Source: Deltaproteobacteria bacterium (GTDB taxonomy: Bacteria; Desulfobacterota; Binatia; Binatales; Binataceae). From it: a DNA stretch of 36,276 nucleotides. The notes under the pieces were generated by a model. It saw only the letters and a list, made by a program, of their open reading frames with translations, ran no database searches and was not told the DNA's origin. The position numbers were made by a program, and so were the translations under genes. The stretch spans positions 72,352 to 108,627 of the forward strand of contig JAJYYI010000120.1 of the NCBI GenBank assembly GCA_021801125.1. The letters are read 5' to 3'. This document shows positions 1 through 36,276 of the stretch, piece by piece. The first letter of the stretch is position 1; each line of letters begins with the position of its first letter.

Positions 1-1
1 C

Positions 2-3000
2 TGGAACGGTCGTTGGCAAGCATTGGTCAACTTGGCCGCGATTTCCTTCGTGGCCGCCGCTCAAGGTTTCTCTTTTTATCCGCCTGAGAGCGGCTGGAGC
101 CATCTATGGATAACCGTGCTCGCCGCGATCGGGTTAAGCCAAGCTAACACGGCGAATCCCTGGCGCTATCGTCGCACGGCGTTCGGTAGAGCTGCCAGGC
201 TGCCCAAAGGCGGATGGGCTCCGTCCGCCGGTGCTGCGAGTCGTTGGCTCGTCAACAGCAGCCTCGAGGGACTTTTCTCAACGCTGAGCGAGGACGGCGC
301 GATCTGCAGCTTGAGCCCGTGGGCGGTGACCGCCCTTGGCCATACTCCGGAGGAGATCGCTGGAATTCGGGTGGATGACCTTATCCATCCGGACGATCTT
401 CAACGGGCGCGGGAAGCGTTCGTTCACGCGCTGCAGACGCCCTATGAGGCTACCTTTCTCGAGTTCCGCTTCCGCCATAAAGACGGCTCCTGGCGCGAGC
501 TGGAAACAGCTTTGCAGGTTACGCACGACGTTTTCTGGAACAAACGCGTCCTGGTCTTTGCGCGCGATGTAACTGAGCGCAGGCAAGCGGAACGCAAGCT
601 GGCGGAAAGCGAGGCCAGGTTCAGGGAGATATTCGCCACCAGCTTGGACGTGATCCTGATCGTCCGGATGCGCGATCAACGCATTATTGACGCCAATCCG
701 GCCTTCACCCAGCTAAGCGGTTTCACCACCGACCAGGCGCGCGGATGGACGCCGCTCCAACTGAATCTTTGGGCCAATCTGGGGCATCGTGAGGCCTTTT
801 ACGCCGAGCTGGACAGCAAGGGCTTCGTGCATAACCTGGAAATCCTGGTGCGTTCGAAGAACGGGGCTCGCGTGCCGGTGCTATGTTCGGCGGTCAAGAC
901 CCAATGTGATGGGGAGCCATGCCTGATAGTTTTCGTTCACGATATCGCGCATCTGAAGCGCGTGGAGGCCGAGTTGCGAGCAGGCGAGGCCAAATTCAGG
1001 CAGGTGTTCGACTCCAGCCTCGACGCGATCATCGTCGCGGATTTCGACCACGGGAAGTTTGTCGCGGTCAACGAGGAGTTCTTGCGGGCGGCCGGGGTCA
1101 CGCGCAACGAGGTTTTGGGCAGAACCGCGCAAGAGCTTGGGATTTGGGTTAACCCGCGGGAGCGCACCCTCTTTGCGCGCGCATTGCGCATTCACGGTTG
1201 CGTGCGTAATTTCGAGGCCACCTTCAAAGGCAAAGATGGCGTGGCGGCGGTCCACCTGCTCAACGCCAGGGTGGTTGAACTCGACGGCGTGCGGCATGTG
1301 ATCCTCGTCTCTCGCGAGGTCTCGCAACTGAAACGCGTCGAACGCGAACTAATTGAAGCACGAGAGCATGCGCTGGCCGCCTCGAAGGCCAAGTCAGATT
1401 TCCTCTCCAGCATGTCGCACGAGATACGCACGCCGCTTAATGCGATTCTCGGCACGACCGAACTGCTGGGGGAATCGGCGCTTTCCATTGAACAGCGCCG
1501 TTACTTGAGCGTATTGCGCGCGAATGGCAGCGCTCTGCTCGATCTTATTAACGGCGTGCTCGAACTGGCGAAAATCGAAAGTCGACATCTGTCTCTGGCC
1601 CGGGTCGACGTTGATCTCGCGGAACTGGTTGATACCGTGATGCGTGCGCTTGCGCTGCGGGCGCACGAGAAAAATTTGGAACTCGTCGGCCATATAGCGC
1701 CGGACACGCCGTTGCATCTACTCGGCGATCCCTCGCGTCTGCGGCAGGTGCTGACCAATCTAATCGGCAATGCGATCAAATTTACCGAGCACGGTGAGAT
1801 AGTGTTGAGCGTCGAACCCGAGCAGATCACAGAAGCCGACACGGTGTTGCGTTTCTCGGTCAAAGATACGGGAATCGGCATCCCAGCGGATAAGCTCGAC
1901 GATATTTTTTGCGCCTTTACGCAGGGCCACTTGTCCAGCGCGAGCAAATATGATGGAAGTGGGCTTGGCCTCGCCATCAGCAAGCATCTCGTCGAGGCCA
2001 TGGGCGGGCGTATCTGGGCCAGCAGCGAGCCGGGCGAGGGCAGTGCTTTTTATTTTACCGCGAAGTTTGAGCTTCAGGCCCCCGCGAGCGAAGCCGAAGC
2101 CAGCGCAGCGCCGGTCGTAAAGCGCGAGGCGAAGGTGCTGCTGGCGGGCAGTAGCTCCAGCAGCGCGTCGGCAATCAGCGAAAAGCTTTCGTCGCTTGGC
2201 GTCAAAGGCGAGGTGGTGGCGGACAGCGAGCAAGTCTTGAGGCGGCTAACCAGCGAGGCCGGGCGTGGCGAGCCCTATTTGCTGGTCCTGCTTGACGCCC
2301 AACAAATGGGAAACGCTGCCTTCGAATTAGCGGGGCAGATCAAGAAAAAACTGGGTGCCAGTCAGCGCGTGGTGATTATGCTGGCGTCGCATAGTCTGGC
2401 AGATGATCTATCAAAGGCGCGCGACCTCGGCGTCGACGCTTGCCTGGTTAAACCGCTCTCGGCCAGTGAGCTTGCCGACGCGGTGCGGGCCGCCCTGAAC
2501 GGAACAAAACCGGCCCCCGCGCCAGCACCCAAGCTTGCCCTGCCGTCGTGTAACGGTGTACAGCCTATGCGAATCCTACTTGCCGAGGATTCTAACGACA
2601 ACCGGCTAGTGATCGAGGCGTTCCTTAGAGATACGGCGCATCAGGTTGACGTGGCCGAGGACGGCGCGACGGCCGTCAAACGCTTCAAGAAGGGCAACTA
2701 CGACTTGGTTTTGATGGATATGCAGATGCCCGTGATGGACGGCTATACGGCCACGCAGATCATCCGGAAGTGGGAACGAGATCAAGGGCGGCCACCCTGT
2801 CGGATACTCGCCCTGACCGCGCACGCGTTACGCAACGAGACGGAAAAAAGCTTGGCCGCCGGCTGCGACGCCTATCTGACCAAGCCCATCAGCAAGGCGA
2901 CCCTGCGCCAGGTGGTCAACGAAGCTGCCGCCCAGCTAAAAGAGGCCCACAAGCTCTCGCCGCGTAGTTCCATGGCATTCGATAAGACCCCGGACCGAGA

Positions 3001-3010
3001 CCGCATCTAG
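2..3010 (+). CDS. Multi-PAS hybrid sensor histidine kinase (5' end outside window)
   Basis: Two-component sensor that autophosphorylates on histidine and relays to its own receiver. The frame is open from base 2, and the first codons read as hydrophobic membrane sequence, so the true start is probably left of the window; a TTG at 23 is the first possible start inside it. Counting from that TTG: two hydrophobic stretches (about 4-18 and 24-40), three PAS domains (about 80-190, 200-315, 325-440), a HisKA domain with SHEIRTPLN (phospho-His about 466), an HATPase domain with N box (IGNAIKF, about 581), DTGIGIP and GSGLGLAIS, then two receiver-like domains. The first receiver (about 703-827) lacks the usual acidic pair (VLLAGSSSS) but keeps D758 and K810. 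The second (about 849-970) is intact, with LAEDS and phospho-Asp about 899 in LVLMDMQMP. The stimulus is unknown. The gene reads away from the leftward block that follows. Confidence 0.93.
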   Translation, partial: WNGRWQALVNLAAISFVAAAQGFSFYPPESGWSHLWITVLAAIGLSQANTANPWRYRRTAFGRAARLPKGGWAPSAGAASRWLVNSSLEGLFSTLSEDGAICSLSPWAVTALGHTPEEIAGIRVDDLIHPDDLQRAREAFVHALQTPYEATFLEFRFRHKDGSWRELETALQVTHDVFWNKRVLVFARDVTERRQAERKLAESEARFREIFATSLDVILIVRMRDQRIIDANPAFTQLSGFTTDQARGWTPLQLNLWANLGHREAFYAELDSKGFVHNLEILVRSKNGARVPVLCSAVKTQCDGEPCLIVFVHDIAHLKRVEAELRAGEAKFRQVFDSSLDAIIVADFDHGKFVAVNEEFLRAAGVTRNEVLGRTAQELGIWVNPRERTLFARALRIHGCVRNFEATFKGKDGVAAVHLLNARVVELDGVRHVILVSREVSQLKRVERELIEAREHALAASKAKSDFLSSMSHEIRTPLNAILGTTELLGESALSIEQRRYLSVLRANGSALLDLINGVLELAKIESRHLSLARVDVDLAELVDTVMRALALRAHEKNLELVGHIAPDTPLHLLGDPSRLRQVLTNLIGNAIKFTEHGEIVLSVEPEQITEADTVLRFSVKDTGIGIPADKLDDIFCAFTQGHLSSASKYDGSGLGLAISKHLVEAMGGRIWASSEPGEGSAFYFTAKFELQAPASEAEASAAPVVKREAKVLLAGSSSSSASAISEKLSSLGVKGEVVADSEQVLRRLTSEAGRGEPYLLVLLDAQQMGNAAFELAGQIKKKLGASQRVVIMLASHSLADDLSKARDLGVDACLVKPLSASELADAVRAALNGTKPAPAPAPKLALPSCNGVQPMRILLAEDSNDNRLVIEAFLRDTAHQVDVAEDGATAVKRFKKGNYDLVLMDMQMPVMDGYTATQIIRKWERDQGRPPCRILALTAHALRNETEKSLAAGCDAYLTKPISKATLRQVVNEAAAQLKEAHKLSPRSSMAFDKTPDRDRI

Positions 3011-3023
3011 CGGCGCTTGCCGC
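3010..3023 (+). terminator. Weak hairpin at kinase stop codon
   Basis: GCGGC, loop GCTT, GCCGC begins on the last base of the kinase stop codon. There is no run of T after it, so it is at best a weak or factor-dependent terminator. Confidence 0.25.
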
Positions 3024-3133
3024 TTAACACGGCGCGTTATGACGGCGCGTGCAGCGCGCTTTGAGAATCTCGTGGCGCCGCGGCGGCGTCCGCCTGATTA
3101 TTGCCGGCTAAACGGGCTACGCTTCGCCTGCTC

Positions 3134-3397
3134 TCAGCTTCTGGGGCGCGAGGCGGGAGCGCCTTTGCCGGAAATTGTCCCTAGCTGCCGCTCGACTTCG
3201 CCTTCGTTGGGAAAGCGGCCCACCTGATGCTTGGAGAAGATTGGCGTGCCATCGACGACGACGTCGAACTGACCGATCTGGCCCGGCGTGATTTTTACTT
3301 CAATGCCGAAACGCGAACGAATCGACGCGGCCAAACCGACCGCGCGCGGCTTGTACCCTCAACTCCCGCAGTAAAAAATCTCGATCTTCGCCGTCAT
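3134..3397 (-). CDS. Probable SelW-like (Rdx family) selenoprotein with in-frame TGA as Sec
   Basis: Small thioredoxin-fold redox protein of the SelW/SelT/SelH (Rdx) family, 87 residues if TGA is read as selenocysteine. Reading leftward from ATG at 3397, the frame gives MTAKIEIFYCGS, TGA at 3361-3359, then GYKPRAVGLAASIRSRFGI. It continues through the family signature ITPGQIGQFDVVVDGTPIFSK and GRFPNEGEV to a TGA stop at 3136-3134. The CGSU motif inside YCGxUGYK is that of SelW, and the length fits. After the TGA the mRNA can fold into a 7-bp stem (CAAGCCG with CGGUUUG, one G-U pair) with loop CGCGCGGU, placed about where a bacterial SECIS would lie. A standard gene caller would start at the TTG at 3334 and lose the active site. 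It follows the arginine decarboxylase on the same strand. selA, selB and selC are not in the window, so Sec decoding is inferred. Confidence 0.75.
3332..3361 (-). promoter_or_regulatory. Candidate bacterial SECIS hairpin
   Basis: It starts at the in-frame TGA on the minus strand. Five bases after the TGA, CAAGCCG pairs with CGGUUUG around an 8-base loop that ends in GGU. Bacterial SECIS elements are short hairpins just 3' of the Sec codon with G/U in the loop. The pairing is seen in the sequence; the function is inferred. Confidence 0.5.
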
Positions 3398-3543
3398 CGG
3401 AAGGCCCTCATGGGGGGTCTTTCAAGCTCTTGCCGGAAAAAGTTCTCGCGCCGGAGCGCATCCGCCAGCGAGGGCGTTTACGCTATGTCTGTCGCGCAAC
3501 GGCGCTTTATCCGCTGGCGCTTCCTGACGGCGCTCGCGAGACC

Positions 3544-4107
3544 CTAGCGTCCGGCAGGCAACTCCACGAAGACCGCCGCCGCAACCACCGAGGTCCACAG
3601 ACCGTCACGGTCGCCTATGGCTGACTGCGTAATATTGCGCGTCGAGACAATCTTATCAGAAAGCCGCCAGATGTCCTTGCGCGCGTCGTAGCCGACATTG
3701 GGATCGAAGTCGACGCCAAGGATTGTGGCAAGCATCATCGCCGCGAGGTCTTCGGCGTAATCGCCCGCTTTCTGGTCGGTCTCGCCGAAGCTATGGTGCT
3801 CGGACAAGTAGCCGTATTGGCTGCTGTTGGCGGGAATGGCCAAGCCCACTGATGCCGCGATCAGACGATGAGGCTCGTTCGTCGAGTTGTCGCTGGTGAC
3901 AGTGAAGACGACCTGACCGGGACTCAGATATTTAAGCCCCTCTTGGGCGCTTATCAGCTTGCAAAACGGGGGGAAGATCGAGCTGACTCGCACCAGATTG
4001 AATTCCGCAATCCGCGCGTCGCGAAGCGCTAGCTCGAAAGAGTTCAGTTTTTCGCGGTGTTTTCCAACCCCTTTGGTCAAAAAGCAACCCGTAGGCCTTG
4101 GACCCAT
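3544..4107 (-). CDS. Pyruvoyl-dependent arginine decarboxylase (PvlArgDC)
   Basis: Converts arginine to agmatine and CO2 for polyamine synthesis. Enzymes of this family (PF01862) are made as proenzymes that cleave themselves between two serines, turning the second serine into a pyruvoyl group. The 187-residue length is normal. The N-terminal part carries TGCFLTKGVGKHREKLNSFE, followed by NLVRVSSIFPP, so cleavage is expected between S42 and S43. Later blocks AASVGLAIP, GYLSEHHSFGE and YAEDLAAMMLAT are also typical. The ATG at 4107 is preceded by GGCGGA at a workable distance. It reads the same way as the methylmalonyl-CoA mutase upstream (163-bp gap) and the selenoprotein downstream (146-bp gap), so it could share a transcript with either. 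Nothing in the sequence links it to propionate metabolism. Confidence 0.92.
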   Translation of the reverse strand: MGPRPTGCFLTKGVGKHREKLNSFELALRDARIAEFNLVRVSSIFPPFCKLISAQEGLKYLSPGQVVFTVTSDNSTNEPHRLIAASVGLAIPANSSQYGYLSEHHSFGETDQKAGDYAEDLAAMMLATILGVDFDPNVGYDARKDIWRLSDKIVSTRNITQSAIGDRDGLWTSVVAAAVFVELPAGR

Positions 4108-4137
4108 CGCTACGTCCGCCTGTACGCGATATTAGTT

Positions 4138-4160
4138 GGCAGGGTCATCCGCCCTGCAAC
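4138..4160 (-). other. Hairpin between mutase and arginine decarboxylase genes
   Basis: On the minus strand GCAGGG and CCCTGC pair around a 7-base loop, just upstream of the arginine decarboxylase start. There is no following T run, so termination is uncertain; it could be a leader structure. Confidence 0.3.
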
Positions 4161-4270
4161 TGTGCCGCTGTCACCATAAGGACCGAAGCTTTTCAAAGCA
4201 ACACAGCCACGGAAAAAATGACCGAAATTTAATCGAAGACAAACCGTGACCGGACCAGACCTACCGAATA

Positions 4271-5920
4271 CTATAGCTCACCCGCGGGCTTGTGCTCGCC
4301 GAAAACGCGCCTCAACGCGTCCGAGATTTCGCCCAAAGTGGCGAGCGCTCGCGCCGCCGCCAGAATCGCCGGCATCAGATTCGCGCCGTCACGCGCGTCG
4401 CGCTCGACCTTCGCCAATGCCGCGGCCACCGCGCTCGCATCCCGCTGCTGGCGCACGCGTGCAAGGTTAAGCTTTTGCTTTTCTTCGAGTTCCGGATTAA
4501 CCCGCAAGATTTCGGGAACCTGTTGCTCGCCGCCGGAGAACTTGTTGACTCCGACGACGATCCTTTGCTGCCCTTCGATTTGGCGTTGGTAGCGGTAAGC
4601 GGCTTCATGAATTTCACGCTGGATATAGCCGCGTTCGATCGCCGCAGTGGCGCCGCCGAGGTCGTCGATCTTAGCGATGTATTCGGCGGCGCGAAGCTCA
4701 AGCTCCCGCGTCAGGCTTTCCACAAAATAAGAACCGGCAAGCGGATCAACGGTATCTGCCGCACCTGATTCATGGGCGATCACTTGCTGAGTTCTCAGCG
4801 CGAGCAAGGCGCTTTCGGCGGTGGGCAGAGCCAGCGCTTCGTCCTTAGCGTTGGTATGCAACGATTGTGTCCCGCCGAGCACTGCCGCCAAAGCCTGCAA
4901 CGCGACACGCACTACGTTGTTATCAATCTGCTGGGCGACCAGCGTGGCGCCTGAGGTTTGGGCATGAAAACGCAACGCCATCGAACGCTCGTCGCGCGCA
5001 TGAAAGCGTTCCTTCATGATGCGCGCCCACATTCTGCGCGCCGCGCGGAACTTGGCTACCTCCTCGAAGAAGTTGTTGTCCACGTTGAAGAAAAACGACA
5101 GCCGACTGGCGAAGCGATCGACGTCGAGGCCGGCCTTAGTCGCCGCCTCAACGTAGGCGATGGCGTCGGCGAGCGTGAACGCAATTTCTTGCGCGGCGGT
5201 CGCGCCCGCTTCGCGCATGTGGTAGCCCGAAATCGAAATCGGATTCCAGTTGGGCACCTCGCGGCTGGTGAACGCGATGATATCCGTGATCAGCCGCATC
5301 GAAGGCTGCGGAGGATAAATATAGGTGCCGCGAGCGATGTATTCCTTGAGAATGTCGTTCTGTATCGTCCCGTTAAGCCGATCCCAGGGAATCCCGCGCC
5401 GCTCGGCCACCACCAGATAGAACGCCAGCAGGATTCCCGCGGTGGCGTTGATCGTCATCGACGTGGAAATTTGGTTCAGCGCAAGGCCGTCGAGCAGCAC
5501 TTCCATGTCGGCCAGCGAGCTGATCGCCACGCCGACGCGACCCACCTCGCCGCGCGCGAGCGGATGGTCGGAGTCACGGCCCATCTGAGTCGGAAGATCA
5601 AAGGCAATCGAGAGTCCCGTCTGACCCTGTTCGAATAGGTAACGGTAGCGGCGGTTGGACTCCTCCGCGGTTCCGAATCCGGCGTATTGGCGCATCGTCC
5701 AAAGCCGTCCGCGGTACATGGACGGATAGACCCCGCGCGTGAACGGGTAGTGGCCCGGATTCCCCAGTTCGCGATCGTAAGCGAAGTCAGACAGATCGCC
5801 TGGTTCGTAAGCGCGCTTTATCTCGATACCGGACGTGGTGGTAAACTCCGGCTGCCGCTGGCTTTCCCGCGTCGTCGGCTGCGTAAGGTGACGGTCCCGG
5901 CCAACCTTATTTTCGCTCAT
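4271..5920 (-). CDS. Methylmalonyl-CoA mutase, catalytic (large) subunit without B12 domain
   Basis: TIM-barrel subunit of the adenosylcobalamin enzyme that interconverts methylmalonyl-CoA and succinyl-CoA. At about 549 residues it matches stand-alone catalytic subunits and has no C-terminal B12-binding domain (no DxHxxG motif). Conserved blocks include [64 protein letters not shown] and [13 protein letters not shown]. The RQYAG tyrosine is what methylmalonyl-CoA mutases have, whereas isobutyryl-CoA mutases have Phe as I recall, so the former is favoured. The start is ambiguous: TTG 5968 lies just after the previous stop, ATGs lie at 5950 and 5932, and I chose ATG 5920 because GGAAGG precedes it. 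It sits directly after the three acyl-CoA carboxylase genes, which supports a propionyl-CoA to succinyl-CoA route. The B12-binding partner must be encoded elsewhere. Confidence 0.9.
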
Positions 5921-5970
5921 CGCGCCTTCCATTGCTTGACCGTCGCGCATTTTCGGGGAGCCGCGCAACG

Positions 5971-6468
5971 CTACTCGACCACGACCAGCAGGTCGCCCTT
6001 CTCCACGGTCTGGCCCGCTGTTACTTCCACTTTTGCTATTGTACCAGCTTTGGGCGCTTTGACTTCGTTCTCCATCTTCATCGCTTCGATCACGACGACT
6101 CCCTGCCCGCGCTCTACATGCTGGCCGACACTCGCCGTCACTTCCACGACCCGCCCAGGCATCATCGCTCGCACCTCGACTCGACCTGAGGCGTGGCCGG
6201 CAGTGGGGGACGCAGCCGCAGGGCGGCCGGTGAAGAAAGCGAGACGGTTTAGCCGGCCGCGTGAGGAGACGGTCAGCTCGCTGCCGGCGCGAACGATCAG
6301 AAAATCGAACGACTGGTTGCCGACCAGCACGGAGTACTCGCCCGCGGCCACGTTAAGCACGGACGCTTCGAAGCTCTGGCCGTCAAAGGTAAGGCGCAAC
6401 CCGCGGTTGCCTAACCTTTCTACCAGAAGTTCGCGCTCTGTCCCGTCTAAACTTACAAAGCAACGCAC
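5971..6468 (-). CDS. Biotin carboxyl carrier protein of an acyl-CoA carboxylase
   Basis: Carries biotin between the biotin carboxylase and carboxyltransferase active sites. The C-terminal half of this 165-residue protein is a biotinyl domain with [17 protein letters not shown], where the Lys of MKM is biotinylated, and with [11 protein letters not shown] closing the hammerhead fold. The N-terminal 80 residues ([17 protein letters not shown] and on) form a small beta-rich region like the linker or BT domain of fused propionyl-CoA carboxylase alpha chains. This gene and the next upstream therefore look like a split alpha chain. The start is GTG at 6468, 16 bases after the biotin carboxylase stop, with no better start nearby. 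The stop is only a few bases from the first possible mutase start, pointing to a single operon. Confidence 0.92.
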
Positions 6469-6484
6469 GCTAGGAATGCTCTCG

Positions 6485-8014
6485 CTAAGATTTCAGGGCC
6501 TCGATTCTGCCCGCCATTTTCCATGCCGAGGGCTTGCGGGGCGTCGTGGCGTCTGCGGATCCTACCGCGCCAGAGACGTACTGCGCACTCCAGGCCGCGG
6601 CGAGCATCGCCGCCAGGCGCGCCGGATCGTCAAGCGAGTGATCCGCGGACGACGCGGGCGAGCCGTCAAGCGGACGGTACTCTTGCTGCAGAAAATGCGT
6701 GTCGAAGTCGCCCTCGATAAACCTTTGATTGTCCATCAGCCAGCGATGGAAGCTAAGGTTGGTGGCCAGCGTTCCCGCGACGCTGAATTCACCCAGTGCG
6801 CGGCGCATCCGGGCGATCGCTTCCGGCCGATCTTTTCCCCAGACGATCAGCTTGGATAGCAGGGCGTCATAAAAACTGGAGATCTCGCCGCCGCCATAGA
6901 TTCCACAATCGTGACGCACGCCGGGGCCTTCCGGTGCGCGCAGCAAGGTGACCCGCCCTGGCGCGGCGACGAAGTCATGCAGCGGGTCCTCGGCGTAGAC
7001 GCGGCATTCGATAGCCCAGCCGCGCTGGACGATCTGCTCCTGGGTGAAGGGCAACGGCCGGCCGGCGGCGACCTCGATCTGCGCCTTGACCAGGTCGAAT
7101 CCCGTAACCATTTCGGTCACCGGATGTTCGACCTGGATTCGCGTGTTCATTTCCATGAAGTAGAAGTTGCGGTCGGCGTCGGCGAGGAACTCGATCGTTC
7201 CGGCGCCCACGTAGTTAACCGCCCGCGCCGCGCGCACCGCGATCTCGCCCATCCGCTCGCGCATCCGCTCCGTCACGAACGGCGAAGGCGATTCCTCGAC
7301 GAGCTTCTGATGACGGCGCTGAATCGAGCACTCGCGCTCGCCCAAGTGGACGGTGCGTCCATCAGAATCGGCGAAGATCTGCACTTCTATATGGCGCGGC
7401 CGGCGCACGAATTTTTCCAAATAAAAGCGGCCGTCGCCGAATGACGCGGTCGCTTCGCTCACCACGCGGCGAACGGCGTCAGCGATCTCTTCCTCGCGTT
7501 CGATAAGCCGCATCCCTTTGCCGCCACCGCCGCCCGCGGCCTTGAGCAGCACCGGCAGTCCAAGCTTGCGCGCATACTCTCGCACCTGCTCCGGAGTTTC
7601 GAGCGTGTCGGGCGAGCCCGGCGTCACGGGAACGCCTGCCGCCTGCATCAGCTTGCGCGCCTCGACCTTGTCGCCCATCTTCTCCATCGCGTTCGCGCTC
7701 GGGCCGATGAAGACCAGGCCGGCGTCGGTTACGGCGCGCGCGAAAGTCGCATTCTCGGCGAGAAAGCCGTAGCCGGGATGAACCGCCTCGGCCCCCGCTT
7801 GCTTGGCGGCCTCGATAACGCGCTCGATTCTAAGATAGCTCTCGGCGGCGGGCGCCGGGCCGATCGGTATAGCCAGATCGGCTTCACGCACGTGCAACGC
7901 ACCGCGGTCGGCTTCCGAGAATACCGCCACGGCCTCGATACCCAACTCGCGGCAGGCCCGGATGACGCGCACGGCTATCTCGCCTCGATTCGCGATCAGG
8001 ATTCGTTTGAACAT
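6485..8014 (-). CDS. Acyl-CoA carboxylase biotin carboxylase subunit
   Basis: ATP-grasp enzyme that carboxylates biotin on the carrier protein using bicarbonate and ATP. It has 509 residues, slightly longer than bacterial AccC. The start MFKRILIANRGEIAVRVIRA is the classical N-terminal domain. The glycine-rich ATP loop LKAAGGGGGKGMRLI, HLGERECSIQRRHQKLVEE, and catalytic blocks FYFMEMNTRIQVEHPVTE and GWAIECRVYAEDP are intact. About 60 extra residues after DTHFL have low complexity and look like the linker that in fused enzymes leads to the carrier domain. The ATG at 8014 is supported by GAGA upstream. The carboxyltransferase gene ends 124 bp upstream and the carrier gene begins 16 bp downstream. 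Context suggests a propionyl-CoA rather than an acetyl-CoA carboxylase. Confidence 0.95.
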   Translation of the reverse strand: MFKRILIANRGEIAVRVIRACRELGIEAVAVFSEADRGALHVREADLAIPIGPAPAAESYLRIERVIEAAKQAGAEAVHPGYGFLAENATFARAVTDAGLVFIGPSANAMEKMGDKVEARKLMQAAGVPVTPGSPDTLETPEQVREYARKLGLPVLLKAAGGGGGKGMRLIEREEEIADAVRRVVSEATASFGDGRFYLEKFVRRPRHIEVQIFADSDGRTVHLGERECSIQRRHQKLVEESPSPFVTERMRERMGEIAVRAARAVNYVGAGTIEFLADADRNFYFMEMNTRIQVEHPVTEMVTGFDLVKAQIEVAAGRPLPFTQEQIVQRGWAIECRVYAEDPLHDFVAAPGRVTLLRAPEGPGVRHDCGIYGGGEISSFYDALLSKLIVWGKDRPEAIARMRRALGEFSVAGTLATNLSFHRWLMDNQRFIEGDFDTHFLQQEYRPLDGSPASSADHSLDDPARLAAMLAAAWSAQYVSGAVGSADATTPRKPSAWKMAGRIEALKS

Positions 8015-8138
8015 GCTTTCTCTATCTCAACGTTTACACAGGCCGCTTAGGCGGCTTTGCAAGCTCCGGTGGCCTTGCTCGATTTGGTTCTCCACGCAGT
8101 CCCTGTACCTGACGATGCCGCTATCCGTGCCCGCGCGC

Positions 8139-9689
8139 CTAGAGCGGAATATTACCGTGCTTGCGCGGAGGGTTCTTGTCACGTTTGTTTTCCAGCGCCC
8201 TGAGCGATGCGATCAGGCGCGGGCGCGTGTCGCGCGGCATTATCACCTCGTCGATATAACCCAACTCGGCCGCCTTGAATGGGTTCGCAAACGTTCGGCG
8301 GTACTCTTCGACTAGGCGCGCGCGCTCGGTCTCAGCGTCTTTCGCGCGTTCGATTTCGTTGCGAAAGATTATGTTGACCGCGCCTTCGGGCCCCATCACG
8401 GCGATCTCGGCCGTGGGATAGGCGAAGTTGAAGTCGCCGCGGATATGCTTCGAGGACATTACGTCATAAGCTCCGCCGTAGGCCTTGCGCGTGATCACGG
8501 TGACCTTGGGTACAGTCGCCTCGCAATAGGCGTAGAGCAGCTTGGCGCCGTGTTTGATTATTCCGCCGAACTCCTGGGCGGTGCCAGGCAAAAATCCCGG
8601 AACGTCGACAAAGGTTACCAGCGGAATGTTGAAGCAGTCGCAAAAGCGCACAAAGCGCGCCGCCTTTATCGAAGCGTCGATATCCAGGCATCCCGCGAGC
8701 ACCGCGGGCTGGTTGGCTACAATTCCCACCGAAAAGCCGCCCAGCCGCGCAAAGCCAATCACGATGTTCTGCGCGTATTCCTTTTGCAACTCCAGGAAGT
8801 AACCCCCGTCGGCGACCCGCAGGATAATTTCCCGGATATCGTAGGGCTTGTTGGGATTTTCAGGGACGATCTCGTCAAGCTCCGGATCGACGCGGTTGAG
8901 GTCGCCGCCGTCGCTCTTGAAAGGCGGGTCCTCGAGGTTGTTCGAGGGCATGAAAGACAAAAGCTCGCGCGCCGCCGCCAGCGCGCCGCTGTCGTCCTGG
9001 GCCTCGAGATGGCACACGCCCGAGCGGGTCGAATGGGTGTCGGCGCCGCCCAGCTCCTGCATCGTAACCTCTTCATGGGTGGTCGCGCGAATCACGTCAG
9101 GCCCGGTGATGAACATATAAGAGCTGGTGCGCGACATCACGACGAAATCGGTGATCGCCGGAGAGTACACCGCGCCGCCCGCGCACGGGCCCAAGATAAC
9201 CGAGATTTGCGGCACCACTCCGGAGGCGAGCGTGTTGCGCAGGAAGATTTCCGCATAGCCGGCTAGCGACACCACGCCTTCTTGAATCCGCGCTCCGCCG
9301 GAGTCGTTAAGTCCGATCACCGGACATCCGGTCTTCATCGCAAGATCCATCGTCTTGCATATTTTTTCTGCAAACGCGCCTGAAAGGCTGCCGCCGAAGA
9401 CCGTGAAATCCTGGGAAAAGACGAAGACCTGGCGCCCGTCGATAAGCCCGTAGCCCGTGATTACGCCGTCGCCGGGAATTTTACGCTGTTCCATGCCGAA
9501 GTCGGAGCAGCGATGGGTCTTGAACTTGTCCAGCTCGACAAAGGTTCCCGGGTCAAGCAAGTTCTCGACGCGCTCGCGCGCGGTCATCTTGCCCGCCTGG
9601 CGCTGGCGTTCCAGCCGCTCTTTGCCACCCCCGGCCTCGGCGAGTTCCGAGAGCGTTTTCATTCTGTTCAAATTTTCCTTGAGGCCCAT
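8139..9689 (-). CDS. Propionyl-CoA carboxylase-type carboxyltransferase (beta) subunit
   Basis: Transfers CO2 from carboxybiotin to an acyl-CoA, most likely propionyl-CoA, giving methylmalonyl-CoA. It has 516 residues, normal for PccB/MmdA-type proteins. N- and C-terminal crotonase-like halves are both present: [40 protein letters not shown], then [31 protein letters not shown] and [15 protein letters not shown]. Asp in AYGGAYDVM sits where, as I recall, propionyl-preferring enzymes carry Asp. The ATG at 9689 has only a weak purine stretch before it. It is the first gene of the leftward carboxylase-mutase block; no promoter is obvious in the 239 bases upstream. Confidence 0.95.
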
Positions 9690-9928
9690 ACCCTACCCGT
9701 ATAGCCATGAATCTTAAAGTTCTCTCGCCGGTGGTTGCAACCAGCCCTCAGGCGAGCGCTCCAGCATTTTGTTCTCGAACCAATCGCGTGCTTGCCCAAC
9801 CTGGGGAACATCGCGCGACTATCCGAACTCTGGCGAGCGAGGCCGCCAAGAGGGCCGCCGATTCGCGCGCGCATCCTTGTGCAGGAGGAGCGAGACGGCC
9901 CGGCCGCCCGAATCCATGCCATGCGTGG
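9690..9928. other. Intergenic, no gene seen
   Basis: Open frames here lack family resemblance and a ribosome-binding site. It must hold any promoter for the carboxylase block and the end of the trmI transcript. I see no strong hairpin or T run. Confidence 0.5.
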
Positions 9929-10744
9929 TCAGGCGATTCCTTGATTCGCGGGCGGCGCTCCGGCGGCGTTTTGCGTCAACCGGCGGGCAACGATAACGAA
10001 GCCCGTGTGCGCTACCATACGATGCACTGGGCGCACGCTCAATCCCTTCACGTGCCATGGGCGCATCAAGGTCTCGAAGCATTCGACTTCGCTGAAGCTG
10101 GCGCTGGCCTCCAGAGCGTCCACGGTTTGCTTGAGCTGGATGGTGGTTGGTACCAGACAGGCTAGCGCGCCGCCGGCGCGCAGCGCGTTGGCGGCTTGGT
10201 CGAGCGCGCGCCATGGCTCGGCAAGATCGAGAAAGACGCGGTCCGCACCGGTTTCATCGAAGCCTTCGAACAAGTCGCGCATCTTAAGCGTCCAGTTGGG
10301 CGCCGGACCGAAAAACGCGGCAACGTTTTTTTGTGCGATAGCAGCGAAATCCTCCCTGATCTCGTAAGAGACGACCCGTCCGTTTGGTCCCACCGCGCGC
10401 AAGAGCGCCAGCGTGAGCGCGCCCGCGCCGGTTCCACCCTCGATCACCGTGGCGCCGGGAAAGACGTCGCCCCATAAGAGCAACAGGCCCGCGTCCTTGG
10501 GATAAATCACTTGCGCGCGGCGCGGCAGATGAGGAATGAGATCCGCATAGGTCGGGCGCAACACGAGAAATGCCTCGCCGCTGCTGAATTGGACGAACGA
10601 GCCTTCGTCGATTCCCCACAGGCTCTCGGCCGCGATCTCGCCGCGAATGGAGATGCGCGCATTGCGGCGCAAAAACTTGAGGTATCGCCGACCGCGTCGG
10701 TCGACGAACAGCACCCCCTCGCCCTCTTTAAGCTTACTGTCCAC
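9929..10744 (-). CDS. trmI: tRNA (adenine-58-N1)-methyltransferase, TrmI type
   Basis: SAM-dependent enzyme that makes m1A at position 58 in the T-loop of tRNAs, stabilising them. The 271-residue protein has the small N-terminal beta domain of TrmI (GEGVLFVDRRGRRYLKFL, then YPKDAGLLLLWGDVFPGATVIEGGTGAGALT). Its Rossmann methyltransferase core has motif I VIEGGTGAGALTLAL, VSYEIREDFAAIAQKNV and motif IV ADRVFLDLAEPW. The C-terminal GFVIVARRL matches the family end. The start is GTG at 10744, with GGAGG rather far upstream. TrmI of this form is common in archaea, Actinobacteria, Thermus and several deep bacterial lineages and absent from most gamma-proteobacteria, which helps place the genome. 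It has the same orientation as the carboxylase genes but is separated by 239 bases. Confidence 0.93.
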   Translation of the reverse strand: MDSKLKEGEGVLFVDRRGRRYLKFLRRNARISIRGEIAAESLWGIDEGSFVQFSSGEAFLVLRPTYADLIPHLPRRAQVIYPKDAGLLLLWGDVFPGATVIEGGTGAGALTLALLRAVGPNGRVVSYEIREDFAAIAQKNVAAFFGPAPNWTLKMRDLFEGFDETGADRVFLDLAEPWRALDQAANALRAGGALACLVPTTIQLKQTVDALEASASFSEVECFETLMRPWHVKGLSVRPVHRMVAHTGFVIVARRLTQNAAGAPPANQGIA

Positions 10745-11152
10745 AGCCGGGTCCGCAGCCTCCGATCAAAATATGCAAAGCTCCGCAGGGCGCTCGGCCG
10801 CAAATCGCTAAGCGACCCATGATCTCAGTGGTGTGGATTTGCCCTGGCCGCACGCCGCGAGACATTCACGCCCCGTAAGGTTTGATCCGTTGGCGATTGC
10901 GCTCTGCGCGGTAGACTTTGTTCGCAAGCGGTCTGGTGTAATAATTTAATCTCGGGCTCGGGCGCCTGCAGAGGGCGTTTAGGGTGGCCTAAAAGCCGAG
11001 CGCGATTTCGTAGCGACCGCTGATCCGGTGGCTGACCAATTGCCGGTTGTCACCGCGCCGGCGGCTAAATGCCAGGCGTCGAGCAGGCCTGCAGCAATGC
11101 CCGAGAGCGCAAGACGCCGGCGCCCCTGGGCGCGAAAAAGAGAGTATAGGAG
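10745..11152. other. 408-bp divergent intergenic region
   Basis: It separates leftward trmI from rightward small zinc proteins, so promoters for both should lie here. An AT-rich TAATAATTT patch near 10938 is a possible -10 region for the rightward genes, without a clear -35. No gene or repeat is recognised. Confidence 0.4.
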
Positions 11153-11326
11153 ATGGCTGAGAGGAAAGCCAGGACAGCAAGCAAAGCCGCTAAGGAGAGT
11201 GCTCTAAGACATCCGTGTCCACAATGCGGAGCCGACAGCAGGGTCGTGTTGTATGCCGGCTACGGAAGACGCGGCTTCTTTTGGGTGTGCGACAAAAATT
11301 GCGGATACACTGCGCGCACGCGCTGA
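11153..11326 (+). CDS. 57-residue zinc-ribbon protein
   Basis: Very small protein below usual length cut-offs. The lysine/arginine/alanine-rich N-terminus (MAERKARTASKAAKESALRH) is followed by a four-cysteine zinc ribbon: PCPQCGADSRVVLYAGYGRRG, then FFWVCDKNCGYTART. Cysteines at 22 and 25 (CxxC) and at 46 and 50 (CxxxC) would hold one zinc, as in topoisomerase-type or ribosomal zinc ribbons that bind nucleic acid. GGAG lies immediately before the ATG, unusually close; AAAGAGAG further upstream is an alternative. Its stop is 19 bases before the ATG of a second cysteine-containing small protein, so the two probably form a transcript. Coding is supported by the coherent motif rather than by length. 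No function is assigned beyond probable zinc and nucleic acid binding. Confidence 0.6.
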   Translation: MAERKARTASKAAKESALRHPCPQCGADSRVVLYAGYGRRGFFWVCDKNCGYTARTR

Positions 11327-11345
11327 CCAGAGTGTAAGGCTCGGG

Positions 11346-11675
11346 ATGCCTAGGACACGCAAAAGCAAAGAGGCCAAGGGCGAATTGTACGCGAGCTTTC
11401 TCGACACCACGGATGAGCGCGACGAAGACTCAGAACTGCCGCGCGACGAAGTGGGCAGACGCAAGATCAAGCGTCAGTACGAAGAGCTGTTAGGCATCCG
11501 GATCGAGAAGCTCAAGGGTCGCGTTCTCAACCGTGAGCGTATCAGCAAGACGGTTGAAGGCGTCTACTTCATCTGCACTCAGTGCGTCAAGGTCTGCCAC
11601 TCGCTCGATGAAGGGTTGGTGGAGGACCCGACCAATGAGAGCAATCGATGCAAGGCGTGCGCCTCGGCTAATTGA
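11346..11675 (+). CDS. Small protein with C-terminal cysteine motif
   Basis: A 109-residue protein I do not recognise. It has a charged, probably helical first two thirds (RKSKEAKGELYASFLDTTDERDEDSELPRDEVGRRKIKRQYEELLGIRIEKLKGR) and a C-terminal cysteine cluster CTQCVKVC followed 22 residues later by CKAC, enough for one zinc site. The frame extends up to 11253, but that extension overlaps the preceding zinc-ribbon gene. The ATG at 11346, with AAGG six bases upstream, is the better start. The arrangement with the 57-residue zinc ribbon suggests a pair acting on nucleic acid or in translation stress; this is inference from composition only. Confidence 0.65.
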   Translation: MPRTRKSKEAKGELYASFLDTTDERDEDSELPRDEVGRRKIKRQYEELLGIRIEKLKGRVLNRERISKTVEGVYFICTQCVKVCHSLDEGLVEDPTNESNRCKACASAN

Positions 11676-12385
11676 CCCGCCGCGCCTCTGCTGCCTGGCG
11701 GCGAAGGCTGCCCACTCTGATTGTACCGCTTCTCGGTTTCGGGTGCCCGCAGGGAACTCGAACCTGAGAGCGACGCCGCCGGTGCTCCCGACTGGGCCCG
11801 AAGGTCGGGACGCCCATGCTGATCCGCTCGAAGCGGCGGCGACTTAAGTCCGCTTGGCGATTCCTGAAAATGCCTGGCCTGTTCGTCTCACTGCAGGCGT
11901 TTGGCCGCGAAGCGCCGTGCGGGGAGCGGTGGACTCGGTGAGGTCTTTGCGCGGCAGTAAGCTTGAAATTCGGCGCTCCTTCGAGTCCCAGCTTTTCGGT
12001 CGGCGTGTTGCCGACGACGGGTTGGCTCGCGGCGAATGGACGCCAAGCCTAGGACACTCCCTTGGGCAAAAGAGCGCAGCACTCGGCAGATACGAGTCAC
12101 GAGCCGGCGACGAGATCCTTGACGGTACTTGAGTAAGGCATCTCTCATTGTCGGCCCAGTTCCCGGATACTCGCACCGATATGAGCTGCGACGCCGCCGA
12201 GGCTTTCACCGATGGTCTCGCGGTCTCCCATCTGAACGCTTCCACTCTTCGTGCGTTTAAGGGCGACCGACGCTGGGGCGGGCCATTTCATTCGCGGTTC
12301 TTTCCTTTCCGCGCTGGCCAGCCGCGACGGACGCTGCGTAGACGCGCCCTAGGCGTATAAGCGGCAGGACGCTCCGCTTAGACGC
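11676..12385. other. 710-bp region without a convincing gene
   Basis: Open frames on both strands are rich in Arg, Ser and Pro, lack ribosome-binding sites and match no family I know. No tRNA, tmRNA, RNase P or SRP core motif is found. It may be a decayed gene or a long untranslated region. Confidence 0.5.
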
Positions 12386-13891
12386 TCACAGCTTGATGAA
12401 CACTGATTTGACCTGTGTGTAAAGGTCTAACGAATCTTTGCCCAGCTCGCGGCCGATTCCTGATTGCTTGTATCCGCCGAAAGGTGAAACCGGGTCTATG
12501 ATGTTGTAACAGTTGACCCACACTGTGCCGGCCTTGAGCGCGCGCGCAAGCCTATGGACGCGGCTTACGTCGCGAGTCCATATGGCGGCGGCCAATCCAT
12601 AAATAGTCTCGTTTCCTTGAAGCGCCGCGTCCCTTTCATCCGTGAAAGGTATGAGAGACGCGACCGGGCCGAAGATTTCCTCGCGGGCGATGCGCATCGA
12701 ATTATCGACATCTACGAAAACCGTAGGCTTGACGAAGTAACCTTTGGACTGGCCGCCTCGCTCACCTCCCGTTTCGACCTTGGCGCCATCGCGCCGGCCC
12801 GCTTCGCAATAGCCGAGCACGCGTTCGTACTGTTCCGCTGAGATGAGAGGCCCCATCGTGGTTTCGGTTTGGAATGGGTCGCCAAGCCTGATGCCCTCCG
12901 CGGTCTGGGTCAGGCGACGGGCAAATTCGTCGTAAATCTCGCGTTGAACAAAAATTCGCGACCCGGCGGAGCATATCTGCCCTTGGTTGCGGAAAATCCC
13001 AAACGCGGCACCTGCGACGGAAGGACCAAGTTCCGCGTCGGCGAAGATAATGTTCGGCGACTTCCCCCCAAGCTCTAATGAAACGCGCTTGAGATCAGGG
13101 ACCGAAGCCCGCAAAATTTCCCTGCCGACTTCCGTCGAGCCGGTAAAGGCGACTTTGTCGACGTCCGGATGGCGCGCCAGGGCAGCGCCGGCGGTCGGCC
13201 CAAAGCCGGTGACGATGTTCACCACGCCTTCGGGCAGTCCTGCCTCGAGCACGAATTGTCCAAACCGCAGCGCCGGCAGCGGGGTTTGCTCGGCCGGCTT
13301 GAGCACCACCGTGTTGCCGCAGGCCAGGGCCGGCCCGACCTTCCATCCGATCATCGATAAGGGACCGTTCCAGGGAATGATCTGTCCGCAAACCCCGAGC
13401 GGCTCGCGCAACGTGTAGTTGAAGAGCGCCGGTTCAGAGGGATGTGTCTCGCCGTAAATCTTGGTGGTCCAGCCGGCATAGTAGACGAATACCTCGGCGG
13501 TCCGGCTGACCTCCGCGCGCGCCTCGGCGAGAGGTTTGCCGTTATCCAAGGTGATCAACGTGGCCAATTCTTCGTGATGAGCTTCGATCAGCTCCGCGAG
13601 CTTGAACAAATAGCGCGTGCGCTGATGCGGCCGCATCCGGGGCCACGGGCCGTCATCGAAGGCCGCCCGTGCCGCGCGAACCGCTTCGTCGATATCTTCC
13701 ACCCCGCCCTCGGCGACGGCGGCGACAACCTGTTCCGTCGCGGGCTCGATGGTTTCGAACGTCTTGCCGGACCTTGCGTCAACCCATCGCCCGCCGATTA
13801 ACAGTTGCTTCGGCAAGGCTCGCGCGACCTCGCAGCCACGCCGTCGTTGTTCATCTGCTCTCACCTTTTCGCTTGACGTGGAATTGTCCAT
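12386..13891 (-). CDS. NAD(P)-dependent aldehyde dehydrogenase
   Basis: Oxidises an aldehyde to its carboxylate; substrate unknown. It has 501 residues from ATG 13891, which is preceded by GAGGA at good distance; a longer frame starting at 14005 has no such site. The ALDH fold is complete: PWNGP with oxyanion-hole Asn about 175, VLKPAEQTPLPAL, FTGSTEVGREI nucleotide loop, general base Glu in LELGGKSPNI (about 273), nucleophile Cys in GQICSAGSR (about 307), EEIFGPVASLIPF and the C-terminal FGGYKQSGIGRELG. This places it with betaine/phenylacetaldehyde/indole-acetaldehyde type ALDHs rather than acylating ones. An Rrf2-type regulator gene lies 296 bp upstream on the same strand, but I see no direct regulatory link. 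Confidence 0.95.
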   Translation of the reverse strand: MDNSTSSEKVRADEQRRRGCEVARALPKQLLIGGRWVDARSGKTFETIEPATEQVVAAVAEGGVEDIDEAVRAARAAFDDGPWPRMRPHQRTRYLFKLAELIEAHHEELATLITLDNGKPLAEARAEVSRTAEVFVYYAGWTTKIYGETHPSEPALFNYTLREPLGVCGQIIPWNGPLSMIGWKVGPALACGNTVVLKPAEQTPLPALRFGQFVLEAGLPEGVVNIVTGFGPTAGAALARHPDVDKVAFTGSTEVGREILRASVPDLKRVSLELGGKSPNIIFADAELGPSVAGAAFGIFRNQGQICSAGSRIFVQREIYDEFARRLTQTAEGIRLGDPFQTETTMGPLISAEQYERVLGYCEAGRRDGAKVETGGERGGQSKGYFVKPTVFVDVDNSMRIAREEIFGPVASLIPFTDERDAALQGNETIYGLAAAIWTRDVSRVHRLARALKAGTVWVNCYNIIDPVSPFGGYKQSGIGRELGKDSLDLYTQVKSVFIKL

Positions 13892-14187
13892 CGTTCGGTC
13901 CTCGCTAGTCATCCTTGCGACTGCGCTCCGCGAAACCGCAGGCCGACTTCCCGCTGCGTGAGCCGTTTTCGGCCCGGACGCAAGCCTCTCGGCGAAGCCT
14001 CTCAATACATTATAGGCGCTATCGGTCGATGCTACTGAACGTGGAATCGCTTGGCGCGCTGGAAATGGCGGATGACCGAAGATAAATGACGCACGAAGGC
14101 TCGAGATTGAAGCGGCGTCCCGCCTTTCAACCTAATGCGCTCGCGGACGGTGATGGAAACTTCGCCGACAGCCGCGCTCGAACAGCT

Positions 14188-14643
14188 CTAAGAATCGCGC
14201 AGGTTCGTCCGCGCCGCGGCCAGCAGCCGCCCCTGGAGTTGCTTGCGCGGCTCCAGCAGGTCCGCCAACGTGTACCGTTCCAATACCGTCAGGAACTGTT
14301 CAAAGGCCTCGTCGAGTATCGGTGGCAGCACACAAGCTCCGGTTATCGGGCAGTGATTTTCCGGTCGAAAGCACTCGACCGGCCGGAACGGTCCTTCCAT
14401 GTAGCGGACGACAGCGCCGACGTTTATCCCCTCCGGTGCACGAGCGAGCCCCACTCCGCCACCCTTACCGCGGCGTGTTCGAACAAAGTCTCCACGAGCC
14501 AGCCCGTGCACGACCTTCATCAGATGGTTCTCTGATATTCCGTAAGTCTCGGCGATTTCCGGAGTAGTGCACAGCCGATCTCCATGAAGACCCATGTAAA
14601 TCAACGCGCGCAGCGCATAATCCGTGTAGTAGGTGAGTTCCAC
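14188..14643 (-). CDS. Rrf2 family transcriptional regulator (NsrR-like)
   Basis: Winged-helix repressor of 151 residues whose DNA binding is probably set by an iron-sulfur cluster. The N-terminus MELTYYTDYALRALIYMGLH and the helix-turn-helix TPEIAETYGISENHLMKVVHGLARGDFVRTRRGKGGGVGLAR are classic Rrf2. Three cysteines in ECFRPENHCPITGACVLP (C-x6-C-x5-C) sit where NsrR and IscR bind their cluster, and ENHCPITGAC resembles NsrR. A nitric-oxide-responsive role is therefore likely, though other Rrf2 members share the motif. The start is GTG at 14643. The gene is divergent from a radical SAM/SPASM gene, with a dyad resembling an NsrR site between them. Confidence 0.88.
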   Translation of the reverse strand: MELTYYTDYALRALIYMGLHGDRLCTTPEIAETYGISENHLMKVVHGLARGDFVRTRRGKGGGVGLARAPEGINVGAVVRYMEGPFRPVECFRPENHCPITGACVLPPILDEAFEQFLTVLERYTLADLLEPRKQLQGRLLAAARTNLRDS

Positions 14644-15001
14644 TTCCTGTCTCTCCGCCGTTTACCGAACGTGCGGTCAGAACCTGCATCTAGAATACAT
14701 ACTTGCCTTGAGGCGCAACAAGAGAACCAGGGGTTGCACAATAAGATGGAATATCGTGGCAAGCGCGATCGATCACAAAACCGCCACGGTCATCGTGCCA
14801 GAAGAGCCTTTCGGGAAACGCGCCCGAGTTTTGCGTTCGAAGCTTCGATGAGAAAAGAGCGCCGGGCGGGCGCCGAGCCGCCACGATACGAAGTGTCTGC
14901 CTATACCCTGGGCTGCGGAAAAGCTGTATCATGAATACTGCTATGTTCAGCATGCCTTCGACGTTCCAGGAATTTTTTCGCGTCCGGTCGAGGATTTGGT
15001 G
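14644..15001. other. 358-bp divergent regulatory region
   Basis: It lies between the Rrf2-like repressor and the radical SAM gene. It contains the possible NsrR-type dyad at 14681-14704 and should hold both promoters. No further gene is supported. Confidence 0.5.
14681..14704. promoter_or_regulatory. Candidate Rrf2/NsrR operator
   Basis: Imperfect dyad starting AACCTGCATCT and ending AATACATACTT, similar to the NsrR pattern of AAGATGCATTT half-sites facing each other. It lies 38 bp upstream of the Rrf2 start, suitable for autoregulation. There are several mismatches, so confidence is modest. Confidence 0.4.
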
Positions 15002-16201
15002 ATGGTGGCCGACCATACCGAGAATCTTTTCAGGCGTCCACGGTTTGACGTTTCCCACCGCCCGTTCATCATCATCTGGGAAGTGACTCGCGCGTGCGAT
15101 TTGGCCTGCGTCCATTGCCGCGCAGAGGCCATCCGATGGCGTAATCCCTCTGAACTGACGACTGACGAGGGCAAGCAGCTCCTCGACCAAGCCGCGGCTA
15201 TCGGGCCGCCCGCGCCGCTTTTTGTCCTCACCGGCGGCGACCCCATGAAGCGCCCGGATTTGCGGGAGTTGATCGAGTATGGGGCGGCCAGGGGCCTGCC
15301 GGTCGCCCTTTCGCCTTCCGCCACACCCCTTCTTACCGCAGGCACATTGGAGGAGTTGCGCGGGTGCGGTCTTAAGGCTCTTTCGCTTAGCCTCGACGGC
15401 GACAGCGTCCGCATGCATGACAGCTTCCGCGGCGTGGACGGCGTGTTCGAACGGACGATGGAACTATGGGCCGCGGCGCGCGCGTGCGGCCTTAAGGTGC
15501 AGGTTAACACGACCGTTGTGCGCCAGAATGTCGCCGCGCTGCCGGCGATAGCGCGTATGGCGCTCGAGCGAAACGTGATGACCTGGGTGTTGTTCTTCAT
15601 GGTGCCGACCGGGCGCGCCAGTGCTCTTTCGCCGCTGGATGCCGATGAGTGCGAGGACGTGATGAACTTTCTCTATGACGTCGCCGGTACGGTGCGCGTT
15701 AAGACCACCGAAGGCCATCACTTCCGGCGGGTCGTAATTCAGCGCGCAATCCTCGAGCGCCGCGGCCTGAGCGCCGATGCGGTGTTGCGGCTCGGTCCTC
15801 TTTACCAGCGTCTATCGCAGGCGCTGGAACCGTGGCCGCGCAAGGCTACGATACATGTCCGGCGAAGCCCGATGGATATCAACGCGGGTCGCGGCTTCGT
15901 ATTTATCTCGCACATTGGGGAAGTCCATCCCAGCGGCTTTTTGCCGCTTGCCGCGGGCAACGTGCGGAAGAACCCGCTCCTCGAAATCTACAGGCAAAGC
16001 CCGCTTTTCGTGCGGATGCGCGATAACCGTGCGCTCGGGGGCAGATGCGGTCCGTGTGAGTTCACCACGGTCTGCGGCGGCTCCCGTTCACGCGCCCTGG
16101 CGATCGCCGGCGATCCGTTAGCTGAGGATCCGCTCTGCGCGTATCAGCCCGGAAGCTTCCCGTATCCCGAGGATGTTGCACGAGTTCTGGAGCAGCGCTG
16201 A
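15002..16201 (+). CDS. Radical SAM/SPASM protein (TIGR04053-like)
   Basis: 399-residue radical SAM enzyme with a C-terminal SPASM domain. The SAM cluster motif CxxxCxxC is in EVTRACDLACVHCRAEA near residue 35. It is followed by LTGGDPMKRPDL, SPSATPLLT, LSLDGDSVRMHDSFRGV, VQVNTTVVRQN and VKTTEGHHFRRVVIQ. This run closely resembles the family named after BA_1875, relatives of the haem-modifying AhbC/AhbD/NirJ enzymes. The SPASM part has GGRCGPCEFTTVCGGSRSRA and a last Cys in DPLCAYQPG. ATG 15002 is preceded by GAGGA at 7 bases; upstream TTG and GTG codons are less likely. Divergent from an NsrR-like repressor, it may act in haem, haem d1 or nitrosative-stress metabolism. The substrate is not known for this family. 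Confidence 0.88.
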   Translation: MVADHTENLFRRPRFDVSHRPFIIIWEVTRACDLACVHCRAEAIRWRNPSELTTDEGKQLLDQAAAIGPPAPLFVLTGGDPMKRPDLRELIEYGAARGLPVALSPSATPLLTAGTLEELRGCGLKALSLSLDGDSVRMHDSFRGVDGVFERTMELWAAARACGLKVQVNTTVVRQNVAALPAIARMALERNVMTWVLFFMVPTGRASALSPLDADECEDVMNFLYDVAGTVRVKTTEGHHFRRVVIQRAILERRGLSADAVLRLGPLYQRLSQALEPWPRKATIHVRRSPMDINAGRGFVFISHIGEVHPSGFLPLAAGNVRKNPLLEIYRQSPLFVRMRDNRALGGRCGPCEFTTVCGGSRSRALAIAGDPLAEDPLCAYQPGSFPYPEDVARVLEQR

Positions 16202-16307
16202 CCCGCACGCCCGCCCGGTTCGAGTTGGGTCGGGCGCCCGACGTCCGGTGAGCCTTGTGCATGGTTCAAAGGCGCGCTTCAGTTTGTCGGCGCCGAGGCG
16301 GTCGACG

Positions 16308-16919
16308 CTACGGCGTGGCGGCCGGTGGTCGGCCGATCTGAGGCGAGGCCGGTCCGCTTTGCGAGCGCAGCCGAGTGGCCATCAGTATGCGCTCGATATT
16401 CGCGCTCAGCCGGTCGGATTGATACAACGCCTGGTATCCGTTGGACAGGCATCGGTTGACTCCCGGGTCGCTGGCTACCGGGTCCATGCTGATCCGTTTG
16501 AGCGTGAAGCTCAGTTCGCGCTTTCGCTCGAGTAGGTTTTGGAACTTGCCCTCGACCCAAGCCGTATCGCCGCCTTTGGCCATGAGCTGCAACGCCTGTG
16601 CCTGGCGATGTTCTGCCGCCGCGAGTCGCTTTATCGCGCGAACGATTTGATCGCAACTCGAGGACGGAGCCAGTTCGACGCGCTGGCTTTGGCTCACGCC
16701 GCTCGCTCCGAGCGTCAAAGCCAGAACCGCCGCCGGCAAGGGCCAAAGTCGCCTGAGCCAGGCGCGGTGGGACGTGTGCCTCGCGGTCCGCTGCTGGCCT
16801 GCCAAATCCGAGACGTCTGCGGGCCTTCCGTCGGTGCGCCGATTGAGCGTCGGAAACTCTTCGGCAGGGCCGGTTGAATCACGGCCTTCGATCTTGCGGG
16901 TAGCACCTGTTGCAACCAT
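16308..16919 (-). CDS. Membrane-anchored helical protein of unknown function
   Basis: I do not recognise this gene. From ATG 16919 (AAGGA six bases upstream) it encodes 203 residues; the frame is open up to 17117, but that extension lacks a ribosome-binding site. An approximately 55-residue polar N-terminal part is followed by one hydrophobic segment WPLPAAVLALTLGASGV, then a mainly helical part with two cysteines (SSSCDQIVRAIKRLAAAEHRQAQALQLMAKGG and VNRCLSNGYQALYQSDRLSANIERIL). This fits a protein anchored in the inner membrane with a periplasmic helical domain. It converges with the radical SAM gene and diverges from the acyltransferase gene. Confidence 0.6.
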   Translation of the reverse strand: MVATGATRKIEGRDSTGPAEEFPTLNRRTDGRPADVSDLAGQQRTARHTSHRAWLRRLWPLPAAVLALTLGASGVSQSQRVELAPSSSCDQIVRAIKRLAAAEHRQAQALQLMAKGGDTAWVEGKFQNLLERKRELSFTLKRISMDPVASDPGVNRCLSNGYQALYQSDRLSANIERILMATRLRSQSGPASPQIGRPPAATP

Positions 16920-17349
16920 CGCTTTCCTTCGAACCTCCCGCTTCGCATAGCGCAGCCGCGAAAGTCGCTGAACCGGCTGCGCGCCAACGCGCTGAGCGGT
17001 CTCAGCCAGTTCGGATTTTGATTCTACAGTTCGCAGCGGCTTATAGCGAGAACCAGCGCGATTAAGCGGAACGATCCGGCAAAAATTTACCCCGTCTAGT
17101 CCCTCTGAAGCCAACACGGTGATGGTGACGCGGCGTTGTCGGGTAAAGGATGACAGCCGTTTTGAGAGATTTTGGAGGTCAAAGCCGGCTTAGAGCCGCA
17201 CCGGGAAGGCTGCGGCTTGCGACTCTCCCACGAGCGCCGTATCTAATTCAGATGGCCGGAGGGAAGCGAGCGCGGCGCGGTCGCTTAGGTAGCGACACTT
17301 TCCCGCGCGAAGCGGGCTACACAGGAACCCTTACGAGAAAGCAACGATC
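16920..17349. other. 430-bp divergent intergenic region
   Basis: It lies between the leftward membrane protein and the rightward acyltransferase. Frames here are short and unlike known families. It presumably holds both promoters; none is clear enough to place. Confidence 0.4.
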
Positions 17350-18090
17350 ATGTGTCTGATTTCCCAACTCTTGAGGTGGTTATGGGGCGTGGTAGCAAGT
17401 CTCATGGCGGTAGTCTACACGGCTGTGCTTGCACCTTTCGCTGCGGCCTCTGCGCCGTTTTGGGGCGGCAAGATGGTCAGTTATATCGCCCGCCTCTGGA
17501 GCAGCCTCATCCTGGCGACCGGCGGAATTAAGGTCGAGGTGCAAGGTCTCGAAAACGTAGGCCGGCTCAAGTCGTTTGTTATTGTCTGCAATCATCAGAG
17601 CATCCTGGACATCTTCACGCTTTTTGCCGTTTTGCCCTGGGAGCTGCGCTTCGTAGCCAAAAAGGAGCTGCTCAAGATCCCCCTCGTCGGCTACGCGATG
17701 GATCGAAGCGGCCATATCCTGGTCGATCGCGTCGCCGGAGGCCAGGCGATTCGCCGCGCGATTCAGATTGCCCGGCGCGGCCATCCGATCGTATTTTTTG
17801 CCGAAGGCCATCGCTACGCGGACAACCAGGTACATCCGTTCCACGACGGCGCCGCTTGGCTTGCGATACTGGGCAAGCTACCATGCGTGCCGGCCGCCAT
17901 CTCAGGCTCGGGCGCGCTCTTTCCACCCGGCGCGCTGGTCATAAAGCCCGGCGGACGGATAAGGCTCAGACTTTGTTCGCCGATAACAACCGACGATCTA
18001 AAAGCCGGCCAGCGCGACGACCTGACTCGTCAACTGGAGAACGTGGTGCGCGCGACTTTTGACGCGCTCAACTCGGGCGAGCCTCGGTAA
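17350..18090 (+). CDS. plsC: 1-acyl-sn-glycerol-3-phosphate acyltransferase (PlsC type)
   Basis: Membrane-bound acyltransferase that adds the second acyl chain to lysophosphatidic acid, giving phosphatidic acid. It has 246 residues. Hydrophobic segments near 5-35 anchor it. The catalytic motif NHxxxxD is present as NHQSILD (81-87). Motif II FVAKKELLKIPLVGYAMDRSGHILVDR is typical. Motif III is FAEGHRY (150-156) instead of the common FPEGTRS, keeping the essential E and G. Motif IV region is LPCVPAAISGS. ATG 17350 is the natural start, with a weak GAGAAAG upstream. It stands alone, followed by a gene-free stretch and then the tRNA pair. The PlsC assignment is firm at family level; preference among lysophospholipid acceptors cannot be told. 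Confidence 0.9.
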   Translation: MCLISQLLRWLWGVVASLMAVVYTAVLAPFAAASAPFWGGKMVSYIARLWSSLILATGGIKVEVQGLENVGRLKSFVIVCNHQSILDIFTLFAVLPWELRFVAKKELLKIPLVGYAMDRSGHILVDRVAGGQAIRRAIQIARRGHPIVFFAEGHRYADNQVHPFHDGAAWLAILGKLPCVPAAISGSGALFPPGALVIKPGGRIRLRLCSPITTDDLKAGQRDDLTRQLENVVRATFDALNSGEPR

Positions 18091-18429
18091 GCGTCACCCC
18101 AGGCACCGGAGCCCAGTCGAGAGCGCGCCTACACGAGAGCGCGCTTGCGGGAGCCCTCGTCTCACGGTTCGCTTTCTCCCTTTCGCGCGGGTACTGTTTG
18201 CCATGCGCGCCGAGGTTTCTCGAGTTTTCCACCGTCGCCGGCTTGCCACGCGGGGTCGCACGCATGGTTGCAACAGCCGCCGATAGCCTGCTAGACGAGT
18301 ACTGACACGATACATGATAGCCGGCGCCGCGGTATAAAGCTGGGTTCTTAGCGGGCTTCACGCGACGAGTCCCATGAGATTCGCGGCCTTAAGCCGCGCG
18401 GCGACGGATCTGGTCGGCAACGGGTACAA
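18091..18429. other. 339-bp intergenic upstream of tRNAs
   Basis: No supported gene. It should contain the tRNA promoter, which I could not place with confidence. Confidence 0.45.
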
Positions 18430-18503
18430 CGGGGCGTAGCGCAGCCTGGTAGCGCACCTGCCTTGGGAGCAGGGGGTCGGCCGTTCAAATCGGCTCGCCC
18501 CGA
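18430..18503 (+). tRNA. tRNA-Pro (anticodon TGG)
   Basis: 74-base cloverleaf. Acceptor CGGGGCG pairs with CGCCCCG, discriminator is A, D-stem is GCGC/GCGC, anticodon arm is CCTGC-CTTGGGA-GCAGG and T-arm is GGCCG-TTCAAAT-CGGCT. CCA is not encoded. Confidence 0.95.
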
Positions 18504-18506
18504 CTC

Positions 18507-18580
18507 GCGCCAGTAGCTCAGCAGGACAGAGCAGCGGCCTTCTAAGCCGCGGGTCGTGGGTTCGAGTCCCGCCTGGCGCG
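18507..18580 (+). tRNA. tRNA-Arg (anticodon TCT)
   Basis: 74-base cloverleaf starting three bases after tRNA-Pro. Acceptor GCGCCAG pairs with CTGGCGC, discriminator is G, anticodon arm is GCGGC-CTTCTAA-GCCGC and T-arm is GTGGG-TTCGAGT-CCCGC. CCA is not encoded. The close spacing implies one transcript with tRNA-Pro. Confidence 0.95.
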
Positions 18581-18805
18581 CCCTCCAATTCTCCTGCTAA
18601 ATCCTGGCCTTCTCCGAATCGAGAAGACGTGGTTTGCCTGGCTCCGATGCGCGCTGGGGATGTTTCGTGGAGGGCCCTGACCCGCGAACGCCCTAGAATT
18701 TGCCTTACAGCCTCAGTTCGTGCTTTATACAGCCTCGACCGGCAAGCTGCGTATACCGGATTCACGGTTTAATGAAATGGCCTAAACGCAAAGGGGGTAA
18801 CGTTA

Positions 18806-19114
18806 ATGAAAACTCCTCGAGCCGGGCGACTCGCGGCGGTACTGCTTTCGTTGGTGATCCTTGGCGCTTCGGGCGTGTCCGTCTGGGCGCAAGAGAACGT
18901 GATAGGTAAGGATCAGGCCGAGGCCGTAGCCGCCAAGACGAAGAAATTGATCGATAAAGCCGCCAAAGACGGCAATCGGCCGCGTTATGTGAAGCACGCA
19001 AAGGCGCTGTATAAGGCAGGCCAGGACGCAGTGAGGGACGGCGATTACGACACTGCGGTAAGCATTTTTCACCAGGCCGATCATCAGGCGCGTATGGCCT
19101 GGCTTCCCTTCTAA
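18806..19114 (+). CDS. Small secreted protein of unknown function
   Basis: 102 residues. The N-terminus is a clear Sec signal peptide: basic MKTPRAGR, hydrophobic LAAVLLSLVILGASGVS, and a likely cleavage after VWA before QENVIG. The mature part of about 70 residues is charged and probably helical (DQAEAVAAKTKKLIDKAAKDG, then YVKHAKALYKAGQDAVRDGDYDTAVSIFHQADHQAR), with a tetratricopeptide-like flavour in its last 35 residues. Mature protein would be periplasmic. GGGGGT nine bases before ATG 18806 is a good ribosome-binding site. I do not recognise a family. It follows the tRNA pair by 225 bases, with no sign that it is co-transcribed. Confidence 0.8.
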   Translation: MKTPRAGRLAAVLLSLVILGASGVSVWAQENVIGKDQAEAVAAKTKKLIDKAAKDGNRPRYVKHAKALYKAGQDAVRDGDYDTAVSIFHQADHQARMAWLPF

Positions 19115-19596
19115 GATAGGGTCTTGCGCTCACGGCGCTGGGGAGTGGCGGTGTGATGGCGTCCTAGGCTGCTGTTTCCGCTCTCAAGTGTGGCATCCTC
19201 CTGGCGACCGCGTCCCACGGGGGCTACACGCGACGATGGGGGTTCCGATTACGCCCAATCCTACGCCGCTCGGTGCTCAGTTTTGCATCTCACTCGGTAA
19301 GCCTTTGTAGCCAAATAGCGCTGGCCCCATGCGTCAAGTCCTCGGGTGCGGGCGCTGAAATCGCTCACTCACAGCGGTCCTTAATCGACGCTGCGGAACG
19401 CGACCTTTGCGGCAGCGGCGCCATCGTTATAGGCGGCAGGAGAGTTATCGAGGTGCAGCGTGGTACGTACCGAGCTTGCCCCGACCCTGCCAAGGCGTCT
19501 GCGAGGCCGTGATCGCATCAATCCGCATCTGAAGCGAGGCCACGAGATTTTTTCCTTCGCGTTTGAACGGACGGGCGGACGCGATTCGGCGGCCGA
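19115..19596. other. 482-bp intergenic, no gene seen
   Basis: It lies between the convergent secreted-protein and DUF2877 genes. A 79-codon frame at 19273-19512 lacks a ribosome-binding site and family features. No terminator hairpin with a T run was found. Confidence 0.45.
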
Positions 19597-20562
19597 TTAA
19601 ACAGAACTCGCCCATGGGAGAGAGCATGCCGCCTCGAAAGGCAGGGCGGCGCTCATGCCAAGCATCACGCCAAGGAGCGAGTCCGCACCGGAGCTGGCTC
19701 CCCATGCAAGCGCGTCGGAGACCTCCTTTCGCAACCAGCGGCTATCCGCGCGCGCAAGGGCGATAACCAGTCGATGCAACCGGGCGCTGAATTCAAGCCT
19801 TGCCGCGTGCGACAGCAGCGCTTGGGCCACTTGCGTGGTGCGGTGCGGCTCAAGACCCGTGATCGTCCGCGCCAACTTAAGCGCCGACGGGTGGCCGACC
19901 CCCGCCAGTCCGGCGAGCATCCCGACGATGAGATCGTCGCCCGACGGAGTCAATCCCACTCCTAAGCCGATCAGTTCGGCGGCCGCTCTCCTCATTTTTC
20001 GCGGGTTTTCGTCGCGGCAGGCCTCAAGCAGCGCCAACGCGTTTTTGAACCCGCTCAGGGACCATTGAGGCATGGAGCCGCCGCCTGAATTGACAGCCGG
20101 GGTGCCCATAGACTGAATGATCCTTCCGAAACCGTCGCCCGCAACCTCCGATCCGGCTGCCTCAACGGCGATAGCAAGACGGTTGCGCAGCGCGGATAAT
20201 CCGCCGTCAAGATTGCACACGCCAAGCCTGGGATTCCAAAGCGCAGCCTGACGCAGGTCGAAGCTCACCACGGGCGCACCCAACACAACAACCGCCCCGT
20301 GCCGGCAGACGACTTGCCGTCTCGCGTCGAGGAGCGGAAGAACCTTCTTTAGCGGCGCAACTAGCGAATTTGGGAAGAGGCCCAGCGACCGTTCCAGGAT
20401 GGAGATCGTTCGGTTATCCCACCTAAGATTGACCGCGCGGCTGAACACGCTTTCGACAACGCCGACGCTCTGCCTGGAGCGCAGAAACTCCATCACTGGC
20501 GCACTAACGACTCGAACCATTACGGGTGACGTAGTCGCGGCCGCTTCTCGTCGAGGCGCCAT
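19597..20562 (-). CDS. allH: DUF2877 protein, AllH-like carbamoyltransferase subunit
   Basis: Homologue of E. coli YlbF, now called AllH, one of three proteins (AllF, AllG, AllH) of oxamate carbamoyltransferase in anaerobic allantoin use. It has 321 residues. The DUF2877 signature GLGVGLTPSGDDLIVGMLAG near residue 200 is clear, with VVSFDLRQAALWNPRLG and SSGADSLLGVMLG also family-like. Start ATG 20562 has no ribosome-binding site; internal ATGs at codon 15 or 24 are possible. It lies 130 bp after the sigma-54 activator on the same strand, and so is separated from its presumed partners DUF1116 and FdrA, which run the other way from the shared intergenic region. The DUF2877 assignment is firm; participation in a carbamoyltransferase is inferred from the neighbours. 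Confidence 0.85.
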   Translation of the reverse strand: MAPRREAAATTSPVMVRVVSAPVMEFLRSRQSVGVVESVFSRAVNLRWDNRTISILERSLGLFPNSLVAPLKKVLPLLDARRQVVCRHGAVVVLGAPVVSFDLRQAALWNPRLGVCNLDGGLSALRNRLAIAVEAAGSEVAGDGFGRIIQSMGTPAVNSGGGSMPQWSLSGFKNALALLEACRDENPRKMRRAAAELIGLGVGLTPSGDDLIVGMLAGLAGVGHPSALKLARTITGLEPHRTTQVAQALLSHAARLEFSARLHRLVIALARADSRWLRKEVSDALAWGASSGADSLLGVMLGMSAALPFEAACSLPWASSV

Positions 20563-20692
20563 AAATTTACAAATGCGCGCTATGCGGTGAAGATGGAAAC
20601 GAAAACGTCATCTCCGCGGTGAGCCCGCGCCCTTTCCACTTACAGCCGGGCGCTATGGCCGACGGCGCGCAGCGAGCCGGCGCGCTACGCCG

Positions 20693-22342
20693 TCATGCCG
20701 GGTCGACGACGTTGCGCCTTGATTGGGCCGGCGCTTGGTGCTTAGGACGCGGGTTGAGGTTGAGCTTTTTGATTCGCGCGCACAGCGTGGTGGGCTTCAT
20801 TCCGAGTAGCGCGGCTGCGCCCTTGGGGCCGTAAATTCGTCCTTCGCATTGAGCGAGTGCCGCGATTATATTTTCGCGCTCGAGCCGCTTGATCTCGTAT
20901 TGGGTCCGCACATTGGTTGCGCAATCCGCCGCTTCTCGCAATTCTTTCGGGCTTTCCTTCTCGGCTTCGTAGGCTTCGCCAAGTTCAAGGCAAAGCGACC
21001 CGGACGCGGCCGATATTACGCTGCGGTTGATTACGTTTTGGAGTTCGCGCACGTTTCCGGGCCAATGATACGCGTGAAGCCGTCCAAGGTCGTCGTCGGT
21101 GAAATCGAGGCCCGTGCGATGGAAGCGCTGTGAGGCGATCGCCAGGAAGTGCCTCGCCAGCAAAGGGATGTCTTCGCGCCTTTCGCGCAAGGGCGGCACC
21201 TCGATCGGAAACACGCTGAGGCGATAATATAAGTCCTGGCGAAACTGTCCGCTGCGCGCCAGCGCCTTCAGGTCGCGGCTTGTGGCCCCGATGATCCTGA
21301 CGTTGACTCGACGCGTTTTGGCGTCGCCCACCGGCTCGAATTCGCCTTCTTGAAGGACGCGCAATAGCTTCGGTTGCATTTCGGCGGGTAGTTCACCCAC
21401 CTCGTCAAGGAAGAGCGTGCCACCATCGGCGAGTTGAAAACGGCCGACTCGGTTGGCGAAAGCGCCGCTAAAGGCTCCTTTGACGTGGCCGAAAAACTCG
21501 CTCTCGAAAAGTTCGCGGGGAATCGCGGTACAGTTCACCTTTACCAACGGCCTATCGCGCCGCGGGCTTCGCCCGTGGATCGCGCGAGCCACCAGTTCCT
21601 TGCCGACGCCTGATTCCCCGAGGACCAACACGGTCGCGTCGGTCGGGGCTACAATCTCAACTTGCTCAAACACGTGGCGAATTGCCGCGCTTTGGCCAAG
21701 GATTGTCCCGGAGAAGGCGGTTGCGGCGTGGACCTGGTCGCGTAGGTAGGCATTTTCAAGTTCCAGGCGACGCCGCAAATCCTCAATCTCCTCGAAAGCT
21801 CGTGAGTTCGCGATCGCCACCGCCGCCTGCATCGCAAACACTCGAAGCCAACCTAGAGCGCTCTCGTCCAACTCAGAGCGACTGAACACCGCAAGAACGC
21901 CCAAGGTTTCGCCGCGAAAGATTAAAGGCTGGCCCGCAAAACTGCGGATTTTCTCCCCCAAAGCCCAATCCGGTTTCCACACCCATCCCTTCTCATCCTC
22001 GATACGCTTGATAAGCAGAGGCTGCCCGGTCGCTCCGACCCACCCGACCTTCGCCTTGTTCAAAGGAAACCGAGAAAAATCGCCGTTGAGCCGACTCCAA
22101 TCCTCGTGCCCAGACAGAGCATGACCTTGGCTCGCGACCAGGTGAAGACATCGCGCCCGCTCAAAGCAGGTGGTCTGCCACCGGCAACGCTCGCAGATAT
22201 CGCCCGGACCGAAAAGCCAAACGCGGGCGAGAGCGATTCCTTTTTGCGACGCCAGTCCTTCGACTATGTGCTTTAGGACGAGTTCGAGAGAGCGCTCTTG
22301 TGCCGCAGCTACAGCAACCGCTTGAAGGGTCTCGGGAGTCAT
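20693..22342 (-). CDS. Sigma-54-dependent activator (GAF, AAA+, Fis-type HTH)
   Basis: Enhancer-binding protein that drives RNA polymerase-sigma54 open-complex formation. From ATG 22342 (a TTG lies three codons earlier) it has 549 residues: GAF sensor domain about 10-185; AAA+ domain about 205-440 with Walker A GESGVGKE (242-249), the sigma-54 contact loop as GAFSGA (289-294) instead of GAFTGA, Walker B GTLFLDEVGE (308-317) and HWPGNVRELQN; and a Fis-like helix-turn-helix about 485-530 (IIAALAQCEGRIYGPKGAAALLGMKPTTLCARIKKL). The GAF domain holds four cysteines, CERCRWQTTC and ERARC (C-x2-C-x5-C-x5-C), which could bind metal or a cluster. It is divergent from a gene set with a sigma-54 promoter, so it is almost surely that operon's regulator. 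Nit1C clusters are described with a similar activator, NitA. Confidence 0.94.
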   Translation of the reverse strand: MTPETLQAVAVAAAQERSLELVLKHIVEGLASQKGIALARVWLFGPGDICERCRWQTTCFERARCLHLVASQGHALSGHEDWSRLNGDFSRFPLNKAKVGWVGATGQPLLIKRIEDEKGWVWKPDWALGEKIRSFAGQPLIFRGETLGVLAVFSRSELDESALGWLRVFAMQAAVAIANSRAFEEIEDLRRRLELENAYLRDQVHAATAFSGTILGQSAAIRHVFEQVEIVAPTDATVLVLGESGVGKELVARAIHGRSPRRDRPLVKVNCTAIPRELFESEFFGHVKGAFSGAFANRVGRFQLADGGTLFLDEVGELPAEMQPKLLRVLQEGEFEPVGDAKTRRVNVRIIGATSRDLKALARSGQFRQDLYYRLSVFPIEVPPLRERREDIPLLARHFLAIASQRFHRTGLDFTDDDLGRLHAYHWPGNVRELQNVINRSVISAASGSLCLELGEAYEAEKESPKELREAADCATNVRTQYEIKRLERENIIAALAQCEGRIYGPKGAAALLGMKPTTLCARIKKLNLNPRPKHQAPAQSRRNVVDPA

Positions 22343-22377
22343 AGAACTCAAATTCTACTGACGCTCAAATAGTTATT

Positions 22378-22405
22378 GCAACAAAAAATTGTTGCTGCGC
22401 AACAA
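22378..22405. promoter_or_regulatory. Upstream activator site: three GCAACAA half-sites
   Basis: GCAACAA at 22378-22384, its inverse TTGTTGC at 22389-22395, and GCAACAA again at 22399-22405. They form two overlapping perfect dyads with 4- and 3-base spacers. The array lies roughly 120-145 bases upstream of the expected start from the sigma-54 promoter, the usual place for an enhancer, and close to the activator gene's own start, so it may also autoregulate. Confidence 0.7.
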
Positions 22406-22498
22406 AAAGTCATTTGCTTAAGCGACGTGCGATCACAATTTTGTGGACCGGCATGGGAAATAGTCGAATTTACAAGTGAATCAGCATTTTTTTTACGC

Positions 22499-22512
22499 GG
22501 CACTATTCTTGC
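22499..22512 (+). promoter_or_regulatory. Sigma-54 (-24/-12) promoter
   Basis: GGCAC, 5 bases (TATTC), TTGC. The GG and GC doublets are exactly 10 bases apart, as required, matching TGGCAC-N5-TTGC except the first T. Transcription should start near 22523-22524, about 80 bases before the DUF1116 gene. An IHF-like patch at 22479-22491 is one base off consensus. Confidence 0.82.
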
Positions 22513-22604
22513 GTGAAAACACCGCGTTGGCCAGAGGCCTCGTCGAATCAAGTTATTGCTCTGGCTAGTCGCCGGCGGTCAGCGCCATTGCTCTAAGCTT
22601 CGGC

Positions 22605-23990
22605 GTGACTGTTTTCTCATTTGGGGATTCTGTCCGGGGGCGGGAATCGGAAGGTCTCAAAGGGTTCCTGTCGCTTGAGGAAAGGGAAGACGGTGCGAAA
22701 GTGCTAGCCGAAGCACCATCAGCATCGAAGTTCTTGAGCGAACAAGTCGTACGCGGCAATTTGGTCGCGATCGACCGCGTCTGTTCAGTGGAACCGATCG
22801 TGGTCGATGTAGCCAAGGCGCTGGACGTCGTTCCAGGAATGAGGCGGGATCTCTTGCTGCACGCCGGTCCGCCGATTTCCTACGAGCGTGCGTGCGGCCC
22901 GCTGAGGAGAGCGCTTGGCGGCGCGCTGGTGTTCGAGGGGTTGGCCGCCACTCTAGACGAAGCGGAGCAGCTCCTTGCGTCCGGCAGAGTCAAACTTTCC
23001 CCTTGCCACCATCACGACGCGGTGGGACCGATGACCGGCGTTATCTCGCCCTCGATGCCGGTGCTGGTTACGGAAGATCGAAACTCGGGAAAAAGGGCCT
23101 ATAGCACTTTCAACGAAGGTGGAGGAAACGCGCTGTGGCTCGGGGTTTTTGAGCGCGACACTCTGGAGCGGCTTTGCTGGATTCGGGACATCCTGGCGCC
23201 GGTGTTGAAGGCTGTCTTCAAAGCCGCCGGAGGCGTGCCTGTTTGGACTATCCTGGCGCAAGGGCTTCAGATGGGTGATGAGTGCCACAACCGCCATGCG
23301 GCCTCCACCAATATCTTTTTGAAGAGCATTACCGAGCATCTGTTCCTGGCAAGTCTGCCCAGAGATACCGCCCTTGCGGCCTATCGATATATCAGCGGCA
23401 ATAGTCACTTCTTCCTTAATATGACGATGTCCGCCTGCAAACTCGCGATGGACGCCGCGAACGACGTTCCTTACTCCACTATGGTTACTGCAATGGCCAG
23501 AAACGGAACTGACTTCGGGATACGTGTAAGCGCATTGGGCGGCAAATGGTTCATCGCTCCGGCCCCGCATCTAAAGGACGCGCTCTACAACCCGGGCTAC
23601 GGACCGGATGACGGGGCGCCGGATATAGGCGACAGCGCGATCATCGAGACGATGGGCCTGGGCGGGTTCGTGATCGCCGCCGCGCCCGCTATGGCGGCGA
23701 TCGCCGGCGGGGGTCTTGAGCAGGCGCTTTCCATCTCGCGACGTATGGGCCTGATAACGCTCGCGAAGAACGTGCGTTTTCCGATTCCGACCCTCGATTT
23801 CGAAGGCAGTCCAATGGGAATCGACGTTCGCCGAGTAATCGACTCCGGCATCGTTCCGAGTATCGACAGCGCCGTGGTTCATAAACAGGGTGGGATCGGA
23901 CAGATCGGAGTGGGAATCGCCAGGGCGCCGTACGAATGTTTCGGAGCAGCGTTAGAAGCTTTTGTCTCCAAGGTGGATCGCCGTTCTTAG
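22605..23990 (+). CDS. allG: DUF1116 protein, AllG-like carbamoyltransferase subunit
   Basis: Homologue of E. coli YlbE/AllG, a subunit of oxamate carbamoyltransferase. It has 461 residues, about 40 more than E. coli. Family blocks: VDVAKALDVVPGMRRDLLLHAGPPI (about 68-91), LSPCHHHDAVGPMTGVISPSMP (about 131-152), AYSTFNEGGGNA, MGDECHNRHAAS, NGTDFGIRVSALGGKWF, GDSAIIETMGLGG, MGIDVRRVIDSGI and HKQGGIGQIGVGIARAP. The CHHHD and MGDECHNR segments are rich in possible metal or phosphate ligands. The extra 45-50 N-terminal residues (MTVFSFGDSVRG and on) are not part of the core. The start GTG 22605 has no strong ribosome-binding site, so a later start is possible. It is the first gene after the sigma-54 promoter, and FdrA follows 28 bases after its stop. 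Confidence 0.88.
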   Translation: MTVFSFGDSVRGRESEGLKGFLSLEEREDGAKVLAEAPSASKFLSEQVVRGNLVAIDRVCSVEPIVVDVAKALDVVPGMRRDLLLHAGPPISYERACGPLRRALGGALVFEGLAATLDEAEQLLASGRVKLSPCHHHDAVGPMTGVISPSMPVLVTEDRNSGKRAYSTFNEGGGNALWLGVFERDTLERLCWIRDILAPVLKAVFKAAGGVPVWTILAQGLQMGDECHNRHAASTNIFLKSITEHLFLASLPRDTALAAYRYISGNSHFFLNMTMSACKLAMDAANDVPYSTMVTAMARNGTDFGIRVSALGGKWFIAPAPHLKDALYNPGYGPDDGAPDIGDSAIIETMGLGGFVIAAAPAMAAIAGGGLEQALSISRRMGLITLAKNVRFPIPTLDFEGSPMGIDVRRVIDSGIVPSIDSAVVHKQGGIGQIGVGIARAPYECFGAALEAFVSKVDRRS

Positions 23991-24018
23991 AGCCGCGCTC
24001 GCAAGGTTATTGGGTGTG

Positions 24019-25650
24019 ATGAAGTCGGTCACAATCATCAGGGTTAGACGCAACTTTTACCAGGACTCCCTACGGCTCATGCAGATCTCGCGGCGGCTGC
24101 GCGAGCTCGCGGGGGTTGTAACCGCATCCGCCGTGATGGCCACCGATGCAAACCTGAAGATGCTTGGGGCGCAGCGACTCCTTTCCGAGGACGTCGGCGC
24201 TCTCGGGCCTAATGACCTCTTGGTTACGATCGAAGCTGATAGCCGGGAAAACGCCGATCGAGCGGCCGAAACAATAGATTTGTTGGAAGCCTCACCTATC
24301 GCGACGAGCCACGGCGCGGATGATTTCGAATCACTCGACGCTGCGGCCGTCGCGCTTCGTGCGCCGAACCTTGCTCTCGTTTCGGTTCCAGGCATGTATG
24401 CGAAGATCGAGGTTGCCAAGGCGATCGAGCGAGGGATGCACACGTTTCTTTTCAGCGACAACGTTCCGGTCGAGGAAGAAATCGAGCTAAAAGAGCGAGC
24501 GGCCTCGCGAGATCTGCTCGTGATGGGTCCGGAATGCGGGACCGCGATAATCAACGGCGTCGGGCTCGGATTTGCCAACGTCGTGCGCCGCGGTCCCGTG
24601 GGGATTGTCGCCGCCGCGGGAACGGGTCTGCAGGAGGTAGCGTCACTTATCCACCGCGGCGGCGCAGGCATATCGCACGCGATCGGGATCGGCGGCCGCG
24701 ATCTCTCCCGAAGCGTAGGAGGGATCATGGCGGCGCAAGCTCTGAGGCTTTTGCTGCGCGATTCCTCAACGCGAGTCGTCCTCCTGGTTTCAAAGCCGCC
24801 CGACGATAGCGTGGCGCGAAATATAGTAAGCCTCCTTTTGGCGGCGGATAAGCCTGCGGTTGTTTGCTTTGTCGGCAAGACCATGAAATCGCCCGCGCCC
24901 GAGCGGTTGCATTTTAGCGCCACACTCCACGACGCGGCGCAAAAAGCGGTCGAGCTACTGGGATATAGAAACCATCTTGGCGATCTGTCGCCCGACGGAT
25001 CGATCTGGCGCTCCCGCGCCCAAAAGCTCGCGAAGGCGCTCGCGCCCAGGCAGCGTTATGTCCGGGGCTTATTCTCGGGAGGGACGCTGTGCTACGAGGC
25101 TCAACACGTGCTGTGGCAACGAGTACGTCCCGTATACTCGAACGCTCCGCTTTTTGGGGGAAACAAGCTGGACGATCCAAACCGCAGCCGTGGCCACTGC
25201 GTCGTCGATTTGGGGCATGAAGAATTCACACATTCGCGTCTCCATCCGATGATCGATTCGAGTATGCGTGCCGAGCGACTGCTAAAAGAAGCGATCGATC
25301 CAACTGTCGCCGTGATTTTATTCGACATCGTGCTCGGTTACGTGGCGGCTCCGGACCCGGCCGGCGACCTGGTTGCTGCGATCAAAGAGGCGACGATCAC
25401 CGGCAGCAGGCGAGGCCGGAAAGTGGCTTTCGTAGCTCACGTCTGCGGCACGGACGAGGATCCGCAGAATCTCACCGCCCAAGAGGAGAAACTTGAGAGC
25501 GCCGGTGTGCTGGTGCTGGCAACAAATGCTCTGGCCGCCGAAACGGCCGCATGGATTGCGACGCGAGGCGCGGCGAGCATCGCTTCATCGACGAACAAAT
25601 ACGCGCGGGTCGCGCGCAAACAGCGCCAAGCGAAGTCTCAGATTCACTAA
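24019..25650 (+). CDS. fdrA: FdrA, AllF-like carbamoyltransferase subunit
   Basis: Homologue of E. coli FdrA/AllF, a protein built on the succinyl-CoA-ligase fold that works with AllG and AllH. From ATG 24019 it has 543 residues (the frame opens earlier, inside DUF1116). The N-terminal module (1-90) has VRRNFYQDSLRLMQISRRL and ASAVMATDANLKML. The CoA-ligase-like core has LALVSVPGMYAKIEVAKAIE, FSDNVPVEEEIELKERA, LLVMGPECGTAIINGVGLGFAN, GIVAAAGTGLQEVASLIHRGG and IGIGGRDLSRSVGG. The second half has GLFSGGTLCYEAQ, VDLGHEEFTHSRLHPMID and a last block ending LATNALAAETAAWIAT. The protein stops soon afterwards, without the tail (INAGL...F...W.P.AGGN..L..LL) with which E. coli FdrA ends as I recall it; that tail occurs in the mini-FdrA at 34606-35055. 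Confidence 0.9.
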   Translation: MKSVTIIRVRRNFYQDSLRLMQISRRLRELAGVVTASAVMATDANLKMLGAQRLLSEDVGALGPNDLLVTIEADSRENADRAAETIDLLEASPIATSHGADDFESLDAAAVALRAPNLALVSVPGMYAKIEVAKAIERGMHTFLFSDNVPVEEEIELKERAASRDLLVMGPECGTAIINGVGLGFANVVRRGPVGIVAAAGTGLQEVASLIHRGGAGISHAIGIGGRDLSRSVGGIMAAQALRLLLRDSSTRVVLLVSKPPDDSVARNIVSLLLAADKPAVVCFVGKTMKSPAPERLHFSATLHDAAQKAVELLGYRNHLGDLSPDGSIWRSRAQKLAKALAPRQRYVRGLFSGGTLCYEAQHVLWQRVRPVYSNAPLFGGNKLDDPNRSRGHCVVDLGHEEFTHSRLHPMIDSSMRAERLLKEAIDPTVAVILFDIVLGYVAAPDPAGDLVAAIKEATITGSRRGRKVAFVAHVCGTDEDPQNLTAQEEKLESAGVLVLATNALAAETAAWIATRGAASIASSTNKYARVARKQRQAKSQIH

Positions 25651-25720
25651 TCGGCCGTTATCTATTCGCCTGAAAAAAAGTGAAATCGGTGAGTAATTAA
25701 AGAATTGTCAGGGCAGCAAT

Positions 25721-26200
25721 ATGACGTTCACTGTTGGGAACATCTGGTTTAAAGTCGCCGAGAGCGAGTGGGAACTCGAGGCCTATTTCAATCTGCGACG
25801 CTGCGTATTCGTCGAAGAGCAGAAAGCGTTCGCAAGCTCTGACGTCGACGAGTATGACGACGGCGCGCTGCATCTGGTGGCCGTCGAAGAAGATAGTGGA
25901 AAAGTCGTCGGCGGAGTGCGCTGCTATCGGAAGGAAGGCGATCTGTGGTTCGGCGGCAGGCTTTGCGTAGAGCAACAGTATCGGGCGTCGCACGTCGGCT
26001 CGAACCTAGTCAGATTGGCGGTGGCGTCGGTCAAAGCCGCCGGATGCAAACAGTTCCTTGCCTACATTCAAACTCAGAACGTTCGCTTTTTTGAAAAGCG
26101 CGGCTGGCACAGCCTTGGAGCCCCGATCATGTACCACGGTTTCCTCCATCAGTTGATGGAAGCGGACCTGGCGACGGCTGAAGCGACGATGAGCGTGTGA
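25721..26200 (+). CDS. GNAT acetyltransferase, MSMEG_0567/Sll0786 (NitE) type
   Basis: 159-residue acetyl-CoA-dependent N-acyltransferase resembling the nitrogen-starvation GNAT of Nit1C clusters. It has the start FTVGNIWFKVAESEWELEAYFNLRRCVFVEEQKAF, the acetyl-CoA-binding region GGRLCVEQQYRASHVGSNLVRLAV (about 85-110), and the end LAYIQTQNVRFFEKRGWHSLGAPIMYHGFLHQLME, which matches the family closely. The acyl acceptor is unknown; in other Nit1C clusters this gene always sits next to the AIR-synthase-like gene, as here. ATG 25721 has GGG in TCAGGGCAGC upstream. The stop codon overlaps the next gene's ATG (TGATG), so the two are translationally coupled. The 70 bases after fdrA show no terminator, so it is likely transcribed from the sigma-54 promoter. 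Confidence 0.85.
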   Translation: MTFTVGNIWFKVAESEWELEAYFNLRRCVFVEEQKAFASSDVDEYDDGALHLVAVEEDSGKVVGGVRCYRKEGDLWFGGRLCVEQQYRASHVGSNLVRLAVASVKAAGCKQFLAYIQTQNVRFFEKRGWHSLGAPIMYHGFLHQLMEADLATAEATMSV

Positions 26201-27189
26201 TGGGAATCGACGAGCTGATTTCCAGGCTTCGAGGCTCGCTCTGGCTAACGCAGAAGAGGGAGCTGCAACGCTTGTGGCGAGTGCTACCCCAGACCTGCAA
26301 CGTAGACGGTGAAGAGGTATTGATCGGCGATGACGCTGCGGCGCTCAGAACCGCGGATGGTTATTTACTTCTGGCTGCAGAAGGGGTGTATCCGCCGCTG
26401 CTTGAAAGCGATCCGTATATGGCCGGGCGCGCCTCCGTACTTGCCAACGTAAATGACATTTACGCCATGGGAGGCAGGCCGACGGCGATATTGGACGTTC
26501 TTTTCAGTCGGGACGACGACGAGGCCGAGTTGGTGCTCAAGGGAATCCAGGATAACGCGGCCCGCTATAAGGTGCCGGTGTTAGGCGGTCACCTTAGCCC
26601 AGGCGCGGAAGGCTCCGCGCTGTCGGTTTTCATCTTGGGGAAAGGCCGTGCCTTGCTGTCGTCGTTTAATGCGCTGCCGGGCGATCAGTTGGTCTTCGTT
26701 TTCGCGTCCGAGGGGCGTTTCTTGAACGGATACAAGTTCTGGGATAGCTCCAGCCGGCTCCCAGATCATCAGGTGTTGGAACAACTGGAGCTGCTGCCGC
26801 GTGTGGCCGAGGAAGGCCTCGCCGACACTGCCAAAGACGTCAGCATGGCAGGACTCATCGGGACCGCCTTGATGTTGCTGGAAGGTTCGGGAGTCGGCGC
26901 CGAGATCGACTTGGAAAAAGTGCCCCGCCCATCCGAAGGCCCGCTTGAACATTGGTTGCTGACTTTCCCAAGCTTCGGATTCTTGTTGTCGCTTAGATCG
27001 GCCTCCGCTCCAAGAGTTCGCGCGCTGTTTAGGGGCGCGGGACTGACGTGCGAGACGATTGGCGAGGTGACGAAGGACCGCCGCGTTTTTTTTGTCAGCC
27101 CGGCCGGTGCCCGGAAGCTCTTTTGGGATTTCAACGATTCTTCGTTGGTCGGAATAACGCCCAGACCGGGTACGCCTGGGCGGAACTGA
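26200..27189 (+). CDS. AIR-synthase-like protein, Sll0787/NitF type
   Basis: 329-residue member of the PurM/ThiL/SelD/HypE superfamily, ATP-dependent enzymes that activate amides or phosphorylate. The superfamily metal/ATP motif is IGDDAAALRTADGYLLLAAEG (about 42-62), followed by DPYMAGRASVLANVNDIYAMGGRPTAILDV with the conserved Asn and Asp, VLGGHLSPGAEGSALSVFILG, and the second-half TAKDVSMAGLIGTALMLLEGSGVGAEIDLEKVP and FPSFGFLLSL. This pattern fits the sll0787-like family of Nit1C clusters. The true substrate is unknown. GTG 26197 is an alternative start one codon earlier; the ATG overlapping the GNAT stop is favoured. Carbamate kinase follows 27 bases downstream. Confidence 0.85.
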   Translation: MGIDELISRLRGSLWLTQKRELQRLWRVLPQTCNVDGEEVLIGDDAAALRTADGYLLLAAEGVYPPLLESDPYMAGRASVLANVNDIYAMGGRPTAILDVLFSRDDDEAELVLKGIQDNAARYKVPVLGGHLSPGAEGSALSVFILGKGRALLSSFNALPGDQLVFVFASEGRFLNGYKFWDSSSRLPDHQVLEQLELLPRVAEEGLADTAKDVSMAGLIGTALMLLEGSGVGAEIDLEKVPRPSEGPLEHWLLTFPSFGFLLSLRSASAPRVRALFRGAGLTCETIGEVTKDRRVFFVSPAGARKLFWDFNDSSLVGITPRPGTPGRN

Positions 27190-27216
27190 GGCGGTCGAGA
27201 CCATTATCGCGACCTG

Positions 27217-28242
27217 TTGGAGGACGCTTTCGGAAGGAAGTTTGTTCGCGTCGCGTCAGCAAGAGGCTTCGAACCTACGAAACTAGAAGCGAACAAGAGA
27301 GCGGATCGAGTCGCAGTTTTCGCGCTGGGCGGCAACGCGATCGCGGGTAAGGACGGCAACGGTAGCCACGAGCTGCAGTTAGGAGAAGTGCGCCGTATTT
27401 GTGCAGGAATCCTGGGTGTCCTTAAGCAGGGTTACAGCCTGGTTATTACCCATGGAAACGGACCACAAGTGGGTAATCTGTTGATCCAACAAGAGAGCGC
27501 GCCCGAGATAGTTCCGCCGATGCCCCTCGATGTATGCGGCGCTATGACCCAGGGTCAAATCGGTTATGCGCTTTCACAGAGCCTGCGAAACATGCTCCGT
27601 GAAAGCGCTATCGAAAAAGAGGTGATCGCCGTGATGACTCAGGTGGTTGTAGACCCCGATGATGCGGCGTTCACGAATCCCACCAAGTTCGTGGGGCCCT
27701 TTTTTTCCAAAGAAGAGGCCTGCGCGTTGATTGAAGACAGGGGTTGGGAGATGAAAGAAGACCTGGGCCGGGGATGGCGCCGAGTCGTCCCTAGCCCGCG
27801 GCCCGTCGAGGTTGTCGAGCAGAGCGCAATTGCAAAGTTGGTCGCCGGCGATTGCGTCGTGATAGCGGGAGGTGGCGGCGGAATTCCTGTGCGTCGCGAC
27901 GAGCGAGGCTCTCTCACGGGAGTTCCGGCGGTTATCGATAAGGATTTCGCCGCGCAGACACTGGCTAACTCCATCGGCGCCCAGCTTCTAATCTTCGTTA
28001 CCCCGATTCGCCGGGTATCGCTGTTCTTTGGAACAGAGCAACAGGAAGATATTGCCACTATGACCGCCGACGAAGCGTTCGCTCACTATCAAGCCGGTCA
28101 TTTTCCACCAGGAAGCATGGGGCCCAAGATCGCCGCCGCGATCCACTTTCTGCGGGCCGGAGGGCAACGAGTCGTGATCGCCAGTAGTGAGACGCTCGCC
28201 GCCGGCTTTTCCGGAGAAGAGGGGACGCAGATAGTCCCTTGA
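27217..28242 (+). CDS. arcC: Carbamate kinase
   Basis: Uses ADP and carbamoyl phosphate to make ATP and carbamate, which breaks down to ammonia and CO2. It has 341 residues. Family motifs are intact: VAVFALGGNAI (about 32-42), VITHGNGPQVGNLLIQQE, GYALSQSLRN, GWRRVVPSPRPVEVVE, VIAGGGGGIPV, VIDKDFAAQTLA and GSMGPKIAAAIHFL. The family normally starts right at the ALGGNA strand. Here about 30 residues precede it, no ATG, GTG or TTG occurs between TTG 27217 and the core, and no clear ribosome-binding site precedes that TTG, so the start is uncertain. In the allantoin pathway a carbamate kinase (AllK) is the partner of AllFGH, so its place between these genes strongly supports carbamoyl phosphate as an intermediate. 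Confidence 0.92.
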   Translation: MEDAFGRKFVRVASARGFEPTKLEANKRADRVAVFALGGNAIAGKDGNGSHELQLGEVRRICAGILGVLKQGYSLVITHGNGPQVGNLLIQQESAPEIVPPMPLDVCGAMTQGQIGYALSQSLRNMLRESAIEKEVIAVMTQVVVDPDDAAFTNPTKFVGPFFSKEEACALIEDRGWEMKEDLGRGWRRVVPSPRPVEVVEQSAIAKLVAGDCVVIAGGGGGIPVRRDERGSLTGVPAVIDKDFAAQTLANSIGAQLLIFVTPIRRVSLFFGTEQQEDIATMTADEAFAHYQAGHFPPGSMGPKIAAAIHFLRAGGQRVVIASSETLAAGFSGEEGTQIVP

Positions 28243-28338
28243 TGGATGTGGTGCGAACAGAGCTATCAACCGTGAGGATAACGGTGCGCAGGTTGTGAAA
28301 TCGCTCGTTTATGAAAAAGGCGGTTTTGAGCTTTTTAG

Positions 28339-28373
28339 CCGAGGTGGCGCAAATCGCAGACGCACCGCCTCGG
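28339..28373 (+). other. Strong hairpin upstream of Sll0783-like gene
   Basis: CCGAGGTGGCGC (28339-28350) pairs with GCACCGCCTCGG (28362-28373) over 12 positions with one C-A mismatch and one G-U pair, around an 11-base loop. It is followed by GAAAATAAAG, not T-rich, so it is not a standard terminator on this strand. An mRNA stabiliser or processing site is possible. Confidence 0.55.
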
Positions 28374-28408
28374 GAAAATAAAGTAACGACAATGTGCCGG
28401 ATCCGCCA

Positions 28409-28433
28409 ATTTAGGGGCGGGCTATTTAGGGGC
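28409..28433 (+). repeat. Direct repeat ATTTAGGGGC x2
   Basis: Two exact 10-base copies at 28409-28418 and 28424-28433, 15 bases start to start, 29 bases before the GTG start. Possible regulator site or tandem duplication. Confidence 0.5.
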
Positions 28434-28461
28434 ATTGAGATCAACAAAGGAGGACCGACCA

Positions 28462-28950
28462 GTGGCGCAACGTGTTAAGGTGCCACCCCCGAACAAGGGT
28501 GACGCGATAGTAGACTACGAGGAGAAGGTTTTTCCGGACCATAAGGCGAACCCGGGAGACAAAGCGCTGTTCCTAATCCATACGGTGCCCTACGAAGGAT
28601 CAGTCGGCGGCATCAACTTATTGACCGCTCTAAGATGCAAGCGAAAGGGATATGACGTGAGCATCGTCTTCTACGGCCCCGGCTCGTCGATCCCGGTTTA
28701 CCGCGGATGGCCGAAGATTGGTGAAGATGGCTACGGCGCCGGAATTCAGCTTTTGTCGAACCTCGTGGAGAAGCTGATTGCCGAGGGCATAAAGGTGTAC
28801 GCGTGTCGCTTTTCTGCTTCCGCCCTGCAGGGCCATCGCGAAGACGATTTCATCAAAGGCGTGAGGATGATCCACCCAACCGACATCCTCGACATCGTCA
28901 TTGAGCATCATCGGGCTGGTGCGATGTTGTTTAGCACCTGGACAGTATAA
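28462..28950 (+). CDS. MSMEG_0572/Sll0783 (NitB)-type nitrogen-starvation protein
   Basis: 162-residue DsrE-like protein of the family found in Nit1C clusters; the Synechocystis member Sll0783 is induced by nitrogen starvation and needed for normal polyhydroxybutyrate accumulation. Start GTG 28462 is set by AAAGGAGG nine bases upstream; a longer frame from TTG 28435 would start before that site. The pattern is alpha/beta: KALFLIHTVPYEGSVGGINLLTALRCKRKGYDVSIVFYGPGS, then LLSNLVEKLIAEGIKVYACRFSASALQGHREDDFI, then IHPTDILDIVIEHHRAGAMLFSTWTV. A conserved Cys in YACRFSAS may be reactive. The molecular role is unknown. It is flanked by a strong hairpin on its 5' side and a nested inverted repeat on its 3' side, which may set its message level apart from its neighbours. 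The next gene is an amidohydrolase rather than the usual nitrilase. Confidence 0.88.
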   Translation: MAQRVKVPPPNKGDAIVDYEEKVFPDHKANPGDKALFLIHTVPYEGSVGGINLLTALRCKRKGYDVSIVFYGPGSSIPVYRGWPKIGEDGYGAGIQLLSNLVEKLIAEGIKVYACRFSASALQGHREDDFIKGVRMIHPTDILDIVIEHHRAGAMLFSTWTV

Positions 28951-29000
28951 CGCGGGTGCGACGCCGCTTCGCATTTGGAGACCATAATGATTTGCTACTT

Positions 29001-29112
29001 TTGCGACCCTGCGGAACTGGGATGACCTCATGCCATGGATAAAGTCGGCTTGGCTCTAATCAATTGAACGATTTTTCAAGCCGGAGCCCCAGTTTTGACC
29101 GCAGGGTCGCAA
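29001..29112 (+). repeat. Nested inverted repeat (candidate structured RNA)
   Basis: Three arm pairs are nested. TTGCGACCCTGCGG (29001-29014) pairs with its exact complement (29099-29112). AACTGGG (29015-29021) pairs with CCCAGTT (29088-29094). CGGCTTG (29046-29052) pairs with CAAGCCG (29077-29083). All are perfect. The last arm ends four bases before the GGAGG of the amidohydrolase gene. There is no T run and no target-site duplication. Confidence 0.7.
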
Positions 29113-29125
29113 GGCGGAGGTCGAA

Positions 29126-29971
29126 ATGAAAGTCAAAAGAAAAGTATTCGATGCACATTCGCATATCGGTGGTCTGCCGGCCTATAAATTCTACGATCTG
29201 AAAGAACCCGTCAAACCGACTGTAATAGAGTATCCGTCGGCAAAGGAATATGTCCGACATTTGGACGAGTACGGCGTGGACCGTGGGCTCGTGATATCGA
29301 ACTACGGAGTGCCTGACTCTGCGCAGCCGTTCAGCCTTAATCCGATAGTCGTCGACAGCGTGCACAAGGCCGACCGGCTTGTCGGAGCCATATGGGTGTC
29401 CGGCTTGCCAAAGGACAAGGAGAGGACGGCGGAGGCCCTAAAGAACGCCAAGGAAAGCGGTATTGTCGCTCTCAAGGCTACCTGCCTGCTGGGCGGGACC
29501 TACAAGCCGGCTGACTGGGACGATGGCGTGCGGGCAATTTGGGAAAGCATAGTCGGGGCGGCGGAGGAGAACGATCTCGTGCTGCATTTACATACAAGTC
29601 CCGGCGGCGGCTCGGATATCGGCAACGTCTTCGAGTTTATCGCTCAGTACGGCAAGCGAATCAAAATCCACATCGTGCACCTGGGCGGCGGCGTGAGTGG
29701 CCATATTCGCCTCGTCCCTCGCTTCCTCGAATTGGTCGGAGCCGGTTACAAGGTCTATACGGACACCACCTGGGCCGTGGGCTTTGGCTCACGATGGTTG
29801 CTGCACGAGGTGCAAAGGACTGGAATCGGCGTCGAGAATGTACTGTTTGCATCCGATACTCCGTGGAGTGATTTTCCCTCGGAGTACTGGAAGGTCGAGG
29901 GCGCGGAAATCTCGGAAGAACTTAAGAACAAGATTTTCTGGGAGAACGCTCAAAAACTGTATAGTCGCTGA
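29126..29971 (+). CDS. Metal-dependent amidohydrolase (amidohydrolase_2 family)
   Basis: 281-residue TIM-barrel hydrolase of the PF04909 type (aminocarboxymuconate decarboxylase, dihydroxybenzoate decarboxylase and lactonase relatives). Metal ligands are visible: FDAHSHIG with H11 and H13, LHLHTS with H154/H156, IHIVHLGGG with H185, and FASDTPWSDF with D244. It may hydrolyse an amide or lactone or decarboxylate a ring acid; substrate unknown. GGAGG sits six bases before ATG 29126. It lies where Nit1C clusters carry their nitrilase, between the Sll0783-like and radical SAM genes, so it may replace that activity. The nested inverted repeat immediately upstream could control its translation. No signal peptide, so cytoplasmic. 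Confidence 0.88.
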   Translation: MKVKRKVFDAHSHIGGLPAYKFYDLKEPVKPTVIEYPSAKEYVRHLDEYGVDRGLVISNYGVPDSAQPFSLNPIVVDSVHKADRLVGAIWVSGLPKDKERTAEALKNAKESGIVALKATCLLGGTYKPADWDDGVRAIWESIVGAAEENDLVLHLHTSPGGGSDIGNVFEFIAQYGKRIKIHIVHLGGGVSGHIRLVPRFLELVGAGYKVYTDTTWAVGFGSRWLLHEVQRTGIGVENVLFASDTPWSDFPSEYWKVEGAEISEELKNKIFWENAQKLYSR

Positions 29972-30044
29972 TGGCGTGAGATATAACCTCCCGAAATGGC
30001 TAGCGCCAGCAGGGTCAGCAGCCTTCGCGCTATTGAATCGGTGG

Positions 30045-30058
30045 CCCGCTTTCGCGGG
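30045..30058 (+). other. Small GC hairpin before radical SAM gene
   Basis: CCCGC, loop TTTC, GCGGG, followed by TTGGCGTTTT, in the 155-bp gap between amidohydrolase and radical SAM genes. Weak terminator at best; read-through is expected. Confidence 0.3.
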
Positions 30059-30126
30059 TTGGCGTTTTGCCGCGACCGGGTTTTTGCTGTTCTGTTGCCA
30101 GGGAGCGCGCAGGAGCGTGTGAAATA

Positions 30127-31251
30127 ATGGACGCTGTAGCCTTAAAGGTGGAACTGCAAAGTTGCGGGCTTAAAATCTCCAACATAACCGGAGTGAGACG
30201 CGGAGGCGCGGGACCTACGGGAGGACTTCATCTCAGAATCCTGCCGGACGTCGAGGGAAATATTCCGGTCGTTGGCGGCTTCGTCGATTCGTCGCCCTAC
30301 TATCTTGAAGAGATAAATGGGGAGCCTTGGGTGTTTCGCGACGGAGTCGCGCTCGCACAGGTTGAAATGATGGAGTCCGCAAAGTTCTACCAACGCGCTA
30401 CGTCGTCAGGAGTTCCGATGAGCAAGATCGGGCTGCTGCATTGTCCGACCACGTTCGCCACTACGCTGCTGCAAACCTGCGCATTTTGGGAAGACTGGCG
30501 ACGCTGTCAGTTCTGCGGCATCGAACTGACGCTCAAGGATCGAAGCACCGTTGGCTTTAAGGACAGCAAGAGCCTGGTCGAGACCATCGCGTGCGCCAAG
30601 GAACTGGACGGGATATCCAACGTAGTTTTTACGTCAGGCGTGGCGCGCGACGAGGAGAAGGCGTTGTCGAAGTACGCGGAGATTTGTTCCGCCGTTAAGC
30701 GGGCGACCGGAGTCTCGCTGCAACTTCAGATCGTGCCGCCTCGAGATGCGACCTGGCTTGCGAGGCTGCGGGATGCGGGAGTGGACGCGCTCGGAGTTCA
30801 CATCGAAACTTTCGACCCGGAGGTGTTTTCGCGAGTCACGCCCGGAAAAGCAGCGATTGGCTTTGAGCAATACATCCGGACGTGGGAGCAAGCGGTCGAT
30901 GTATTCGGCCGTTGGCAGGTCAGCACCTACGTACTCGTGGGGCTTGGCGAGCGGCTGGAAACTATTTTTCGCGGGGTCGAGACTTGCAGCTCTCTTGGCG
31001 TATATCCGTTCGTCGTGCCGTTTCGTCCGATCGCCGGCACACCGATGGAAGCGACGACGCCACCTTCGCCATCCCTGATGGCTCGCGTCTACTTAGAAGC
31101 GGCCGCCATTCTTGGCAAATACGAGGGGACGGCCAAAAGCAGCAAAGCCGGTTGCGTAAGCTGCGGGGAATGTTCCGCGCTTCCCGATTTCGAAAGGGCA
31201 TCAAGGGCCATTCGCGCCGAGTCGTCGCCTTTGGCGGTGTGCAGACGTTAA
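30127..31251 (+). CDS. MSMEG_0568 (NitD)-type radical SAM protein
   Basis: 374-residue radical SAM enzyme of the family fixed in Nit1C clusters. From ATG 30127 (AGGAG upstream; the open frame starts at 30067) the typical N-terminus ALKVELQSCGLKI and RRGGAGPTGG appears. The cluster motif is C-x8-C-x2-C rather than the standard CxxxCxxC: C118, C127, C130 in TCAFWEDWRRCQFCGIEL, a spacing characteristic of this family. VVFTSGVARDEEKAL, LQLQIVPPRDATWLARLRDAGVDALGVHIETFDPEV and TYVLVGLGE cover the barrel. Three cysteines at the end (C343, C346, C349, in CVSCGEC) could bind a second cluster. The reaction is unknown. The neighbouring AIR-synthase-like and GNAT proteins always accompany it, suggesting a small-molecule pathway. 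Confidence 0.88.
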   Translation: MDAVALKVELQSCGLKISNITGVRRGGAGPTGGLHLRILPDVEGNIPVVGGFVDSSPYYLEEINGEPWVFRDGVALAQVEMMESAKFYQRATSSGVPMSKIGLLHCPTTFATTLLQTCAFWEDWRRCQFCGIELTLKDRSTVGFKDSKSLVETIACAKELDGISNVVFTSGVARDEEKALSKYAEICSAVKRATGVSLQLQIVPPRDATWLARLRDAGVDALGVHIETFDPEVFSRVTPGKAAIGFEQYIRTWEQAVDVFGRWQVSTYVLVGLGERLETIFRGVETCSSLGVYPFVVPFRPIAGTPMEATTPPSPSLMARVYLEAAAILGKYEGTAKSSKAGCVSCGECSALPDFERASRAIRAESSPLAVCRR

Positions 31252-31343
31252 GGTGCGCTGCAATCGCGAGGGCGTCAGACGCTCTATCAGATGTTCGAGG
31301 AACGCGTGCGGTCGAATCGTAAGGAGGCCGCAGGGGAGACGAT

Positions 31344-32699
31344 ATGGCCGCAAAAGGTCTGCGGTTGGTGATAGTGGGTGGCGGCGCTGCCGGCATCTCG
31401 GCGGCCTCGACCACCAAAGCGATTGCGCCGGAGACGTCTGTTGTCCTGTTCTCCGAGTACGAGGATGTGGCATATAGCCCCTGTGGTATCCCTTTCGTTC
31501 ATGGACGGGAAATACCCAACTTTGAAGCGCTGTTTCTGCAAAGTCGCCAGCACTACGCCGACGTCGGGATCGATCTGCAGCTTGAGACGCGAGTCACCCG
31601 CGTAGACCTGCGGGAGCGGAAGGTCTATGTGGGCAGTCGAGCCTACGAATGGGACCGCCTCATAATCGCGACGGGCTTCGATTACGAGCGGCCGGACATT
31701 GCGGGCAGCGACCTCGAAGGGCTGCACTATGTAAAGAATATTCGCCGTGCAATGGAGTTCGATCGGCTGCTCGAGCAGATAAAGAAGGTCGTCGTGGTGT
31801 CCGCGTCGCCCTTGGGAATCGAGATGGCGGGGAACCTCGCCCGGCGCGGTCTGGAAACCCATCTGGTAGACGAGAGCGGGTGGTTGATGTCGGAGGTGGC
31901 GGACCCGGATATCATGCAGCCGGTCGAAGAATCGCTCAAGTCGCTGGGAACGAAGATCCATCTGGGCACGAAGGTGCTCGGGTTCGTGGGCTCGAACGGC
32001 AAGGTGAAGAGCGTTAAAACCACGACGGGCGAACTCGACTGCGACGTCGCGGTAATGGCCACCCATAAGCGGCCGAACAACCTTCTCGCGCGCGAAGCGG
32101 GGCTTGAAATAGGATCGACCGGGGGAATCCTGGTCGATGATCGCATGAGAACGCGGGTAGACGGAGTATACGCCGCCGGCGACTGCGTAGAAGTTATCCA
32201 CGGGGGTACGGAGTTGCCGGTCCAGGGGCTTTCCGGAAGCCACGCCTATTCTCAGGGGCGCGTCGCCGCCGCCAACGCGGTAGGCGAGCAGCGGTCGTAC
32301 GATCCGGTCTTCATTCCCTGGGGAATGGTCGGCGGAGACGTGCATGTCGGCGGCGTGTCTCTCGGCGAGACGCTTCACAAGATGCTAGGGATTCCGCACT
32401 TCGTGGCGGCTGCCACTGGAATTTCGCGAGCCAGGTACTATCCGGGCGTGACTAAGGTGCGCGTCAAGTTAATCGTCGAACCAAAAACACTGCGCGTGAC
32501 CGGAGCGCAGATGGCCGGCGGCGAAGGAATTAAGGAGAGAGCGGACTTTCTAGGCTTCGCGCTCAAACGGGGTGCAACCTTGGAAGATTTTGCCTGGATG
32601 GAAAACGTCTATTCGCCGCCGATCGGCGCGCTGATGGAACCTATAGCGCTAGCCGCTCAAGCGGGGCTCACGCAAGTAAAGCAACTTCGTCAGGCCTAA
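31344..32699 (+). CDS. FAD-dependent disulfide reductase-like protein (CoA-disulfide reductase/NADH oxidase family)
   Basis: 451-residue flavoprotein. The FAD-binding motif RLVIVGGGAAGISAAS (7-22) is intact, with the second FAD motif VDGVYAAGDCVEVIH near 275. A redox cysteine C47 in AYSPCGIPF sits at the place used by CoA-disulfide reductases and NADH oxidases. The NAD-binding Rossmann glycines that should follow (GGGxxG) are replaced: KVVVVSASPLGIEMAGNLARRG has SASPLG, so it may take electrons from another donor or bind NAD poorly. GGGGAGA lies before ATG 31344. Nit1C clusters include a flavin or NADH-dependent oxidoreductase (NitH); this one is of the CoA-disulfide reductase type. Next to CoA-ligase-like FdrA and the radical SAM gene, it may handle a thiol or disulfide or reduce the radical SAM enzyme. 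Confidence 0.87.
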   Translation: MAAKGLRLVIVGGGAAGISAASTTKAIAPETSVVLFSEYEDVAYSPCGIPFVHGREIPNFEALFLQSRQHYADVGIDLQLETRVTRVDLRERKVYVGSRAYEWDRLIIATGFDYERPDIAGSDLEGLHYVKNIRRAMEFDRLLEQIKKVVVVSASPLGIEMAGNLARRGLETHLVDESGWLMSEVADPDIMQPVEESLKSLGTKIHLGTKVLGFVGSNGKVKSVKTTTGELDCDVAVMATHKRPNNLLAREAGLEIGSTGGILVDDRMRTRVDGVYAAGDCVEVIHGGTELPVQGLSGSHAYSQGRVAAANAVGEQRSYDPVFIPWGMVGGDVHVGGVSLGETLHKMLGIPHFVAAATGISRARYYPGVTKVRVKLIVEPKTLRVTGAQMAGGEGIKERADFLGFALKRGATLEDFAWMENVYSPPIGALMEPIALAAQAGLTQVKQLRQA

Positions 32700-32715
32700 G
32701 ACCCGAAACCGCCGG

Positions 32716-33072
32716 GTGAGAAAGAAGGCGACGGGTAAAAAGATGGAAACAGGCCGTAAGCAATCTTTTGCGGAACGGTTGCGCATGGCGGCAGAGAAGT
32801 ATTTGCGAGAAGCGGCGGAAGAAGAGATGATCAAACGGTATGGAGACGCCTGTACCCGCCCTTTTCGCTCTAACGGCGTGGTCTCGGTTATCATACGAAG
32901 GCTTGCTGTGCCGTTATTCTTGCGAATCCCCTGGAGCCTTCGGCGTCAGATGATTTTACGCGCCTCGTATCCCAGTGGAAGACGTCCGGACTGGAGTTCG
33001 TGGCAAAAGGGGCTGAGCTTAAAGGCGTCCGATCAGTCGGAATCCGGGCAGAACTCTGGCGCGCAAGCGTAG
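32716..33072 (+). CDS. Small basic protein of unknown function
   Basis: 118 residues from GTG 32716, 16 bases after the flavoprotein stop; ATG 32743 would give 109. I do not recognise it. The first part is charged and helical (SFAERLRMAAEKYLREAAEEEMIKRYGDACTRPF). Then come VVSVIIRRLAVPLFLRIPWSLRRQMILRASYP, amphipathic with arginines among hydrophobic residues as in membrane-surface helices, and a Ser/Gln-rich end. It is not the MSMEG_0570-like small protein of Nit1C clusters. Same strand and tight spacing suggest membership in the operon. Coding is probable but not certain. Confidence 0.5.
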   Translation: MRKKATGKKMETGRKQSFAERLRMAAEKYLREAAEEEMIKRYGDACTRPFRSNGVVSVIIRRLAVPLFLRIPWSLRRQMILRASYPSGRRPDWSSWQKGLSLKASDQSESGQNSGAQA

Positions 33073-33323
33073 GCACCCAAGAGCCCTAAGATCATCTCGA
33101 ACAGCCAGGGGTCCCGCGAGCCAACCGATGTGAGGTTAAGCAAAGCGAGAAGGCTCAAAGGCTTCTCATTCTCGATTCGTTGCGGGAGACGCCGCCAGCT
33201 CGACTCGGCGACGTCGTGACAATTCGCCTTAGAGGGAATCGCCCTGGCCGTTGCTGCAGACGCCGTGGGCAGAGGCCGACTACAGGCTTCCTACCGATCG
33301 TGGTCGAGCAGAGAGAATTCGGC

Positions 33324-34532
33324 ATGGCAGCTTTACGAATCGCGCTGTTTACTTATTCCACGAAAGCCAGAGGCGGCGTAGTGCACACGTTGAGCCTCGC
33401 CAAGGCCTTGCAGGAAATAGGACATAGCGTACATATCTTCGCGCTCAGTTCGGGCGAAGGCTTCTTCCGTTCAGTCAACGTTCCCCACACGCTGGTGGGG
33501 TGTCCGGTGGATGAGGCAGAGACGATCGAGCATCGAGTGAGCAGACGAATCGGCGCCTATTGCAGTTACCTTTCCCGTTTAACTGAGCGGTTCGATATTT
33601 ATCACGCGCAGGATTGCATCTCCGCCAACGCGCTTTTGGAGTTGCGCAACCAGGGCCTGATACAATCATTTGTCAGAACCGTGCATCACGTGGACGACTT
33701 TCGCTCGCCGTCACTAATCGATTGCCAACGAAAGAGTATCATCGAGCCGGATTATCTAATCGTCGTGAGCGATTTATGGAAACGGCAGCTTCTGGTTGAA
33801 TTTGGGGCTGCTGCCACGCTCATCCATAACGGTGTGGAAATCGAAAGGTTTGGAGCCGCGCGCAACGCTGCGGGAAACAATTCAGCGTTCAGGAGTTCGC
33901 TCGGCCTTGAGGACTGCGACCTGATGCTAAGCGTCGGTGGAGTGGAACCTCGCAAGAATACCCTGACGGGCTTGAGAGCGTTCGTAAGGGCGCGCGAGAC
34001 TCTGGCAAGAGAAGGCCGGCGCCTGGTTTGGTTCATCGCCGGTGGAGTGACTCTGTTCGATTACATCGATTATAGAGAGGCCTTTTTTGCGGAGTGCCGC
34101 AAAATTGATGCGGGAGAAGAACTGCGGTTGCTCGGCCCCGTCTCCGATGAGGAACTGGGCGCGCTTTACCGCGAGGCCGACCTTCTACTCTTTCCGTCCG
34201 TCAAGGAGGGATGGGGTTTGGTGGTGCTCGAGGCGATGGCGATGGGTTTGCCCGTGATTGCCTCCAAAGTATCGCCGCTTACCGAGTATCTGACGCATGA
34301 AGAAAACGCCCTGCTTGTCGAGGCGATGGATCACAAAGGTTTTGCTTCTCAGATAGTCCGGCTGCTAAGTGAGCCGGAAGTGGCCGGCGACTTGAAGGAA
34401 GCGGGGAAAAAAACCGCGTCGGAGTTCACTTGGCGGCGAACCGCGCAAGAGCATGTCGCGTTCTACGAGCGAGTTCTTGATGGCGCCCATGATGCTTTTG
34501 GGGCCGCGGCCTGCCGTAAGGCCGCGTTGTGA
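33324..34532 (+). CDS. GT4-type glycosyltransferase, MSMEG_0565 family
   Basis: 402-residue GT-B glycosyltransferase. From ATG 33324 (AGAGAG upstream) it starts RIALFTYSTKARGGVVHTLSLAKALQEIGHSV, the MSMEG_0565-type N-terminus; an upstream extension to 33180 has no family content. The acceptor half includes YHAQDCISANAL, FVRTVHHVDDFRSP and VSDLWKRQLL. The donor half has the GT4 pattern: LSVGGVEPRKN (about 250), LRLLGPVSDEELGALYREADLLLFPSVKEGWGLVVLEAMAMGLPVIAS with the E-x7-E nucleotide-sugar motif. The MSMEG_0565 family is known from Nit1C-type clusters, so this gene extends the match to the Nit1C system. Donor and acceptor are unknown. It follows a 250-base gap with no terminator. Confidence 0.87.
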   Translation: MAALRIALFTYSTKARGGVVHTLSLAKALQEIGHSVHIFALSSGEGFFRSVNVPHTLVGCPVDEAETIEHRVSRRIGAYCSYLSRLTERFDIYHAQDCISANALLELRNQGLIQSFVRTVHHVDDFRSPSLIDCQRKSIIEPDYLIVVSDLWKRQLLVEFGAAATLIHNGVEIERFGAARNAAGNNSAFRSSLGLEDCDLMLSVGGVEPRKNTLTGLRAFVRARETLAREGRRLVWFIAGGVTLFDYIDYREAFFAECRKIDAGEELRLLGPVSDEELGALYREADLLLFPSVKEGWGLVVLEAMAMGLPVIASKVSPLTEYLTHEENALLVEAMDHKGFASQIVRLLSEPEVAGDLKEAGKKTASEFTWRRTAQEHVAFYERVLDGAHDAFGAAACRKAAL

Positions 34533-34605
34533 ATAGGGCCGGTAGACCGTGGGCAGGCGCATTTAGTTGACGACGGTCCTGGTTGGCGTTGATGGACCAA
34601 GAGCC

Positions 34606-35055
34606 ATGTTGTTGACCAAAGTTAAGAAGAATTACTTTCAAGACATCCTGCGGTTGATGCAGATCGCGGGCGAAGCCAGAAAAATGCCCGGCGTCGTGAA
34701 GGCCGCGGCCGCGATGGCAACCGACAAGAGCAAGGCAGCGTTTCGCGTGGCGGATCTCGCCACGCAAGAGATCGAAAACGCCGGCGGCAGCGACTTGATA
34801 ATGGCGGTCGAGGCGAAGTCCGAGGAGCAGGCTGGCAACGCGCTCGCACGGATGGAAGAGCTTTTGGCCAGTGGTGAGAAAAGCGCGGCGCAAGCACCGG
34901 ACATACTGAATGGAGAAATCCGCGCGGTAAACGTGGGCTTGGCCACATTCAGGCAGGCGCTCGAAGCCCAAGGGGTATCGGTCGCGAACGTTAACTGGCG
35001 GCCTCCTGCTGGAGGGAACCCACGGCTCCTAAAGCTTCTCAAGAGGGTTTTCTAA
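34606..35055 (+). CDS. Mini-FdrA: FdrA N-terminal module joined to FdrA tail
   Basis: 149 residues from ATG 34606 (the frame opens at TTG 34567). Residues 1-92 match the N-terminal module of the FdrA encoded at 24019: KKNYFQDILRLMQIAGEARKMPGV and AAAMATDKSKAAF here against RRNFYQDSLRLMQISRRLRELAGV and SAVMATDANLKML there. Residues 105-149 (IRAVNVGLATFRQALEAQG, then VNWRPPAGGNPRLLKLLKRVF) match the last 45 residues of E. coli FdrA as I recall it. The CoA-ligase-like core is missing. The full FdrA in this cluster lacks exactly that tail, so the two proteins complement each other. It may be an assembly or regulatory subunit of the carbamoyltransferase. The true start could be TTG 34567. Confidence 0.8.
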   Translation: MLLTKVKKNYFQDILRLMQIAGEARKMPGVVKAAAAMATDKSKAAFRVADLATQEIENAGGSDLIMAVEAKSEEQAGNALARMEELLASGEKSAAQAPDILNGEIRAVNVGLATFRQALEAQGVSVANVNWRPPAGGNPRLLKLLKRVF

Positions 35056-35135
35056 GCGTCGAACTTGTTTCGGCGATCTCAAGATTCCGGGGCCGTGCGA
35101 ACGACCAATAGCATCGAGGTTGACCGCCGCGGGGC

Positions 35136-36131
35136 GTGATCAGTGTGGCGATTACCGAACAAATTCAGCATTACCTGCAGACGCCTAGACCATCGACCGG
35201 TTACCCGCGGCGAGCGGGTACGGAGGACCTCTTGGGGCTAAACCATTTACGGGAACGGACGAATCTCGTGCCGCTTCCCTATCGGCGCGTCAGTCTGCAG
35301 CCTTACAGCGGCGAGATGACCGAGGCGGCGATTTCACGCCATCTTAAAGGCCGCGAAGCGTACCGACGGACGGATTTTGTCGTTCTTCATGACGGAGCGT
35401 GGCGCTGCGCGGTGGTGGCGATCGAGAGGGCCGAGAACGAGTCGTTGTTTTCTCCGATTATCGCATCAGAGACGCTCGCCCTTGCGGACAGATGTGTTTT
35501 TGTGCGCGATTCTCAGACCGATGTGGGGAACCGTTCGGCGCTCGCCGACCTCGCGCGCCGGCATGGGATAGAGTCGGACAAGACGCTGGTTGTGTGGGGC
35601 GAATACGACCACGTGAACTTCATACATCATCCCAACCCTTTATGCGTTAGCGTGGTAGAGGTGGCGCCGCCTGAACCTCCGAAGCTGTTCGGCATGGCGC
35701 AAAAGGTTTTGAGCTACGCCGATCTTCCTCCGATAAGATTGAAACTCGTCCGCATTGATATCGAGCGGCTTTGCAAGAACGTGTCGGCGCCGGCTTTTTT
35801 GCTGCCGTGCCGTTCAGGCGGCCTCGATAAGCTCAAAGCTCCGCTCTACTTTCTGGACGAACGCCCGCCAGAGCGGCGCGACTGGGTCCTCGTAGGATGC
35901 GAGCGAAGCCGCCAGCTTCATCGGCATTACTACGGCGATGAACCGTCGTTCGTCGAGATGTGTCCGCGTCGGCTGGCCGGTGCGGTCCGAGAGCCGACGC
36001 TAGTGAAATGCTGCTTGTTGGAGTTCGACATAGAAAGGGACGGAAACGCCGTGGTTGTTCCATGGGGGGCCGACCTAAAGATGATCGAGCAGGCGCTGGA
36101 TCGGCTGTCCAGGGAAATTAGTCATGCTTGA
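35136..36131 (+). CDS. Conserved-looking 331-residue protein of unknown function
   Basis: I cannot assign this to a characterised family. The start GTG 35136 follows GGGG; GTG 35145 is an alternative. It has a mixed alpha/beta pattern: YSGEMTEAAISRHLKGREAYRRTDFVVLHDGAWRCAVVAIE, FVRDSQTDVGNRSALADLARRHG, LVVWGEYDHVNFIHHPNPLCVSVVEVAPPEPPKLF, and a C-terminal block with cysteines and histidines, FLLPCRSGG, LYFLDERPPERRDWVLVGCERSRQLHRHYYGDEPSFVEMCPRRLAG. The Cys/His-rich C-terminal block could be an active site. No signal peptide or membrane segment. It lies 80 bases after mini-FdrA and overlaps the next gene by 8 bases, so it is part of the same transcript and probably of the same pathway. Confidence 0.75.
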   Translation: MISVAITEQIQHYLQTPRPSTGYPRRAGTEDLLGLNHLRERTNLVPLPYRRVSLQPYSGEMTEAAISRHLKGREAYRRTDFVVLHDGAWRCAVVAIERAENESLFSPIIASETLALADRCVFVRDSQTDVGNRSALADLARRHGIESDKTLVVWGEYDHVNFIHHPNPLCVSVVEVAPPEPPKLFGMAQKVLSYADLPPIRLKLVRIDIERLCKNVSAPAFLLPCRSGGLDKLKAPLYFLDERPPERRDWVLVGCERSRQLHRHYYGDEPSFVEMCPRRLAGAVREPTLVKCCLLEFDIERDGNAVVVPWGADLKMIEQALDRLSREISHA

Positions 36132-36276
36132 CTTTGCGTGGACGTCGATTGTCGAGAGCGTTTTGAACGATCGCGCTCTCAAGCCTCGAAGAACCGGCGT
36201 AACGATGGTTATCGACACAGGTTGCGGCGTGATGCGAACGCAGGATGCGCTCGATACCGCCGCCGCGTATATAGAC
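36124..36276 (+). CDS. Phosphosulfolactate synthase (ComA)-like protein, 3' end outside window
   Basis: Only the first 51 codons are visible: MLDFAWTSIVESVLNDRALKPRRTGVTMVIDTGCGVMRTQDALDTAAAYID. The PRxTGxTMVIDTGxG and DxLxxAAxYID pattern is the N-terminal strand and first helix of the ComA family (PF02679), TIM-barrel enzymes that add sulfite to phosphoenolpyruvate in coenzyme M synthesis; many bacterial members have unknown roles. The family usually has Lys where Thr stands in IDTG (IDKG), so the substrate may differ. ATG 36124 overlaps the end of the preceding gene by 8 bases. Family assignment from so short a fragment is likely but not certain. Confidence 0.65.
   Translation, partial: MLDFAWTSIVESVLNDRALKPRRTGVTMVIDTGCGVMRTQDALDTAAAYID

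Follow-up and report, generated by a model that had tools for sequence, protein, structure and literature searches.

The locus described here raises the question of whether a TGA that interrupts a short reading frame acts as a stop codon or encodes selenocysteine. It lies in a window of 36,276 nucleotides, the whole stretch of DNA that was analysed, where a preliminary description had proposed an unannotated SelW-like selenoprotein gene. Our analysis indicates that this is almost certainly the gene of a selenoprotein of the SelW-like kind, with its redox centre in a CxxU motif, and that its UGA would be read as selenocysteine through SelB and a stem-loop located behind it (Table 1).

Table 1. 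Positions of the selenoprotein locus and its neighbour within the window
Feature	Position	Strand	Details
SelW-like (Rdx family) selenoprotein gene, predicted	3134..3397	minus	87 residues, Sec = residue 13, terminal TGA 3136-3134
Predicted selenocysteine UGA, in frame	3359..3361	minus	motif C-G-S-U
Putative bacterial SECIS stem-loop	3326..3344	minus	7 bp stem 3344-3338/3332-3326, loop GGUUU 3337-3333
Pyruvoyl-dependent arginine decarboxylase gene	3544..4107	minus	directly upstream of selenoprotein gene; Pfam PvlArgDC E 4.6e-59

A reading frame that continues across a TGA

The frame opens on the minus strand with ATG 3397-3395 as start codon and reaches the in-frame TGA at 3361-3359. Under the ordinary code, the mechanical list of open reading frames yields only a headless fragment of 66 amino acids (3134..3334, from TTG 3334), just as the preliminary description had expected of standard gene calling. 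Read through, the frame gives a product of 87 amino acids, MTAKIEIFYCGS-U-GYKPRAVGL..., which carries the YCGS before the TGA and the GYK after it that had been taken as signs of a SelW active site. The Pfam Rdx domain covers residues 4-71 of this product (E 9.4e-18, 64.6 bits against a cut-off of 22.6), so that a single domain takes in the sequence on either side of the TGA, and the earlier claim of a single Rdx-family protein across the codon holds. A search of the host genome with the Rdx profile recovers the gene with 57.2 bits and one TGA inside the match.

The Rdx family has a thioredoxin-like fold. The read-through protein also matches TIGR02174 (CXXU_selWTH) with 53.8 bits against a cut-off of 34.2. 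Like Epsilonproteobacterial SelW, it fits the profile NF041051 (SelTWH_Campy) over positions 1-69 of 70 (E 3.5e-23), but its 81.6 bits fall under the equivalog cut-off of 88 and it is not filed there. Among solved Rdx proteins, eight distinct sequences, including 2npb (Selenoprotein W), 2fa8, and 2ljk, are matched at E 7.4e-8 to 1.1e-3 by a query carrying C at the Sec position; unlike the window protein, 2ljk and 2fa8 have Cys there. We infer that the read-through protein most likely acts as a small thiol/selenol oxidoreductase.

The conservation of the TGA was followed in 57 genomes, 35 of them from the same family (G000-G034). Rdx matches occur in 37 of the 57, with 38 matches in total, and 31 of the 35 family genomes hold a SelW-like gene, one match each. 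When all 31 genes were read, each had the TGA at the identical codon, a conserved downstream frame, and an ATG 10-12 codons ahead of the TGA; the ordinary stop or frameshift in close relatives that would have spoken against a selenoprotein was seen in none of them. These family genes bear on the reading in which translation starts at TTG 3334 and yields the 66-residue fragment, without the redox centre, as the true product. That fragment is the open reading frame found by the mechanical caller, but it begins inside the Rdx domain, and the conserved stretch before the TGA, with its ATG in 31/31 family genes, makes this reading extremely improbable.

Outside the family, six genomes contribute seven Rdx matches, of which three have TGA and four have Cys. 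The Cys homologues that the preliminary description had suggested looking for therefore do occur among more distant members of the class (4 of the 38 matches), with TGC or TGT at the Sec codon. A separate scan of named-species genomes, belonging to several phyla by their titles, found TGA in 22 of 22 relatives; three of these (L055-L057) match family genomes already counted and were excluded from the SECIS counts below. One relative from Planctomycetota (L069, positions 3001-3225) has TGA at both motif positions, giving HUTSU where related sequences have HCTSU, and this may be either a UxxU protein or a TGC-to-TGA error. The plasmid records searched gave a single weak match, with 35.6% identity.

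SelW-like CxxU proteins are described as established bacterial selenoproteins that belong to the commonest ones in marine metagenomes: they are the largest family in the Sargasso Sea set with 48 genes, and the GOS set holds 427 of their CxxU sequences (PMC1088965, PMC2398784). Genes for SelW of Epsilonproteobacteria are reported to have been completely missed in annotation (PMC4607533). The window gene, which a plain open reading frame caller truncates, is thus an additional SelW-like protein of an already established bacterial type. It represents a well-supported selenoprotein in 16 of the 17 sampled genera of one family, and leaves the understanding of selenocysteine decoding unchanged.

The hairpin behind the TGA

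The preliminary description had also pointed to a 7-bp hairpin with GGU at its loop end after the TGA. The hairpin is present with all seven pairs, starting 14 nt after the TGA; with the T of TGA as 0, positions 17-23 pair with 29-35 around a loop at 24-28. Folded alone, however, it does no better than shuffled sequence: the 42 nt from the in-frame TGA give a z of -0.91, with 36 of 200 dinucleotide shuffles as good, and the control of 42 nt from the terminal TGA is more extreme (z -1.51, 17 of 200). The hairpin of the single sequence is therefore weak evidence. Comparison lifts it above chance: when the window's own gene was recoded synonymously 2000 times, 1.3% of the recodings folded equally well, and the homologous genes point the same way.

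Homologous genes were compared with their synonymous recodings; the test is a limited one, since a single codon usage, taken from 12 window open reading frames, served for every species. Of the 217 pairs that the 31 family genes could form, 199 are present, against 162.3 (sd 4.5) after recoding, and the hairpin energies sum to -402.2 against -244.8 (sd 16.0); none of 300 recodings did as well on either measure. The same holds for 21 distinct sequences from other taxa, where 129 of the 147 pairs are present against a null of 99.1 (0/300). In the four Cys genes the hairpin is absent, with 10 of 28 pairs formed against a null of 11.2, a value reached by 246 of 300 recodings. The loop GU is found in all 52 distinct Sec sequences (31/31 in the family and 21/21 elsewhere) and in none of the four Cys homologues.

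Covariation was assessed on 50 of the 51 distinct 42-nt sequences, against 500 shuffles and six slid registers. In the proposed register 90.0% of the cells are paired, above all 500 shuffles (75.2%) and the slid registers (26.9-50.6%). Cells changed on both sides number 43, against a shuffled mean of 15.0 (0/500 reach 43), and the covariation score is 0.376 against a shuffled 0.133 (0/500); both values also exceed those of every slid register. Double changes in five of the seven pairs are reached by 29 of 500 shuffles and are not striking on their own, and the 12 further pair types (13/500) are not strongly so. The outermost pair of the stem is poor, being unpaired in 21 of the 50 sequences, and the hairpin of the same-genus homologue in G001 keeps only five of seven pairs, with 59% of its recodings folding equally well. 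The serine codon in the loop is AGT in all 28 family genes having Ser there, a codon that accounts for 3 of the 135 serines in the more downstream part of these genes and for 32 of 368 in the window open reading frames.

Taken together, these comparisons support a hairpin that behaves as a bacterial SECIS, with a fixed register, a covarying stem, and a GU loop. Bacterial SECIS elements are described as stem-loops just downstream of the UGA with a G in a small apical loop (PMC1088965, PMC4607533), and an apical hairpin of 5/6 bp whose G is invariant is reported as well, a hairpin of this kind being the known core of such elements in bacteria (PMC4607533). The same data weigh on the reading of the gene as a pseudogene, or of the TGA as a sequencing or assembly error in a gene with Cys (TGC/TGT). 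The window comes from a draft of 150 contigs and Cys homologues do occur in the class (4/38 matches), but a TGA at the same codon with a conserved downstream frame in 31 of 31 family genomes, and a hairpin that covaries and is missing from the four Cys homologues, leave next to no probability for such a defect.

A covariance model of the hairpin recovers it in its own genome with E 3.4e-12, although the model was built partly from the window sequence. Three other weak matches in the genome were read and none is selenoprotein-like; the best (E 0.003) lies within an open frame with no in-frame TGA ahead of the hairpin. At another of the three, L090, the TGA has a TAA six codons behind it. At the TGA of selD (see below) the model found no hairpin, which indicates that it is specific to the SelW-like gene family and silent on other selenoproteins of the genome. 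No Rfam family reports the hairpin: the four matches up to E 10 are all far under their gathering scores.

Selenocysteine machinery and its loss in two relatives

The preliminary description had made its proposal dependent on the selenocysteine machinery, and the complete set is found in the host assembly, a draft of 3.5 Mb in 150 contigs that is 96% complete. The selA gene is split into two fragments at contig ends (model positions 1-166 and 165-366), selB scores 381.9 bits against a cut-off of 242.25, and the tRNA-Sec gene, with anticodon TCA, scores 68.8 bits against a gathering score of 47. The selD gene (381.8 bits, cut-off 125) adjoins selB on contig C30 (L020) and contains an in-frame TGA of its own, in the motif CKAAGUAGK, so that it is predicted to be a second selenoprotein of this genome. 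Within the window, an AIR-synthase-related protein encoded at 26197-27189 on the plus strand weakly matches the selD model; with 60.6 bits, under the cut-off of 125, it was rejected as selD.

In the proposed mechanism, SelB carrying Sec-tRNA(Sec) would bind the stem-loop just after the UGA, with its apical GU, and selenocysteine would be inserted at the UGA instead of termination.

The distribution of these genes within the family offers a natural test, in which exactly the SelW-like gene is gone from two relatives that have neither SelA nor SelB. Three family genomes have no selB match. One of them, G006, is 53% complete and does carry the TGA-bearing SelW-like gene. The other two, G027 (97% complete) and G032 (96% complete), gave no Rdx, selA, or selB match. 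Their best tRNA-Sec matches score 50.1 and 43.7 bits, respectively, against 70.1-74.3 in G016, G034, and G003. The 50.1 bits of G027 exceed the gathering score of 47; since G016 has a 50.1-bit match as well, beside its 74.3-bit one, the weaker match is probably another tRNA.

Aligned against the corresponding stretch of G016, of the same genus (L096 and L097 against L099), the stretches of G027 and G032 are 92-96% identical and continuous, except for about 701-1051 of L099. The missing piece takes in the whole selenoprotein gene (738-1040), and the frame of the neighbouring decarboxylase ends before it, at 677. A tblastn search for a remnant of the selenoprotein gene at the deletion site found none in either genome. 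As judged from these alignments, the selenoprotein gene was cleanly deleted and is co-lost with selA and selB.

On the other side, two further family genomes, G003 and G012, have selA and selB and no Rdx match. In G003 another frame follows the decarboxylase. G012 also lacks the decarboxylase and a tRNA-Sec match of the 70-bit class (best 48.9), and with both of these missing an assembly gap is possible.

The co-loss in G027 and G032 also addresses the reading in which the UGA does not stand for selenocysteine and is decoded as Trp or simply passed by near-cognate read-through. An open frame alone does not name the residue inserted, but in alignments with Rdx proteins residue 13 stands at their second redox Cys, the genome holds the set for selenocysteine, TGA serves as the true stop of the window gene and of many relatives, and the two relatives without selA and selB are also without the SelW-like gene. 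Decoding as Trp or ordinary read-through is highly improbable, and insertion of selenocysteine is the preferred reading.

The gene shares four sequence-level features with SelW-like selenoproteins: an Rdx domain spanning the UGA, a Sec codon for the second redox residue of CxxC/CxxU, a putative SECIS, and the presence of SelA, SelB, SelD, and tRNA-Sec. It is like the known bacterial members (Rdx, PF10262; TIGR02174) in its CxxU motif, its Rdx domain, and a SECIS directly after the UGA. It is unlike them in its lineage and in its arginine decarboxylase neighbour; no mechanistic difference was seen. Our literature search found no paper joining Binatota, to which the host may belong, with a selenoprotein.

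The arginine decarboxylase neighbour and other genes of the window

Of the 31 genomes that have the selenoprotein gene, 26 carry the decarboxylase next to it on the same strand by match coordinates; these represent 14 of 16 genera. In genus g4 (G004, G018, and G028) the two genes lie on different contigs, and genus g10 (G010 and G023) has the selenoprotein and no decarboxylase match. With tblastn, the decarboxylase was found at 22 of the 26 family loci examined and at none of the 21 Sec-gene loci outside the family. A functional unit of both proteins in this bacterial family, for example for redox upkeep of the decarboxylase or of polyamine metabolism, could be imagined, yet we regard it as unlikely. 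Against an obligate partnership stand the retention of the decarboxylase in the two genomes whose selenoprotein gene was deleted (G027 and G032), the missing decarboxylase match in g10, and the separate contigs in g4. A more modest reading of the linkage would be co-transcription. No paper joining a pyruvoyl-dependent arginine decarboxylase with a selenoprotein was found in the literature search.

Elsewhere in the window, positions 19597-28242 hold AllH- and AllG-like (oxamate carbamoyltransferase) genes, near which are found genes for a sigma-54 activator, a protein with a CoA-ligase domain, and a protein of the amino-acid-kinase family. This region is an allantoin/oxamate-like cluster.
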